Shown here: piece after piece, positions 1 through 64,000 of the stretch
Layout: each line of letters opens with the position of its first letter
Numbering within the stretch: the first letter of the stretch is position 1
Assembly (NCBI RefSeq): GCF_003751265.1
Contig: NZ_RJKN01000011.1
Location: forward strand, 1-64,000
Origin: Pseudokineococcus lusitanus
Lineage (GTDB): Bacteria > Actinomycetota > Actinomycetes > Actinomycetales > Quadrisphaeraceae
Length of the DNA stretch: 64,000 bases
Direction of reading: 5' to 3'
Position numbers and translations under genes: made by a program
The notes under the pieces: model-generated
Seen by the model: the letters and a program-made list of their open reading frames with translations, nothing else
Told to the model about the DNA's origin: nothing
Databases searched by the model: none

Positions 1-70
1 AAGCTAAGCCCGTTCGCGCCGATGGTACTGCCTGGGGGACTGGGTGGGAGAGTAGGTCGCCGCCGGACAT
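1..70 (+). rRNA. rrf: 5S ribosomal RNA, 3' end
   Basis: The first ~70 bases match the 3' half of bacterial 5S rRNA: the AAGCTAAGCCC loop region, then GATGGTACTG, a GGGGGAC stretch, GGGAGAGTAGG and the closing CGCCGCCGGAC. The 5' half lies before the window, so an rRNA operon probably precedes it on the same strand. The exact 3' end (about 69-72) is estimated. Any protein start placed inside this segment must be wrong. Confidence 0.93.
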
Positions 71-363
71 CTTTTGTGGGTGAGGGGTCGTGGGTTCGTG
101 TTCTGCCTTCGGGTGGGGCTCGTGCCTGCGGCCCCTTTCCTGCGTCCACGACCGGACCAGTGTCTGCGTGGAGCTCGTCGCCGGAGCGGTCCCCTCGGAC
201 CGCCGGCCGCGTCGACGTCGTGAGCGCCGTGGCGGCGCGCGCTGCAGGGCCTCCGGCCCGTGCGGCAGCATGGGTGTCGACGGACAACATCATCAGCGGA
301 GCCCGGACGCCGAGCCGGCCGCAGGCGTCGCCCTCGTGGCGGCTCCCGGACGCAGGAGGACAC
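71..363. other. Non-coding gap after 5S rRNA
   Basis: I see no tRNA cloverleaf and no convincing gene between the 5S end and the GTG at 364. The only structures of note are a short GGGGC/GCCCC stem followed by TTT near 115-138 and the Shine-Dalgarno sequence just before 364. Confidence 0.5.
115..138 (+). terminator. Possible weak rRNA operon terminator
   Basis: GGGGC (115-119) can pair with GCCCC (131-135) across an 11-nt loop, followed by TTT. The stem is short, so this is a weak candidate, supported mostly by its position after the 5S gene. Confidence 0.3.
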
Positions 364-1626
364 GTGGACGAGGACGGACGACCCGACGAGCAGGACCGCG
401 GGGCGCAGGACCGACGTCCCCCCGCGTCCGGTGACCGGCCGCCGCGCGCCGGTGGCCGGGACCCGCGGGGCGGCGGTCGTCCCGCCGGCGACCGCTCCTC
501 CGGCGGCGGGCAGGGTCGTCCGCCCCGCCGCGACGGCGCCGGCCCCGGGGCCTCCCGGGCAGGGGGTGACGACCGGGACCGCCGTGGCGGTCGCCCCGAC
601 GCCGGACGGCCCTCCTCCCACGGCCGTCCCACCCGTCGCGACGACAGCTGGGCGTCCCGCCCGGGCGAGCCCCGTGGTCCTCGTCGTGAGGACCCCCGCG
701 GTGGCCCCCGCCGGGACGACACCCGGGGCGGTCCGCGCCGCGAGGGCCCCGGGGCAGGGCCCCGGCGCGAGGACTCCCGCGGTGGACCCCGCCGTGACGA
801 CTCCCGGGGCGGTCCGCGCCGAGAGGGCTTGGGGGGAGGACCGCGCCGCGAGGACTCCCGCGGCGGGCCCCGTCGGGACCACGGCCCGTCGTCCGGCGCC
901 CCCCGCGGCGCGTGGGGGGACCGCTCCGACGCACCGCCGCGGGCGCCGCGTGTCGTCGAGCCGACCATCCCCGACGACGTGACGCCCGACGCGCTCGACC
1001 GGGACGTGCGCCGGGACCTGTCCTCCCTGTCGGCGGACAACGCCGCCGAGGTCGCCCGTCACCTCGTCATGGTCGGCGTGCTCCTCGACGACGAGCCGGA
1101 GAAGGCGCTGGCGCACGCCCGGGCCGCGCAGCGCCGGGCGGGGCGCGTCGGCGTCGTCCGCGAGGCCATGGGGCTGGCCGCCTACCGCGCCGGGCTCTAC
1201 GACGAGGCGCTGCGCGAGCTGCGCACCGCCCGCCGGCTCACGGGGTCGCAGGCGCTGCTCCCCGTGATGGCCGACTGCGAGCGGGGCCTCGGCCGCCCGG
1301 AGCGGGCGCTCGAGGCGGCCGCCGGTCCCGCCGCGCAGGAGCTCGACCGCGCGGGCCGGCTCGAGCTGGCCATCGTCGTCGCCGGGGCCCGCCAGGACCT
1401 CGGCGAGCTGGACGCCGCCGTGCTCGAGCTGCAGCTCCCCGAGCTCAAGGGCTCCGTCCCGCCCGAGCTGCGCGAGGCCCAAGCCCGCCTGCGGGAGGCC
1501 TACGAGGACGCCCTCGTCGCCGCCGGACGTCGGGCGCCCCGGCCCGAGGCCCCGCAGGACGGCGGCCCCGCGGGTCCCCCGGCGGACGACGACGACGCGG
1601 TGCTGTGGGTGGAGGACCCGTCGTGA
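364..1626 (+). CDS. TPR-like protein with Arg/Asp/Gly-rich repeat region
   Basis: 420 aa from GTG 364, chosen because AGGAGG sits 4 nt upstream at 354-359; the open frame runs further back, but only into the 5S rRNA. Residues 1 to ~195 are low complexity, rich in Arg, Asp, Gly and Pro, and include a 9-residue tandem repeat (GPRREDSRG type). Residues ~197-385 form an alpha-helical domain with tetratricopeptide-like helix pairs (for example the LAAYRAGLYDEALRELR segment), and the tail is acidic. The charged N-terminus resembles RNA-binding RGG-type disorder, but the function is unknown. The stop overlaps the next gene's start, so the two are probably co-translated. Confidence 0.8.
   Translation: MDEDGRPDEQDRGAQDRRPPASGDRPPRAGGRDPRGGGRPAGDRSSGGGQGRPPRRDGAGPGASRAGGDDRDRRGGRPDAGRPSSHGRPTRRDDSWASRPGEPRGPRREDPRGGPRRDDTRGGPRREGPGAGPRREDSRGGPRRDDSRGGPRREGLGGGPRREDSRGGPRRDHGPSSGAPRGAWGDRSDAPPRAPRVVEPTIPDDVTPDALDRDVRRDLSSLSADNAAEVARHLVMVGVLLDDEPEKALAHARAAQRRAGRVGVVREAMGLAAYRAGLYDEALRELRTARRLTGSQALLPVMADCERGLGRPERALEAAAGPAAQELDRAGRLELAIVVAGARQDLGELDAAVLELQLPELKGSVPPELREAQARLREAYEDALVAAGRRAPRPEAPQDGGPAGPPADDDDAVLWVEDPS
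676..885 (+). repeat. Nested 27-bp / 81-bp coding tandem repeat
   Basis: Seven full 27-bp units start at 676, 703, 730, 757, 784, 811 and 838, with a partial eighth at 865. They encode GPRR followed by a variable ED, DD or EG tail. The variants recur in the order ED-DD-EG, ED-DD-EG, ED-D, giving an 81-bp higher-order period. Such repeats are prone to slippage in units of nine residues, which would keep the frame. Confidence 0.85.
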
Positions 1627-2219
1627 CCGGCCCCGGCCCGCTGCCCTGGCTGTCCGGCGGGGAGGACGGCGACGGCTCCGGCAGCTACGAGACGCTCCAG
1701 CGCGGGCTGTGGCTGCTCGACAGCGGCAACGCCGCGGCCGCCGCGACGGTGCTCGAGCGGCTCGTCGCCGACGAGCCGCGGTCGGCGAGCGTCCTCGAGG
1801 CCCTGGGCCGCGCCCAGTTCACCGCCGGCCGCCCGGGCGCGGCCGCCCGCACCTTCGAGGTGCTCGTCGAGGTGCAACCCGACAGCGACTACGCCCGCTT
1901 CGGCTGGGGCCAGTCCCTGCGCCGCATCGGCCGGGTCAAGCAGGCGGCCGAGCAGCTGGCCCTCGCCGTCGCGCTCAACCCCGACCGGCCCGAGTACGCG
2001 ACGGCCCTCGCCCGCGTCCGCGACCTCCTCGACCCCACGGGGGAGGGCGTCACGCCCCTGCCCGAGCTCGACGAGGGGCTGCACCCCGTGCTGCTCGACC
2101 GGGGCGCCGACCGCCCCCCGGCCTCCGACGAGCCGCCCGCCGGGCCGGCAGCGGACCCGTCCGCCGACCACCCCGACGCCGCCGACGGCGCCCACGGCGA
2201 GGAGCCGCCCCGTGCCTGA
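1623..2219 (+). CDS. Tetratricopeptide repeat protein
   Basis: 198 aa from GTG 1623, overlapping the previous stop by 4 nt (GTGA). The middle ~130 residues form two to three TPR-like helix pairs: an early LLDSGNAAAAATVLERLV segment, ALGRAQFTAGRPGAAARTFE, and QAAEQLALAVALNPDRPEYA with the classic ALNPD ending. The C-terminal ~50 residues are Pro/Ala/Asp-rich and probably disordered. There is no signal peptide or membrane segment, so it is likely a cytoplasmic scaffold. Two TPR proteins followed by a HAD phosphatase upstream of tlyA-nadK-recN is an arrangement known in other actinomycetes; the partners are unknown. Confidence 0.85.
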   Translation: MTGPGPLPWLSGGEDGDGSGSYETLQRGLWLLDSGNAAAAATVLERLVADEPRSASVLEALGRAQFTAGRPGAAARTFEVLVEVQPDSDYARFGWGQSLRRIGRVKQAAEQLALAVALNPDRPEYATALARVRDLLDPTGEGVTPLPELDEGLHPVLLDRGADRPPASDEPPAGPAADPSADHPDAADGAHGEEPPRA

Positions 2220-3222
2220 GCCGACGCTCGCCGCCGCCGTCGAGGTCGTCCTCCTCGACCTCGACGGCACCGTCTACGCCGGCGGCCGTCCCGTCCCCGG
2301 GGCCGCCCCCGCCGTCGCCGCCTGCCGCGAGGCCGGCGTCGACGTCCGCTTCGTGACGAACAACGCCTCCCTGCCGCCCGAGGACGTCGCCGAGCACCTC
2401 GGCCGCGTGGACGTGCCCGCCCGGCCCGACGAGGTGCGGACCTCGTCCCAGGCCGGCGCGCTGCTCGTCCGCGAGGCCTGCGGCGAGGGCGCGCGCGTCC
2501 TCGCCGTCGGGGGCCCCGGCGTGGCCGGGGCGCTGACGGACGCGGGCCTCGTCCCCGTCACCTCGGCCGACGACGCCCCCGTCGCCGTCCTCCAGGGCTT
2601 CGGGCCCCGGGTCGGCTGGGCGGAGCTGACAGAGGCGGCGTACGCCGTCCGCGCCGGCGCGCTGTGGGTGGCGACGAACACCGACGCCACGCTGCCGCGC
2701 GAGCGCGGCCCCGCCATCGGCAACGGCAGCCTCGTCGCGGCCGTCCGGAACGCCACCGGCGCCGTCCCGCGCGTCGCCGGGAAGCCGGAGGCCCCGCTGC
2801 TGCTCGCGGCGGCCGAGGGGCGTCCCGCCCTCGTCGTCGGCGACCGCCTCGACACCGACGTCGCCGGGGGCCACGCCGCCGGGCTGCCGACCCTCTGGGT
2901 GTCCACGGGCGTCGACGTCGCCGCCACGGTCGTCGCCGCACCGCCGGAGCACCGCCCGACGCACCTCGGCGCCGACCTCGGGGCGCTGCTCGAGCCGCCC
3001 GCCGCCGTCGACCGCGACGAGGACGGCCCCGCGGTGACCTGGGCGTCCGGCGGCGCGCGGGTGCGGGTCGAGGACGACGTCCTCACGGCGGGGGACGGCG
3101 GCACGCCCCTCGAGCTGCTGCGCGCCCTGTGCGCCGCGGCCTGGGAGCGGGCCGACGCCGGCCGTCCCGTCGACGTCCCCGCGGAGGTGCTCGGGCGGCT
3201 GGCCCCGCTCGACGCCCGGTAG
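2212..3222 (+). CDS. HAD-superfamily IIA (NagD-type) phosphatase
   Basis: 336 aa, GTG start overlapping the preceding stop by 8 nt. HAD motif I is DLDGT with nucleophile Asp16 and acid Asp18. Motif II is in the FVTNNAS segment near residue 45, the motif III lysine lies in AGKPEAP, and motif IV is GDRLDTDVAGG with the metal-binding aspartates. The cap between motifs II and III fits subclass IIA (NagD, p-nitrophenylphosphatase and phosphoglycolate-phosphatase types). It should be a soluble Mg-dependent phosphatase of a small phosphorylated metabolite. The C-terminal ~70 residues extend beyond the core. Substrate cannot be read from sequence. Confidence 0.88.
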   Translation: MPEPTLAAAVEVVLLDLDGTVYAGGRPVPGAAPAVAACREAGVDVRFVTNNASLPPEDVAEHLGRVDVPARPDEVRTSSQAGALLVREACGEGARVLAVGGPGVAGALTDAGLVPVTSADDAPVAVLQGFGPRVGWAELTEAAYAVRAGALWVATNTDATLPRERGPAIGNGSLVAAVRNATGAVPRVAGKPEAPLLLAAAEGRPALVVGDRLDTDVAGGHAAGLPTLWVSTGVDVAATVVAAPPEHRPTHLGADLGALLEPPAAVDRDEDGPAVTWASGGARVRVEDDVLTAGDGGTPLELLRALCAAAWERADAGRPVDVPAEVLGRLAPLDAR

Positions 3223-3225
3223 CGT
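3220..3225 (+). promoter_or_regulatory. -10 element, leaderless small gene/tlyA unit
   Basis: TAGCGT overlaps the TAG stop of the HAD gene and ends 7 nt before GTG 3233. This spacing is typical of leaderless transcripts and suggests a separate promoter for the tlyA-nadK-recN unit. Confidence 0.55.
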
Positions 3226-3232
3226 GGCGCGG

Positions 3233-3508
3233 GTGAGCGAGGCACCCGGACGACCCGGCCCGGCCGCGGCCCGTCCGCCGGTCCCCGGGCCCCCGCGCCC
3301 GGGACCGCAGGCGCCGCAGCCGGTCACGGACCGCGCCGTGCCCGGGCCCCCGCCGGGGGACGGCCCGCCCGCCGAGGACGCCGAGGTGCGCGCCGCGGCC
3401 GACGTGCTCGCCGCCCTCCCGGCCGACGCCCCGTCCGAGGACGTCGCCGCCGCGCTCGAGGACGTCCGCGCCCGCCTGGCCCGACGCCTGCAGGGCACGG
3501 CCCGGTGA
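3233..3508 (+). CDS. Small Pro/Ala-rich hypothetical protein
   Basis: 91 aa from GTG 3233; an alternative GTG lies at 3224. The first half is Pro/Gly-rich and probably disordered. The second half, about residues 50-91, is one or two amphipathic helices (VRAAADVLAALPADAPSEDV and a basic ending). It sits between the HAD and tlyA genes and overlaps the tlyA start by 4 nt, so it is probably expressed. I recognise no domain. Many actinomycetes have a short unannotated ORF in this place. Confidence 0.6.
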   Translation: MSEAPGRPGPAAARPPVPGPPRPGPQAPQPVTDRAVPGPPPGDGPPAEDAEVRAAADVLAALPADAPSEDVAAALEDVRARLARRLQGTAR

Positions 3509-4434
3509 GCGCCCCCCGTCGGCGCCGGCTCGACGCGGAGCTCGTCCGGCGCGGCCTCGCCCGCTCGCGCGTCGAGGCGGCCGAGCTCGTCGACGCGGGC
3601 GCCGTCCTCGTCCGCGGGCAGCGCGCCACGAAGGCCGCGAGCCAGGTCGACCCCGCCGACCCCCTCCTCGTGGAGGAGGCCCGCCCGGGCGACGGCCCGA
3701 CGCCGACGGACCCCGGGGCGCCCCGCCGCCGCTGGGCGAGCCGCGGCGCCCACAAGCTGACGGGCGCGCTCGAGGCCTGCCCCGACGTCGTCGTCGCCGG
3801 TCGTCGTGCCCTCGACGCGGGCGCCTCGACGGGCGGCTTCACCGACGTCCTCCTCGACCGGGGCGTGGGCCGCGTCCTCGCCGTCGACGTCGGCTACGGG
3901 CAGCTGGCCTGGGCCGTGCGGTCGGACCCGCGCGTCGTCGTGCTCGACCGCACGAACGTCCGGGCGCTGGGGGCCGAGGTCGTCCGGGAGCACCTCGGCG
4001 AGCTGCCGGGCCTCGTCGTCGCGGACCTGTCCTTCATCTCCCTGCGCCTCGTGCTCCCGGCGCTGGCCGCGTGCAGCGCCCCCGGCGCCGACCACCTGCT
4101 CATGGTCAAGCCGCAGTTCGAGGTCGGCCGCGACCGGCTCGGCGCGGGCGGCGTCGTGCGCGACCCGGCCGCGCGCCGCGACGCCGTGACGGCCGTCGCC
4201 GCCGCGGCCCGGGACGAGGGGCTCGCCGTCGTCGCCTGCGCCGCGAGCCCGCTGCCCGGCCCCAGCGGCAACGTCGAGTACTTCCTGCGGCTGCGCACGC
4301 CCGGCGGGCCCGCCGACCCGGCCGGGCCGCCGGCCCTCGGGGCCGCGGAGGTCGACGCCGCCGTGGCCGCGGCCGTCGAGCAGGGCCCGACGGGTGCGGC
4401 GCCGGCCGCCGCGCGGGCGGGGGCGACGCCGTGA
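3505..4434 (+). CDS. tlyA: TlyA-type rRNA 2'-O-methyltransferase
   Basis: 309 aa, GTG start in a GTGA overlap. Residues 1 to ~60 form an S4 RNA-binding domain (RRLDAELVRRGLARSR). Residues ~75-270 form an FtsJ-like Rossmann methyltransferase with the SAM motif DAGASTGGFTD at ~106-115. The K-D-K-E catalytic set of 2'-O-methyltransferases is visible: Lys in RGAHKL, Asp in VADLSF, Lys in MVKPQFE and Glu in VEYFLR. In mycobacteria TlyA methylates one cytidine each of 16S and 23S rRNA and sets capreomycin sensitivity. The C-terminal ~40 residues are an Ala/Pro-rich extension. Followed by nadK with a 4-nt overlap, as in many actinomycetes. Confidence 0.94.
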   Translation: MSAPRRRRLDAELVRRGLARSRVEAAELVDAGAVLVRGQRATKAASQVDPADPLLVEEARPGDGPTPTDPGAPRRRWASRGAHKLTGALEACPDVVVAGRRALDAGASTGGFTDVLLDRGVGRVLAVDVGYGQLAWAVRSDPRVVVLDRTNVRALGAEVVREHLGELPGLVVADLSFISLRLVLPALAACSAPGADHLLMVKPQFEVGRDRLGAGGVVRDPAARRDAVTAVAAAARDEGLAVVACAASPLPGPSGNVEYFLRLRTPGGPADPAGPPALGAAEVDAAVAAAVEQGPTGAAPAAARAGATP

Positions 4435-5411
4435 CCGACCCCGAGGAGGGCCCCTTCCCCGTGTGCCGCGTCGGCGACGACGACGGCCGCACCGTCCTCG
4501 TCCTCGCCCACACCGGACGCGACGCCGCCGTGGCCGCCGCCCGGGAGCTCGTCACGCTGCTGCGCGCCTCGGGGATCGCCCCCGTGATGCTGGCCGACGA
4601 GGCCGAGGCCATCGAGGGCCTGGAGGACGTGCCGGTCCTCGACCTCGACGAGGTGGAGGGCCACGAGCTCCGCGGCGCCGAGATGGTCGTCGTCCTCGGC
4701 GGCGACGGGACCATCCTGCGGGCGGCCGAGCTCGTCCGGCACCACCCCGTGCCGCTGCTCGGGGTCAACCTCGGCCACGTCGGCTTCCTCGCCGAGAGCG
4801 AGCGGGACGACCTGGCGCGCACGGTGGCCCGGGTGGCCGCCCGCGACTACACGGTCGAGGAGCGGATGACGCTCGACGTGCGCGTCCTGCGCGACGGCCA
4901 GGTCGTCACGCGGTCGTGGGCCGTCAACGAGGCGAGCGTGGAGAAGGCCGAGCGCGAGCGGATGATCGAGGTCGTCACCGAGGTCGACGGCCGTCCCGTC
5001 TCCGTCTTCGGGTGCGACGGCGTCGTCATGGCGAGCCCCACGGGCTCCACGGCCTACGCCTTCAGCGCCGGCGGACCCGTCGTCTGGCCGCAGGTGCAGG
5101 CGCTGCTCATGGTGCCCATCTCGGCGCACGCCCTCTTCGCCAAGCCGCTCGTCACCTCGCCGGACTCCGTCCTCGCCGTCGAGGTCCAGCAGCGGACGGC
5201 CGGGGGCGGCGTCCTGTGGTGCGACGGGCGCCGGACGGCGCAGCTGCCGCCGCGCTCGCGGATCGAGGTGACGCGCGGGCGCCACCCGCTGCTGCTGGCC
5301 CGGCTCGCCGAGGGCCCCTTCACCGACCGCCTCGTCGCGAAGTTCCGCCTGCCCGTCACGGGGTGGCGCGGGCCGGACGACGGCGCCGCCGCCGGCGACG
5401 GGCGGGGCTGA
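4431..5411 (+). CDS. nadK: NAD kinase
   Basis: 326 aa from GTG 4431, overlapping the tlyA stop. It phosphorylates NAD to NADP in the cytoplasm. The diagnostic GGDGT motif lies at ~90-94, followed by LGVNLGHVGFLAE. The NE segment (VNEASVEKAERE) and the glycine-rich MASPTGSTAYAFSAGGP segment, both of the NAD/ATP site, are intact. Length is usual for actinobacterial NadK. recN follows after 4 nt, so the tlyA-nadK-recN operon is conserved with mycobacteria and streptomycetes. Confidence 0.96.
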   Translation: MTDPEEGPFPVCRVGDDDGRTVLVLAHTGRDAAVAAARELVTLLRASGIAPVMLADEAEAIEGLEDVPVLDLDEVEGHELRGAEMVVVLGGDGTILRAAELVRHHPVPLLGVNLGHVGFLAESERDDLARTVARVAARDYTVEERMTLDVRVLRDGQVVTRSWAVNEASVEKAERERMIEVVTEVDGRPVSVFGCDGVVMASPTGSTAYAFSAGGPVVWPQVQALLMVPISAHALFAKPLVTSPDSVLAVEVQQRTAGGGVLWCDGRRTAQLPPRSRIEVTRGRHPLLLARLAEGPFTDRLVAKFRLPVTGWRGPDDGAAAGDGRG

Positions 5412-5415
5412 CCGC

Positions 5416-7176
5416 GTGCTCGAGGAGATCCGCATCAGCGACCTCGGCGTCATCGCCGGGACGACGCTGCCCCTGGGGCCCGGGCTCACCGTCCTCACGG
5501 GCGAGACCGGGGCCGGCAAGACGATGGTCGTCACGAGCCTCGCGCTGCTGCTGGGCGAGCGGGCCGACGCGGGCGCCGTCCGCTCGGGCGCGGCACGTTC
5601 CGTCGTCGAGGGCCGCTTCACGCTGCCCGAGGGCGGCGCCGCCGCCGGGCGGGCGATCGAGGCGGGCGCCGACCTCGACGCGGCGGGACCCGGTCGCGCC
5701 GAGATGCTCGTCGCCCGGACCGTGGCCGCCGGCGGCCGCAGCCGGGCTCACGTCGGGGGCCGCTCGGTGCCGAACGGGCTGCTCGGGGAGCTCGCCGACG
5801 ACCTCGTCGCCGTCCACGGCCAGAGCGAGCAGGTGCTCCTGCGCTCGCCGCAGCGCCAGCGCGAGGTCGTCGACGCCGCCGCGGGCGACGCCGTGGCGGT
5901 GCCCCTCGCGCGCTACCGCGCGGTCCTCGCGGACCACCGCGCCGTCCGTGCCGAGCTCGACGACATCCGGACCCGGGGCCGCGAGCGCGCCCAGGAGGCC
6001 GACCTCCTGCGGCACGGGCTCGAGCGGGTCGAGGCCGTCGACCCGCGGCCGGGGGAGGACGTCGCCCTGGCCGAGGAGGCCGAGCGGCTCTCGCACGTCG
6101 AGGACCTCCGGCTCGCGGCGGCCACCGCGCACGCCGCGCTCACGGGCGAGGACGACGAGGCGACGGGCGGCGCCTCCGCGGTGGGCGCCGTGGAGGCGGC
6201 GCGGCGGGCCCTGGAGGCCGCCCGCGACCACGACCCGGTGCTCGCCGAGCTCGCCGACCGGCTCGCCGAGGCGTCGGTCGTCCTCACCGAGGCGGGCGCC
6301 GACACCGCGTCCCACCTCGCCGGCCTCGAGGCCGACCCGGCGCGGCTGGCCGTCGTCCAGGACCGCCGCGCCGAGCTGTCCGCGCTCGTCCGCACTTACG
6401 GGGACCCCGCCGTGGGGGCCGCCGGCGACGGCCCGGGCGGCGTCGACGGCGTCCTCGCCTGGGCGCAGGGCGCGAGCCGGCGTCTCCTCGGCCTCGAGGG
6501 CGACGACGACCGCGTCGTCGCGCTGGCCGCGCGGGAGCGGGAGCTGGCCGACGAGCTCGAGGAGCTGGCGTCGACCGTCTCCGCGGCACGCACCGCGGCG
6601 GGGGAGCGGCTCGCCGCCGCGGCGACCGCCGAGCTCGCCGCCCTCGCGATGGGCGGGGCCCGCCTCGTCGTCCGGGTCGAGCGGACGGGCCGGCTCGGGC
6701 CCGACGGGGCCGACGACGTCGCGCTGCTCCTCGCCGCGCACGCCGGCGCCGACCCGCGGCCGCTGGCGCGCGGGGCCTCCGGCGGCGAGCTGAGCCGCGT
6801 CATGCTCGCGCTCGAGGTGGTCCTCGCGGAGGCGGACCCGGTGGAGACCTTCGTCTTCGACGAGGTCGACTCCGGCGTGGGCGGGCGCGCCGCCGTCGAG
6901 ATCGGACGGCGGCTCGCGGCCCTCGCGCAGCGGGCCCAGGTGCTCGTCGTCACCCACCTCCCGCAGGTGGCCGCCTTCGCCGACGCCCACCTGCTCGTCG
7001 AGAAGGGCCAGGACGGCAGCGTCGTCGCCAGCGGCGTGCGGGCGCTCGACGACGAGGGCCGGGTCGCCGAGCTGGCGCGGATGCTCGCCGGCCACGGGAC
7101 CTCCCGCAGCGCCCGCGAGCACGCCGCCGAGCTCCTCGAGCAGGCCCGCCCGGCCGGCGCGCCCGGCGCCCGGTAG
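5416..7176 (+). CDS. recN: DNA repair protein RecN
   Basis: 586 aa, GTG start 4 nt after nadK. An SMC-like ABC ATPase of double-strand-break repair. Walker A is GETGAGKT at 29-36, the Q-loop is in VHGQSEQ, the ABC signature SGGELS is near 455, Walker B is FVFDE near 480 followed by VDSGVGG, and the switch His lies in VTHLPQVAAFAD. The central ~300 residues are Ala/Glu/Arg-rich coiled coil. Full-length and intact. Co-transcription with nadK and tlyA is inferred from spacing. Confidence 0.96.
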   Translation: MLEEIRISDLGVIAGTTLPLGPGLTVLTGETGAGKTMVVTSLALLLGERADAGAVRSGAARSVVEGRFTLPEGGAAAGRAIEAGADLDAAGPGRAEMLVARTVAAGGRSRAHVGGRSVPNGLLGELADDLVAVHGQSEQVLLRSPQRQREVVDAAAGDAVAVPLARYRAVLADHRAVRAELDDIRTRGRERAQEADLLRHGLERVEAVDPRPGEDVALAEEAERLSHVEDLRLAAATAHAALTGEDDEATGGASAVGAVEAARRALEAARDHDPVLAELADRLAEASVVLTEAGADTASHLAGLEADPARLAVVQDRRAELSALVRTYGDPAVGAAGDGPGGVDGVLAWAQGASRRLLGLEGDDDRVVALAARERELADELEELASTVSAARTAAGERLAAAATAELAALAMGGARLVVRVERTGRLGPDGADDVALLLAAHAGADPRPLARGASGGELSRVMLALEVVLAEADPVETFVFDEVDSGVGGRAAVEIGRRLAALAQRAQVLVVTHLPQVAAFADAHLLVEKGQDGSVVASGVRALDDEGRVAELARMLAGHGTSRSAREHAAELLEQARPAGAPGAR

Positions 7177-7193
7177 GCCCGTCGCGTCGTCCG

Positions 7194-7205
7194 CCGGTCG
7201 ACCGG
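7194..7205. repeat. 12-bp palindrome before steA
   Basis: CCGGTCGACCGG is a perfect palindrome, flanked by partly matching bases, 61 bp before the steA start. It lies upstream of the steA -10 and could be an operator, or chance in such GC-rich DNA. Confidence 0.4.
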
Positions 7206-7253
7206 TGGCCACCCGCCCGGCGCGGCCCGGTCGGCGTGCCGTCGCTCCCGTGG

Positions 7254-7259
7254 GACCAT
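7254..7259 (+). promoter_or_regulatory. -10-like element, leaderless steA
   Basis: GACCAT ends 7 nt before ATG 7267. It keeps the ANNNT core of the -10 hexamers found at other leaderless starts in this window, but has G in the first position. Confidence 0.4.
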
Positions 7260-7266
7260 CCCCGCG

Positions 7267-8466
7267 ATGAGACGAGTGCTGCGCCGGCGCCCCGGCCCGC
7301 CGGGCGACGCCGCGACCGGGGGGGTGGTCCGCCTCGACCGGCGGACCAAGGACCTGGCCAAGCGCCTCCAGCCCGGCGACGTCGCGGTCATCGACCACGA
7401 GGACGTCGACCGGGTGGCCGCCGACTCGCTCGTCGCGGCCCGCCCGGCCGCCGTCGTCAACGCCGCGGCGAGCACGTCCGGGCGCTACCCCAACATCGGC
7501 CCGCAGGTCCTCGTCGAGGCCGGCGTCGTCCTCGTCGACGGCGTGGGCCCCGAGGTCATGACGGCGCTCACCGAGGGCCAGCGGGTCCGCGTGGACGGCG
7601 ACGACCTCGTCCTGCTCGCCGAGGACGGCGACCGCGTCGTGGCCAGCGGGACGCGGCAGACGTCCGCGACGGTCGCCGCCGCGATGGAGGCGGCCCGCGA
7701 GGGGCTCAGCACCCAGCTCGAGGCCTTCGCCGCCAACACGATGGAGTACATGCTCCGCGAGAAGGACCTCCTCCTCGACGGGATCGGCGTCCCCGAGGTG
7801 CGGACGTCCTTCGCCGGGCGCCAGGCGTTGCTCGTCGTCCGCGGGTACCACTACCGCGAGGACCTCGCGACGCTGCGCTCGTACATCCGCGAGTACCGCC
7901 CGGTCCTCATCGGCGTCGACGGCGGCGCCGACGCCGTCCTCGAGGCCGGGCACCGGCTCGACATGGTCGTCGGCGACATGGACTCGGTGTCCGACGCGGC
8001 GCTCACGAGCGGCGCGGAGGTCGTCGTCCACGCCTACCGCGACGGCCGCGCGCCCGGGCTGGACCGGGTCCAGGCCCTCGGCGTCGACCCCGTCGTCTTC
8101 CCCGCCACGGGCACGAGCGAGGACGTCGCGATGATGCTCGCCGACGACGGGGGCGCCGAGCTCATCGTCGCCGTCGGCACCCACGCCACGCTCGTGGAGT
8201 TCCTCGACAAGGGGCGCGCGGGCATGGCGAGCACCTTCCTCACCCGGCTGCGGGTGGGGGGCAAGCTCGTCGACGCCAAGGGCGTCTCCCGCCTCTACCG
8301 CCAGCGGATCTCGACCGCCCAGGTGGCGGCGCTCCTCGTCGCCGGGCTGCTCGCCCTGCTCGTGGCGCTGCTCGCGACCTCCGCCGGGCAGACGCTCGTG
8401 GCACTCCTCGGCGCGCAGCTCGACGGGCTCGTGGCGTCGGTGCGCGGCTGGGCGGAGAGCCCGTGA
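7267..8466 (+). CDS. steA: SteA-type septation protein
   Basis: 399 aa, ATG start. Long cytoplasmic part with a thiamine-pyrophosphokinase-like fold (GVDGGADAVLEAGHRLDMVV followed by GDMDS near residues 215-245), then one transmembrane helix at ~353-374 and a short outside tail. It matches the actinobacterial SteA family (Rv1697 in M. tuberculosis), which in Corynebacterium forms a membrane complex with SteB needed for normal daughter-cell separation. The next gene is steB, as in that group. Catalytic activity is not established for the family. Confidence 0.85.
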   Translation: MRRVLRRRPGPPGDAATGGVVRLDRRTKDLAKRLQPGDVAVIDHEDVDRVAADSLVAARPAAVVNAAASTSGRYPNIGPQVLVEAGVVLVDGVGPEVMTALTEGQRVRVDGDDLVLLAEDGDRVVASGTRQTSATVAAAMEAAREGLSTQLEAFAANTMEYMLREKDLLLDGIGVPEVRTSFAGRQALLVVRGYHYREDLATLRSYIREYRPVLIGVDGGADAVLEAGHRLDMVVGDMDSVSDAALTSGAEVVVHAYRDGRAPGLDRVQALGVDPVVFPATGTSEDVAMMLADDGGAELIVAVGTHATLVEFLDKGRAGMASTFLTRLRVGGKLVDAKGVSRLYRQRISTAQVAALLVAGLLALLVALLATSAGQTLVALLGAQLDGLVASVRGWAESP

Positions 8467-8581
8467 GCGGCGCGCGCGCCGCCGGCGGGCGGGGCCCGCG
8501 CACGACGACCGGCCGGCCGCCCGCGGGCGGGCCCGGCGAGACGAGGGGGCGGCCCGGCGGGCCGTCCGGTGAGGACGACCG

Positions 8582-9610
8582 GTGATCGACTTCCGCTACC
8601 ACCTGGTGTCGCTGGTGAGCGTCTTCATGGCGCTCGCCATCGGCGTCGTGCTCGGGGCGGGGCCGCTGCGCGACTCGATCGGGGACACCCTCACGAGCCA
8701 GGTCGACCTCCTCCGCGAGGACCGCGCCGCCCTCCAGCTGGAGAACAGCGACCTGCGGGCGCAGGTCGCCGCCCGCGACGCCGCGCTCGAGGAGCTGGCG
8801 CCGGTGCTGGCCGACGGCGCCCTCACCGGGACGTCGACGGTCGTCGTCGCGCTGCCCGGCGCGGACGGCGGCCTCGTCGACGACCTCGAGGAGCAGGTCG
8901 TCGCCGCGGGCGGCGAGGTCACCGGCACCGTGGAGCTCGACCCGGCGTGGGTCGACCCCGACGCGGCGGCGACGCGCGAGGACGTCCTCGCGGCGCTGCC
9001 CGACCTGGCCCTCAACGGTGTCGAGGGCGACGCCGGCACGCCCGACGCCCTCGCCGGGGCGCTCGCCACGGCCGTCGTCGCGGGCGACGACGGCCTCGTC
9101 GGCAGCGCCTCCGCCGCGGGCTCGCAGGTCCTCGAGGCCCTGACCGCCGCCGACCTCGCCGACGTCGAGGGCGAGCCGTCGCTGCGGGCGGGCACGGCCC
9201 TCGTCGTCGCGCCCGCGGCCGGCGCCGCCCCCACCGGCAGCGCGGAGGTCGACGACGCCCGCGCGGCGACCGACCTCGCCGTCCTCGGGGCCCTCGCCTC
9301 CACCGGCGCGGGCACCGTCCTCGCGGGGCTCGCCCCGGGCGACGGCACGACGGGGGACGAGGCGCCCGACGCCGTCGCCCTCCTGCGCGGCGAGGCGCTC
9401 GCCGACGACGTCAGCGCCGTCGACGACGCCGGCACGCCCGCCGGCCGCCTCGGCGTCGTCCTCGCGCTGCGCCAGCAGGCCGACGGCGGCGCGGGCCAGT
9501 ACGGCAGCCGGGACGGGGCCGACGCGGCCCTGCCGCCCCTGCCGCCGGACGACGCCGGCACGGCGGGCACCACGACCGGGCAGCCCACGACCGGGGGAGG
9601 TGCGGGGTGA
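8582..9610 (+). CDS. steB: SteB / MctB-family membrane protein
   Basis: 342 aa, GTG 8582 with GAGG 7 nt upstream. The opening IDFRYHLVSLVSVFMALAIG segment is the family hallmark; a transmembrane helix spans ~7-27, followed by a coiled coil at ~40-72 (LLREDRAALQLENSDLRAQV) and a large extracytoplasmic Ala/Asp-rich domain. The family is annotated as copper transporter MctB in mycobacteria and as SteB, the partner of SteA, in corynebacteria. Adjacency to steA favours the septation role. The C-terminal ~40 residues are Gly/Thr-rich and disordered. The next gene overlaps the stop by 4 nt. Confidence 0.85.
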   Translation: MIDFRYHLVSLVSVFMALAIGVVLGAGPLRDSIGDTLTSQVDLLREDRAALQLENSDLRAQVAARDAALEELAPVLADGALTGTSTVVVALPGADGGLVDDLEEQVVAAGGEVTGTVELDPAWVDPDAAATREDVLAALPDLALNGVEGDAGTPDALAGALATAVVAGDDGLVGSASAAGSQVLEALTAADLADVEGEPSLRAGTALVVAPAAGAAPTGSAEVDDARAATDLAVLGALASTGAGTVLAGLAPGDGTTGDEAPDAVALLRGEALADDVSAVDDAGTPAGRLGVVLALRQQADGGAGQYGSRDGADAALPPLPPDDAGTAGTTTGQPTTGGGAG

Positions 9611-10482
9611 GCCTGCGCTTCGTCCCCGCGGCCACCGCGGCGGCGACCGCCGCCCTCGGCTGGGCCGCCGCCCGGCGCCTGCGCACCACGGGCGCGGGCC
9701 GGGCGCTGGAGCGCACCAACCACCGCGGCGAGGCGGTGACCCTCCTCGAGGGCCCCGTCCTCGCCCTCGCGCAGCTGGCGGGGACCGCCGTCGCGCCGCT
9801 GCCCGGCCGGGCGCGGGCCGGCGCCGCGCTCGCCACGGGCGTCGCGGCCGTCCTCGGGGCGGTCGACGACGTCCACGGTTCCGCCGACGCGCGCGGCCTG
9901 AAGGGCCACCTCGGCTCGCTCCTGCGGGGGCGGCCGACGACCGGCGGCCTCAAGGTCGTCGGGATCGGCCTCGGCGGCCTGCTCGGGGCGGCGCTCGTCG
10001 ACGGCCCCTCGCGCCCCGGGCGCGAGGTCGGCGTCGCCGACCGCCTCGTCGCGGGCGCCCTCGTCGCGGGCTCGGCGAACCTCGTCAACCTCCTCGACCT
10101 GCGGCCGGGGCGGGCCCTCAAGGCCGTGCTCGTCCTCGGCCACCTCGTCGGCGGCACCGGCGTGCCCGGCGCCCGGCCCGGCGGCCCGCTCGCCGCGACC
10201 GGCGCCGGCGCCGCCGCCGTGCTCCTCCTGCCCGACCTCCGGGAGGAGGCGATGCTCGGCGACAGCGGGGCCAACGCGGCCGGGGCGCTCCTCGGCGCGG
10301 CCCTCCTCACGCGCACGCAGGACCGCCGCGCCCGCGCGGCCGTCCTCGCGGTGCTCCTCGGCCTCACCGCGGCCAGCGAGGTCGTCAGCTTCAGCCGGGT
10401 CGTCGAGGCCACGCCGGGGCTGCGCGCGCTCGACCGGCTCGGCCGCCGGGCCCCGGCGCCCGCCGGCCCCGCGGCCGGGTGA
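9607..10482 (+). CDS. WecA/MraY-like membrane protein
   Basis: 291 aa from GTG 9607 in a GTGA overlap with steB. Hydrophobic almost throughout, with about eight to nine predicted membrane segments. Two features recall polyprenyl-phosphate sugar-1-phosphate transferases: NLVNLLDLRPGRALK at ~158-172, in the place of the NLxDGxDGL motif, and GDSGAN at ~218-223. An AVDDVHG segment near residue 85 echoes the DDxxG motif. The standard NLxDGxDG is altered (DLRPGRA), so activity is uncertain: it may be a divergent transferase or a regulatory homologue. Followed by a MurJ-like flippase with a 4-nt overlap. Confidence 0.7.
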   Translation: MSLRFVPAATAAATAALGWAAARRLRTTGAGRALERTNHRGEAVTLLEGPVLALAQLAGTAVAPLPGRARAGAALATGVAAVLGAVDDVHGSADARGLKGHLGSLLRGRPTTGGLKVVGIGLGGLLGAALVDGPSRPGREVGVADRLVAGALVAGSANLVNLLDLRPGRALKAVLVLGHLVGGTGVPGARPGGPLAATGAGAAAVLLLPDLREEAMLGDSGANAAGALLGAALLTRTQDRRARAAVLAVLLGLTAASEVVSFSRVVEATPGLRALDRLGRRAPAPAGPAAG

Positions 10483-12290
10483 GCCCCGCGCCCTCGCGAG
10501 GGGCCGGGCGCCCCGGCCTCGGGGCCCGTCTCGGCCCGGCGACCCGCGGGCTCGTCGGCGCGGCGGCCCTCATCGGCGTCCTCACGCTGCTGGCGCGCGT
10601 CGCCGGGTTCGTCCGCGGCGTCGTCTTCACCGGCTCGGTCGGCAACACGACCGCCGTCGGGGAGGCCTACAACGCCGCCAACACGGTCCCCAACGTCCTC
10701 TTCGAGGTCGTCGCGGGCGGCGCCCTCGCGGGCGCCGTCGTGCCCCTGCTCGCCGGCCCGCTGGCGCGCCGCGACCGGGCGGAGGTCGACCGCGTCGTCG
10801 GGGCGCTCCTCGGCTGGTCCCTGCTCCTGCTCGTGCCGTCGGCGCTGGCCGTCGCCGCCCTCGCCGGGCCGCTGGCGGAGCTGCTCCGGCCCGGCGCCGG
10901 GCTGGCCGACCAGCGCACCCTCGCCACCGCGATGCTCGTCGTCTTCGCGCCCCAGGTGGTGCTCTACGGCGTCGGCGTCGTGCTCGTCGGCACCCTGCAG
11001 GCGCAGCAGCGCTTCGCCTGGCCGGCCCTGTCGCCGCTGCTGTCGAGCCTCGTCGTCATCGGCGCCTACCTCCTGCACGGCGTCGTCGCCGGGCCGGCGC
11101 GGGCGGCGGGCGAGGAGCCCGGCGGCGCGGCCGTCGCGGTGCTGGCCGGGGGCACGACGCTCGGCGTCGTCGTCCTCACGCTGCCGCTGCTCGGGCCGGT
11201 CCTGCGCAGCGGCGTGCGGCCCCGCCCGACGCTGCGCTTCCCGCCGGGGGTGCTGCGGCGGGCGGGAGGCCTCGCGGGCGCCGGCCTCGCCGCCCTCCTG
11301 GCCCAGCAGGCGGCGGTGCTCACCGCCCTCCTCCTGGGCGGCCGGCTCGGCGACCCGGCGCCCGGCTCGTTCAGCGTCTTCGTCCAGGTCGTGCAGCCCG
11401 TCTCGGTGCTGCCGTACGCGGTGCTCGCCGTGCCGCTCGCGACGAGCGCCTTCCCCCGGCTGGCCCGCTCCGCCGCCGAGGGCGACCGGGACGGCTTCGC
11501 GCGCACCGCGGCCCTCAGCACCCGGGCCGTCGTCGGCGTCGCCCTCCTCGGCACCGGCCTGCTCGTGGCCGTCGCCCCCGCCGTCCAGGCGTTCTACGGC
11601 GGGCTCGACCCGGGCGGCGGCGCCGACGGCGACGGGACGGCGTACGACGCCGTCGGCCGCGCCGTGACGGCGATCGCCCCGTCGCTGCTCGGGCTGGCGC
11701 TCGTCGCCTCCGTCGCCCGGGCCCTGTACGCGCTGGAGCGCGGCCGGGCCGCGGCGACGGCCACCGTGACGGGGTGGCTGGGCGTCGTCGTCGCGCAGGT
11801 CGTCCTCGCGGCCGTCCTGCCCGGCGCCGACCGCGTCGTGGCGATGGCGGGCGGGACGAGCCTCGGCCTCACGCTCGCCGCCGTCCTCCTCCTCCGGGCG
11901 CTGCGCCGGGCCGCCGGCCCGGCCGCGGTGGCCGGGACGGGGCGCACCCTCGCGGCGGCCACGGCCGCGGCGGTCGGTGCCGGCGTCGTCGGGCGGCTCG
12001 TCGTCGACGCCGTCCTCGGGGCGGCCGGCGGCGGGACCCTGCCGGCGGTGCTCGCCGCGGTCGCCGGCGCCGCCGTGACGACGGCGCTCGCGGCGGCCCT
12101 GGTGGCGCTGCTCGACCGGGACGTCGCCCGCGCGGTGCTGGGCCGGCTCCGCCGGCGGGGCGGCGGGGGCCCCGGCACGGCGGACGGTCCCGACGGCGCC
12201 CCCGGCGCCGAGGACCGGGAGGACGCCGAGGTCCGCGGGGACGCCGCGGACGGAGGGGCGCCGCCGGCGCCCGGGGGGAGGACGTCGTGA
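10479..12290 (+). CDS. MurJ/MviN-family lipid flippase homologue
   Basis: 603 aa from GTG 10479, overlapping the previous stop. About 14 hydrophobic segments with MurJ-type sequence: [39 protein letters not shown], and [20 protein letters not shown] after the middle. In the family this exporter (MOP superfamily) moves lipid II or another polyprenyl-linked sugar across the membrane. Actinomycetes usually carry their main MurJ near the chromosome end beside trxAB, so this copy is likely a paralogue with another glycolipid substrate. The C-terminal ~60 residues are acidic and disordered. Upstream WecA-like and downstream glycosyltransferase genes support a glycan pathway. Confidence 0.83.
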
Positions 12291-13504
12291 GGCTCGTGCT
12301 GCTGCTCGGCCACGCCACCGGAGGGGTCGCGGCCCACGTCGACGACCTCGCCCGCGGCCTGGCGTCGTCCGGGGAGGACCCGCCCCGTCCGGGGGAGGGC
12401 ACCGAGGTCGTCGTGGCGACGAGCGCGACGACGGCGGGCCGCTGGCGCGAGCGGCGTCGGCCCGCCGGCCCCGACGCCCCGGACGACGGCCCCGACGTCC
12501 GCGTCCTGTGGCCCGCCCCGCGGCGCCCGCTGGTGGCGCTGCGACGCCTCGTGGCCCTGCGGCACCTGCTGCGCGGGGCCGACGTCGTCCACGCGCACGG
12601 CCACCAGGCCGGGCTGCTCGCCGTGCTGCTCGTGGGGGGCCGCCCCGGGCGCCGCCGCCCCGGCCGCCCGGCCGTCGTCGTCACGTGGCACAACGCCGTC
12701 CTCGGCGCGCCCGCGGGGTGGCGCCACCGGCTGACGACCGCGGCCGAGCGGCTCCAGGCCCGCCGCGCCGACCTGCTCACCGGGGCCTCCGACGACCTCA
12801 CCGCCCGGGCCCGGGACCTGGGGGCGGACGGCGCGGTGACGACGCCCGTGGCCGTCCCCGACCTCCCGGGCCCCGTCGGGACGCCGGCCCCGCCGCCAGG
12901 GCTCGAGGACCTCGCCCCCGGGACGGCGGTCGTCCTCACCGTCAGCCGGCTCGCGCCGCAGAAGGACCTCCCGACGCTCGTCCGCGCCGCAGGGCGCCTC
13001 GTCCGCGGCGACGGCGCGGTGCGCCCGGCCGGGCCGTGGACCTGGCTCGTCGTCGGCGACGGCGACCCCGGGGTCGAGCGGGGGCTGCGGGAGCAGCTGC
13101 AGGAGGCGGGCGCCCCCGTCCGGCTGCTGGGCGCCCGCCACGACGTGCCCGCCCTGCTCGCGCGGGCCGACGTCTTCGCGCTCACGAGCACGTGGGAGGC
13201 CCGGGCGCTCGCCGTGCAGGAGGCGATGGCGGCGGGCCTGCCCGTCGTCGCCACCCGGACGGGCGGCCTGCCCGACCTCCTCGAGGGGGTCGGGACCCTC
13301 GTGCCCGTGGGCGACGACGCCGCCCTCGCGGCGGCGGTGGGGGACCTGCTGGCCGACCCGGTGCGTCGGGCCGCCGCGGGCCGGGCCGCGCGGGCGGCGT
13401 ACGAGGCGCTGCCCGGGCCGGCGGAGGTGCTCGCGGGCTGGCGGGACCGCCACGCCCGGCTCGCCGCGGGCGGGCCGTGGTCACCGGCGGGGGCCGGTCG
13501 GTAG
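12287..13504 (+). CDS. Glycosyltransferase family 4 protein
   Basis: 405 aa from GTG 12287, overlapping the MurJ-like stop by 4 nt. GT-B fold: the N-terminal half starts with [20 protein letters not shown], and the C-terminal half has the nucleotide-sugar-binding [18 protein letters not shown] near 217-234 and the E-x7-E motif (Glu304/Glu312, in [17 protein letters not shown]). It is retaining and probably cytoplasmic or membrane-associated. Donor and acceptor are unknown. As the last of five overlapping or close genes with steAB, it probably adds a sugar to the lipid carrier handled by the two preceding membrane proteins. Confidence 0.88.
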
Positions 13505-13510
13505 TACCGT
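13505..13510 (+). promoter_or_regulatory. -10 element, leaderless pyrG
   Basis: TACCGT ends 8 nt before the GTGGTG at 13519. It supports that start and an independent promoter for pyrG inside the ste cluster. Confidence 0.55.
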
Positions 13511-13518
13511 CGAGGTCC

Positions 13519-15224
<1,706 letters not shown>

Positions 15225-15228
<4 letters not shown>

Positions 15229-15917
15229 GCGGCCCGTCGTCGCGGGAGGCCCTCGACGCCCTCGCGGCGACGGACGACGGCACGCCGCTCGCGGACGTCC
15301 TCGCGCCGCGGGAGGTCCTGCGCCGGGAGACGGTCTTCGAGGGCGCGGTGTGGGACGTCGCCACGGACACCGTCGACCTCGGCGGGGGCGACGGGCCCGT
15401 GCGCCGGGACCTCGTCGTCCACCCGGGCGCCGTCGGCGTGCTCGCCCTCGACGCGGACGACCGCGTCCTGCTCCTGCGCCAGTACCGCCACCCGGTGCGG
15501 CACGAGCTGTGGGAGGTGCCGGCCGGCCTCCTCGACGTCGACGGCGAGGACCCCGCGGCGGCCGCCGCGCGCGAGCTGCGCGAGGAGGCCGACCTCGTCG
15601 CCGGCCGCCTCGACACCCTCGTCGAGTGGTTCAGCACGCCCGGCGGCTCCGACGAGGCGCTGCGCGTCTACCTGGCGCGGGACCTGTCCGTCGTCGACGA
15701 GGCCGACCGCTTCGCGCGCGAGCACGAGGAGGCGCAGATGGTGGCGCGGTGGGTGCCGCTGGACGACGCGCGCGACGCCGTCCTCGCGGGCCGGGTGCAC
15801 AACCCGACCGCCGTCGTGGCCGTCCTCGCCGCGGTCGCGGCCCGGGCCGCCGGGTGGACGACGCTGCGTCCCGCCGACGCCCCCTGGCCGGCGTTCACCG
15901 AGCGCCGCCCGGCCTGA
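15225..15917 (+). CDS. NUDIX hydrolase, ADP-ribose pyrophosphatase type
   Basis: 230 aa from GTG 15225, in a GTGA overlap with pyrG. The Nudix box spans the segment after [10 protein letters not shown], ending in [10 protein letters not shown] (REUXEE core complete). The length, the RQYRHPV motif before the box and the [13 protein letters not shown] motif after it are typical of ADP-ribose/ADP-sugar pyrophosphatases (Rv1700 orthologue). It would hydrolyse ADP-ribose to AMP and ribose-5-phosphate with Mg. This is the last gene of the + strand block; only 10 bp separate it from the convergent polymerase. Confidence 0.92.
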
Positions 15918-15927
15918 CGGGGGTCGC

Positions 15928-17697
15928 TCAGCCCTTCGCCCGCGACCAGCGGTCGACGACGGCCACGTCGGCCGTGAAGCGCACCGGCGGCCCGCCGACG
16001 GCCCGGCACCACCGGGCGGCGGAGGTCCCCAGGTCGGCGACGACGCCCGCGGCGACGGCGTCCGCGTCCTCCTCGCGCACGTGCAGCAGCAGCTCGTCGT
16101 GCAGGCACAGGACGACGGCCCCGCTGCCGTCCGCGGCGAGCCGGGCCCGCACCGTGGCGGCCCACGCCTTGAAGAGCTCGGCCGCGGAGCCCTGCACGAC
16201 GGCGTTGCGGGCGAAGCGCCCGCGCCCGGCCAGCCGCGCCCGGTAGCGCTCCAGCGCGGCGGGCCCGGCCTCGACGGGCACCTCCTCGACGGCCGGGACG
16301 CGCACGAGACGCCCGCCGGCCGTCCGCACGTCCTCGCCCGCGGCGCCGCGGCGCGCCGCGTCGACGAGCATCGCGACGGCGCGCGGGTAGCTGCGCTCCA
16401 TCGCGGCCATCGTGGCGCCGGCCGCCCCGCTCGTCTGCCCGTACATGGCGGCGAGGACGGCGACCTTCGCGACGTCGCGCGCCACCCGCAGGCGGGCCGC
16501 GACGGGGGCGTAGAGGTCGTCCTCGGCCGCGTCGCGGGCCAGCGCCGGGTCGCCGGAGACGACGGCGAGGACGCGCGGCTCGACCTGGCCGAGGTCGGCG
16601 CGGACGAGGAGGTGGCCGGGCTCCGCGCGGACGGCGTCGCGGAGCTCGCGCGGGATGCTGTGGACGCCCGCCGACGCCGTCATCCGGCCGGCCCCGCCGT
16701 CGCTCGCGGACCACGCCGCGCGCAGCCGTCCGCCCGCGACGTGCTCGGCGAGCCAGCGCGGCCCGTGGGCGACGGCGAGGCGCTCCGCCTGCCGCCACGC
16801 GACGAGGGACCGCAGCACCGCCGGGGCGCCGGGCTCCTCGGCGAGGCGCTCCAACCGCCACGAGCGCGTGTCCGGCAGGTCCAGGCCGGCGCGGGCGAGG
16901 GCGTCGAGGACCTGGGCCGGGCTGCGCAGGTCGACGGGCGCCCCGGTCGGCCCCGGGCCGAGCAGCCGCTGCAGCGGCGCGTCGCGCGCGGCGCGGGACC
17001 GGGCGGCGCCGGCCTCGTCCTCGGGCAGGGGCCCGACGACGGCCTCGACCGCCCGCCGCGCCGCCGCGACGTCGAAGGGCACGCCGGACGCCTCCAGCTC
17101 GACGGCGAGCACGGCGGCCGCGGACTCCGACCACGCCGTCACGACGGCGTGCTCGCCCGCCGTCGCGACGAGGCGCTCGCGCTGCAGCCCCGCGGTGCCG
17201 AGGGCGGCCGCGGCCCAGCGGGCGGCGCGGCCCGGCGTGTCGGCCCAGGAGCCGTCCACCCACTCCGGCCGCAGGTGCCCGTCGGGGCGGACCGGGTCGT
17301 CGCCGTCGCCGTCGGGGACGCCGCCGTCGCCGCCGAGGTCCAGCTGCCCGGGCGACGGGGCGGCGGACGGGGCGAGCCCGCAGGCCACGGCGCGGGCCGC
17401 GGCGGGGCCGTCGTCCCCGCCGCCCGCGACGAGCCGGTGGACGGCCGCGACGTCCCACGCGCGGGCGAGGTGCGGGGGCCGGTCGTCGCGGCCGCCGTGG
17501 CCGGCCAGCGGTCCCAGGACCTCGCGGGCCGACCACCACACCCAGCGGGGCGAGCGCTCGCGCTCGAGGTCGGCCAGCACCCGCGCCGCCGCCGCCGGCC
17601 CCGCGGCGGGCACGGCCCACGCGCGCTCGCCGTCGGCGAGCCCGAGCCCCGCGGGCCCGCGGACGACCGCGAGCAGCGCACCGGGGGCCGCGCTCAC
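15928..17697 (-). CDS. Family-A DNA polymerase, PolA-like
   Basis: 589 aa from GTG 17697, overlapping the ligase stop by 4 nt. Polymerase motifs: A as RADLGQVEPR (~366-375), keeping the catalytic Asp but with Leu-Gly for the usual Tyr-Ser; B with RDVAKVAVLAAMYGQTSG (~403-420), keeping Lys and Tyr-Gly; C as HDE (533-535) in LCLHDELLLHV. The N-terminal ~170 residues sit where a 3'-5' exonuclease domain should be, but I see no DxE exonuclease motif, and there is no 5'-nuclease domain. Actinomycetes annotate such stand-alone proteins as bifunctional exonuclease/polymerase. Likely a repair enzyme, separate from the main PolA. Confidence 0.85.
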   Translation of the reverse strand: MSAAPGALLAVVRGPAGLGLADGERAWAVPAAGPAAAARVLADLERERSPRWVWWSAREVLGPLAGHGGRDDRPPHLARAWDVAAVHRLVAGGGDDGPAAARAVACGLAPSAAPSPGQLDLGGDGGVPDGDGDDPVRPDGHLRPEWVDGSWADTPGRAARWAAAALGTAGLQRERLVATAGEHAVVTAWSESAAAVLAVELEASGVPFDVAAARRAVEAVVGPLPEDEAGAARSRAARDAPLQRLLGPGPTGAPVDLRSPAQVLDALARAGLDLPDTRSWRLERLAEEPGAPAVLRSLVAWRQAERLAVAHGPRWLAEHVAGGRLRAAWSASDGGAGRMTASAGVHSIPRELRDAVRAEPGHLLVRADLGQVEPRVLAVVSGDPALARDAAEDDLYAPVAARLRVARDVAKVAVLAAMYGQTSGAAGATMAAMERSYPRAVAMLVDAARRGAAGEDVRTAGGRLVRVPAVEEVPVEAGPAALERYRARLAGRGRFARNAVVQGSAAELFKAWAATVRARLAADGSGAVVLCLHDELLLHVREEDADAVAAGVVADLGTSAARWCRAVGGPPVRFTADVAVVDRWSRAKG

Positions 17698-19526
17698 GCC
17701 TCGTCCGGGTCCCGGCCCGGGTCGGGGAGCCCGCGCGCCGCCGCGTGCAGGGCCTCCACGGCCGCGACGGTGTCCGCCTCCGCCGCGGGCTTGTCGGGCC
17801 GGTGGGCGACGACGCGGGCGAAGCGCAGGGCCAGGCCGGCGGGGTAGCGGGGCGACGTCTGGACGCCGTCGAGGGCGATCTCCACGACGAGCTCCGGCCG
17901 GACGTGGACGACGTAGCCGTCCTCCCGGCCGTCGGCGTCGGGCACGGCCAGCGCCCGCAGGTGCTCGGTCTGCCAGGCGAGCATCGCGTCGGTGAGGCCC
18001 TTGAAGGTCTTGCCGAGCATGACGGCGCCGCCGGGCGGGCCGAAGCGCCCCTCGGGGTCGCGCGCCCCGAGCCAGAGGTTGGACAGCTGCCCCCGCCGAC
18101 GGCCCGAGCCCCGCTCCACGGCCAGGACGACGAGGTCCAGCGTCAGCCGCGGCTTCACCTTGACCCAGGCGGCGCCGCGCCGGCCGGCGGCGTAGGGGGA
18201 GCCGGCGCCCTTGACGACGACGCCCTCGTGCCCGCGGGCCAGGGCCTCGCGCGCGAGCGCCGCCGCCGGCGCCGACGGGTCGTCGCCGTCCTCGTCCCCG
18301 TCGGCGCGGGGGGCCGCGGCCGCCCCGGGCACGGCGAGGTGCGGCGCGAGGTCGAGCAGCACCTCCCGCCGTCGCCGGAGCGGGGCGTCGAGCAGGTCCT
18401 CGCCGTCCCGGTGGAGGACGTCGAAGAGCACCAGCTGCAGCGGCGAGGGGTCGCCGTCGCCGTCTCCGGCGTCGGGGGACGTCCGCACCGCCGGGCCGGG
18501 CACGGCGCCGGCGGGGGCGGGCTGCTCCGCCGGGAGCTCGTCGCCGGCCCCGGCCCCGGCCGCGGCGACCGCGACGGCGCGGGCCCCGCGGGTGGCGACC
18601 CGGCTCGACGTCTCCTGGAAGGGTGCGGGGCGTCGTCGCTGCCACGCGGGCACGCCGTCGTCCGCGTCGTCCGCGTCGTCCGCCTCGTCCGCGTCGTCCG
18701 CCGGGCGCAGGAGCAGCACCTCGCCGTCGAGGACGAGCGTGCGCGCCGGCAGCGCCGCGACCGCGGCGACGACCTCGGGCAGCGAGCCCGTGACCTCCTC
18801 GAGCGTGCGCGTCCAGACGCGGACGCGCGGCGAGCCGTCCGGGCCCTCGTCCCGGTGCACCTGCACGCGGACCCCGTCGAGCTTCCACTCCACGACGGCG
18901 GCCCCCGTCCGGGCGAGGGCCGCCGGCACGTCGGGCGCGCTCGCGGCGAGCATGGGGGAGACGGGGCGGCCCACCTCGAGCCGGACCGCCTCGAGCGCCG
19001 CCCGGGCGGCGGCGGGACCGTCGGCGCCCAGCGCCGCGACGGCCACCTCCACGACGTCGCCGCTCAGGGTGAGGGCACGGCGCACGACGGCGGCCGGCAC
19101 CCCGGCGGCCCCGGCCAGCGCCTCGACGAGCACGCCCCGCTGGGCGCCCTGCCGCAGCTCGCCGGAGACGAGGCCGGCGACGAGGTGCTGCTCGGCCGCC
19201 GTGGCCCGGCCCATGAGGTCGAGGAGGTGGCCCCGGCGCCGTCCGGTGGAGCCCGGCCCCTGCTCGGCGGCCGCGGCCGCCATGGCCGCGTCGACGTCGA
19301 GCACCTCGAGCGTGGCCGCGGCGGCCGGCGGCGGGCCGCCGGCGAGCGAGCGCCAGCCGAGGCCGGTGCGCCGCTGGGGCAGCTCGCCCTCGAGGTAGCG
19401 CACGAGGACCGGCAGCTCGGCGGGCCCCGCCTGCCGCAGCAGCCCGGCGAGGACCTCCGCCTTCTCCCGCCGCGACGACGTGGCGGCGACCTCCTCGAGG
19501 CGGGCGGCGAGCGCGGCGAGCAGCAT
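17694..19526 (-). CDS. ATP-dependent DNA ligase, LigB type
   Basis: 610 aa from ATG 19526. The N-terminal ~200 residues are the helical DNA-binding domain of archaeal/LigB-type ligases (LEGELPQRRTGLGWRSL). Motif I is EWKLDGVRVQ with adenylated Lys215, motif III DGEVLLL, motif IV EGVVVKG and motif V WVKVKP, followed by an OB domain (AMLGKTFKGLTDAML). It seals nicks using ATP, in addition to the NAD-dependent LigA expected elsewhere. Unusual are two low-complexity inserts in the adenylation domain: an Ala-Asp-Asp run and an Ala/Gly/Pro-rich stretch. The polymerase gene follows with overlapping frames. Confidence 0.92.
   Translation of the reverse strand: MLLAALAARLEEVAATSSRREKAEVLAGLLRQAGPAELPVLVRYLEGELPQRRTGLGWRSLAGGPPPAAAATLEVLDVDAAMAAAAAEQGPGSTGRRRGHLLDLMGRATAAEQHLVAGLVSGELRQGAQRGVLVEALAGAAGVPAAVVRRALTLSGDVVEVAVAALGADGPAAARAALEAVRLEVGRPVSPMLAASAPDVPAALARTGAAVVEWKLDGVRVQVHRDEGPDGSPRVRVWTRTLEEVTGSLPEVVAAVAALPARTLVLDGEVLLLRPADDADEADDADDADDGVPAWQRRRPAPFQETSSRVATRGARAVAVAAAGAGAGDELPAEQPAPAGAVPGPAVRTSPDAGDGDGDPSPLQLVLFDVLHRDGEDLLDAPLRRRREVLLDLAPHLAVPGAAAAPRADGDEDGDDPSAPAAALAREALARGHEGVVVKGAGSPYAAGRRGAAWVKVKPRLTLDLVVLAVERGSGRRRGQLSNLWLGARDPEGRFGPPGGAVMLGKTFKGLTDAMLAWQTEHLRALAVPDADGREDGYVVHVRPELVVEIALDGVQTSPRYPAGLALRFARVVAHRPDKPAAEADTVAAVEALHAAARGLPDPGRDPDEA
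18657..18701. repeat. 5 x 9-bp tandem repeat inside ligase gene
   Basis: GTCGTCCGC occurs five times in a row (the fourth as CTCGTCCGC). On the minus strand it encodes an Ala/Asp(Glu) run in a surface loop of the ligase. It is in frame, so changes in copy number would alter only loop length. Confidence 0.85.
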
Positions 19527-19532
19527 CCGGCC

Positions 19533-19538
19533 ATCATG
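19533..19538 (-). promoter_or_regulatory. -10-like element, leaderless ligase
   Basis: On the minus strand CATGAT ends 6 nt before ATG 19526, the same geometry as the other leaderless starts here. Confidence 0.45.
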
Positions 19539-19665
19539 GGCGCGCCCGCCGACGACGGCGCCGCCGCCCCGCCGGGCGGGGCCCGGCCGCACCGTGCCGG
19601 GGGCACGAGCCCGCCGTCCCGGTCCCCGGGCCGGCGGGGACACCACGACCGCACCGGAGGACCCC

Positions 19666-20313
19666 GTGACCAGCGACCGCGAGAAGGCCGCGTCCGGCCT
19701 CGTCCAGCGCCTCGTCGACCTGGGGATCCGCGGCGTCGGGCCGCTGGACGCCGCCGACGAGGCGGCCGAGAAGGCCCTGGCCAAGGCCGACGGCGACGTC
19801 GAGAAGGCCGTCGAGGCGCTCGTGGGGCGCCACCTGCGGCTCGCCGGCGCCGAGGGCTTCGTCACCGGGCTCGGCGGCCTCGTGACCCTGCCCGTGGCCC
19901 TGCCCGCCAACGTCATCGGCTTCTACGCGCTCGGCACCCGGCTCGTGGCCGCGGTGGCGCACCTGCGCGGGTACGACCTGCGGGACGCCGGCGTCCGCGC
20001 CGAGGTGCTGGAGTCGCTCGTCGGCGCCGGCGCGTCGCTGCCCGTCGCGGGCGCGGGCGGCGGGCTGCTGTCGCGCACGCTCCTGCGCGGGCTGCCGCAC
20101 CCCCTGCGCGTGGCCGTCAACAAGGGCCTCGGCTTCCGCCTGCTCGGCCAGATGGGCGCCCGGACCGTCGGCCGCCTCGGGCGCTTCGTCCCGGTCGCCG
20201 GGGGCGTCATCGGCGGCGGCGCGGACGCGTGGCTCATGCGCGGCATCGGCAAGCGCGCCCGCGAGGACTTCCCCGCGGGCGGCGCCCGCGGGCTGGCGCG
20301 CCGCGCCGCCTGA
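19666..20313 (+). CDS. EcsC family protein
   Basis: 215 aa from GTG 19666, chosen for GGAGG at 19656-19660, 5 nt upstream. It matches the EcsC protein family: a basic N-terminal helix (LVQRLVDLGIRGVGPLDAADE) and hydrophobic Gly-rich helices (GLGGLVTLPVALPANVIGFYALGTR, in two parts, and GRFVPVAGGVIGGGADAWL). Named after the Bacillus EcsC gene near an ABC transporter, but the molecular role of the family is not known. Probably membrane-associated. Single gene, closed by a 14-bp hairpin. Confidence 0.85.
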   Translation: MTSDREKAASGLVQRLVDLGIRGVGPLDAADEAAEKALAKADGDVEKAVEALVGRHLRLAGAEGFVTGLGGLVTLPVALPANVIGFYALGTRLVAAVAHLRGYDLRDAGVRAEVLESLVGAGASLPVAGAGGGLLSRTLLRGLPHPLRVAVNKGLGFRLLGQMGARTVGRLGRFVPVAGGVIGGGADAWLMRGIGKRAREDFPAGGARGLARRAA

Positions 20314-20328
20314 CGCGGCCGGCCGTCG

Positions 20329-20359
20329 GCGCGGGCCCGCCGCGACGGCGGGCCCGCGC
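20329..20359 (+). terminator. Hairpin terminator after EcsC gene
   Basis: GCGCGGGCCCGCCG (20329-20342) pairs perfectly with 20346-20359 across a CGA loop, 15 nt after the stop. There is no T-tract, as usual for actinomycete terminators. Confidence 0.65.
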
Positions 20360-20399
20360 GACCCCGTCCCTCTCGGGGGACGCCCGGGCACGGGCGACC

Positions 20400-20405
20400 T
20401 ACCCT
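20400..20405 (+). promoter_or_regulatory. Possible -10 element for DUF1232 gene
   Basis: TACCCT lies 49 nt before the TTG start, just after the EcsC terminator. I see no clear -35 partner. Confidence 0.35.
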
Positions 20406-20454
20406 GGTCGCAGCGGGGCGCCCTGCCGCCCCGCCCGACGACCGGGAGGCCCCC

Positions 20455-20877
20455 TTGTCCGCACGCACCCACCACCGCGGCGCCTGGCGCGCGCTGGCGG
20501 CCGCGCTCATGGGCGCCCGCCGGGCCGGCGACCCCGGCCTGCGCGAGCAGCTCACCGCCCTCCCGCGGCTCGTCACCGCCGTGGTGCGCGGCCGCTACAC
20601 CGGCACGACGACGAGCCGGCTCGCGCTCATGGCGCTCGCCGTCGGCTACGTCGTCTCGCCCGTCGACCTCGTCCCCGAGGCGGTCTTCCTCCTCGCGGGC
20701 CTCGTCGACGACGCGCTCGTCCTCACGTGGCTCGCCGGCGCGGTCGTCGACGAGACCACCGCCTTCCTGCGCTGGGAGAAGGCGGGCCGCCCCGCCGCCG
20801 ACGGCCCCGAGGGCGCCGGCACGGACCGCGCCGCCGAGCCCGGTCGCGAGACCGTCCAGGGCAGCGTCGTCGTCTGA
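20455..20877 (+). CDS. YkvA/DUF1232 family membrane protein
   Basis: 140 aa from TTG 20455; the rare start is supported by GGGAGG at 20444-20449, 5 nt away. The core is the DUF1232 motif near residues 60-95 (LMALAVGYVVSPVDLVPE, then a Gly-Leu-Val-Asp-Asp turn), with two hydrophobic helices. The conserved SPxDLxP turn is diagnostic. The tail is acidic and disordered. The family has no settled function. Confidence 0.87.
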   Translation: MSARTHHRGAWRALAAALMGARRAGDPGLREQLTALPRLVTAVVRGRYTGTTTSRLALMALAVGYVVSPVDLVPEAVFLLAGLVDDALVLTWLAGAVVDETTAFLRWEKAGRPAADGPEGAGTDRAAEPGRETVQGSVVV

Positions 20878-21014
20878 CCTCCCGCCCGCCGCCGGGGGCG
20901 ACGTCCTGTGGACGGCGCCCTCGACGGCGCCCCGGTGCGCGCCGGGCCCCCGCCCGGGACCCCCCCTGTGGAGGGCGTCCCCGCGCCGACGTCCGGCGCC
21001 CCACGCTCGCCGTC

Positions 21015-22415
21015 ATGACGACCTCACCCGCCCCCCGCCGCGACGACACGACCACCTCGCGCCGTCGCCGCGGCCGCCCGTGCCCCACCGCCGCCGAGGG
21101 GGCGAGGAGCCGGCCGCGGACGGCGCCCCTCCTGCCCCCGCAGGTGCGCGCCCCCGAGGTGCTCCGCGTGGGCGACCCGCGCGACCTCGTGGCCCTCGTG
21201 CCGCACCAGCTGGGCTTCGTCCCGGCGCGCAGCCTCGTCCTCGTGAGCCTGCGGGGACCCCGCCGGCGCGTGGGCCTCGTCTCGCGGGTCGACCTGCCCG
21301 CCCTCGCCGACCGGGAGCGGGCGCTGCTGGCGCTCCGGCAGGTGCCCGCCGACCTCGTCGACCTGCTGGGGCGCCTCGTGGACCACGCGGTCGACCTCGC
21401 CGTGCGCGACGGCGCGTCCGCCGTCGTCGCGGTCGTCTACGACGACGCCGTGCCCGCCGACCTGCTGGGCGGCGGCCACCCCGGGGGCCCGGACCCGCGG
21501 GACCTGTCGCTCGCGGGCCTCGTCGACGTCCTCGTCGCCGGGGCCTGCGTCGGCCGCGGCCTGCGGCTCGGCGACGCGTGGTGGGTCGACGGGGACCGCC
21601 TGCGCCGCCTCGGCTGCCGGGACGCGTGCTGCCCGCCGGAGGGAGAGCCCCTCGCCGCCCTCGACGGCAGCCTCGCCGCCGTCGAGATGGTCGCCCGTGG
21701 GTCCGCGCCGCTGCGGTCGCGGGACGCCCTGCTCGACGACCTGCGGCCCGCGGCCGCCGACGCGCGCGAGGAGGCGGTCCGGGCCGCCGCGACGGCCCGG
21801 CGCCGCACGCGCCGCGCCGAGGGCGACCCGGCCCGCGCCGCCCGGCTCCGCGCGGACGCGCTGGCGTCCTTCCGCGGTGCCGTCGAGGTCGAGCGGCTGG
21901 CCGCTCCGCCCGGCGGGGACGCGCCCGGCCGTCGCGGGCCGGCGGAGGACCTCCACGACCCCGTGCTGCTCGGCCGGGTCGGCGCGGCCCTGGCCGACCC
22001 GTGGGTGCGCGACGCCGTCCTCGTCAGCTGCCTCGCGGGGGCGGGCGACGTGCCGGAGCGGGTGGCGGCCGAGGGCCCCGACGAGCGCGCGGAGGCGCTG
22101 CTCGAGGCGGTCGTCGGCCGGCCGGCGGGCGCCGCGGTCCCGGACCCGGCGCTCGTGGCCGCCGCGGAGGGGGTGCTCGCGGCCGTCGTGCGGCACCTGC
22201 CCGACCGGGTGGGCGCCCACGCCCTCGGGGCGCTCGCGTGGACGGCGTGGTGGTCCGGCGACGGCGCCCGCGCGGTCGCCTGCGCCGAGCGCGCGCTCGA
22301 GGTCCGGCCCGCCGTGCCGATGGCGCGGCTCGTCCTCGACCTCGTCGACGCGGGGGCGGTCCCCGCCTGGGTGCGGGCCCGCCGGCAGGACGACGAGGAG
22401 GCGCCCGCGGGCTGA
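21015..22415 (+). CDS. DUF4192 family protein
   Basis: 466 aa from ATG 21015. After a basic Arg/Thr-rich N-terminus (~1-45), the DUF4192 domain begins with LRVGDPRDLVALVPHQLGFVPARS, its diagnostic opening, and runs to the C-terminus. The family is nearly confined to actinobacteria and its role is unknown. Two Cys in CRDACCPPEG lie mid-protein. No membrane segments. The last ~100 residues (LGALAWTAWWSGDGARAVAC) resemble a TPR-like helix pair. The 137-bp region upstream is very GC-rich and shows no clear promoter. Confidence 0.88.
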   Translation: MTTSPAPRRDDTTTSRRRRGRPCPTAAEGARSRPRTAPLLPPQVRAPEVLRVGDPRDLVALVPHQLGFVPARSLVLVSLRGPRRRVGLVSRVDLPALADRERALLALRQVPADLVDLLGRLVDHAVDLAVRDGASAVVAVVYDDAVPADLLGGGHPGGPDPRDLSLAGLVDVLVAGACVGRGLRLGDAWWVDGDRLRRLGCRDACCPPEGEPLAALDGSLAAVEMVARGSAPLRSRDALLDDLRPAAADAREEAVRAAATARRRTRRAEGDPARAARLRADALASFRGAVEVERLAAPPGGDAPGRRGPAEDLHDPVLLGRVGAALADPWVRDAVLVSCLAGAGDVPERVAAEGPDERAEALLEAVVGRPAGAAVPDPALVAAAEGVLAAVVRHLPDRVGAHALGALAWTAWWSGDGARAVACAERALEVRPAVPMARLVLDLVDAGAVPAWVRARRQDDEEAPAG

Positions 22416-22491
22416 CCCGGCGCGGGGCCTGCGGGCCCCGGGGCGCCGCCCGACGGCCGGACGGGCGGTGCGGTCGCGGCGGGGCCCTTGC

Positions 22492-22497
22492 TACCGT
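22492..22497 (+). promoter_or_regulatory. -10 element for metX leader
   Basis: TACCGT lies so that transcription would begin near 22504, the first bases of the riboswitch. The -35 region is not recognisable. Confidence 0.55.
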
Positions 22498-22504
22498 CCG
22501 CGCC

Positions 22505-22613
22505 AGGTCAAGAGTCCCAGCGCGGAGCCCCGGCTCGCTGGGCGGCAACCCTCCTCCGCGGTGGGGTGCCCCGGGTGATGACCGGGCCCGCCGGCATGCG
22601 GCGGGCAAGCGCG
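22505..22613 (+). ncRNA. SAM riboswitch (SAM-IV type)
   Basis: The leader carries the S-box core: GGTCA (22506-22510) closes P1 with TGACC (22579-22583), with CCGGCTCGCTGGGCGGCAAC and a GGTGGGGTGCCCCGGGTGA segment between them. A perfect 8-bp hairpin (GCCCGCCG 22586-22593 with 22599-22606, loop GCATG) directly follows P1. This extra 3' hairpin and the core are those of actinobacterial SAM-IV riboswitches, which sense S-adenosylmethionine and control Met genes. The RNA ends about 40 nt before the metX start, so translational control is likely. The 3' boundary and the IV rather than I/IV subtype are my reading. Confidence 0.85.
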
Positions 22614-22650
22614 GGCCGCCCGTCGGCCCCTGGGACCCCCGGAGGCCGTC

Positions 22651-23928
22651 GTGGGCAGCACCCGCACCGAGGAGCGCACCGTCCCGCCCCCGCCGGCGGT
22701 GCCCCCGCCGGCCGTGGGCGCGCAGGGCTCGCCGGCGGACGGCCCGGTCGTCGTGCCGCCGGTCCCGGCGTCCCGGGCCGCCCGTCCCGCGCCGCCCGCC
22801 TCGGGCGCGTGGCGCCCCGGCGACCCGGTCGGCTCCCGCCGCTTCGCGCGGGTCGGCGCCGTCGCGCTGGAGGGCGGAGACGTGCTCCCCGACGTCGTCG
22901 TGGCCTACGAGACGTGGGGCGAGATGGCCGACGACCGGTCGAACGTCGTCCTCGTCTGCCACGCGCTGACGGGGGACAGCCACGTCGCGGGGCCCGCCGG
23001 GCCCGGTCACCCCACCCCGGGCTGGTGGGACGAGCTCGTCGGCCCGGGCCGGGCCCTCGACACCGACCGCTGGTGCGTCGTGGCGGCCAACGTCCTCGGC
23101 GGCTGCCAGGGCACGACCGGTCCGTCGTCGCCCGCGCCCGACGGCCGGCCGTGGGGGAGCCGGTTCCCGGCCGTCTCCGTCCGCGACCAGGTCGCCGTCG
23201 AGGCGGCGCTCGCCGACGCGCTGGGCGTGCCGGCGTGGGCGCTCGTCGTCGGCGGGTCGATGGGGGGCATGCGCGCCCTCGAGTGGGGCGTCACGCACCC
23301 CGGCCGGGTCCGCCGGCTGCTCGTGCTGGCCGCCTGCGCGGCGAGCGGCGCCGACCAGATCGCCTGGGCCGCGGCCCAGCTGGCCGCCGTCGAGGGCGAC
23401 CCGGGCTACGCCGGGGGCGACTACCACGACGCGCCCGACGGCGCGGGGCCCCACACGGGCCTCGGCGTCGCCCGCCGCGTCGCGCACGCCACGTACCGCG
23501 CGGCGCCCGAGCTCGAGGCCCGCTTCGGGCGGACGGCGCAGCCGGGGGAGGACCCCGCCCGGGGCGGCCGCTACGCGGTCGAGTCCTACCTCGACCACCA
23601 CGCCGACAAGCTCGTGCGGCGCTTCGACGCGGGCTCGTACGTCGCCCTCACCCGGGCGATGAACGGCCACGACGTCGGCCGGGGCCGCGGCGGGACCGGC
23701 GCCGCGCTGGCCGCGGTCACCGCCACGACGGCGGTCGTGGCCATCTCCTCGGACCGGCTCTACCCGGTGGCGCTCGGCGAGGAGCTCGTGGCGGGCCTGC
23801 CCGGCACGCCCGCCCTCCACGTCGTCGACTCGCCCGCGGGCCACGACGGCTTCCTCACCGAGCACGCGGCGGTCGCGGCCGTCGTGCGCGACCTGCTCGG
23901 CCGTCCCGGGGGGCCCGTCGACGGCTGA
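22651..23928 (+). CDS. metX: Homoserine O-acetyltransferase
   Basis: 425 aa from GTG 22651 with GGAGG at 22641-22645. Alpha/beta-hydrolase of methionine synthesis; it acetylates homoserine from acetyl-CoA. Nucleophile Ser203 is in GGSMGG, the Asp is in SSDRLYPV and the His in GHDGFL. Family motifs NVVLVCHALTGDSHV and ANVLGGCQGTTGP are intact. Residues 1 to ~55 are an unusual Pro-rich extension. The SAM riboswitch upstream explains its regulation. The usual partner metY (O-acetylhomoserine sulfhydrylase) is not in this window; the next gene is convergent. Confidence 0.95.
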   Translation: MGSTRTEERTVPPPPAVPPPAVGAQGSPADGPVVVPPVPASRAARPAPPASGAWRPGDPVGSRRFARVGAVALEGGDVLPDVVVAYETWGEMADDRSNVVLVCHALTGDSHVAGPAGPGHPTPGWWDELVGPGRALDTDRWCVVAANVLGGCQGTTGPSSPAPDGRPWGSRFPAVSVRDQVAVEAALADALGVPAWALVVGGSMGGMRALEWGVTHPGRVRRLLVLAACAASGADQIAWAAAQLAAVEGDPGYAGGDYHDAPDGAGPHTGLGVARRVAHATYRAAPELEARFGRTAQPGEDPARGGRYAVESYLDHHADKLVRRFDAGSYVALTRAMNGHDVGRGRGGTGAALAAVTATTAVVAISSDRLYPVALGEELVAGLPGTPALHVVDSPAGHDGFLTEHAAVAAVVRDLLGRPGGPVDG

Positions 23929-23940
23929 GCGGCCCGGCGG

Positions 23941-24456
23941 TCAGGCGGGCGGGGCGGACGTGGACCGCTCGACCCACGCCCGCAGGCCGGCCCACGTGCC
24001 GACGAGCCCGGGGTGCAGCGGCAGGGCGCCGACGTCGTCGAGGGCGACCCAGCGGACGTCGTCGGACTCCGCCGTGGCCGCGTGCGGCGCCTGCGGCGGG
24101 GCGCCGCGGCGACGGCGGCCCAGGACGACCGTGTAGCGCCAGACGCCGAGGTCCGCGGTGACGCGCCGGCCGAGGACCTCGACGGCGGCCGGGTCGAGCC
24201 CGGTCTCCTCGTGGGCCTCGCGCAGCGCGCCGGCGTCGGCGTCCTCGTGGCTGTCGACGGCGCCGCCGGGCAGCCCCCACGTGCCGCCGAGGTGGGTCCA
24301 CCCGGCGCGCAGCTGCAGCAGGACCCGGGAGCCCGCCGGCCCCTCGGCGCCGTCGTCGCCCGAGCCGTCGTTGACGAGCAGGAGCCCGGCGGCGCCGTGG
24401 CGGCCCCAGCGCCGCACCCCGCCCGCGGCGGTCACCCACCCGTCGCCGTCGCCCAC
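23941..24456 (-). CDS. NUDIX hydrolase, MutT-like
   Basis: 171 aa from GTG 24456. The Nudix box begins in LPGGAVDSHEDADAGALREA and ends HEETGL (complete REUXEE-type core). The preceding HLGGTWGLPGG is MutT-like, so it may hydrolyse an oxidised or unusual nucleotide, but substrate cannot be told from sequence. Convergent with metX (12 bp apart); divergent from the universal stress protein gene. Confidence 0.9.
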   Translation of the reverse strand: MGDGDGWVTAAGGVRRWGRHGAAGLLLVNDGSGDDGAEGPAGSRVLLQLRAGWTHLGGTWGLPGGAVDSHEDADAGALREAHEETGLDPAAVEVLGRRVTADLGVWRYTVVLGRRRRGAPPQAPHAATAESDDVRWVALDDVGALPLHPGLVGTWAGLRAWVERSTSAPPA

Positions 24457-24462
24457 GGCCCC

Positions 24463-24468
24463 ACGCTA
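24463..24468 (-). promoter_or_regulatory. -10 element, leaderless NUDIX gene
   Basis: Minus-strand TAGCGT ends 6 nt before GTG 24456. Confidence 0.6.
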
Positions 24469-24494
24469 CGCACGGCGGCCGACGGGGTGTCGGG

Positions 24495-24500
24495 TAGCCT
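24495..24500 (+). promoter_or_regulatory. -10 element for universal stress gene
   Basis: TAGCCT at 24495-24500 would start RNA near 24507, giving a ~55-nt leader that contains a GAGGAGGGGG ribosome site before ATG 24563. Confidence 0.45.
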
Positions 24501-24562
24501 CCGCGGCGCGCCCGGGGGCGCCCCGCCGGACCTCCGGACGGGCCGTCGAGGAGGGGGCACCC

Positions 24563-24970
24563 ATGACCGTGGTCGTCGGGTACGTGCCGACCCGCGAGGG
24601 GCGCGCCGCCCTCGCCGCAGGGCTCGCGGAGGCCGCGCGCCGGCGCTCCCGCGTCGTCGTCGTCGACAACCGGCGGGCCGACCCGGACGACCCGGACCCG
24701 GTCGCCACGAGCACCCGCGCCCTCGAGGAGCTGCGGCCCGAGGTCGAGGCCGCGCTCGGCGCTGACGCCCCCGCCCACGAGCTGCGCGCCCTCACGCCCG
24801 GGGCCGAGCCGTCGGCCGACCTCCTCCGCGTCGCGATCGACGAGGGCGCCGCCCTCGTCGTCATCGGCCTGCGGCGCCGCACCCCCGTGGGCAAGCTCGT
24901 GCTGGGCTCCGGCGCCCAGCGGATCCTCTTCGACGCCCCCTGCCCCGTCCTCGCGGTCAAGCCCGTCTGA
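24563..24970 (+). CDS. Universal stress protein, UspA family
   Basis: 135 aa from ATG 24563. Single UspA domain: opening [19 protein letters not shown], and near the C-terminus the ATP-binding G2xG9xGS-type motif, [20 protein letters not shown], followed by a CPVLAVKPV ending. The nucleotide-binding motif is largely intact, so it probably binds ATP. Cytoplasmic, stress-related; the target is unknown. Confidence 0.92.
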
Positions 24971-25322
24971 CCCGGGCCCGGCGCCGCACGCCGCCCCCAC
25001 CGCCGCCGCCGGACGCCCCGGCGGCGCGCCGTCGTGCCCGCCGCGCGACGCGCCCACCACCCCGGCGGCCCAGAGGTGCCGGGGGAGCCCCCGGGCTGTG
25101 CGACGATGGGGACTTGCGCACCACAGGTCTCGTCATGCCCGAAAACACCCCGCGTCGCGGGCATGGACGTGGTCCCGCGGTCGTTGGAGCACTCGAACGG
25201 GTCCGGTGACGTCCTCGCCGCCCCAGCACGCCCCGCACCACCCGCGAGCACGCCGGCCTCCCGCCGGCGCCCGGCCGTCCCAGGCCCTCGCACCGCTCGT
25301 CCGCTACGACGAAAGGCAGTCC
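24971..25322. other. 352-bp region upstream of rpoD
   Basis: No gene that I can support. It holds a weak GC hairpin after the usp stop (25004-25026), the inverted repeat at 25131-25169, and the AAAGG ribosome site at 25312-25316. The rpoD promoter must lie here, but I cannot identify a convincing -35/-10 pair. Confidence 0.5.
25131..25169. repeat. Inverted repeat in rpoD upstream region
   Basis: CGTCATGCCCG (25131-25141) is mirrored by CGGGCATG then GACG (25158-25169): eight perfect pairs plus three more past a one-base bulge, 16-nt centre. It could be an operator, or an RNA hairpin if transcription begins upstream. It ends 153 nt before the rpoD start. Confidence 0.6.
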
Positions 25323-26957
25323 GTGTCGTCGGTCCCCACCCCCGCCAGCCCCCCGGCCCAGCAGCTCCCCGCGGAGTTCGCCCACCCGAGCCTGCAGGAC
25401 CTGCTCGCCTCGGGCCGATCCACCGGCACGGTCACCGCCACGAGCCTCCGCTCGGCCTGCGAGAGCGCCGAGGTGCCGATGTCGCGCATGAAGACGGTGC
25501 TGCGCGCCCTCGACGACGCGTCCGTCACCGTCGTGGTCGACGACCCCCAGCCCGTCGCGAAGCGGCCCAAGCGCACCGCTGCCGCGGCGCGCGCCCGTGC
25601 GGCGACGACCGTCGTCGCCGGCGAGGAGGCGCCCGCGCGTCCCACCCGTGCCGCCGCCTCGACGGCCAAGAAGGCCGCCGCCCCGAAGGCGGCCCCCGTG
25701 GCCGCGGCGCCCGAGGCGCCGGCCGAGGAGGTCGCCGAGGCGGCCCCGGCCAAGCCGGCGCGCAGCCGCGCGGCGAGCAAGACCGCCGCGGCGAAGAAGA
25801 CGACGACCGCCGCCGCCGCCAAGACGGCCGCCGCGCCCGCGCGTGCGAAGTCCGCCAAGTCGTCCGAGGGGCCGACCGAGGTCACCTCCGGCGAGGTCGA
25901 GACCCTCGCCGACGAGGAGGCCGCCGCGCGTCCCACCGCCTCCGAGGCCGAGGCCAAGGACGCCAAGGACGGGAAGACGAGCGACTCCTTCGTCCTGCGC
26001 GACGACGACGACGAGGACGCCCCGGCGGTCCAGGTCGTCACCGCCGGCGCGACGGCCGACCCGGTCAAGGACTACCTCAAGCAGATCGGCAAGGTCGCCC
26101 TCCTCAACGCCGAGCAGGAGGTCGAGCTCGCCAAGCGCATCGAGGCGGGGCTCTTCGCCGAGGAGCGCATGTCGTCCGGCGACATCAGCGACGAGCGCTA
26201 CGAGCGCGAGCTCAAGTGGATCGCCCACGACGGCCGCCGCGCGAAGAACCACCTGCTCGAGGCCAACCTGCGCCTCGTCGTCTCGCTGGCCAAGCGCTAC
26301 ACGGGTCGCGGCATGCTCTTCCTGGACCTCATCCAGGAGGGCAACCTTGGCCTCATCCGTGCGGTCGAGAAGTTCGACTACACCAAGGGCTACAAGTTCT
26401 CGACCTACGCGACGTGGTGGATCCGCCAGGCCATCACCCGCGCCATGGCCGACCAGGCGCGGACGATCCGCATCCCGGTCCACATGGTCGAGGTCATCAA
26501 CAAGCTGGCCCGCGTCCAGCGGCAGATGCTCCAGGACCTGGGCCGCGAGCCCACGCCGGAGGAGCTCGCCAAGGAGCTGGACATGACGCCCGAGAAGGTC
26601 GTCGAGGTCCAGAAGTACGGCCGCGAGCCCATCTCCCTGTCCACGCCGCTCGGCGAGGACGGCGACAGCGAGTTCGGCGACCTCATCGAGGACTCCGAGG
26701 CCGTCGTCCCGGCGGACGCGGTGTCGTTCACGCTCCTCCAGGAGCAGCTGCACTCGGTGCTCGACACGCTGTCCGAGCGCGAGGCCGGCGTCGTCTCGAT
26801 GCGCTTCGGCCTCACCGACGGGCAGCCGAAGACGCTCGACGAGATCGGCAAGGTCTACGGCGTGACGCGCGAGCGGATCCGCCAGATCGAGTCGAAGACG
26901 ATGTCCAAGCTGCGCCACCCCTCGCGCAGCCAGGTCCTGCGGGACTACCTGGACTGA
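25323..26957 (+). CDS. rpoD: Principal sigma factor RpoD/HrdB/SigA
   Basis: 544 aa from GTG 25323, AAAGG 6 nt upstream. Region 1.1 is near 20-75 ([14 protein letters not shown]). Residues ~75-245 are a long Ala/Lys/Glu-rich linker resembling histone H1 tails. Region 1.2 starts at ~246 ([11 protein letters not shown]). Region 2 has the -10 recognition helix in [19 protein letters not shown], region 3 follows, and region 4.2 carries the -35 recognition helix in [19 protein letters not shown]. All core regions are intact. It should direct most housekeeping transcription, including the -10 elements listed here. Closed by a very strong hairpin. Confidence 0.97.
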
Positions 26958-26970
26958 CGTCCGGCCCCGG

Positions 26971-27017
26971 ACGCACGACGGCCCCGCCACCTCGTCGGTG
27001 GCGGGGCCGTCGTGCGT
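26971..27017 (+). terminator. Strong rpoD terminator hairpin
   Basis: A 21-bp perfect stem (26971-26991 with 26997-27017) with loop TCGTC, 13 nt after the rpoD stop. No T-tract follows. It also lies downstream of the minus-strand gene at 27093, so it may serve both directions. Confidence 0.85.
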
Positions 27018-27092
27018 CGTGGGGCGGGCGGCGTCGTCCGGGACGGGCGGTCGCCGTGCGGACCCCGGGGCGCCGGGGTCAGCGGGGGTGGT

Positions 27093-27308
27093 TCAGCGGT
27101 CGCCCTCGGCGCGGCGGAAGTCGGCGGCGGAGACGCGGCAGGCGTCCTCGCCGCCCTCGTGCCAGACCACCCGGCGGACCCGGCCGACGGGGGCGGGGTC
27201 GTCGGCGGCGGCGAAGACCTTCGCCTGGGCGGGGCCGCGCGTCACGCGCGTCTCCCCGCCGCAGAGCGGGCAGGTCGCGGTCGTCTCGAGGGGCTGCAGG
27301 GTCGACAC
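27093..27308 (-). CDS. Small Cys-containing hypothetical protein
   Basis: 71 aa from GTG 27308. Near the N-terminus is CPLCGGE, half of a zinc-knuckle, with a lone Cys later (EDACRVS), so zinc binding would need a dimer or His ligands. A WHEGG segment is nearby. I do not recognise the family. The leaderless -10 upstream (TAAACT) is the best in the window, so the gene is probably real. Confidence 0.7.
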   Translation of the reverse strand: MSTLQPLETTATCPLCGGETRVTRGPAQAKVFAAADDPAPVGRVRRVVWHEGGEDACRVSAADFRRAEGDR

Positions 27309-27315
27309 GGCCCCG

Positions 27316-27321
27316 AGTTTA
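27316..27321 (-). promoter_or_regulatory. -10 element, leaderless small gene
   Basis: Minus-strand TAAACT, close to consensus TATAAT, ends 7 nt before GTG 27308. Confidence 0.65.
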
Positions 27322-27389
27322 CGGGCCGTGGCGGGTGGCCCCGCGCCGCCGCCCCCTCGTCACGCGGCGTCAGCGCGCGACGGGACCGG

Positions 27390-27788
27390 TCAGGACGTCG
27401 TCGGCAGGGCGCCCAGCGGGGCGACGTCCGCCGCGGCGCTCTCGCAGACCCAGTGCGGGTCGGGCCCGAGGTCGGGCAGGACCGCGAGCACGTGCGGGTC
27501 GGGCGCCGTGCAGCCCGGCGGCCGGGGGCACGACGGCCACCGCACGCCGTGGTCGTCGAGGAGGGTCTCCTGCACGTCCTGGGCGACCTGACCGGCGACG
27601 TGGGCGCCGCCCTCCGGCCACGCCTCCAGCCACCAGCGTCGCGCGGCGACGGCCGCGTCGACGACGTCGACGAGCGGGGCCGTGCCGAGGCCGCGGGCGG
27701 TGAGGTCGTGGACGACGACCGCCCGGGCCGCGAGAAGCGGGTCCGGCGTCGTGCCGGGGGAGGGCGGGGGCACGTCCACGCCGGTCAC
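27390..27788 (-). CDS. Hypothetical protein
   Basis: 132 aa from GTG 27788, overlapping the DUF456 stop by 4 nt. Starts with a Pro-rich stretch, then helices (LAARAVVVHDLTARGLG, VDAAVAARRWWLEAWPEGG), then a Cys/Trp/His-bearing tail (CPRPPGC, DPHWVCE). I recognise no domain. The coupled start suggests work with the DUF456 membrane protein. Confidence 0.65.
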   Translation of the reverse strand: MTGVDVPPPSPGTTPDPLLAARAVVVHDLTARGLGTAPLVDVVDAAVAARRWWLEAWPEGGAHVAGQVAQDVQETLLDDHGVRWPSCPRPPGCTAPDPHVLAVLPDLGPDPHWVCESAAADVAPLGALPTTS

Positions 27789-28291
27789 ACCGTCCCCGTC
27801 AGCACGACCGCGAACCACAGCGTCGCCGCGAGCAGGACGGCCCCGAGCTCGATGAGCAGGGCCACGCCGGCCGCCCGGAGGCCGACCTTGGTGCTGCGCC
27901 ACGCCGTCGCGGCGTCCGGCTGGCGGTGCAGCTCGGCGAGGTAGAGGCCCAGCAGGAAGCCGAGGACGAGCCCGAGGACCGGGACGACGAAGAAGCCGAC
28001 GATGCCCAGCAGCCCGCCGGCCACGAGGGACCGGTTGGGCACGCCCGCCCGCTTGAGGGAGACGCCGGCCGTGAGGTACTCGAGCACCTGCCCGGCGGAC
28101 AGGAGGACGACGACGCCCACGAGCACCCACCAGGCGGCCCCGCCGGTGACGAGGGCCCACAGGGCCACGGACAGCGCCACGAGGAGCCCGCCGGGCAGGA
28201 CCGGCACCACGGTGCCGAGGACGCCGACGACGATCCCGACACCGGCGACCACCGTCACCTGGTCGGCCAACGAGGCCAGGACGTCACCCAC
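27785..28291 (-). CDS. DUF456 family membrane protein
   Basis: 168 aa from GTG 28291 with GGGAGG 8 nt upstream. Four to five hydrophobic helices with the DUF456 signature: GVLGTVVPVLPGGLLVALSV early, then a charged SLKRAGVPNRSLVAGG loop and GIVGFFVVPVLGLVLGFLLG, a Gly-zipper-like helix. The family is of unknown function, sometimes linked with detergent or solvent tolerance. Start of a two-gene minus unit. Confidence 0.88.
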   Translation of the reverse strand: MGDVLASLADQVTVVAGVGIVVGVLGTVVPVLPGGLLVALSVALWALVTGGAAWWVLVGVVVLLSAGQVLEYLTAGVSLKRAGVPNRSLVAGGLLGIVGFFVVPVLGLVLGFLLGLYLAELHRQPDAATAWRSTKVGLRAAGVALLIELGAVLLAATLWFAVVLTGTV

Positions 28292-28369
28292 CCGGGCACC
28301 CTCCCACCTCGGCCGCGGCCCGCGCCGACGGCACCGCGCGGCGGCGGTCCCGGACCGGGCCCGGACGCA

Positions 28370-28405
28370 CGACGACCGCCGCCCCGCGCGGGGCGACGGT
28401 CGTCG
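28370..28405. terminator. Hairpin downstream of DUF7455-type gene
   Basis: CGACGACCG (28370-28378) pairs with 28397-28405, and CGCCCCG (28380-28386) continues inside with 28389-28395, separated by one mismatch. It lies just past the stop of the minus-strand gene at 28462. Confidence 0.6.
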
Positions 28406-28461
28406 GGGAGCTCGTCAGGGACAGGGCCGAGCCGTGCTGCGTGCTGCTCCGGTGCGGGTGC

Positions 28462-28662
28462 TCAGGACCCGGCGAGACGGGCCGACTCGTCGTGGATGTC
28501 GGCGCCGGACTCGCGCAGGACGCCCTCGTGCTCCCGCCCGTGGTGGTTGCAGAAGAACAGCTCCCCCCCGGAGGGGAGGCGGACGAGGAGGTAGGCCTGG
28601 GCGCCGCAGCGGTCGCAGCGGTCGGTGGTGGTGAGGTGCTCGGTCGCGAGGGTGGCGGTCAC
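28462..28662 (-). CDS. DUF7455-type small zinc-ribbon-like protein
   Basis: 66 aa from GTG 28662; a GGAAGGGA ribosome site precedes it. TTTDRCDRCGAQAYLLVRLP is followed by LFFCNHHGREHE: a CxxC and a C-x-H-H set that could bind one zinc. It resembles the short actinobacterial DUF7455 proteins found beside sigma factor and topoisomerase genes. Function unknown. Divergent from parE. Confidence 0.82.
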   Translation of the reverse strand: MTATLATEHLTTTDRCDRCGAQAYLLVRLPSGGELFFCNHHGREHEGVLRESGADIHDESARLAGS

Positions 28663-28881
28663 GTCGGTCCCTTCCAGTGAGCTCGTTGCCGTGCTCGTCG
28701 GTGCCCTGCGGCACCACCGGTCGTCCCGGCGGCACCGTGGTGCGGCTTCCACGTGGCTCAACCATCGAACCACGCCCTGCCGTTCCCCCATCGGACGACG
28801 GGCGTGTTCGCCGTCAGAGGATCGGCGGCCGACCTCGTCCGGGGAGGGCCGCGTCACCCGGGTGGAGCAGCGGGTGCCGCC

Positions 28882-28887
28882 TAGCCT
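28882..28887 (+). promoter_or_regulatory. -10 element, leaderless parE
   Basis: TAGCCT ends 6 nt before GTG 28894, supporting that start and a leaderless mRNA. Confidence 0.65.
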
Positions 28888-28893
28888 GGACGC

Positions 28894-31062
28894 GTGGCAG
28901 CAGACCCGCGAGACGACCGGCGCCCCGCCCAGCGGGTCGTGCGCCCCGCCGACCGCGAGGACGCGTACTCCGCCCGGCACCTGTCGGTGCTCGAGGGGCT
29001 CGAGGCCGTCCGCAAGCGCCCGGGCATGTACATCGGCTCGACGGACTCCCGCGGGCTCATGCACTGCCTGTGGGAGGTCATCGACAACTCCGTCGACGAG
29101 GCGCTCGGCGGGCACGCGACGTCGATCGAGGTGCTCCTGCACGCCGACGGGTCCGTCGAGGTCCGCGACGACGGCCGCGGCATCCCCGTCGACGCCGAGC
29201 CGAAGACCGGCCTGTCCGGCGTCGAGGTGGTCTTCACCAAGCTCCACGCCGGCGGCAAGTTCGGCGGCGGCTCGTACGCGGCCTCGGGCGGCCTGCACGG
29301 CGTCGGCGCCAGCGTCGTCAACGCCCTGTCGGCGCGCCTGGACGTCGAGGTGGACCGCGGTGGTCGCACCCACGCCATGAGCTTCCGCCGGGGGGAGCCG
29401 GGGACCTTCGAGGACGTCGACGGGCAGCCGCGCGCGGGCTCGCCGTTCACGCCCTTCGTCGAGTCGTCCGGACTGCGCGACGCGGGGCGCACGAGGCGGG
29501 GCGTCACGGGCACGCGCATCCGCTACTGGGCCGACCCGCAGGTGTTCCTCCCGACGGCCGCCTTCGCCTACGACGACCTCGTCGCCCGCGCCCGCCAGAC
29601 GGCCTTCCTCGTCCCCGGGCTGCGCCTCGTCCTCGTCGACGAGCGCGAGGGCACCGAGGGCGGACGGCGCGTCGAGGAGTTCCGCTACGACGGCGGCATC
29701 ACCGAGTTCGCCGACCACCTCGCCGTCGACCCGCCCGTGACCGACGTGTGGCGCCTGCAGGGCAGCGGTCGCTTCACCGAGACCGTCCCCGTCCTCGACG
29801 CCATGGGCCACCTCGAGCCGACCGAGGTCGAGCGGGAGTGCCACGTCGACGTCGCCCTGCGGTGGGGGACGGGCTACGAGACGAGCGTCCGCAGCTTCGT
29901 CAACATCATCGCGACGCCGAAGGGCGGCACCCACCTCGCCGGCTTCGAGGCGGCGCTGCAGAAGAGCGTCAGGACGGCCGTCGAGGAGAACGCGCGCAAG
30001 CTCAAGGTGAGCTTCACCGGCAAGCCGGGCGGCGACAAGCTCGAGCGCGACGACGTCCTCGCCGGGCTCACCGCGGTGCTCACCGTGCGGCTCGCCGAGC
30101 CGCAGTTCGAGGGCCAGACCAAGGAGGTCCTCGGGACGGCGGCGGTCCGCTCCATCGTCCAGCGGGTCGTCTCCGCCGAGCTCGCGGCTCGGCTGTCCTC
30201 GACGCGGCGCGAGGACAAGGCGCAGTCGGCGGCGCTGCTGGAGAAGGTCGTCAGCGAGATGAAGTCGCGCATCAGCGCGCGGCTGCACCGCGAGACCCAG
30301 CGGCGCAAGACGGCGCTCGAGTCGTCCTCGCTGCCGTCCAAGCTCAAGGACTGCCGGAGCAACGACCCGGCGGGCACGGAGCTCTTCATCGTCGAGGGCG
30401 ACAGCGCGCTGGGGACCGCGACGCGGGCCCGCAGCAGCGAGTACCAGGCGCTGCTGCCCATCCGCGGCAAGATCCTCAACGTCCAGAAGGCCTCGCTCGC
30501 GGACATGCTCGGCAACACCGAGTGCGCGGCCATCCTCCAGGTGCTGGGCGCAGGCTCGGGCCGCACCTTCGACCTCGACGCCGTCCGGTACGAGCGCGTC
30601 ATCGTCATGACCGACGCCGACGTCGACGGCGCCCACATCCGGACGCTGCTGCTCACGCTCTTCTTCCGGTACATGCGGCCCCTCGTCGAGGCGGGCCGCG
30701 TGTTCGCCGCCGTGCCGCCGCTGCACCGGGTCGAGGTCGTCGGGGCGCCGCGCCGGCCGGCCGAGGTCGTCTACACCTACTCCGAGGCCGAGCTGACGAG
30801 CACGCTGAAGGACCTCGAGCGCCGCGGACGGCGCTGGAAGGACGGCATCCAGCGCTACAAGGGCCTGGGCGAGATGGACGCCGACCAGCTGGCCGAGACG
30901 ACGATGGACCCGACCCGCCGCACGCTGCGGCGGGTGCGGATCGAGGACGCGGCGGCCGCGGAGCGCGTCTTCGAGCTGCTCATGGGCGGCGAGGTGGCCC
31001 CCCGGCGCGACTTCATCGTCGACGGCGCGCAGGTGCTGGAGCGGGAGCGCATCGACGCCTGA
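28894..31062 (+). CDS. parE: DNA topoisomerase IV subunit B
   Basis: 722 aa from GTG 28894. GHKL ATPase domain with VRKRPGMYIGSTDSRG, WEVIDNSVDEALGG (Asn and Glu of ATP/Mg binding), DDGRGIP and GGLHGVGASVVNAL. The TOPRIM domain has the EGDSALG acidic motif (~501) and DADVDGAH (~574). The LPSKLKDCRSNDPAG segment is typical of the ParE-like branch rather than actinobacterial GyrB. The C-terminal KGLGEMDADQLAETTMDP is intact. It partners ParC at 32635-35154. A permease lies between the two on this strand. Confidence 0.93.
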   Translation: MAADPRDDRRPAQRVVRPADREDAYSARHLSVLEGLEAVRKRPGMYIGSTDSRGLMHCLWEVIDNSVDEALGGHATSIEVLLHADGSVEVRDDGRGIPVDAEPKTGLSGVEVVFTKLHAGGKFGGGSYAASGGLHGVGASVVNALSARLDVEVDRGGRTHAMSFRRGEPGTFEDVDGQPRAGSPFTPFVESSGLRDAGRTRRGVTGTRIRYWADPQVFLPTAAFAYDDLVARARQTAFLVPGLRLVLVDEREGTEGGRRVEEFRYDGGITEFADHLAVDPPVTDVWRLQGSGRFTETVPVLDAMGHLEPTEVERECHVDVALRWGTGYETSVRSFVNIIATPKGGTHLAGFEAALQKSVRTAVEENARKLKVSFTGKPGGDKLERDDVLAGLTAVLTVRLAEPQFEGQTKEVLGTAAVRSIVQRVVSAELAARLSSTRREDKAQSAALLEKVVSEMKSRISARLHRETQRRKTALESSSLPSKLKDCRSNDPAGTELFIVEGDSALGTATRARSSEYQALLPIRGKILNVQKASLADMLGNTECAAILQVLGAGSGRTFDLDAVRYERVIVMTDADVDGAHIRTLLLTLFFRYMRPLVEAGRVFAAVPPLHRVEVVGAPRRPAEVVYTYSEAELTSTLKDLERRGRRWKDGIQRYKGLGEMDADQLAETTMDPTRRTLRRVRIEDAAAAERVFELLMGGEVAPRRDFIVDGAQVLERERIDA

Positions 31063-31076
31063 CGGACGCCCACGGC

Positions 31077-31105
31077 GTCCCGGGCCCGCGCGGCGGCCCC
31101 GGGAC
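31077..31105 (+). terminator. Hairpin after parE
   Basis: GTCCCGGGCC (31077-31086) pairs with 31095-31105 with a one-base bulge. It is 14 nt after the stop, with no T-tract. Confidence 0.5.
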
Positions 31106-31153
31106 GGCCGGGGACCGTTGCCAGGGGCGACCGTCCGGAGGACAGTCCGACGG

Positions 31154-32611
31154 GTGACGGCCCCCGCGAGCAGCACCCCCGGCGCCTCCGGCCCCCGCCC
31201 CGACCCCGCGGAGGGCGGGCTGAGGCGGGTCATGGGCCCGGGGCTGCTCCTGCTCTTCATCGTCGGCGACATCCTCGGCACGGGCGTCTACGCCCTCACC
31301 GGCCAGGTCGCCGCCGAGGTCGGGGGCGCCGCCTGGCTGCCCTTCGTCTGCGCCTTCGCCGTCGCGATGCTCACCGCCTGCTCCTACCTCGAGCTCGTGA
31401 CGAAGTTCCCCCAGGCCGCGGGGGCCGCGCTCTACACGCACAAGGCCTTCGGCGTGCACTTCCTCACGTTCGTCGTCGCCTTCACCGTCATGGCGTCGGG
31501 GATCACGTCGGCCTCGACGGCGGCGCGGGCCTTCGCGGCGAACGTCGCCGAGGGCTTCTCGCTGTCGCTGGGCGAGGGGCTGGGGGTGACGGCCGTGGCG
31601 CTCGCCTTCATCCTCGTCATCGCCGCGGTGAACTTCCGGGGCGTCGGCGAGAGCGTGAAGGCCAACGTCGTCCTCACCCTCGTCGAGCTCACCGGCCTGC
31701 TCTTCGTCATCGCCGTCGGCGCCGTGGCCATCGGCGGCGGGGACGGCGACCTCTCGCGGGCCACGCAGCTCGACACCGGCTCGGGCGGCCTCTTCGGGTC
31801 CGTGACGACGGCCACGGCGCTGGCCTTCTTCGCCATGGTCGGCTTCGAGGACTCCGTCAACATGGCCGAGGAGACGAAGGACCCCTCCCGCGTCTTCCCG
31901 CGGATCATGCTGCTGGGGCTGTCGATCACCGGGCTCATCTACGTGCTCGTGTCGATCTCGGCGGTCGCGCTCGTGCCCGTCGAGCGGCTGGGGGAGGGCG
32001 ACACCCCGCTCCTGCAGGTGGTCGAGGCCGGCGCGCCCGGCTTCCCCCTGGGGATCTTCGCCTTCGTGACGATGTTCGCCGTCGCCAACTCGGCGCTCAT
32101 CAACATGCTCATGGCGTCGCGCCTCATGTACGGCATGTCCCGCCAGGCGGTGATCCCCGCGGTCTTCGGCCGGGTGCACGCCGGGCGGCGCTCGCCGTGG
32201 GTGGCGATCCTCGTGACGACGGGCCTGGCGGTCCTGCTCATCACCGTCGTCCAGCGGGTGCCGGCGCTGGGCGGGACGACGTCGCTGCTGCTCCTGTGCG
32301 TCTTCGCCGTCGTCAACGTGGCGTGCCTCGTGCTGCGGCAGGAGCCGGTGGACCACCGGCACTTCCGGGCCCCCACGGCCGCGCCCGTGCTCGGCGCGGT
32401 GCTGTGCCTCTTCCTCGCCAGCCCCCTCGTCGACCGAGACCCGGCGCAGTACCGGACGGCCGGGGTCCTGCTGGCCGTCGGCGTGCTCCTGTGGGTCGTC
32501 GCCGCGGTGTTCAACAAGCGGCGGTACGGCACGGCGACCCTCGCCCGCGACCCCGCGCTGCTCAAGCGCGGGCCGGGCGAGGACGGCGGCCCGCGGCGGC
32601 CCGCGGAGTAG
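31154..32611 (+). CDS. APC superfamily amino-acid permease
   Basis: 485 aa from GTG 31154; TTG 31118 is an alternative, and the GGAGG at 31136 is rather far (13 nt), so the start is uncertain. Twelve hydrophobic segments. The first has GDILGTGVYALTGQVA, the APC-family helix 1 substrate-binding break, and FFAMVGFEDSVNMAEETKDPSR marks helix 6 and the following loop. Similar to basic-amino-acid/polyamine transporters. Substrate unknown. Converges on parC with a 23-bp gap. Confidence 0.88.
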   Translation: MTAPASSTPGASGPRPDPAEGGLRRVMGPGLLLLFIVGDILGTGVYALTGQVAAEVGGAAWLPFVCAFAVAMLTACSYLELVTKFPQAAGAALYTHKAFGVHFLTFVVAFTVMASGITSASTAARAFAANVAEGFSLSLGEGLGVTAVALAFILVIAAVNFRGVGESVKANVVLTLVELTGLLFVIAVGAVAIGGGDGDLSRATQLDTGSGGLFGSVTTATALAFFAMVGFEDSVNMAEETKDPSRVFPRIMLLGLSITGLIYVLVSISAVALVPVERLGEGDTPLLQVVEAGAPGFPLGIFAFVTMFAVANSALINMLMASRLMYGMSRQAVIPAVFGRVHAGRRSPWVAILVTTGLAVLLITVVQRVPALGGTTSLLLLCVFAVVNVACLVLRQEPVDHRHFRAPTAAPVLGAVLCLFLASPLVDRDPAQYRTAGVLLAVGVLLWVVAAVFNKRRYGTATLARDPALLKRGPGEDGGPRRPAE

Positions 32612-32634
32612 CCCCGCGGGACCGGCGGGCCGCC

Positions 32635-35154
32635 TCAGCCGACCCGTCCGCCGATCCCCACGACCGCCTGCGGCAGCGGCACCCCGGAGCCGTCGCGGCG
32701 ACCGGGCTCGGCCGGCAGCGGCACCGCCGCGCCGGAGGCGGCCCCGGCGGCCACGGGGCCGGCGCCGACGAAGGCGTGGACGAGGGCGTCCTCGCCGCGC
32801 AGGAAGCGGTGGCAGCGGACACCGCCCGTCCCGCGGCCCTTGGCCGGGTACTCGGCGAAGGGCGTGACCTTGGCCGTCCCGGCCTCGGTGCCCGGCAGCG
32901 CCCCCGCCGCCCCCGCGACGGTGACGACGGCCGCGTCGTCCTCCGTGCCGTGCGCGACGGCGCCCAGGGCCACGACCCTCGCGCCGGCGGCCAGGCGCAC
33001 CCCGGCCATGCCGCCGGCCGCGCGGCCCTGGGGCCGGACCGCGGTGGCGGGGAAGCGGAGGAGCTGCGCGTCGCTCGTCACGAGGACGAGGTCGCGGCCG
33101 TCGTCGGGCAGGTCGAGGGCCGCGACGACCTCGTCGCCGTCCTTGAGGCCCACCACCTCGAACTCCTCCCGGGCCGGCGCCTCGCCCGGGGCGACCCGCT
33201 TGACGGTGCCGCCCGCGGTCGCCAGGGCGAGGCCGCCGGCGCCCTCGGGGACGTCGAGCCGGGCCAGGCCGACGACGCGCTCGCCCTTCGCCAGGCCGGG
33301 GACGAAGTCGGCCAGCGGGGCGCCGCCCGCGAGCGACGGCGCCCCGTGGACCGGCGGCAGGGCGGGGACGTCGACGACGGGCAGCCGCAGCACCCGGCCG
33401 CGGCTCGTCACGGCGCCCACCTCGGCGCGGGCGCTCGTGCGGACGGCGGCGACGACGACGTCGTGCGCCGAGCGGTCCGCGCCGGGCAGCCCGGCCGGCA
33501 CCGGCGGCGGCGGGCCGTCGTCGTCGGTGCCGCCGGAGGTGCGCGCCAGCAGGCCGGTGGCCGACAGGAGCAGCCAGCAGGGGGAGTCGGGGACCTCGAG
33601 CGGCACCGCGGGACCGCGGCCGCGGGCGCCCCGGGCGGCGGGGGCGGCGGCGCCGCTCGCCTCGAGGAGGACGGTCCGGCGCGGCGTCCCGTGCTCGCGG
33701 GCCACCTCGGCCAGCTCGTCGGACACGACGCCCCGCAGGCGCTCGTCGCTGCCGAGCACCTCCTCGAGCGCCGCGATCGTCTCCCGCAGCTCGGCGGCCC
33801 GGGTCTCGAGCTCGAGCGTCGAGAAGCGCGTGAGGCGGCGCAGCTGCAGCTCGAGGATGTGGTCGGCCTGCTCGCGGGAGAGCTCGAAGACCGCCATGAG
33901 GCGTTCGCGGGCCGCGGCGGCGTCGTCGCTGGAGCGGATGACGGCGATGACCTCGTCGATGTCCGCGACGGCGACGAGGAGGCCCTCGACGAGGTGCAGG
34001 CGCTCGCGGGCCCGTGCCAGCCGGTACTCGCTGCGCCGGCGCACGACCTCGAGGCGGTGGTCGACGTAGACGGCGAGGAGCTCGCGCAGGCCGAGCGTCC
34101 GCGGCTGGCCCTCGACGAGGCAGACGTTGTTGATGCCGAAGGTCTCCTCCATCGGCGTCAGCCGGTGGAGCTGCTCGAGGACGGCCTCGGGGTCGAACCC
34201 GGACTTCACCTCGACGACGAGGCGCAGGCCGCTCTCGCGGTCGGTGAGGTCCTGGACGTCCGAGACGCCCTGCAGGCGTCGGGACTTCACCGCGTCGGCG
34301 ATCTTCTCGACGACCCGCTCCGGCCCGACGCCGTACGGCAGCTCGGTGACGACGATGCCGCGCCGCCGGGGCGTGATGGCTTCGACCCGCGTCGTCGCCC
34401 GGGTCCGGAAGGTGCCGCGACCGGTGGCGTAGGCCTCGCGGACGCCGTCGAGGCCGATGATCCGGCCGCCGCCGGGCAGGTCCGGGCCGGGGACGAAGCG
34501 GAGGAGGTCCTCGAGCGTCGCCGCCGGGTGCTCGACGAGGTGGCGGGCGGCGGCGACGACCTCGACGAGGTTGTGCGGCGGCATGTTCGTCGCCATGCCG
34601 ACGGCGATGCCGCTGGCCCCGTTGACGAGGAGGTTGGGGATCGCCGACGGCAGCACCGACGGCTGCTGGAGCGAGCCGTCGTAGTTGGGCACGAGGTCGA
34701 CGACGTCCTCGTCGAGGTCGGCGACCATGACCTGCGCGGCGCTCGCCATGCGCGCCTCGGTGTACCGGGCGGCGGCCGGGCCGTCGTCGGGCGAGCCGAA
34801 GTTGCCGTGCCCGTCGACGAGCGGGAGGCGGAGGCTGAAGGACTGCGCCATCCGGACGAGCGCGTCGTAGATGGCGGTGTCGCCGTGGGGGTGCAGCTTG
34901 CCCATGACCTCGCCGACGACGCGGCTGCACTTGACGTGCGCGCGCTCGGGCCGCAGGCCCATGTCGTGCATCGCGTAGAGGATCCGCCGCTGCACGGGCT
35001 TGAGGCCGTCCCGCGCGTCGGGCAGCGCGCGGGCGTAGATGACGGAGTAGGCGTACTCGAGGAACGACCCCTGCATCTCGGCGGCGACGTCGATGTCGAC
35101 GACGCGGCCCTCCCCGGGGGGCGGGGCGGCGGGGGCGGAGGAGCGACGGGCCAT
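32635..35154 (-). CDS. parC: DNA topoisomerase IV subunit A
   Basis: 839 aa from ATG 35154, preferred because GGGAGG lies 9 nt upstream; the ATG at 35163 abuts that site. Breakage-reunion domain: EYAYSVIYARALPDARDGLKP, HPHGDTAIYDALVRMAQ, and catalytic Tyr131 in ARYTEARM. A QADHILELQLRRLT coiled-coil segment follows. The C-terminal half carries Ala/Gly-rich repeats of the six-blade pinwheel (GTVKRV, AQLLRFP, TAKVTPFAEYPAKGRGTGG), without a clear GyrA box, which favours ParC. It decatenates daughter chromosomes with ParE. Confidence 0.93.
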   Translation of the reverse strand: MARRSSAPAAPPPGEGRVVDIDVAAEMQGSFLEYAYSVIYARALPDARDGLKPVQRRILYAMHDMGLRPERAHVKCSRVVGEVMGKLHPHGDTAIYDALVRMAQSFSLRLPLVDGHGNFGSPDDGPAAARYTEARMASAAQVMVADLDEDVVDLVPNYDGSLQQPSVLPSAIPNLLVNGASGIAVGMATNMPPHNLVEVVAAARHLVEHPAATLEDLLRFVPGPDLPGGGRIIGLDGVREAYATGRGTFRTRATTRVEAITPRRRGIVVTELPYGVGPERVVEKIADAVKSRRLQGVSDVQDLTDRESGLRLVVEVKSGFDPEAVLEQLHRLTPMEETFGINNVCLVEGQPRTLGLRELLAVYVDHRLEVVRRRSEYRLARARERLHLVEGLLVAVADIDEVIAVIRSSDDAAAARERLMAVFELSREQADHILELQLRRLTRFSTLELETRAAELRETIAALEEVLGSDERLRGVVSDELAEVAREHGTPRRTVLLEASGAAAPAARGARGRGPAVPLEVPDSPCWLLLSATGLLARTSGGTDDDGPPPPVPAGLPGADRSAHDVVVAAVRTSARAEVGAVTSRGRVLRLPVVDVPALPPVHGAPSLAGGAPLADFVPGLAKGERVVGLARLDVPEGAGGLALATAGGTVKRVAPGEAPAREEFEVVGLKDGDEVVAALDLPDDGRDLVLVTSDAQLLRFPATAVRPQGRAAGGMAGVRLAAGARVVALGAVAHGTEDDAAVVTVAGAAGALPGTEAGTAKVTPFAEYPAKGRGTGGVRCHRFLRGEDALVHAFVGAGPVAAGAASGAAVPLPAEPGRRDGSGVPLPQAVVGIGGRVG

Positions 35155-35178
35155 GGGCCGCATCCTCCCCGACGGCGG

Positions 35179-35994
35179 TCAGCCGCCCGGGGAGGCCGGG
35201 GGCAGGGGGCGGCCGTGCCGCCCGTCGGAGAGGACGTCGTCGAGGGCACGCCGGCGCGAGGGGCGCGGCGTCGTCGGCGGTCCCGACGGGTGCGGGGCGG
35301 GCGTCCCGAGGGCCACGACCATGACGGGCACCGCGTCCGCCGGGACGTCGAAGGCCGTCCGCAGCGCGGCGACCCGCGCCGTCGGGACGGCGAAGGGGCA
35401 CGCGCCGAGGCCGTGCGCCTCCGCGCCGAGCAGGAGCAGGGCCACGGCCATGCCCGTGTCGACGTGCCAGTAGGGGACGGGCCACCGCGTCGCCGGGTCC
35501 GGCGGCGCGTGGGTGCCGGAGGCCTTGTCCGGCAGCGCGTACCGCGCGCGGTAGGCCTGCTCGTGGCTCCACGCGACGACGAGCGCCGGGGCCGTGCGCA
35601 TCCCGGCGAGCCAGCGGTCGGGCGGGCCGTCGCCCGCCGTCGCCGCCCAGTAGGCGGCCACGTCCTCGGGCCGGCGGAGGACGAGGAACGACCACCCCTG
35701 CGCCGCACCGGCGCTCGGCGCCCGGCTGGCCAGGTCGACGAGGTCGCGCAGCACGGCGGCCCCGACCGGCCGGTCCGGGTCGAACGACCGCGCCACCCGC
35801 CGTCCGCGCACCAGCTCCCCGTAGGCCGCCGCCGTCTCCTCCACCCGCTCCACCCGCCCCGTCTCCTCCACCCGGTCTTCGTAGCCGATCGTCGGCGGCA
35901 CGCCGGGGCCGGGGCGGTGGAAGGGCACGAAGACCGTGCGGGGGCGGGCGGGGCGGCGCGAGGGGCGCGGGTCGGGTCGGCGCCGGTCACGCAA
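35179..35994 (-). CDS. Nitroreductase family protein
   Basis: Up to 271 aa; the start is uncertain. The 35994 start is a TTG. The first ~50 residues look non-conserved (Arg/Pro-rich), and an internal GTG in the repeated GTGGAG stretch near 35850 is a good alternative. FMN-binding nitroreductase fold: VRGRRVARSFDP, LASRAPSAGAAQGWSFLVLR, VDTGMAVALLLLGAEAHGLG, ACPFAV. It probably reduces a small quinone or nitro compound with NAD(P)H. Product and substrate unknown. Divergent from the GNAT/acyl-CoA synthetase gene, 26 bp away. Confidence 0.82.
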   Translation of the reverse strand: MRDRRRPDPRPSRRPARPRTVFVPFHRPGPGVPPTIGYEDRVEETGRVERVEETAAAYGELVRGRRVARSFDPDRPVGAAVLRDLVDLASRAPSAGAAQGWSFLVLRRPEDVAAYWAATAGDGPPDRWLAGMRTAPALVVAWSHEQAYRARYALPDKASGTHAPPDPATRWPVPYWHVDTGMAVALLLLGAEAHGLGACPFAVPTARVAALRTAFDVPADAVPVMVVALGTPAPHPSGPPTTPRPSRRRALDDVLSDGRHGRPLPPASPGG

Positions 35995-36007
35995 GGGGGG
36001 TCGCGGC

Positions 36008-36013
36008 TACGCT
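36008..36013 (+). promoter_or_regulatory. -10 element, leaderless GNAT fusion gene
   Basis: TACGCT ends 7 nt before GTG 36021. Confidence 0.6.
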
Positions 36014-36020
36014 CCGGGAC

Positions 36021-38729
36021 GTGGAGGCGCGGCCCGGGTACCCCCGGCACTGGGAGGCCGACGTGCTGCTGCGCGACGGCGGCACGGCCCACCTGCGGCC
36101 CATCACCCCGGACGACGCCGAGGCGCTGCAGCGCTTCCACGTGGCGCAGTCGCCGGAGTCGGTCTACCTCCGCTTCTTCTCGGCCATGCCCCGGCTGTCG
36201 GACCGGGACCTCCGCCGCTTCACCGAGGTCGACCACACCGACCGGGTCGCGCTCGTCGCGACCATCGGCGACGACATCGTCGGCATCGGCCGCTACGACC
36301 GCCTCGACGCCGAGGAGGGCCCCGGGCCCGGCGGCGCCACCGGCCGGCGGGCGGCGGAGGTCGCGTTCAACATCGCCGACGCCCACCAGGGCCGGGGGCT
36401 GGGCTCGGTGCTGCTCGAGCACCTCGCGGCCGCCGCCCGCGAGCGCGGCGTCGACCGCTTCGTCGCCGAGGTGCTCCCGCAGAACCGGAAGATGACGAGC
36501 GTCTTCACCGACGCGGGCTACGAGGTCACGCACGCCTACGACGACGGCGTCGTGAGCCTCGGCTTCGACATCGACCCGACCGAGCGCTCCCTCGCGGTGA
36601 CGGCGGCGCGCGAGCACCGCGCCGAGGCCAGCAGCCTCCGGGCGCTGCTGACGCCGCGGTCGGTCGCCGTCGTCGGGGCGAGCCGGTCGCCGGGCTCGGT
36701 GGGCGGCGTCGTCCTCACCAACCTCCTCGCCGCCGGGTACGCCGGGCGGCTGCACGCCGTCCACCCCGAGGCGCCCGTCGTCGAGGGCGTCCGCACCCAC
36801 GACAGCCTCCGCGTGCTCCCCGAGCCGGTCGACCTCGTCGTCGTCGCCGTGCCCGCGGAGGCCGTCCTCGGCGTCGTGCGCGACGCGGCGCTCGTCCACG
36901 CCCGCGGCGTCGTCGTCGTGTCGAGCGGCTTCGCCGAGACGGGGCCGGTCGGCCTCGAGCGCCAGCGCGCGCTCGTGCGCCTGGCGCGGGCCAACGGGAT
37001 GCGCGTCGTCGGGCCGAACTCGCTGGGGCTGCTGAGCACCGACCCCGAGGTGCGGCTGAACGCGTCGCTCGCGCCCGACCTGCCCCCGGCCGGCCGGCTC
37101 GGCCTCTTCAGCCAGTCCGGCGCCCTCGCCGTCGCCGTCCTGTCGTCGGCGGCCCGGCGCGGCCTCGGGGTGTCGAGCTTCGTCTCGGCGGGCAACCGCG
37201 CCGACGTCTCCGGCAACGACCTCATGCAGTTCTGGGAGGAGGACGAGCGCACCGGCGTCGTCGGCCTCTACCTCGAGAGCATCGGCAACCCGCGCAAGTT
37301 CTCGCGGATCGCGCGGCGGCTGGCGGCGGTCAAGCCGGTCGTCGTCGTGAAGTCCGGCTCGTCGACGGGCGCGCCGCCCGGCCACGCCGTCCGCACCTCG
37401 CGCGCGCCGCGGGAGGCGCTGGGGGAGATGCTCCGCCAGGCCGGCGTCATCCGCGTGGAGAACATCCACCAGCTCTTCGACACCGCCCAGCTGCTCGTCG
37501 CGCAGCCGCTGCCGGCGGGCGAGCGGGTCGCGGTCGTCGGCAACTCCGCCGCGCTGGGGACCCTCGCCGCGGAGGCGCTCGAGGGCAAGGGGCTGGCCGT
37601 GGCGGGGGCGCCGGTCACCGTGCACCCCGAGGCGGACGCCGAGGAGTGCGCGGTCGCCCTCCGGGAGGTCTACGCGCGCGACGACGTCGACGCGGTCGTC
37701 GCCTGCTTCGCGCCGCCCGTCGGCGGCGTGGACACCGACGTGGCCTCCCGGCTGGCCACGGCCGCCGCCGCGTCCGACAAGACGTCCGTGGCCTGCTTCG
37801 TCGGCATGCACGGTGTGCAGGAGGCCCTCTCGGCGCCGTCGGCCTCGGGGGAGACGCGGGTCGTGCCGTCCTACCCCAGCCCGGAGGACGCCGTGCGGGC
37901 GCTCGTGGCGGCCGTCCGCTACGCGGCCTGGCGCCAGCGCGACGCCGGCCCGCGCGTGCAGCCCGAGGGCGTCGACGCCGAGACGGCCCGCGCGCTCGTC
38001 GAGGAGGCCCTGCGCGGGCTGCCCGCCGACGACGACGGCCTCGTGCAGATCGAGCTCGGCCAGGAGGCGGCCGCCCGCCTGCTCGCCTGCTACGGCGTCC
38101 GTCTCGAGCCGTCGGTCGTCGCCCACGACGTCGAGGAGGCCGTCGCCGCGGCGAGCCGCACGGGCTACCCGCTGGCGCTGCGCTTCGCCGACCGGGCGCT
38201 GCGCCGGCGACGGGACCTCGCCGGCATGCGCGCCGACGTGGACGACGAGGCCGACCTGCGGCGCGACTGGGCCTTCCTCCGCGCGCAGCCGGGCGTGGGG
38301 GAGGAGCCCGTGCTCGTGCAGGGGATGGCGCCGCCCGGTGTGCCCGTGACGGTCTCGACGATGGAGGACGAGCTCTTCGGCCCCGTCGTGTCCTTCGGCC
38401 TCGCCGGCGACGCGTCCGAGCTGCTCGGGGACGTCGCCCACCGCATCCCGCCGCTGACGACGGGCGACGTCGCCGACCTCGTCCGCGGGGTGCGCGCCGC
38501 GCCGCGCCTCTTCGGGTACCGCGGGTCGCCGCCGCTCGACGTCGCGGCGCTGGAGGACCTCCTGGCCCGGGTCAGCGTCCTCGCCGACGACCTGCCCGAG
38601 GTCGCCGAGATGGCGCTGACGCCGGTCGTCGTCTCCCAGCAGGGCCTGCAGGTGCTCCTCGCACGGGTCCGCCTGGCGCGCACCGACCGCCGCCGCGCGG
38701 ACACGGGCTCCCGCCGCGTCATGCGCTGA
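36021..38729 (+). CDS. GNAT / NDP-forming acyl-CoA synthetase fusion
   Basis: 902 aa from GTG 36021. Residues ~20-185 are a GNAT acetyltransferase (acetyl-CoA loop HQGRGLGSVLLEHL, ~121-134). Then come an acyl-CoA synthetase CoA-binding domain (VAVVGASRSPGSVGGVVLTN), succinyl-CoA-ligase-like domains (NGMRVVGPNSLGLL, GRLGLFSQSGALA), and an ATP-grasp domain in the last ~230 residues. This is the architecture of protein lysine acetyltransferases (Pat type) with GNAT first. In the synthetase loop after VVVKSGSS the usual SHTG is replaced by GHAVRTS, so ligase activity may be lost and the module may only sense a ligand. Confidence 0.9.
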   Translation: MEARPGYPRHWEADVLLRDGGTAHLRPITPDDAEALQRFHVAQSPESVYLRFFSAMPRLSDRDLRRFTEVDHTDRVALVATIGDDIVGIGRYDRLDAEEGPGPGGATGRRAAEVAFNIADAHQGRGLGSVLLEHLAAAARERGVDRFVAEVLPQNRKMTSVFTDAGYEVTHAYDDGVVSLGFDIDPTERSLAVTAAREHRAEASSLRALLTPRSVAVVGASRSPGSVGGVVLTNLLAAGYAGRLHAVHPEAPVVEGVRTHDSLRVLPEPVDLVVVAVPAEAVLGVVRDAALVHARGVVVVSSGFAETGPVGLERQRALVRLARANGMRVVGPNSLGLLSTDPEVRLNASLAPDLPPAGRLGLFSQSGALAVAVLSSAARRGLGVSSFVSAGNRADVSGNDLMQFWEEDERTGVVGLYLESIGNPRKFSRIARRLAAVKPVVVVKSGSSTGAPPGHAVRTSRAPREALGEMLRQAGVIRVENIHQLFDTAQLLVAQPLPAGERVAVVGNSAALGTLAAEALEGKGLAVAGAPVTVHPEADAEECAVALREVYARDDVDAVVACFAPPVGGVDTDVASRLATAAAASDKTSVACFVGMHGVQEALSAPSASGETRVVPSYPSPEDAVRALVAAVRYAAWRQRDAGPRVQPEGVDAETARALVEEALRGLPADDDGLVQIELGQEAAARLLACYGVRLEPSVVAHDVEEAVAAASRTGYPLALRFADRALRRRRDLAGMRADVDDEADLRRDWAFLRAQPGVGEEPVLVQGMAPPGVPVTVSTMEDELFGPVVSFGLAGDASELLGDVAHRIPPLTTGDVADLVRGVRAAPRLFGYRGSPPLDVAALEDLLARVSVLADDLPEVAEMALTPVVVSQQGLQVLLARVRLARTDRRRADTGSRRVMR

Positions 38730-38794
38730 GGCGCCCGGCGGCGCGCGCTCCCCGGCGCGGCGTCGGGAGCACCGGGGGCGTCGGTGCCAGGTGG

Positions 38795-38800
38795 CACGAT
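38795..38800 (+). promoter_or_regulatory. -10-like element, leaderless DUF5998 gene
   Basis: CACGAT ends 6 nt before GTG 38807. It has the ANNNT core but C in the first position. Confidence 0.4.
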
Positions 38801-38806
38801 GCCGCC

Positions 38807-39481
38807 GTGCCGACGTCGCGACCGCCCCGGTCCCCCCGCTCCCCGCGCCCCGGGCGCGGCCCCGCCGAGGTGCCGGGCGACGCGCTGGCCGAGGACCTGC
38901 GGCGCGCCGTCGAGCACGCCGGCTACTACCCGGCGCTCGTCGCCGACGTCCTCGCGGTGGCGCTCGGCGGCGAGGACGTCGCGGCCCACCTCGTGCACCA
39001 GGAGACGACGTTCGACGGCGACGAGGTGCGCCGCCACGTCACCGTCGTCGTCCTCACGCCGACCCGTCTCGTCGTCGCCCACGCCGACGACGGCACCGAC
39101 GTCGCGGGGGAGACCGCCGGGCCGCGCTCGCACGCCGCCGCCGCGTCCACCGAGGCGGTGCCGCTGGCGCAGGTGCGCTCCGTCCTCCTCTCGCACGTCG
39201 TCCAGCGGCCGGACCGGTACCACGGCGGCGACCCGGTGGCCGAGCTCACCGTGACGATCGGCTGGGGCTCCGTCCAGCGGCTCGACCTCGAGCCCGCCAC
39301 CTGCGCCGACCCCCAGTGCGACGCCGACCACGGCTACAGCGGGTCGCTCGCCAGCGACGACGTCGTCCTGCGGGTGAGCGCCGCGGCGGACGGCGCCGAC
39401 GCCGTCGCCCGGGCGCTGCGCTTCGCGGCCGCCCTCTCCGCGGCCACCGGGGCGGCGGCCGGCGCCGCGCGCACGGCGTGA
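38807..39481 (+). CDS. DUF5998 family protein
   Basis: 224 aa from GTG 38807. Basic Pro/Arg start, then a compact domain: LRRAVEHAGYYPALVADVLAV, ETTFDGDEVRRHVTVVVLTP, AELTVTIGWGSVQRLDLEP, and CADPQCDADHGYSGSLASDD with two Cys and a His. This matches DUF5998, an actinobacterial family of unknown function found between an acetyltransferase and a phosphodiesterase gene in streptomycetes too. The fold may be PH/GRAM-like (inference). Followed by a 4-nt overlap with the phosphodiesterase. Confidence 0.85.
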   Translation: MPTSRPPRSPRSPRPGRGPAEVPGDALAEDLRRAVEHAGYYPALVADVLAVALGGEDVAAHLVHQETTFDGDEVRRHVTVVVLTPTRLVVAHADDGTDVAGETAGPRSHAAAASTEAVPLAQVRSVLLSHVVQRPDRYHGGDPVAELTVTIGWGSVQRLDLEPATCADPQCDADHGYSGSLASDDVVLRVSAAADGADAVARALRFAAALSAATGAAAGAARTA

Positions 39482-40620
39482 CCCCCGCCGCCGGCGCGGG
39501 CGACGAGCCCTTCGACGGCGCCCTGTCCGACGTCCTGCCCGCCGTGGCCGCCGCCCTCGGGGCGCCCCAGCGGTCCGTCGACCTCGCGCTGCCCGAGGCG
39601 GCGCGCGCCGTCGTCGTCCTCGTCGACGGGCTGGGGGACGCCCAGCTCGCGGGTGCGGGCGCCGACGCGGGGCGGCTGCGCGAGATGCGCGGCGACGGGC
39701 GCGTGCTGCGCACGGGCCACCCCTCGACGACGGCGACGTCGATGGGCTCCTTCGGCACCGGGCTGCTGCCGGGGGCCCACGGCCTCGTCGGCTACGACGT
39801 CCTCGACCCGGACCGCGGCGTGCTCCTCAACGAGCTGGCCTGGGACACGGCCGTCGACCCGCGCCGCTGGCAGCCGACGCCGACCGTCTTCCAGCACCTC
39901 GTCGCGGCGGGCGTCGCCTGCACCCAGGTGGGGCCCGCCCACTTCGCCGGCTCGGGGCTCACCGAGGCCGCCCTCCGCGGCCCGGAGTTCGTCAGCGCGC
40001 GGACCCTCGACGCGCGGGTCGACGCCACCGCCCGGGCGGTGCGGGCCACCCCGCGCGGCCTCGTCTACCTCTACTGGGGCGAGGTCGACCGCACCGGCCA
40101 CGAGAGCGGCTGGCAGACCGAGGCCTGGCGCCGCGAGATCGCCGAGGTCGACCTCGCGCTCCGCACGCTCGAGCGGCGCCTGCCCCCCGACGCCCTCCTC
40201 GTCGTCACCGCCGACCACGGCATGGTCGACGTGCCGGGGGGCGCCGCACGGCTCGACCTCGCCGACGACGCCGAGCTGGCCCGCGACGTCCCGCTGTCCG
40301 GCGGGGAGCCGCGGGCGCCGATGCTCTACTGCGCGCCCGGCCGGGCCGAGGACGTGGCCGCCCGCTGGCGGGCGCTGCTGGGGGACCGCGCCGAGGTCCT
40401 GCTCCGCGCCGAGGCCGTGGCGGCCGGGTGGTTCGGCCCGGTGGCCGAGCACGTGCTGCCCCGGATCGGGGACGTCGTCGTGGCCTGCGCCGCCGGCACG
40501 AGCGTCCACGACTCGCGCACCCAGCGGCCGGCGCTCAAGGGGCTCGTGGGGATGCACGGCGGGCGCACGCGCGACGAGGTGGCCGTGCCGCTGCTCGTCG
40601 CCGGGCCGCGCGCCGCCTGA
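39478..40620 (+). CDS. Alkaline phosphatase-like phosphodiesterase
   Basis: 380 aa from GTG 39478 (overlap with DUF5998). Nucleotide pyrophosphatase/phosphodiesterase group of the alkaline phosphatase superfamily: metal Asp in VVLVDGLGDAQL, probable Thr nucleophile in HPSTTATSMGSFGTGL, Asp and His in GEVDRTGHESG, Asp-His in TADHGMVD, and a final His in GMHGGRTRDE. The metal set is complete. No signal peptide, so cytoplasmic. Substrate unknown; probably a phosphodiester. Confidence 0.9.
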   Translation: MTPAAGAGDEPFDGALSDVLPAVAAALGAPQRSVDLALPEAARAVVVLVDGLGDAQLAGAGADAGRLREMRGDGRVLRTGHPSTTATSMGSFGTGLLPGAHGLVGYDVLDPDRGVLLNELAWDTAVDPRRWQPTPTVFQHLVAAGVACTQVGPAHFAGSGLTEAALRGPEFVSARTLDARVDATARAVRATPRGLVYLYWGEVDRTGHESGWQTEAWRREIAEVDLALRTLERRLPPDALLVVTADHGMVDVPGGAARLDLADDAELARDVPLSGGEPRAPMLYCAPGRAEDVAARWRALLGDRAEVLLRAEAVAAGWFGPVAEHVLPRIGDVVVACAAGTSVHDSRTQRPALKGLVGMHGGRTRDEVAVPLLVAGPRAA

Positions 40621-40676
40621 GCCCGCGGCGGCCCCGTCGCGGGCCGCGCCTGGACGGGCCCCGGCCGGCGAGGGGG

Positions 40677-40682
40677 CAGGAT
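40677..40682 (+). promoter_or_regulatory. -10-like element, leaderless tdk
   Basis: CAGGAT ends 8 nt before GTG 40691. Weak first base, correct geometry. Confidence 0.4.
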
Positions 40683-40690
40683 GGCTGCCC

Positions 40691-41389
40691 GTGGCCGAGC
40701 TCGTCTTCTTCACCGGGACCATGGACTGCGGCAAGTCGACGCTGGCCCTGCAGATGGACCACAACCACGCCGCCCGGGGCCGGGGCGGCCTGCTGCTGAC
40801 CCGCTTCGACCGGGCCGGCGAGGCCGTCATCTCGAGCCGGCTCGGGCTCCGCCGCCCCGCCGTCGAGGTGCACGACGGCACGGACCTCTGGGCCGAGGTC
40901 GCCCGGCGTCGGACGCAGGGCACGCGGGTGGACTACCTCGTCTGCGACGAGGCGCAGTTCTACGCGCCCGCGCAGGTCGAGCAGCTCGCGCGGGTCGTCG
41001 ACGAGATGGACGTCGACGTCTTCGCCTACGGCATCACCACCGACTTCCGCACCCGGCTCTTCCCCGGCTCGCAGCGGCTCCTCGAGCTGGCCGACCGGGT
41101 GCAGGTGCTCCAGGTGGAGGCGCTGTGCTGGTGCGGCGCACGGGCCACGCACAACGCCCGCACCCTCGACGGGGCGATGGTCCTCGAGGGGGACCAGGTG
41201 GTCGTCGGCGACGTCGCGGAGGACGGCTCCCCGGCCGCCGCCCCCGGAGAGGTGGGCTACGAGGTGCTGTGCCGCCGCCACCACCGCCGCGGCGAGACGG
41301 CGGCCGCCGCGCACGCGGCGGCCCTGTCGCCCGACGTCCTGCCGTTCGGCGACGCCGACCCCGCCGGACGGCCCGACGCCCCGGCGTGA
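40691..41389 (+). CDS. tdk: Thymidine kinase
   Basis: 232 aa from GTG 40691; the nearby ATG at 40681 is out of frame. P-loop GTMDCGKST at 9-17, Walker-B-like VCDEAQFY near 85-92, and the FAYGITTDFRTRLFPGS substrate loop. A zinc site has CWCG (WCGARATHNAR) and a CRRHH segment near the C-terminus. Type II thymidine kinase, salvaging thymidine to dTMP with ATP. Its gene converges on sepH. Confidence 0.94.
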   Translation: MAELVFFTGTMDCGKSTLALQMDHNHAARGRGGLLLTRFDRAGEAVISSRLGLRRPAVEVHDGTDLWAEVARRRTQGTRVDYLVCDEAQFYAPAQVEQLARVVDEMDVDVFAYGITTDFRTRLFPGSQRLLELADRVQVLQVEALCWCGARATHNARTLDGAMVLEGDQVVVGDVAEDGSPAAAPGEVGYEVLCRRHHRRGETAAAAHAAALSPDVLPFGDADPAGRPDAPA

Positions 41390-41427
41390 CGTCGCCCCCG
41401 GCGTCCCCCTGGGCCGGGAGAGGGCGG

Positions 41428-41467
41428 CTCCCGAGGGGGAAGGAGACGCCTCCTCCACCCTCGGGAG
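41428..41467 (+). terminator. Stem-loop downstream of tdk
   Basis: CTCCCGAGGG (41428-41437) pairs perfectly with CCCTCGGGAG (41458-41467). Inside, AGGAG (41441-41445) pairs with CTCCT (41450-41454). The region separates the convergent tdk and sepH genes, so it could end transcription both ways. Confidence 0.65.
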
Positions 41468-41564
41468 TCCGTCAGGGGTGAGGTGGACGCCTCCTTCACG
41501 GTCGCGAGCCCCTGAGAGGCGACGTGGACGTCCACGTCACCCTCGGGAGCCCCGCTCAGGTGAC
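41442..41564. repeat. Three degenerate 41-bp tandem units
   Basis: Units start at 41442, 41483 and 41524. Each opens with a GTGGACGCCTCC-like block, has CCTCGGGAGCCC-like sequence in the middle and ends near GGTGA. I count 27/40 matches between units 1 and 3 and 29/41 between units 2 and 3. They fill most of the gap between tdk and sepH. Confidence 0.7.
41521..41538. repeat. 18-bp perfect palindrome
   Basis: GACGTGGAC followed by its exact inverse GTCCACGTC, in the third of the 41-bp units, 52 bp beyond the sepH stop. Confidence 0.85.
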
Positions 41565-41589
41565 GTCGGCGCCGGACCGGCCGCGCGGG

Positions 41590-42909
41590 TCAGTCCCGCT
41601 TCTGGCCGAAGACGATGTCGTCCCAGCTGGGGACGCCGGGGCGGGCGCCGCGGCGGGGGGCCTTCGGCGCGGCCGGGTCGGCGCCGGCGTCGGCGGGGAG
41701 CAGCTCCTCCTGGCCCGGCACGCCCCCGTCGGCGGGCGCCGGGTCCTCGGCGGCCGCGGGACCGCGACGACGGCGACGACGCCGCGAGGGCTCCTCGGCC
41801 GCCGCGGCGGGCTCCGCCGGCTCCTCGGGGTCGGGGCCGGCCGCGGGCTCGACGGGCGCGAGGACGGTGGCGTCCGTCGCCTCCTCCGGCCGCGAGGCCG
41901 GCGGGTGCGCGGCGGGCGGCTCGCCCGCGGCGTCCCACGGGTCCTCCGCGCCGGGCGTCGCGGCGCCGTCGCGCTCGCCGCGACCGGAGGTGAGGGCCTC
42001 CAGCTCGGCCCACGTGAGGGCCTCGAGCTCCTCGTCGTCCGGGTCCTCGGGGTCGGCCAGCGGCTGGCGCCGGCCCCGGCGCCCCCGCAGGTGGTCGAGG
42101 AGGTCGAGGGTGCGCCCGGCCCGCTCGCGCCGGTCCGCCTCGGCGGCGTCGGCCCCGTCGTCGACGTCGTCGACGTCCTGCGCGCCCTCGGGCTGCTCGT
42201 CGCCCGTCCGGCGGGTCGTCCCGTCCCCGTCGACGTCGTAGACCCGCTCGTCGACGGCGGGGCCCCGTCCCGGCGCGTCGTCGTCGCGCACCGCCGCGAG
42301 CCGCGGCGCCCCGCCCGGGGGCGGGGTCGGCTCGGCGGCGCCCACCGAGGACAGCCAGCGGGCCTCGTCGTCGAGGGGCTCGAGGTGCTCGCGCTGGGCG
42401 TCGTAGGCCCACGTGGCGCGGCGCTCGCGGGTGCCGGCGCGGAAGGCGGCCTGCAGGAGCCAGGCACCGTCCTCGCGCCGCCAGGCGTCCCACGCCGTCT
42501 CGGCGACGCCACGGGTGGCGAGGCGCTCGGCCACGAGCTCCTCGAGCGCCGGCGTCCGGCCGGAGCCGTCGCGCCACCGCACCGGCAGGGCGCGGGCACG
42601 GGCGGCCACGTGCGCGCGCTCGGCGAGCACGGGGCCCTCGTAGCGGCGGACGCGGGCGACGTCGGTGCCGCTCGCGGCGGCGATGTCCTCGGCGTCCTCG
42701 CCCGCGCGCAGGCGGGCCTGCACCTCGCGGGGGGTGAGGGCCGCCGGGGCGGGGGCGCCCGCGGGCGGGGCGCCGGGGCCGCGGCGGGCCGCCAGCCGCA
42801 GCGCGTCGTCCGCGCGCAGGCGGAACCGGGTGCCGTCCGCGGCCGCCAGGACGAGGTGAGGGCCCCGGGCGGGGTCCTCGTCCGTCCCGACCAGCGTCAG
42901 GTCCTGCAT
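41590..42909 (-). CDS. sepH: Cell-division protein SepH
   Basis: 439 aa from ATG 42909, with AGGAG 6 nt upstream. N-terminal ~130 residues are the DUF3071 domain ([20 protein letters not shown] and the helix-turn-helix-like [20 protein letters not shown]). A second conserved part lies to ~220 ([21 protein letters not shown]). Then a long acidic, Pro/Ala-rich disordered tail ends in the conserved [13 protein letters not shown] peptide. In Streptomyces SepH binds FtsZ and promotes its assembly. No membrane helix. Divergent from ferrochelatase, as in other actinomycetes. Confidence 0.93.
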
Positions 42910-43050
42910 GGGTCGCTCCTCGACGTCGTCGGCCGGCCCTCGTGCGCGGTCGCCGGCGGTCGCTGCGCGGCAGCCTGCCACCTCGGGCCCCGGCGGTGGC
43001 CCAGGCGCGGTGGCGCGGCGCCGCCGCGCGCGGGGGAGCGGGGCGCCCGG

Positions 43051-43056
43051 CACCAT
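43051..43056 (+). promoter_or_regulatory. -10-like element, leaderless ferrochelatase
   Basis: CACCAT ends 6 nt before GTG 43063. Confidence 0.45.
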
Positions 43057-43062
43057 GGGGGC

Positions 43063-44301
43063 GTGCCCGACGACCACGCCGACGACGCCCCCGCCCCGAC
43101 GACCGCGCCCCCCGCCCCGGCCCCCGCGCCGGGCCCCGGCGGGACCGGCGCCGGTGGTCCCCTCGCCCCCTACGACGCCGTGCTCCTGCTCTCCTTCGGC
43201 GGCCCCGAGGGCCACGACGACGTCATGCCGTTCCTGCGCAACGTCACCGCCGGCCGAGGCATCCCCGACGAGCGCCTCGAGGCGGTGGCCGAGCACTACC
43301 ACCACTTCGGCGGGCGCAGCCCCATCAACGACCAGAACCGCGACCTCCTCGCGGCGCTGCGCGGCGAGCTGGCCGCCCGTGGCCTCGGTGACGTCCCCGT
43401 CGCGTGGGGCAACCGCAACTGGGCGCCCTTCGTCACCGACGCGCTGCGCGACCTGCACGACGGCGGCGCCCGTCGCGTCGTCGTCGTCGCGACGAGCGCC
43501 TACGCCTCCTACTCGGGCTGCCGGCAGTACCGCGAGGACCTCGCCGAGGCCCTCGTCACGCTGGCCGGCGAGGGCCGCGACCTCGAGGTCGACAAGATCC
43601 GCCACTACTTCGACGCCCCCGGCTTCGTCGACGCCAACGCCGACGCGGCCGAGGCGGCGTGGCGGCGCCTGCCCGAGGACGTGCGCGACGGCGCGGAGCT
43701 CGTCTTCGTCACGCACTCCATCCCCACGGCCATGGCCGCCGGCGCCGGCCCCGAGGGCGGCGCCTACGAGCGGCAGCACGAGGACGTCGCCGAGGCCGTC
43801 GCGGAGCGGGTGCGCGCCCGCACGGGCGCCGCCCTCCCGCAGGCGCTCGTCTACTGCTCCCGCAGCGGCCCCCCGAGCCAGCCGTGGACGGAGCCGGACG
43901 TCAACGACCACCTCACCGCGCTGCACGGCCGCGGCGTGCCCTCCGTCGTCGTCGCGCCGATCGGCTTCGTCAGCGACCACATGGAGGTCGTCTACGACCT
44001 CGACACCGAGGCGCGCGAGACCGCCGACGGGCTGGGCCTGCCGATGGAGCGCGCGGCCACGGCCGGCGTCGCGCCCGGCTTCGTGGCGGGCCTCGTCGAC
44101 CTCGTCGTCGAGCGCGCGGCGGCGAGCCGGGCCGCCGCCGGCGAGCAGGAGCCGCCGGTGCGGCCGTCCGCCGTGCCCTCCGGCCCCTCGCACGACGTCT
44201 GCCCCGTCGGCTGCTGCCTGAACCTGCGCGCGGCGAAGCCGGCCGCCTGCGGCCGCGACTGGCCCGGGGCGCGGGCCCTCCTCGCCGGGGCCGGGGCGTG
44301 A
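43063..44301 (+). CDS. cpfC: Coproporphyrin ferrochelatase
   Basis: 412 aa from GTG 43063. It inserts iron into coproporphyrin III in the actinobacterial haem route. Motifs: [34 protein letters not shown], the catalytic His in [10 protein letters not shown] (~217), and [20 protein letters not shown]. One Cys in SGCRQYRED plus three or four in the C-terminal [20 protein letters not shown] match the [2Fe-2S] ligand pattern of mycobacterial ferrochelatase. The first ~35 residues are Pro/Ala-rich. Overlaps the next gene by 4 nt. Confidence 0.94.
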
Positions 44302-45173
44302 GCGCCGCGACGACGGCGCTGCCGGGCCCCGAGGAGCTGGCGACGCTCCTCGACCTCGCCGAGCGCGTGGCCCGTGCCGCCGGCGAGCTGCTCGCCACCC
44401 AGCGGCCCGCGGACCTCGGCGTCCAGTCGACGAAGTCGAGCGCCACCGACGTCGTCACCGCCATGGACACCGCCTCCGAGGCGCTGCTGCTGCGCCTCCT
44501 GCGCGCGGAGCGCCCCGACGACGGCGTCCTCGGCGAGGAGGGCGGAGCCAGCGGCGGCACGAGCGGCGTCACGTGGGTCGTCGACCCGCTCGACGGCACG
44601 GTCAACTACTTCTACGGGCTGCCGACGTACGCCGTCAGCGTCGCCGCGGTGGTCGGCGACGGCCCGCCCGGCGAGCGACCGGACCCGCGGACGTGGACGG
44701 CGCTCGTCGGCTGCGTCCACGACCCCGTGAGCGGGCGCACGTGGACGGCGTCGCGCGGCGGCGGGGCCCGCCTCGACGGCGCCCCGCTGCGCGGCCCCGC
44801 CGAGGTCCCCCTCGACCGGGCGCTCGTCGGGACCGGCTTCGGCTACACCCCGCAGCGCCGGGCGGCGCAGGCCAGGGTGGTGGCGGACGTCCTGCCGCGG
44901 GTGCGGGACCTGCGCCGGGCCGGCGTCGCGTCCCTCGACCTCTGCGCCCTCGCCACGGGCTGGCTCGACGCCTACTACGAGCGGGGCCTGCAGCCCTGGG
45001 ACCACGCGGCCGGCGCGCTCGTCGCCGCCGAGGCCGGGGCCGTCGTCCGCGGGCTCGCGCCCGGCTCGGCGCCGTCCGAGGAGTTCTGCCTCGCGGCCGC
45101 CCCGGCCCTCGTCGCCGAGCTCGGCGACGTCCTCGTCGCCCTCGACCCGCTGGCCGAGGAGCCCGCCCCCTGA
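44298..45173 (+). CDS. Inositol monophosphatase family protein
   Basis: 291 aa from GTG 44298, overlapping cpfC. Metal-binding motifs are intact: [22 protein letters not shown], and [16 protein letters not shown]. Mg-dependent phosphatase of the FIG superfamily; candidates are inositol-1-phosphate or another sugar phosphate. Actinomycetes commonly have one beside ferrochelatase or the sepH locus. Closed by an 18-bp hairpin. Confidence 0.93.
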
Positions 45174-45191
45174 GGCACCGGGCCCGCACAT

Positions 45192-45230
45192 GACGAAGGC
45201 CCCCTCCCGGTGCGGGAGGGGGCCTTCGTC
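45192..45230. terminator. 18-bp hairpin between convergent genes
   Basis: GACGAAGGCCCCCTCCCG (45192-45209) pairs perfectly with 45213-45230 around a GTG loop. It lies between the IMPase stop and the stop of the small minus-strand gene at 45280, so it can serve both. Confidence 0.85.
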
Positions 45231-45279
45231 GTGCGGGACGGGCGGGGCCGACCGGGCCCGGCGGAGCCGGGCCGACGGG

Positions 45280-45465
45280 TCAGGCGCCGGCGCCCGACGC
45301 GGCGCCGGGGAGGGCCACGTCGTTGTCCTCGGCGAGGCGGGCCAGGGACTCCAGCTCGCCGGTGTGGACGGACACGAGGTACTCGTCGCCCTCGGCCCTC
45401 GCGCTGTCCAGGGCGCTGCGGGCCTCTCGGACCCTCTCGTGGACGTTGCTCGCGAACTCGCTCAT
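45280..45465 (-). CDS. Small helical hypothetical protein
   Basis: 61 aa from ATG 45465, GGAGG 5 nt upstream. Sequence is a charged helical hairpin: [19 protein letters not shown], a short turn, then [20 protein letters not shown]. Followed by a Gly/Ala tail. Unknown family, soluble; similar short proteins occur widely in actinomycetes. Confidence 0.75.
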
Positions 45466-46274
45466 GCGCACCTCCGGGCGGGCGGGCGCGGCAGGTGCCG
45501 CGCGGCCGTCGTCAGCTCGGCGGCAGCCGGCTGCGGGCCCGAGCGTAGACGGGCGCGGGGGCGCCCGGAGACGGACCGCACCACGGCCGCGGGCCCGGGG
45601 GAGGTGTCCGACCGCCCGACACCCGGCCGACACCGGCCCGACGCGCGGGCGTCACCGGGGCCCCGACGGGCCCGGCACGGACCTCCGGGGACGCCCCGTC
45701 GTTCCGGCCGGGGGCGGCCGCCCCGGCGCCGCCCGCCCCGTGCCGGGGGACGGCCGCGACGACCGCCCGGGGCGCACGCGGTCACGGCGCGGTCACGGGC
45801 CGGGCACGGCGCGGTCACGTGCGGCGGACGGCCCCCTGGCGTCCGCGGGGACCGGCGGGACGGCGCCCTCCGGGTGGTGCATGATGCGCCCTCGTCCAGG
45901 CCGTCCGGACGGCCGCCGCACGCCCGCGCCCGCGGGCATGACCGGCGCCCCCCGGACGTTCTGGCGTCCGAGGGCAGGGGTGCCCGACCGCGACGCCGTC
46001 CCGTGGGGACGCGCGCGGCACGCCACCCCGCCCGGCCCGCGCCGCAGGTGGTCGAGGACACGGCCCCGCACGGCCCGCCGTCGACCGCCGTGCTGCGGAC
46101 GCGCGGTGCGGGTGGTACTGAGCGTCACCGGGCAGCACCGTGCGCAGCGAGCGTGGGGAGCGGTGGCGCGGGGCCGGGCACGAGGCCCCCACGGCACCGG
46201 GCACGAGAGCAGCACCAGGGCGCCGCCAGGCGAGCAGCACGAGCGACACGAGGGACACGAGGGGAACCGGCGAC
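45466..46274. other. 809-bp intergenic region before DUF4193 gene
   Basis: The longest gap in the window. Open frames exist on both strands, but none has a ribosome site or recognisable protein. The most regular structure is the 11-bp direct-repeat cluster at 45778-45821. The last ~100 bp are rich in short CACGAG-type repeats and contain an AGGGGA-like ribosome site before ATG 46275. I cannot name a promoter. Confidence 0.55.
45778..45821. repeat. 4 x 11-bp direct repeats
   Basis: GCGGTCACG starts at 45778, 45789 and 45811. The slot at 45800 holds a 7/9 match (CCGGGCACG). Exact 11-bp spacing puts every copy on the same DNA face. Upstream of the DUF4193 gene by ~450 bp and of the small minus-strand gene by ~310 bp. 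Confidence 0.8.
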
Positions 46275-46577
46275 ATGGCCACCGACTACGACGCACCGCG
46301 CAAGACCGACGACGAGCTCAACGAGGACTCCATCGAGGAGCTCAAGGCCCGCCGCGCCGACCAGAGCTCCGGCAAGGTGGACGAGGACGAGACGGAGGCG
46401 GCCGAGGGCTTCGAGCTCCCCGGCGCCGACCTGTCGAACGAGGAGCTGTCGGTGCGGGTCCTCCCGCGCCAGGCGGACGAGTTCACCTGCTCGTCCTGCT
46501 TCCTCGTCCACCACCGCAGCCAGCTCTCGCCGGAGTCGACGGCGAGCCGGCTCGTCTGCACGGAGTGCGCGGCCTGA
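46275..46577 (+). CDS. DUF4193 family zinc-ribbon protein
   Basis: 100 aa from ATG 46275. Acidic first 60 residues ([20 protein letters not shown]), then a zinc ribbon with CSSC and CTEC about 30 residues apart ([15 protein letters not shown]). Matches DUF4193 (Rv2699c-like), nearly universal in actinomycetes and close to dut. Function unknown; the fold suggests association with RNA polymerase or nucleic acid (inference). Confidence 0.93.
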
Positions 46578-46591
46578 CGACGCCGCACGGG

Positions 46592-46633
46592 CGACGGCCC
46601 GGGCACCGGCACCCGCCGGCGCCCGGGCTGTCG
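46592..46633. terminator. Hairpin after DUF4193 gene
   Basis: CGACGGCCCGGGC (46592-46604) pairs with 46621-46633 with one G-U pair. Lies between convergent genes (DUF4193 and DUF3093). Confidence 0.65.
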
Positions 46634-46672
46634 TGCGTCCGGGGGAGGCGCGGCCCGGTGGAGGGGGTCCCG

Positions 46673-47188
46673 TCAGCCCCGCGGCTGCAGCGCGGCGGCC
46701 AGCCGGCGGGGGCGGTGGGTCGAGACGAGCCAGTAGGGCGCCGGGTCGTCGGGGTCGGTGACCTCCACGCGCACGACGCCGTCGGCCCAGCCCCGCATGA
46801 GCACGTGCGCGCGCGCGTCGAGCGCGGGCCCACGCTGCTGCCGGGCGTCCTCGCCGTCGTAGCCGGTGGCCGCGCCGAGCTCGGCCAACGGGATCCGCGC
46901 CCGCCCCGCCCGCAGCTCGCCGTCCGCCACCTCGACGACGGGGCTCCACGCGAGGAGGACCGCCGCGACGACCCCCGCGACGACGACCACCACGACGGCG
47001 ACGACGCCGACGCCGAGCGGTCCGGCGGCCAGGCCGGCGAGGGCGGCCAGCGCCGGCGCCGCCACCCAGCTGCCGGCCGAGGGGAGCACGCGCTCGCGGT
47101 AGGCGGCCGCCCCGGGGGCCGTGCCGCCGCCGGTCCCGCCGGTGCTGCCCGTGCCGTCCGTGCCGTCCGTGCTGCTGCCCCTCACCAC
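46673..47188 (-). CDS. DUF3093 family membrane protein
   Basis: 171 aa from GTG 47188 (the adjacent GTG is also possible). Gly/Thr-rich start, then [18 protein letters not shown], two hydrophobic helices, and a conserved soluble part: [56 protein letters not shown]. Matches DUF3093 (Rv2698-like). Unknown role; beside dut in mycobacteria as here. Confidence 0.9.
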
Positions 47189-47194
47189 CGGCCC

Positions 47195-47200
47195 AGCGTC
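47195..47200 (-). promoter_or_regulatory. -10-like element, leaderless DUF3093 gene
   Basis: Minus-strand GACGCT ends 6 nt before GTG 47188. Confidence 0.4.
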
Positions 47201-47270
47201 CCACGGCCGCCCGGGCGGACCTCGCGCGCACCTCGGGCAGACCTCGGGCCGACCTCGCGCGCCCCGGGGC

Positions 47271-47276
47271 TAGGGT
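47271..47276 (+). promoter_or_regulatory. -10 element, leaderless dut
   Basis: TAGGGT ends 8 nt before GTG 47285. Confidence 0.6.
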
Positions 47277-47284
47277 TCCCACCC

Positions 47285-47881
47285 GTGGAGGCAGAGGGCG
47301 CGGGGGCGCCGGCGGCGCCCGAGGTGGTGCCCGTGCGCGTGCGCCGTCTCGACCCCGACCTGCCGCTGCCGCGCTACGCCGTCGCCGGGGACGCCGGGGC
47401 CGACCTCCTGGCCCGCCACGACGTCGAGCTGCCGCCCGGGGGCCGGGCCACCGTGCCGACGGGCCTGGCGCTCGCGCTGCCCGAGGGCTACGCCGGCTTC
47501 GTCCACCCCCGGTCCGGGCTCGCCGCCCGGCACGGGGTGACGACGCTCAACGGGCCCGGCACCGTGGACGCCGGGTACCGGGGCGAGGTGATGGTGACCC
47601 TGCTCAACACCGACCCCGAGCACGCCTTCACCGTCCGCCGCGGCGACCGGGTGGCCCAGCTCGTCGTCCAGCGCGTCGCGCGGGCCGAGCTCGTCGTCGT
47701 CGACGAGCTCCCGCCCTCGCCGCGCGGGGAGGGCGGGCACGGGTCCACCGGCGGCTGGTCGCCCCCGGGCGACGGCCGTGCCACCGTGGGACCGCGGACG
47801 ACCCCCGACGGGGGACCGCTGACGAGCACCGAGATGTCGACCACCGGGGACCAGCGCGTCCCCGGGGAGGAGCAGCCGTGA
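47285..47881 (+). CDS. dut: dUTP diphosphatase
   Basis: 198 aa from GTG 47285. Trimeric dUTPase, dUTP to dUMP and PPi. Motif 1 [10 protein letters not shown], motif 2 [11 protein letters not shown], motif 3 [15 protein letters not shown] with the catalytic Asp, motif 4 [10 protein letters not shown], and motif 5 [11 protein letters not shown]. After motif 5, where most dUTPases end, there are about 45 more residues, hydrophilic and disordered. First of a run dut-DUF3710-OB-DUF3159 with overlapping ends. Confidence 0.95.
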
Positions 47882-48858
47882 AGTGGCGTCGCAGCAAGGC
47901 CGACCGCGAGGAGGCCGCCGCCCCGGCGGAGGCCGCTCCCGAGGGGGCGCCCGGGTCGTCCGACGCGGCGGCCGCCGGCACGGACGAGCTCGAGGACGCG
48001 CAGGCCGTGGCCGACCGCGCCGCCGCGGTGGCCGCCGAGGCGGAGGCCGAGCGGCAGCGCACCGCCGCGCTGGCGCGCGAGGCCCGCCGTCGCCGCGAGG
48101 GCCCCTTCGACGCCGAGGAGGTCTCCGAGGAGGAGGCCGCCCGCCCGCGCGTCGACCTGGGCGCCCTGCGCCTGCCGGCCGTCCAGGGCATGGAGCTCCG
48201 CCTCGAGATGGAGGAGGGCACGCAGCGCGTCATCGGCGCCGTCGTCGTCCTCGCCGGCTCCACGCTGCAGCTGCAGGCCTTCGCGGCCCCGCGCACCGAG
48301 GGCATCTGGGACGAGGTCCGCGCCGAGATCCGCAGCCAGGTCGCCCGCCAGGGCGGCGCGGCCGAGGACGGCGAGGGCCCCTTCGGCCCCGAGCTGCTGG
48401 CCCGTCTGCCGATGCGCACCGAGGACGGCCGCACGGGCGCCCGCGCGGTCCGCTTCACGGGCGTCGACGGCCCCCGCTGGTTCGTCCGGGCCGTCGTCGG
48501 CGGCCGCGCCGCCGTCGACCCGGCCGCGTGGGCCCCGCTCGAGCGGCTGCTGCGCGGCGTCGTCGTCGTCCGGGGCGCCGACGCGATGGCCCCCCGGGAC
48601 CTGCTGCCGCTCAAGCTGCCGCCGCAGGACCAGGCCCGGCCGGCCGGGGCCCGTCCCGACGGCGCCCCCGCCGACGGGGCGGCGGACGCGGCCGCCGGTC
48701 CCGCCGAGGCCGCCCCGGCCGACGCCGCGGGCCCCGACGCCCCCGTGCGTCCCACGGGCGACGTCGGCGCCCCGCCCCCCGGCACGCCGGACGGCGAGGA
48801 CCCGCTCGGCCCGCTCGACCCCTTCCGCCGCGGCCCCGAGATCACGGAGCGTCGCTGA
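47878..48858 (+). CDS. DUF3710 family protein
   Basis: 326 aa from GTG 47878, overlapping dut by 4 nt. N-terminal ~90 residues are an Ala/Glu-rich coiled coil. The DUF3710 core (~95-250) includes [64 protein letters not shown] and a [10 protein letters not shown] ending. C-terminal 70 residues are Pro/Ala-rich. The family (Rv2696c-like) is actinobacterial, of unknown function. Confidence 0.92.
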
Positions 48859-49247
48859 TGGGCGCCCTGGCCGGGCTGCGCGGCGCGATGACCCGCTACG
48901 GCAGCCGGGAGCAGATGCACGCGGCCGCCGAGCAGGCCGAGTCCGCCCGCGAGGGCGGCAGCCCCTGCGCCTCGCTCGGCGACCGCCACCGGGCCCGTGT
49001 CTGCGGCACCCTCCACCGGGTCACGCTGCGGCCGCGCTCGGGCACCCCCGCCCTCGAGGCGGAGGTCTTCGACGGGTCGGGGACGCTGTCGGTCATCTGG
49101 CTCGGCCGCCGGGAGATCCCGGGCGTCGAGGCGGGCCGCCGCATCAAGGTCGAGGGGCTCGTCAGCGTCGTCGACCACCACGCCGTGATGTACAACCCCC
49201 GCTACGAGCTGGTCCCCACGGGCGCCCCCGCGCACCAGGCCCCGTGA
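48858..49247 (+). CDS. OB-fold nucleic-acid-binding protein
   Basis: 129 aa from ATG 48858, sharing its A with the previous stop (TGATG). A single OB-fold: RARVCGTLHRVTLRPRSGTP, ALEAEVFDGSGTLSVIWLGR, GRRIKVEGLVSVVDHHAVMYNP. This is the tRNA-anticodon-type OB domain seen in Rv2694c-like proteins. It may bind RNA or ssDNA. Conserved place between DUF3710 and DUF3159. Confidence 0.88.
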   Translation: MGALAGLRGAMTRYGSREQMHAAAEQAESAREGGSPCASLGDRHRARVCGTLHRVTLRPRSGTPALEAEVFDGSGTLSVIWLGRREIPGVEAGRRIKVEGLVSVVDHHAVMYNPRYELVPTGAPAHQAP

Positions 49248-50092
49248 GCGGCCCCGCGCCCGAGCACGGGGGAGCGCCCGGCGCCCCGGACGGCGGCCGC
49301 GGCGGGGACGGCGACGTCCCCGAGCCGGTCGCCGCGGCGGCGGCCCCCGGCGCCGACGGCGCGGCCGGGCCGGCCGGCACGACGGGGCGCCCTTCGGCGC
49401 GCTCCGGCCTCGCGGCCGTCGCGGGCCCCGACTTCTCCGTCGCCGAGGCGCTCGGCGGGCCCCGCGGCATCGCCGAGGTCGCGCTGCCGACGCTCGTCTT
49501 CGTCACCGTCTTCTCGCTCACGCGGGACCTGCGGACGGCGGGCCTCGCCGCGGTCGGCGCCTCCGTCGTCCTCGTCCTGGCCCGGGTCGTCACCCGCAGC
49601 TCGCCCAACCAGGCGCTGTCGGGGCTCGTCGGCGTCGCCGTGTGCGCGCTCGTGGCGTCCCGGACGGGCGAGGCCCGCGACTTCTTCGCCCTCGGCCTGC
49701 TGACGAACGTCGTCTACGCCGCCGTCTACGCCGTCTCGACCCTGCCGACGCCGGGCTTCCGCGTCCCCTTCACGCAGGGGCGGCGGCGCGTGCCCGCCGG
49801 CCCGTGGCCCGTGCTGGGCCTCGCCCTCGGCTTCGTCACCGGCGAGGGCCTCGCGTGGAAGCAGGACCCCCGGCGCCTGCGGGTCTACGTCCAGGTGACC
49901 TGGGTGTGGATCTCCGTCTTCGTCCTGCGGCTCCTCGTCCAGGGCCCGCTGTACCTCGCCGACGCCGTCGGCGCCCTCGGCGTCGCCCGCCTCTTCATGG
50001 GCTTCCCGCTCTTCGGCCTCGCCGCGTACGTGACGTGGGTGCTCGTCCGCCGCGTGCCGGCGACGCGGCCCGAGGACGTCGCCGGCCGCTGA
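49244..50092 (+). CDS. DUF3159 family membrane protein
   Basis: 282 aa from GTG 49244, overlapping the OB-fold gene. The first ~55 residues are disordered; then about five to six membrane helices with DUF3159 signatures: LGGPRGIAEVALPTLVFVTVF, SSPNQALSGLVGVAVCAL, SRTGEARDFFALGLLTNVVY (each near membrane ends), and VQGPLYLADAVGALGVARL. Rv2693c-like. Unknown function, next to the ceoBC K+ regulators. Confidence 0.9.
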   Translation: MSGPAPEHGGAPGAPDGGRGGDGDVPEPVAAAAAPGADGAAGPAGTTGRPSARSGLAAVAGPDFSVAEALGGPRGIAEVALPTLVFVTVFSLTRDLRTAGLAAVGASVVLVLARVVTRSSPNQALSGLVGVAVCALVASRTGEARDFFALGLLTNVVYAAVYAVSTLPTPGFRVPFTQGRRRVPAGPWPVLGLALGFVTGEGLAWKQDPRRLRVYVQVTWVWISVFVLRLLVQGPLYLADAVGALGVARLFMGFPLFGLAAYVTWVLVRRVPATRPEDVAGR

Positions 50093-50103
50093 CCGCTCCC
50101 CGC

Positions 50104-50153
50104 CACGACGACGGCGGCCGCATCCCCCGGGGGGTGCGGCCGCCGTCGTCGTG
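50104..50153. terminator. 19-bp hairpin between convergent genes
   Basis: 50104-50122 pairs perfectly with 50135-50153, and C-run/G-run bases extend the stem inside. It separates the convergent DUF3159 and CeoC genes, so it is likely bidirectional. Confidence 0.85.
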
Positions 50154-50163
50154 GGGCCGGGCG

Positions 50164-50847
50164 TCAGGCGCCCGCGGTGCCCTGCGCGTGGCGCCCCGTC
50201 CGCAGCAGCGCGTGGAGCTGCTCGGCGTCCTCCTCGCCGACGAGGAGGAGCAGCTCGTCCCGGCCCTCGAGCACGTCGTCCTCCGAGGGCGCCAGCGGCC
50301 TCCCGTCGCGGACGAGGCCGACGAGCACCGTGTCCGGCGGCCACGTCATCGCCCCCACGGGCGTCCCGGCGAGGTCGGCGTCGTCGGGGAGGGTGTACCC
50401 GACGAGCCGGGAGCCGCCGCGGAAGGAGAAGACCTCGACGACGTCGCCGACGGCCACCGCCTCCTCGACGAGCGCCGTCATGAGCCGCGGCGTGGAGACC
50501 ATGACGTCGACGCCCCACGCCTCGTCGAACATCCACTCGTTCTTCGGGTTGTTGACGCGCGCGACGGTCCGCGGCACGCCGAACTCCGTCTTGGCGAGGA
50601 GGGACACGACGAGGTTGGCCTTGTCGTCGCCCGTCGCGGCGACGACGACGTCGGTGCTCTCGAGCCCGGCCTCGCCGAGCGAGCCGATCTCGCAGGCGTC
50701 GGCCAGCAGCCAGCGGGCGCCGGGCACCGACGCCCGGCCGACGTTGTCGGGGTTCTTGTCGACGAGCAGGACGTCGTGGCCGCTGGCCAGCAGCTCGCGG
50801 GCGATGGAGCGCCCCACGCTGCCCGCACCGGCGATGAGCACGCGCAC
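50164..50847 (-). CDS. TrkA-family K+ uptake regulator, CeoC-like
   Basis: 227 aa from GTG 50847 with GAGGAG 6 nt upstream. RCK/TrkA-N Rossmann domain: VRVLIAGAGSVGRSIARELL (GxGxxG), acid in VLLVDKNPDN, DVVVAATGDDKANLV. C-terminal TrkA-C domain with FRGGSRLVGYTLPDD. Binds NAD(H) and probably gates a potassium transporter. Paired with the CeoB-like gene 83 bp upstream, as ceoBC in mycobacteria. Confidence 0.92.
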   Translation of the reverse strand: MRVLIAGAGSVGRSIARELLASGHDVLLVDKNPDNVGRASVPGARWLLADACEIGSLGEAGLESTDVVVAATGDDKANLVVSLLAKTEFGVPRTVARVNNPKNEWMFDEAWGVDVMVSTPRLMTALVEEAVAVGDVVEVFSFRGGSRLVGYTLPDDADLAGTPVGAMTWPPDTVLVGLVRDGRPLAPSEDDVLEGRDELLLLVGEEDAEQLHALLRTGRHAQGTAGA

Positions 50848-50883
50848 GGTGGCTCCTCGGGTGGTCGCAGGTCCCGGCGGGCC

Positions 50884-50909
50884 GGGCGGTCGGGTCGGGC
50901 GGTCGGGTC
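50884..50909. repeat. 2 x 13-bp tandem repeat
   Basis: GGGCGGTCGGGTC occurs twice in tandem, followed by a partial third copy, between the two trkA-type genes. Probably replication slippage in spacer DNA. Confidence 0.7.
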
Positions 50910-50930
50910 GGGCGTCGCCGCGCGGCGGGC

Positions 50931-51593
50931 TCAGCCGGGCTCGGGGCCCGCGTCGAGCGCCTTCTCGACCGCCGTGAGGCGGTCGTCCGGCACGAGCAGG
51001 TGGAGGACGTCGCCGTCCTGGTGCACGGTGTCCGGGCCCGGGAGCCGCGCCGCGCCCAGGCGGGTGACGAAGGCGACGCGCGTGGCGGTGGCGCGCTCGA
51101 GGTCGACGAGGCGGTGCCCCGCCCACGACGGCGGCACCGCCACCTCGGCGAGGTGGACCGCACCCGTGGCGTCGGTCCAGTCGGGGACGACGCCGCGCGG
51201 CAGCAGCCGGCGGACCATCTGGTCGGCCGTCCAGCGGACGGTCGCGACGGTGGGGATCCCGAGCCGCTCGAAGACCTCGGCGCGCGCCGAGTCGTAGATC
51301 CGGGCGGCGACGTGCTCGACGCCGAAGACCTCCCGGGCGGTCCGCGCCGCGAGGATGTTCGAGTTGTCGCCGCTGCTGACGGCCGCGAAGGCGTACGCCT
51401 CCCCGGTCCCCGCCTCGCGGAGGACGTCCCGGTCGAAGCCGACGCCCTTGACGGTCCGGCCCTCGAAGTCGTCGCCGAGCCGGCGGAACGCCTGCGGGTC
51501 CTGGTCGACGACGGCGACGCCGTGGCCGCGGCGGGACAGCTCGAGGGCCAGCGTGGAGCCGACGCGGCCGCAGCCCATGACGACGAAGTGCAC
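50931..51593 (-). CDS. TrkA-family K+ uptake regulator, CeoB-like
   Basis: 220 aa from GTG 51593. TrkA-N: HFVVMGCGRVGSTLALELSR (GxGxxG), acid in VAVVDQDPQAF, FAAVSSGDNSNILAARTAR. TrkA-C follows (VPPSWAGHRLVDLERATA). Forms, by family precedent, a complex with its CeoC-like neighbour. Divergent from an APC transporter only 92 bp away, which may be its target (inference). Confidence 0.92.
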   Translation of the reverse strand: MHFVVMGCGRVGSTLALELSRRGHGVAVVDQDPQAFRRLGDDFEGRTVKGVGFDRDVLREAGTGEAYAFAAVSSGDNSNILAARTAREVFGVEHVAARIYDSARAEVFERLGIPTVATVRWTADQMVRRLLPRGVVPDWTDATGAVHLAEVAVPPSWAGHRLVDLERATATRVAFVTRLGAARLPGPDTVHQDGDVLHLLVPDDRLTAVEKALDAGPEPG

Positions 51594-51599
51594 GCCCGG

Positions 51600-51605
51600 A
51601 CGCTA
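51600..51605 (-). promoter_or_regulatory. -10 element, leaderless CeoB-like gene
   Basis: Minus-strand TAGCGT ends 6 nt before GTG 51593. Confidence 0.6.
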
Positions 51606-51673
51606 CCGCCGCGGCGCGCCCCCGTCCGGTGCACGCCGCCCGCGGCCCGCACGGCGTCGCCCGCGCGTGCTCC

Positions 51674-51679
51674 TACCAT
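51674..51679 (+). promoter_or_regulatory. -10 element, leaderless APC transporter
   Basis: TACCAT ends 6 nt before GTG 51686, fixing that start. With the facing TAGCGT it makes a compact divergent promoter pair. Confidence 0.6.
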
Positions 51680-51685
51680 CACGCC

Positions 51686-53755
51686 GTGCAGCACATCGCC
51701 GACGGCGCCAAGCGTCTCGTGCTCGGCCGGCCCTTCTCCAGCGACCGCCTCGGCCACACCCTCCTGCCGAAGCGGCTGGCGCTCCCGGTGTTCGCCTCGG
51801 ACGCGCTGTCGTCCGTGGCGTACGCGCCGGACGAGATCTTCCTGACGCTGGCCATCGCGGGCGTGGCCTCGTACACGCTCTCGCCGTGGATCGGCGTGGC
51901 GGTCGTCGTCGTCATGGTCGTCGTCATCGCCTCGTACCGGCAGAACGTCCACGCCTACCCGTCGGGCGGCGGGGACTACGAGGTCGCCACGACCAACCTC
52001 GGCCCCCGGGCCGGCCTCGTCGTCGCGAGCGCCCTGCTCGTCGACTACGTCCTCACCGTCGCGGTGTCGATCTCGTCGGGGGCGCAGTACGCCGCCTCCG
52101 CGCTGCCCTTCCTGCGCGGCCACGAGACGAGCCTCGCCGTCGGGCTCGTGCTGCTCCTCATGGCGATGAACCTGCGGGGCGTCCGGGAGTCCGGGACGGC
52201 CTTCGCCGTCCCCACCTACGTCTTCATGGCCTCGATGCTCGCGATGCTCGGGTGGGGCACCTTCCGGGTCCTCACCGGTGACACGCCGGTCGTCGAGAGC
52301 GCCTCGCTCGAGCTCATGCCGGAGCCGGGCTACGAGGAGGGCCTCACGGGCCTCGTCGGCGCCTTCCTCGTCATGCGCGCCTTCTCGTCCGGGTGCGCCG
52401 CGCTGACCGGCGTCGAGGCCATCAGCAACGGCGTCCCCGCCTTCGAGAAGCCGAAGAGCCGCAACGCCGCGACGACGCTCGCGCTGCTCGGCGCCACGGC
52501 CGTGACGCTGCTCATGGGCGTCATCGTCCTCGCCAACGTCACGGGCCTGCAGTTCGCCGAGCTGCCCGCCACCCAGCTGTCGCGCGACGGCGTGCCCGTC
52601 GGCGACGGCTACGTCCAGGACCCCGTCATCGGCCAGCTGGCCCGGGCGGTCTTCGACAGCGCGCCGTTCGCCTTCTTCGTCGTGACGGCCGCCACCGGCC
52701 TCATCCTCGTGCTGGCGGCCAACACGGCCTTCAACGGCTTCCCGGTGCTCGGCTCGATCCTCGCCCGCGACGGCTGGCTGCCCCGCCAGCTCCACACGCG
52801 CGGCGACCGGCTGGCCTTCTCCAACGGCATCCTGCTGCTGGCCGGCGCGGCGGTCGTCCTCGTCATCGCCTTCGACGCCCAGGTCACCCGGCTCATCCAG
52901 CTCTACATCGTCGGGGTCTTCGTCTCCTTCACCCTCAGCCAGCTCGGCATGGTCAGGCACTGGAACCGCCACCTGCGGCTCGAGGGCGACCCCGCCGCCC
53001 GGTCCCGGATGCTGCGCTCGCGGGCCGTCAACGCCGTCGGCCTCGGGCTCACGGGGACGGTCCTCGTCGTCGTCCTCCTCACGAAGTTCACCCGCGGCGC
53101 GTGGATCGCCATCCTCGCGATGGCGGTGCTCTTCGTCCTCATGCGCGGGGTGCAGACGCACTACCGGCGGGTCGCCGAGGAGCTGGCGCTGCCCGACGAG
53201 CTGCAGGGCGGCAAGCTCCTGCCGAGCCGCGTGCGCGCGGTCGTCCTCGTCTCCAAGCTCCACCTGCCGACGCTGCGCGCGGTCGCCTACGCGCGGGCCA
53301 CCCGGCCGTCGTCGCTGGAGGCGCTGACCGTCGCGGTCGACGCCGAGGAGACCCGGGCGCTGCAGCGGGCCTGGGACGCCCGCGGCATCCCCGTGCCGCT
53401 GACGGCGCTGGAGTCGCCGTACCGGGAGATCACCCGGCCCGTCGTCGAGCACGTCCGGGCGCTCCGCCGGGACAACCCCCGCGACCTCGTCGTCGTCTAC
53501 GTGCCCGAGTACGTCGTCGGCCACTGGTGGGAGCAGGTGCTGCACAACCAGAGCGCGCTCCGCCTCAAGTCCCGCCTGCACTTCATCCGCGGGGTCGTCG
53601 TCGCGAGCGTCCCGTGGCAGCTCGCCTCGTCCCAGGGCGCCGACGTCGACGACCGCGTGGCGGCGCCGGGCGACGTGCGCCGGGGCACCGTCGGCGGGGT
53701 CGGCGGCGTCCACGAGCGCGACGGCGGCGGGCCGGGCCCGGAGGTGCGGCGGTGA
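51686..53755 (+). CDS. APC-family transporter with cytoplasmic domain
   Basis: 689 aa from GTG 51686. Begins with KRLVLGRPFSSDRLGHTLLP and LPVFASDALSSVAYAPDEI, hallmarks of the Rv2690c-like APC group. About 12 membrane segments up to residue ~490, including AAALTGVEAISNGVPAF-type helix 6 and LVLAANTAFNGFPVLGSILA. The last ~190 residues are soluble (VLVSKLHLPTLRAVAYARAT, VVVYVPEYVVGHWWEQVLHN), resembling a USP-like domain. Divergent from ceoBC genes; possibly a potassium or amino-acid symporter. Overlaps the methyltransferase by 4 nt. Confidence 0.88.
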   Translation: MQHIADGAKRLVLGRPFSSDRLGHTLLPKRLALPVFASDALSSVAYAPDEIFLTLAIAGVASYTLSPWIGVAVVVVMVVVIASYRQNVHAYPSGGGDYEVATTNLGPRAGLVVASALLVDYVLTVAVSISSGAQYAASALPFLRGHETSLAVGLVLLLMAMNLRGVRESGTAFAVPTYVFMASMLAMLGWGTFRVLTGDTPVVESASLELMPEPGYEEGLTGLVGAFLVMRAFSSGCAALTGVEAISNGVPAFEKPKSRNAATTLALLGATAVTLLMGVIVLANVTGLQFAELPATQLSRDGVPVGDGYVQDPVIGQLARAVFDSAPFAFFVVTAATGLILVLAANTAFNGFPVLGSILARDGWLPRQLHTRGDRLAFSNGILLLAGAAVVLVIAFDAQVTRLIQLYIVGVFVSFTLSQLGMVRHWNRHLRLEGDPAARSRMLRSRAVNAVGLGLTGTVLVVVLLTKFTRGAWIAILAMAVLFVLMRGVQTHYRRVAEELALPDELQGGKLLPSRVRAVVLVSKLHLPTLRAVAYARATRPSSLEALTVAVDAEETRALQRAWDARGIPVPLTALESPYREITRPVVEHVRALRRDNPRDLVVVYVPEYVVGHWWEQVLHNQSALRLKSRLHFIRGVVVASVPWQLASSQGADVDDRVAAPGDVRRGTVGGVGGVHERDGGGPGPEVRR

Positions 53756-55116
53756 GCGACGACGCGACGGCGCCCGGGGAGGGCGCGCGCGGCCGCCTCG
53801 TCGAGCTCGAGGTGGGGGCCGTGGCGCACGGCGGCCACTGCGTCGCCCGGCTCGAGGGCCGGGTCGTCTTCGTCCGCCACACGCTGCCGGGGGAGCGCGT
53901 CGTGGCCCGGCTCACCGAGGCCGCCGACGGGGCGGGCTTCTGGCGCGCGGACGCCGTCGAGGTGCTCGAGGCCTCGCCCGACCGGGTCGCCCCGGCGTGC
54001 CCCGTGGCGGGACCCGGGGGCTGCGGGGGGTGCGACTGGCAGCACGTCGACCTCGCGGCCCAGCGACGCCTCAAGGCGGACGTGCTCCGCGAGCAGATGC
54101 ACCGGCTCGCGGGGCTCGACGTGGACGCCCGCGTGGAGGAGGTCCCCGTCCCCGCCGCGGCCGGGACGACGCCGGAGGACGCCGCCCGCGGCCTCGGCTG
54201 GCGCACGCGTGTCGCCTACGCCGTGGACGCGGGCGGCCGGCTGGGCTTCCGCGCCCACCGCGAGCACCGGGTCGTCCCCGTGGAGCGCTGCCCCATCGCC
54301 ACGCCGGGCGTCGTCGACCTCGGCCTCCCCGCCGTCCGCTGGCCGGGGTGGCGCTCCGTCGAGGCGGTCGTCCCGGGCACGGGCGACGACGCGCTCGTCG
54401 TCGCCGAGCCGCGCCCCGGCGCCCGCCGCCCGCCGCGCGTGCCCGACGTCCCGGCCGCCACGTCGGTGGCGACGACGTCCCCGCGGGGCCCGCGGCAGCC
54501 GCCCGGCCCCGTGAGCCGGGTGCGCGGGCGCACGTGGGTGCGCGAGGAGGTGCGGGGGAGCGGCTTCCGCGTCACGGGCGCCGGCTTCTGGCAGGTGCAC
54601 CCCGGCGCCGGCGAGGCGCTGACCGCGGCGGTGCTGGAGGCCCTGGCGCCCCGGCCGGGCGAGGCGGCGCTCGACCTCTACAGCGGCGCGGGCCTGCTCA
54701 CGCGCGCGCTGGCCACGGCCGTGGGCGAGCGGGGGCGCGTGACGGCGGTCGAGGGGGACGCGCGGGCCGTGGCGGACGCCCGGCGCAACCTGCACGACGT
54801 CGCCGGGCTCACGCTCGTGCACGGGCCCGTCGAGCGGGTGCTCGAGGAGCGGGCGGGGCTCGAGGCGGACGGCGAGCCGCGAGCGGACGTCGTCGTCCTC
54901 GACCCGCCGCGCACCGGTGCCCGGGCGCGGGTCGTGGCGGCCGTCGCGGCGCTGCGGCCGCGGGCCGTGGCCTACGTGGCGTGCGACCCCGCGGCGCTCG
55001 CCCGCGACGTCGCGACCTTCGCCGACCACGGGTACGTGCTGCGCGGGCTGCGGGCCTTCGACCTGTTCCCGCAGACCCACCACCTGGAGTCGGTGGCGCT
55101 GCTCGAGCCGCGCTGA
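53752..55116 (+). CDS. TRAM-domain RNA m5U methyltransferase
   Basis: 454 aa from GTG 53752. N-terminal TRAM domain (LEVGAVAHGGHCVARLEGRV). Iron-sulfur cysteines 83, 91 and 94 in the CPVAGPGGCGGC segment, with a fourth in VERCPIATPG. The methyltransferase domain has LDLYSGAGLLTRALA, DPPRTGARA, and nucleophile Cys411 in YVACDPAALARDV. RlmD/TrmA type, modifying rRNA or tRNA uridine. An ~80-residue Pro/Arg-rich insert precedes the methyltransferase domain. Rv2689c-like; synteny with the APC gene is conserved. Confidence 0.93.
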   Translation: MSDDATAPGEGARGRLVELEVGAVAHGGHCVARLEGRVVFVRHTLPGERVVARLTEAADGAGFWRADAVEVLEASPDRVAPACPVAGPGGCGGCDWQHVDLAAQRRLKADVLREQMHRLAGLDVDARVEEVPVPAAAGTTPEDAARGLGWRTRVAYAVDAGGRLGFRAHREHRVVPVERCPIATPGVVDLGLPAVRWPGWRSVEAVVPGTGDDALVVAEPRPGARRPPRVPDVPAATSVATTSPRGPRQPPGPVSRVRGRTWVREEVRGSGFRVTGAGFWQVHPGAGEALTAAVLEALAPRPGEAALDLYSGAGLLTRALATAVGERGRVTAVEGDARAVADARRNLHDVAGLTLVHGPVERVLEERAGLEADGEPRADVVVLDPPRTGARARVVAAVAALRPRAVAYVACDPAALARDVATFADHGYVLRGLRAFDLFPQTHHLESVALLEPR

Positions 55117-55117
55117 C

Positions 55118-55153
55118 GCGGACGGGGCCGGCGGCTGCGCCGGCCCCGTCCGC
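55118..55153. terminator. 15-bp hairpin after methyltransferase gene
   Basis: GCGGACGGGGCCGGC (55118-55132) pairs perfectly with 55139-55153, loop GGCTGC, between convergent stops at 55116 and 55159. Confidence 0.85.
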
Positions 55154-55158
55154 CCGGC

Positions 55159-55359
55159 TCAGCGGTCCGGCATCTCCTCGGGGTCGCCGTCGGGGTCGTG
55201 CCCCGGGTCGGTGTCGTCGAGCACGCCGTCGTGGCTCGGCGTGGTGTCGTGCCGCGGGTGGAGCTGGCCCGCGTCGCCGTCCGGGTCGTGCTGCTCGGCC
55301 TGCTCCACGGCCTCGCGGGCGGCGTCGTCCTGCCCGTGCTCGGGGGTGCTCGTGCTCAT
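55159..55359 (-). CDS. Small acidic hypothetical protein
   Basis: 66 aa from ATG 55359, GGAGG 10 nt upstream. Rich in Asp, His, Glu, Gln and Pro, with no hydrophobic core: an intrinsically disordered protein (SEGs such as EQAEQHDPDGDAGQ). Unknown function. Its position, divergent from aconitase across a 250-bp regulatory gap, makes shared control possible. Confidence 0.6.
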   Translation of the reverse strand: MSTSTPEHGQDDAAREAVEQAEQHDPDGDAGQLHPRHDTTPSHDGVLDDTDPGHDPDGDPEEMPDR

Positions 55360-55471
55360 GACGTCTCGGCCTCCCTCTGCCGGGCCCGGGGCGGGCCCGA
55401 CCTCCCGACGGTAGGCCGGGTCCGGCGTGGGCGCCGGGCGGCGACGTGCCGGGGGCCGACGGCGGCGGGTC

Positions 55472-55500
55472 GTGACACCGTGGGCCGGCAGCACTAGTAT
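55472..55500 (+). promoter_or_regulatory. acnA promoter
   Basis: -35 GTGACA (55472-55477), 17-nt spacer, -10 TAGTAT (55495-55500). Good fit to the housekeeping consensus, and the best spaced pair in the window apart from the lacI promoter. Transcription would begin near 55507, ~100 nt before acnA. Confidence 0.75.
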
Positions 55501-55517
55501 CTTGACGTCAAGATACT
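55496..55517. promoter_or_regulatory. 22-bp palindromic operator at acnA promoter
   Basis: A perfect palindrome with half-site AGTATCTTGAC and its exact inverse. It overlaps the -10 and start region of the acnA promoter, the ideal place for a repressor, and is strikingly A/T-rich for this genome. In Streptomyces the MarR-family regulator TamR is known to control aconitase; a similar regulator is a candidate, by inference. Confidence 0.8.
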
Positions 55518-55609
55518 TCGGCGGACGACGGCGACGTCGTCCGCCCGGCCCCCGCGGCCGGTCCCGGGCCACCCCTGGCCACCCGCAGTCAGCGTCGACG
55601 GGAGACGAC

Positions 55610-58421
<2,812 letters not shown>

Positions 58422-58429
<8 letters not shown>

Positions 58430-58787
58430 CGGCGGGACGCCCGCCGGGCTGACGGAGAGCGCCGACCAGCCGGGCGGGTTCCCGCCGGGCACCTTCGTCC
58501 TCTGGGCGACGGTGCAGGTGCGGGAGGACCGCGTCGAGGAGTTCCTCGCCGGCATCGCCGACGACGCGCGCTGCTCGGTGCGGGACGAGCCGGGCTGCCT
58601 GGGCTTCACGGTGTCGCGCCACTCGGACGACCCGCTGCGCTTCTCCTTCCACGAGGCGTACGCGAGCCGTGAGGCCTTCGAGGTCGACCACCAGGGCTCC
58701 GCGCACTACGCGCGGTGGGCCGCGGTGGCCGAGAAGGTCGTCATCTCCACCGAGGTGGCGTTCACCGAGGTCGTCGCGCTGCCCTGA
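58422..58787 (+). CDS. Antibiotic biosynthesis monooxygenase-domain protein
   Basis: 121 aa from GTG 58422, overlapping acnA by 8 nt. After a ~25-residue lead, one ABM ferredoxin-like domain: [61 protein letters not shown]. Such small enzymes dimerise and act as quinol monooxygenases or cofactor-free oxygenases. The substrate here is unknown. Translational coupling to aconitase is unusual enough to note. Confidence 0.88.
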
Positions 58788-58802
58788 CCGCGCGACCCGC
58801 CC

Positions 58803-58850
58803 GACGACGACGGCCGCCCGCCCCGCGAGGGGTGGGCGGCCGTCGTCGTC
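58803..58850. terminator. 22-bp hairpin with GNRA loop
   Basis: 58803-58819 pairs perfectly with 58834-58850, continued by a wobble pair and CCCC/GGGG around a GCGA tetraloop. It separates the convergent ABM and ABC permease genes. Confidence 0.88.
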
Positions 58851-58868
58851 CCGGCGCCGGGCGAGCCG

Positions 58869-59768
58869 TCAGCCCTTCTCGGCCCCCTCGCCCGTCGCGG
58901 TGATGCGCCGCTGGAAGACGAAGAAGAGCACCGCCACGGGGATCGTCATGAGCGCCGCCGCGCCGAGCCGCAGCGGGAACTGCTGGCTCTGCCCGAGGGC
59001 CCCGGAGGCGAGGTTGGCGACGCCCTTCGTGAGGGTGGTCAGCTCCGGGCTCTGGGTCGAGACGATGAAGTGCGACAGCTCGTTCCACGACCCCTGGAAC
59101 GAGAGGATGAGCACGGTGACGAGGGCGGGCCGGGCCATCGGCAGCACGACCGACCAGAAGGTGCGCACGACGCCGGCGCCGTCGATCCGCGCCGCCTCCT
59201 CGACGCTGACGGGCAGCGTGTCGAAGAAGTTCTTCATGATGAAGACGCTCGTCGCGTCGGCCAGCAGCGGGACGACCATGCCCGCGTAGCTGTCGTAGAT
59301 CCCCAGCTGGTTGATGACGAGGAACTTGGGGATGAGCAGGACCACCTGCGGGACGGCCATGACGGCCACGACGCCGGCGAAGACGACCGCCCGCCCGCGC
59401 CAGTGCAGCCGCGACAGCGCGTACCCGGCCATGGCCGCGAAGAGCACGCGCCCCGTCGTCACGACGACGGCGACGAGCGCGGAGTTGGCCGCCCACAGCG
59501 GGAAGTCGCTGTTCGCGAGCAGCCGCTCCAGCGCGGCCGTCGTCGCGGGGGACGGCACGAGGGTCAGCGGCTCGGCGGCCGCCTGGGCGTCGGTCTTGAA
59601 CGCCGTCGCCACCTGGATGGCGAAGGGGAAGAGGTAGACGACCGAGATCGCGACGAGCGCGAGGTAGATCGCGTGCCGGCGCAGGGGGCGTCGTCGCCGC
59701 CGGGCCGGCGGGGCGTCGGACCCGCGCGGGGCGGTGGTCGCCCCGCGCGCGGTGCTGGTGGCGGTCAC
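58869..59768 (-). CDS. Carbohydrate ABC transporter permease (MalG type)
   Basis: 299 aa from GTG 59768, overlapping the previous permease. Six membrane helices; the EAA loop is EEAARIDGAGVVRTFWSVVLP (residues ~195-215), which contacts the ATPase. YLFPFAIQVATAFKTD and SRLHWRGRAVVFAGVVAV precede it. Second inner-membrane subunit of a CUT1 sugar importer with the neighbours at 59765 and 61000. Last gene of the operon; no ATPase gene follows. Confidence 0.92.
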   Translation of the reverse strand: MTATSTARGATTAPRGSDAPPARRRRRPLRRHAIYLALVAISVVYLFPFAIQVATAFKTDAQAAAEPLTLVPSPATTAALERLLANSDFPLWAANSALVAVVVTTGRVLFAAMAGYALSRLHWRGRAVVFAGVVAVMAVPQVVLLIPKFLVINQLGIYDSYAGMVVPLLADATSVFIMKNFFDTLPVSVEEAARIDGAGVVRTFWSVVLPMARPALVTVLILSFQGSWNELSHFIVSTQSPELTTLTKGVANLASGALGQSQQFPLRLGAAALMTIPVAVLFFVFQRRITATGEGAEKG

Positions 59769-61000
59769 CGGGTGCCCCCCGTGCTGGTCGCGCCGGGGGT
59801 CGTCGCCGCGGTGACGGCCGCGGGCGCCCCGGGGCCGCCCGGCGCCGCGGGGACGCCGCTGCCGGTGGTGCCCACGCCGCCGCCCCCGCGGGCGCGCCAC
59901 CGGCGGCGCAGCGGCACGTCGCGCTCCGTGAGCAGCACCCGCTGGACGACGGTGAGCGTGACGATGATGGCGAAGAGGACGAAGGCGATGGCTGCGCCGC
60001 GGCCCCACTCCTGGGACACGAACGACGTCGTGTACGAGAGGTACGCCGGCGTGACCGTCGTCTTGGCGGGGCCGCCCTGGGTGCCCGTGTAGATCTGGTC
60101 GAAGACCTGCCACGTGCCGATGAGGCCGAGCGTGAGGACGGTGAAGAGCGTCGGCCGGAGCATCGGCAGCGTGACGTGGCGGAAGCGCTGCCAGGCGTTC
60201 GCGCCGTCCACGGACGCGGCCTCGAGCACCTCGCCGGAGACCTGCTGCAGGCCCGCGAGGAACAGCAGCATGAAGGTGCCCGAGGTCGTGAAGACGGCGA
60301 GGAGGACGAGCGCCGACATGGCGACCGAGGGGCCGGCCAGCCAGTCCCACCAGCTGATGCCGACGGCGCCGTTCCCGGTGAGGACCGCGGGGCCGGCGTC
60401 CACCCCGACGGCGCCGAGGACCACGTGGAGGACGCCGCGCGGGTCGGCGAACCAGTTCGGCCCCTCGACGCGGAGCAGCGCCAGGAGCCGGTTGACGACG
60501 CCGCTCGAGGAGAAGAGGAAGAGGAAGACGATGGTGATGGCCACCGAGCTCGTCACCGACGGGAAGTAGAACGCCGTGCGGAAGAAGCCGCGCCCGCGCA
60601 GGGCGGCGCGCCCGACGAGCAGCGCCAGACCGAGCGAGACGGCCGTCTGCAGCGGGACGACGAGCAGCACGTACCAGAGGTTGTTGCGCAGCGCCGTGCC
60701 GAAGTCCTGCGTCGCAAGCCCGCCGCCGGCGACGAGCTCGCGGTAGTTGGCGGCGCCGACGAAGCCGACGTCGCCCGAGAACGGGCTGCCGATGCCGTCC
60801 CAGTCCGAGACGCTCACCCACAGCGCCATGACGATGGGCACGACGAGGAACAGGCCGAGCAGGACGAGGACGGGCGCGACGAAGAGCCACCCGGCCACGC
60901 CCTCGGCCCGGGCGCCCGGCCGCCCGCCCCGGCGCCGGGGCGCCGGGGCGGGCCGTGCCCGCGTGGTGCTGCCCCCGGCCGGGGCTGCCGCGGCGGCCAT
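59765..61000 (-). CDS. Carbohydrate ABC transporter permease (MalF type)
   Basis: 411 aa from ATG 61000, sharing one base with the stop of the binding-protein gene. Basic Pro/Arg N-terminus, then six or more helices: GWLFVAPVLVLLGLFLVVPI first, a FYFPSVTSSVAITIVFLFLF segment, and the EAA loop EAASVDGANAWQRFRHVTLP. A longer extracytoplasmic stretch (~170-235, VVNRLLALLRVEGPNWFADP) is inserted between helices, and a Gly/Ala/Thr-rich tail follows the last helix. Pairs with the MalG-type subunit. Confidence 0.92.
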   Translation of the reverse strand: MAAAAAPAGGSTTRARPAPAPRRRGGRPGARAEGVAGWLFVAPVLVLLGLFLVVPIVMALWVSVSDWDGIGSPFSGDVGFVGAANYRELVAGGGLATQDFGTALRNNLWYVLLVVPLQTAVSLGLALLVGRAALRGRGFFRTAFYFPSVTSSVAITIVFLFLFSSSGVVNRLLALLRVEGPNWFADPRGVLHVVLGAVGVDAGPAVLTGNGAVGISWWDWLAGPSVAMSALVLLAVFTTSGTFMLLFLAGLQQVSGEVLEAASVDGANAWQRFRHVTLPMLRPTLFTVLTLGLIGTWQVFDQIYTGTQGGPAKTTVTPAYLSYTTSFVSQEWGRGAAIAFVLFAIIVTLTVVQRVLLTERDVPLRRRWRARGGGGVGTTGSGVPAAPGGPGAPAAVTAATTPGATSTGGTR

Positions 61001-62271
61001 CAGGAGCCCGCGGCCTCGACGACCGGCTCGAGGTTGCCCTGGACCGAGGCGAGGATGCCGGCGGGGTCGCCGGAGGCCAGGCCCTCGAGCTGGGCGTTGA
61101 GGTCGGCGACGACGTCGCTCGAGCCCGGGAGGTTGAGCACCGGCTGCGCGACGTCGGCGCCGTCGAGGAAGGCGGCCTGGTCGGGGTACGCCTCGCGCCA
61201 CGCGTCCGCGGCGGACTGCACGGACGGCATCGGCCCGAAGGCCTCGGCGAAGGCGAGCTGCTGCTCGGCGGAGACGAGGTGGTCGACGAGGTCGACGGCC
61301 GCGTCGGCGTCGCCCGTCGTCGCCGAGACGCCCCAGCAGGTCGTGAAGGTCAGCGTCGCGGGGCCGGCGGGGCCCGCGGGCAGCGGGAAGACGCTGTAGT
61401 CGAGGTCGGGGTAGTCCGTCCGGATGCCGCTGATCCAGTTGCCCTCGACGGTCATGGCGGCGGCGCCGGTGGCCAGCGCCTCGCCGCCCCAGCCCGCGCC
61501 GATGTCGGCGGGGTAGCGCAGCGAGCCGTCCTCGAGGAGGCCCTGCAGGTAGGTGAGCGCCTCGACGTTCTCCGGCGAGTCGGCCGTGGCCTCGGTCTGG
61601 TCGGCGTTCGTCAGCCCGCCCCCGGCCGCGGCCATGAAGGCCCCCGCGCGGGCGTACTCGGGCGCGAAGGTGAGGCCCGCGCGGTCCGGCGTCTGCAGCT
61701 GCTGCGCGACGGCGGCGAGCTCGTCCCACGTCGTCGGGACGTCGGCGTCGGTGAGGCCCGCCTCGGCCCACGCCCCGTCGTCCACCTCCAGCGCCAGCGT
61801 GCTGAAGTCCTTCGGCGCGCAGTAGAGCTGGTCGTCGTACGTGAACGACTGCACGAGCGCGGGGTAGAAGTCGTCGGCCGCCTCGAGGTCGTCGCCGTAC
61901 GCGAGCAGGGAGCCCTGCTGGGCGTAGGTCTGGAAGAGGTCGGCGCTGACGTAGAAGAGGTCGGGCGGCGAGCCGGCGGCGAAGCCCTGGGCCAGCTGCT
62001 GGGGGAGGTCCTGGGCGACGGTGACCGTCGCCGCCGTGCCGGACTCCTCGCTCCACGCCGCGACGGCGGCCTCGACGGCCTCGGTCTCGGCCGGGCCGCT
62101 GGAGCCGATGAGGATGCTCAGCTCGCCGTCGCCGGTCGCGTCGCCGGAGCCGCCGCCGGTGGCGGCCCCGTCGTCGAAGCCGCTGCCGCCGCAGGCGGAC
62201 AGCCCGAGCAGGGCGACGAGCGAGCCGCCGGTGAGGGCCAGGGCCGCGCGGCGGCCGGGGGTGCGGGACAT
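61000..62271 (-). CDS. Sugar ABC transporter substrate-binding lipoprotein
   Basis: 423 aa from ATG 62271, GAGGAG 7 nt upstream. Lipoprotein signal ending LSAC with lipidated Cys27. Family-1 extracellular solute-binding protein: LFYVSADLFQTYAQQGSLLA, CAPKDFSTLALEVDDGAWAE, and a MTVEGNWISGIRTDYPDLDY segment with Trp of the sugar site. Binds an oligosaccharide at the outer face of the membrane. 44 bp after lacI, so part of the same operon. Confidence 0.93.
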   Translation of the reverse strand: MSRTPGRRAALALTGGSLVALLGLSACGGSGFDDGAATGGGSGDATGDGELSILIGSSGPAETEAVEAAVAAWSEESGTAATVTVAQDLPQQLAQGFAAGSPPDLFYVSADLFQTYAQQGSLLAYGDDLEAADDFYPALVQSFTYDDQLYCAPKDFSTLALEVDDGAWAEAGLTDADVPTTWDELAAVAQQLQTPDRAGLTFAPEYARAGAFMAAAGGGLTNADQTEATADSPENVEALTYLQGLLEDGSLRYPADIGAGWGGEALATGAAAMTVEGNWISGIRTDYPDLDYSVFPLPAGPAGPATLTFTTCWGVSATTGDADAAVDLVDHLVSAEQQLAFAEAFGPMPSVQSAADAWREAYPDQAAFLDGADVAQPVLNLPGSSDVVADLNAQLEGLASGDPAGILASVQGNLEPVVEAAGS

Positions 62272-62315
62272 CGGTGTCTCCTCGGGGTCGGTGGTGCGGG
62301 GGCGTCGGGAGGGCG

Positions 62316-63359
62316 TCAGCCGCCGGGGCGGCGGACGGCGAGGGACGGCGCCAGCAGGCGCCGCGGGACGGGGGGCTGCTCGCCGTCGACGAGGGCGAGC
62401 AGCTGCTCGAGGACGGACGCGGCCGCGGCGTCGAGCGGCTGGCGCACGCTCGTCAGCCCGACGGCCTCGGCGACCGGGGTGTCGTCGAAGCCGACGACGT
62501 CGAGGGCGGCCCGCCGCTCGACGGCGGCGGCCCGGGCGCCGAGGGCGAGCGAGTCGCTGGCGCACACGACGGCCGTGGGCGGCGAGGGGGCGTCGAGGAG
62601 GGCGAGGACCGCCGCGCGCCCGGGGGCGGCGCCGTCCTCGACCCGGGCGTCGTCGCGCGGCGAGGGGGCGCGGCCCGTGAGGTCGCGCACCGCCCGCGCC
62701 CAGCCCTCGCGGCGGTCGTCGCCGGAGCCCGAGCCGGCGGGCCAGCCGACGAAGGCGACGCGCCGGTGGCCGAGCGCCCACACGTGCCGGGTGGCGGTCT
62801 CGGTGCCGGCCGCGCCGTCGACGTCGGTCCAGCAGCCCTCGGCGCCGGCGGCGGCCGGCGGCTCCGCCGGGGCCCCGACAGCCGGCCACGGACGGCCGAA
62901 GGACGTGTGGGGGACGCCGCGGCCGGCCAGCCACGCGGTGCGGGCGTCGTCGCGGTGGGTGCCGGTGAGGACGAAGCCGTCGACGGCGCGCGAGCCGAGG
63001 AGGTCCTCGACGCGCGTGGTCTCCTGCGCGTCGTCGGCGGCGGTGAAGAGGACCACGCGGTGGCCGACGTCCTGCGCGGCCTCGGTGAGGGCGTGGAGGA
63101 AGGCGTCGAGGACCGTGCCGCCGATCCCGTCCGTGCGGGGCTGCAGGCGGAAGCCGAGCGACTGCGCCCGCTGGGTGCGCAGCTGCTGCGCGGCCCGGGA
63201 GGGGCGGTAGCCGGTGCGCTCGACGACGTCGAGGACGCGGGCGAGCGTCTCCGGCGCCACCCGGTCGGGGGCGTTGAGGGCGTTGCTCACGGTCTGGCGG
63301 GAGACGCCCGCGTCGCGGGCGACGCTGACGAGCGTCGGTCGTGCCACGGCCTCCGACAC
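62316..63359 (-). CDS. LacI-family transcriptional regulator
   Basis: 347 aa from GTG 63359; starts at TTG 63410 or GTG 63344 are possible, and none has a well-spaced ribosome site. DNA-binding domain near the N-terminus: PTLVSVARDAGVSRQTVSNA and the hinge helix in YRPSRAAQQLRTQRAQSLGF. C-terminal periplasmic-binding-protein-like domain with VDGFVLTGTHRDDART, HRRVAFVGWPAG and DVVGFDDTPVAEAVGLTSV. A repressor of the transport operon and probably of the divergent glycosidase, released by a sugar. Confidence 0.92.
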   Translation of the reverse strand: MSEAVARPTLVSVARDAGVSRQTVSNALNAPDRVAPETLARVLDVVERTGYRPSRAAQQLRTQRAQSLGFRLQPRTDGIGGTVLDAFLHALTEAAQDVGHRVVLFTAADDAQETTRVEDLLGSRAVDGFVLTGTHRDDARTAWLAGRGVPHTSFGRPWPAVGAPAEPPAAAGAEGCWTDVDGAAGTETATRHVWALGHRRVAFVGWPAGSGSGDDRREGWARAVRDLTGRAPSPRDDARVEDGAAPGRAAVLALLDAPSPPTAVVCASDSLALGARAAAVERRAALDVVGFDDTPVAEAVGLTSVRQPLDAAAASVLEQLLALVDGEQPPVPRRLLAPSLAVRRPGG

Positions 63360-63398
63360 CTCCTCGTGCCCGGCCCCGACGGCGTCCGCCGCCCGGTG

Positions 63399-63410
63399 TT
63401 GAACGATCAA
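63399..63410. promoter_or_regulatory. LacI-type operator
   Basis: TTGAACGATCAA differs at one base from the perfect palindrome TTGAACGTTCAA, a LacI-family-like operator with the central CG. It lies just past the start point of the lacI promoter and on the -35 of the divergent one. Confidence 0.7.
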
Positions 63411-63427
63411 ATCGACGTGGGCACACT
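63399..63427 (+). promoter_or_regulatory. Promoter of debranching-enzyme gene
   Basis: -35 TTGAAC (63399-63404), 17-nt spacer, -10 CACACT (63422-63427). The -35 is part of the LacI-type operator. Confidence 0.5.
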
Positions 63428-63453
63428 GTGCGCACGCCCGCCGGACCTGTCAA
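63425..63453 (-). promoter_or_regulatory. Promoter of lacI-sugar ABC operon
   Basis: On the minus strand a perfect -35 TTGACA (63448-63453), 17-nt spacer and -10 CACAGT (63425-63430). Start near 63418, with the operator right downstream. Confidence 0.65.
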
Positions 63454-63509
63454 CCGGGCCGCCGGGCGGCCCGCCACGACCGACGACGCCGTCCGACCGA
63501 GGAGAGCCG

Positions 63510-64000
63510 ATGACCGACGCCCCCGCCCCCGCCGCCGACGGCGAGGGGGCGCCGCCCCGGCCCCCGCGGCAGCCCTGGCTGCACGACCTCGTCGCGGCCG
63601 TGGCCGCGCCGGTGCAGCTCTGGTGCGGCCCGGACGGCCAGGTGCGCGGGGACGGCGCCACGGGCGGCTGGCTCGGGGACGTCCGCGTCCTGTCCCGCGC
63701 CCGCCTCGTCGTCGGCGGCGAGGAGCCGGTGCCCGTGCTCGTCAGCCCCGTCGCCGGCGGCGTCCTCGCCGTCGGCGTCGCCCGCGGCCTGGGCGACCCC
63801 GTGCCGGACCCGACCGTGCGGGTCGAGCGGCACCTCGCCGTGACGACCGACGGGTTCTCCGAGCGCGTCGTCCTGCGCTCCTCGGCCCGCACGGACGTCG
63901 TGGCGGACGTCGTCGTCGAGGTGGCGGGCGACCTCGCGCGGATGGACGCGGTCAAGCAGGGCCTGCCGGCGCCCGCGGCCCTGCCGGCCCACGCCGGCGG
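63510..64000 (+). CDS. Glycogen debranching-type enzyme, N-terminal part
   Basis: 163 codons from ATG 63510 (GAGGAGA upstream), cut by the window end. The segment LHDLVAAVAAPVQLWCGPDG followed by GDVRVLSRARLVVGGEEPVP matches the N-terminal domain of amylo-alpha-1,6-glucosidase/debranching-like proteins (GDE_N_bis type); its catalytic (alpha/alpha)6 barrel lies beyond 64000. Divergent from a LacI-controlled sugar importer, so it probably acts inside the cell on the imported oligosaccharide. Confidence 0.78.
   Translation, partial: MTDAPAPAADGEGAPPRPPRQPWLHDLVAAVAAPVQLWCGPDGQVRGDGATGGWLGDVRVLSRARLVVGGEEPVPVLVSPVAGGVLAVGVARGLGDPVPDPTVRVERHLAVTTDGFSERVVLRSSARTDVVADVVVEVAGDLARMDAVKQGLPAPAALPAHAG

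Follow-up and report, generated by a model that had tools for sequence, protein, structure and literature searches.

The closest described counterparts of the locus analysed here are operators built from direct repeats with an 11-bp period. The sites of PhoP from the Mycobacterium tuberculosis PhoPR system consist of 7-bp units with 4-bp spacers, the same layout as in the array described below (array B), and their box reads TCACAGC every 11 bp; unlike the array B unit, this core excludes a G before TCAC. The core of the Streptomyces PHO box, GTTCACC, also differs from the GGTCACG of array B. Sites of the response regulator MtrA have been reported in both Streptomyces and Mycobacterium at mtrA itself and at dnaA. 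The M. tuberculosis MtrA box is described as a direct repeat of c-G-T/A-n-A-C/T-c with four bases between the units, and the targets named in the same account include ripA and rpf (PMC6265350). For Streptomyces the MtrA box is given as GtnAcC-n5-GTnAcn, beside GTCACAgcg repeats in mycobacteria (PMC13189361), and overlapping pairs of S. coelicolor sites are described as able to share a half-site (PMC5650626). As these accounts present them, the MtrA sites of Mycobacterium and Streptomyces resemble array B in being GTnAC-core direct repeats with an 11-bp period that lie before envelope and other genes (PMC6265350, PMC13189361, PMC5650626), but they mostly comprise two loose half-sites where array B has four units, nearly all with a middle C. 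The S. venezuelae SPR half-sites are depicted as much looser, with T1 and C4 alone constant (PMC13189361). The PHO boxes of Streptomyces PhoP are likewise described as direct repeats of 11-nt units, of which four may follow one another (PMC7866108).

Array B lies between two divergent genes (Table 1) in the window, by which we mean the whole 64-kb stretch of DNA that was analysed. An earlier note on this DNA had claimed four 11-bp phased repeats at 45778-45821, and its coordinates, spacing and letters all proved correct: copies of GCGGTCACG stand at 45778, 45789 and 45811 and a degenerate one at 45800, all in an exact 11-bp period, the successive stretches being GCGGTCACGGC, GCGGTCACGGG, CCGGGCACGGC and GCGGTCACGTG. 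By its repetition alone the array is mildly unusual for so GC-rich a window. At a lag of 11, 25 of 33 positions are identical; shuffles of the gap reach this value in 1 of 2000 cases at that lag and, when any lag between 5 and 24 is allowed, in 48 of 2000, and dinucleotide shuffles of the whole 64 kb in 5 of 200. Neither the 9-mer of the array (4 found against 4.61 expected) nor the GGTCACG-type pair pattern with up to two mismatches (4 against 3.43) is enriched in the window. Scored as four 11-bp phased SGTCACS units, a motif picked after the array had been seen, array B reaches 27 of 28, a score attained in none of 1000 composition shuffles of the gap. Viewed without its genome context the array is a mild curiosity, and the weight of the finding comes from a genome-wide code rather than from the array's own repetition.

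Table 1. Coordinates in the window of the genes, arrays and promoter-like elements around array B
Feature	Position	Strand	Details
61-aa gene	45280..45465	-	divergent from the DUF4193 gene
Conserved box AGCGTAGACG	45542..45551	-	AGGGTAGACG in G003
Array A	45617..45656	+	four weak 11-bp phased units CGACACC, CGACACC, CGACGCG, CGTCACC
Array B	45778..45821	+	GGTCACG units at 45780, 45791, 45813; GGGCACG at 45802; period 11
Promoter-like box CATGATGCGCC of the DUF4193 gene	45880..45890	+	CACAATGCGCC in G002 and G003 (three-genome comparison)
Second promoter-like element GGGCAT-N18-GTTC	45934..45961	+	
DUF4193 gene, 100 aa	46275..46577	+	Pfam PF13834, E 5.5e-44

The search for such arrays across the genome that the earlier note had suggested was rewarding. 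In the source genome (3.84 Mb, 19 contigs), GGTCACG-N4-GGTCACG with up to two mismatches gave 139 matches against 30 for the reversed pattern, a control that differs in CpG make-up. With at most one mismatch there are 30 places, which form 26 distinct sites, and all 30 are intergenic by our own GC-frame gene caller, which was used here in place of an annotation and finds about 91% of the window to be coding. Pairs of exact GGTCAC words set 0 to 24 bases apart number 59 in this genome; 9 of them have period 11, while the 24 other periods average 2.08. Among 30 exact-pair loci, those at period 11 (5/5) and period 22 (1/1) are intergenic, as are 11 of the 24 at other periods. Three genus mates (G001-G003) carry 21, 14 and 19 places with at most one mismatch against 1, 2 and 2 for the control (54 against 5), and 29 of the 30 places fetched from them are intergenic. 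In a comparison that took in 30 of these 54 places, three sites of the source genome share orthologous neighbours with sites of a relative (L002/L092, L013/L202 and L018/L184). The exact-pair test is not clear-cut in the genus mates: among the 150 matches listed of 159 there are 12 at period 11, 12 each at 12, 14 and 18, and 17 at 15, the competing periods arising in part from coding or tandem repeats. G002 has tandem GGTCAC runs with periods of 13-15 bases at G002:C1:247852-247982 and G002:C6:202186-202251. The base in the middle of the unit is nearly always C across the sites, a feature for which the searches themselves selected.

The restriction of the code to intergenic DNA in four genomes argues against array B being a functionless accident of composition or slippage. 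This reading is improbable, even though 5 of the 200 window-wide shuffles equal the array's repetition. Slippage in particular is unlikely, since the spacers between the units of array B differ and the 26 separate sites share the code in spite of their different spacers.

We then considered the genes beside the sites. Among 20 neighbours scanned against Pfam, the matches include cutinase, LytR-CpsA-Psr, NlpC/P60, Lnt (apolipoprotein N-acyltransferase) and GDPD, as well as cytochrome oxidase subunit III, three solute-binding proteins, a transport permease and tRNA nucleotidyltransferase; six of the neighbours match no Pfam family. Of 41 site-adjacent genes, 17 encode a hydrophobic stretch at the N-terminus, against 7 of 51 genes of the window (Fisher p 0.0038), although the contrast is smaller with the other complete genes of the site loci, 3 of 15 of which have it. 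Exported or membrane products are over-represented beside the sites. The NlpC/P60 gene at one of these loci (L021), which has a leader some hundreds of bases long, comes after four phased units running from position 1501 of the locus, TGTCACG, GGTCACG, TGTCAAG and GGTCAAG; a known riboswitch in the leader was discounted, as an Rfam search of L021 at gathering scores returned three tRNAs only.

Taken together, the intergenic-only pattern, the spacing typical of OmpR-family boxes and the phased arrays in two genus mates (see below) support the view that array B is a predicted operator for an OmpR/PhoB-type response regulator, which is probably MtrA. Each GGTCACG unit would be a half-site for one DNA-binding domain, and the 11-bp repeat would line the domains up head to tail along the same side of the helix. 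Phosphorylated dimers would bind side by side, the four units taking two dimers, and the array would control the 61-aa gene, the DUF4193 gene or both through their promoters, and would belong to a wider set of sites before exported-protein and cell-envelope genes. That MtrA would be the binder, ahead of the other response regulators of this genome, is an inference. The proposal in the earlier note that such phased repeats bind a regulator cooperatively is thus well supported, whereas its alternative of an initiator-like protein finds no support: dnaA lies on contig C6 while ordinary genes surround the array on C11, and the roughly 1500 bp around the matched dnaA domain contain no match with up to two mismatches and only two with three. 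A chromosomal origin or plasmid iterons were rejected on the same ground, the array not being at the origin. Array B would be an ordinary kind of control site, but one that opens a set of similar sites in this bacterium. For an actinobacterial genus that is very GC-rich and little studied, it offers a readable code and a candidate envelope regulon of 26 sites, to which the uncharacterised DUF4193 protein and the small protein encoded divergently from it would belong.

The published MtrA boxes all have an 11-bp period, and hence both the letters and the spacing of array B fit MtrA. Three of its four units (GGTCACG) agree with the MtrA box as a direct repeat at this period, while the third reads GGGCACG. 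Judged by the Pfam names of the neighbours and by the 17/41 against 7/51 contrast, the 26 sites tend to precede cell-wall and exported-protein genes, as in the MtrA regulon. The source genome encodes an MtrA (L075), followed by a kinase gene, that is identical to the solved M. tuberculosis protein at 163 of 229 aligned positions and at 77 of the last 100. The main rival is a different OmpR-type regulator. The source genome has 15 Trans_reg_C matches, 13 of them over the Pfam cut-off, which leaves several candidates besides MtrA, and array B could on this account be the operator of, for example, one of the PhoP-like proteins L076 and L077. We regard this as rather unlikely, although the TCACGGC of the array is one base from the M. 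tuberculosis PhoP box. Few of the 26 sites have C as the second base after GGTCACG, which speaks against a PhoP-like box, and the leading GG of the unit suits the MtrA box. The envelope genes beside the sites, including NlpC/P60, also match the MtrA targets ripA and rpf as described for M. tuberculosis (PMC6265350).

A point in favour of a regulator other than MtrA is that, unlike in the other genera, neither mtrA nor dnaA of the source genome has a clean array: no GTNAC-N6-GTNAC lies near the mtrA promoter or in the dnaA region, the former having two GTCAC 21 bp apart, although sites at these genes are a trait of the regulon and do not define a single site. Autoregulation singles out no candidate, as none of the regulator genes examined has a strong array just upstream. 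It is highly improbable that array B is bound by the phosphate regulator PhoP/RegX3. A RegX3-like gene is present (L074), one GGTCACG site precedes a GDPD gene, and the 11-nt direct repeat units are shared with the PHO box as noted above. However, the pstS-like gene of the source genome has GTTCACC units rather than GGTCACG, in the form of GTTCACCCGGCGTTCACC, which we take to be the letters of the PhoP box (core GTTCACC). The two boxes differ, which indicates that this genome keeps its phosphate code apart from the GGTCACG code, and a PHO box was rejected for array B, which contains no GTTCACC-type unit.

The gap holding array B measures 809 bp between the start codons (45466-46274). The GC-frame caller finds no longer internal gap in the window and sizes this one at 803 bp, as it prefers a start two codons upstream. 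The earlier remark that no gene can be supported in it holds up: four open frames filling or entering it have no Pfam match at E 0.1, and a fifth matches only DUF4193, at its own end. A hidden gene was rejected on these grounds and because the gap is merely 494 bp in G003 and 532 bp in G002, which share the same divergent gene pair. Further out the window has genes for an inositol monophosphatase and a DUF3093 protein. The product of the 61-aa gene has no Pfam family. Across the order, 49 of 297 genomes have the gene, and its best matches come from 3 of 13 family genomes (the source genome, G002 and G003), at 83-84% identity. A known RNA was likewise discarded for 45150-46700, where an Rfam search with E up to 1 gave five matches, all under the gathering scores and all on a hairpin near 45190-45233. 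This strong hairpin (45189-45233; 21-nt arms, 95% complementary, 3-nt loop, no T run) separates the 61-aa gene from the inositol monophosphatase gene and is perhaps a terminator for both directions. Elsewhere in the window, at 676-879, there is a coding-like tandem array whose periods are 27, 54 and 81 bases.

The arrays are flanked on both sides by conserved promoter-like boxes. In the three-genome alignment one base of the AGCGTAGACG box varies and the rest are invariant; on the minus strand this box may contain a -10-like TACGCT for the 61-aa gene. Array B ends 60 bp before CATGAT, and boxes similar to CATGATGCGCC, the putative promoter of the DUF4193 gene, occur in other family genomes as well. 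A scan for the standard sigma-70 consensus finds no site, and hence the arrays may plausibly activate weak promoters. The second element occurs as GGGCA[TC]-N18-GTT[GC], with exactly 18 bases between its halves; besides the window, each of the 11 other family loci fetched (L032, L033 and L064-L072) has it upstream of DUF4193, and a looser version is found in 12 of the DUF4193 upstream stretches of 80 named actinobacteria. It looks like an ECF sigma factor promoter, and we liken it to those of sigma-R/sigma-H.

The earlier note had named lack of conservation in relatives as a ground for doubt, and this applies in part: array B is absent at its position in both comparable genus mates, G002 and G003, but the weaker array A is conserved, the phased GTCAC-type arrays of these two genomes aligning with it and not with array B. 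While the unconserved position of array B favours an accident, the phased arrays that two relatives carry in this gap argue against one. The best four-unit scores, out of 28, are 27 for array B, 24 for array A, 26 in G003 and 25 in G002, and the best window of each genome (array B in the source genome) was reached in none of 1000 composition shuffles; the gap of G002 also scores 24 at period 10. The distance from the array to the AGCGTAGACG box is 65 bp for array A, 66 bp in G002 and 76 bp for the best window of G003, where it becomes 65 bp if one more weak unit is counted. The arrays of G003 and G002 end 71 and 115 bp before CACAAT. Array B looks like a newer addition to the gap.

A bold and less probable reading is turnover: the genus would keep an ancestral phased array at a constant 65-66 bp from the box that resembles a promoter for the 61-aa gene, and in this species that array would have decayed to array A, while the stronger four-unit array B was gained 160 bp away, beside the DUF4193 promoter. 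If so, the regulator's control would have moved from one divergent gene towards the other. Should MtrA be confirmed, the genus would be suited to studying the gain and loss of half-sites between close species.

Beyond the genus, GTNAC-N6-GTNAC occurs in none of the DUF4193 upstream stretches of 80 named actinobacteria (80 of 571 relatives). A DUF4193 start was found near the 61-aa gene in 49 of 50 loci, the remaining one being left out, and up to 700 bp upstream of DUF4193 was scored where the start of the 61-aa gene could not be placed. Five of the 49 regions score at least 24: three belong to the genus, G098 has 28, and G042 reaches 24 in the opposite orientation. Under turnover the four-unit array of G098 would be an independent gain, while a perfect tandem array of this kind could also stem from slippage, which lends some ground to the accidental origin of array B. 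G098 belongs to another family, and its array (L231) consists of three copies of GGTCACCCGCT followed by GGTCACC, in the same divergent gap and about 180-220 bp upstream of DUF4193.
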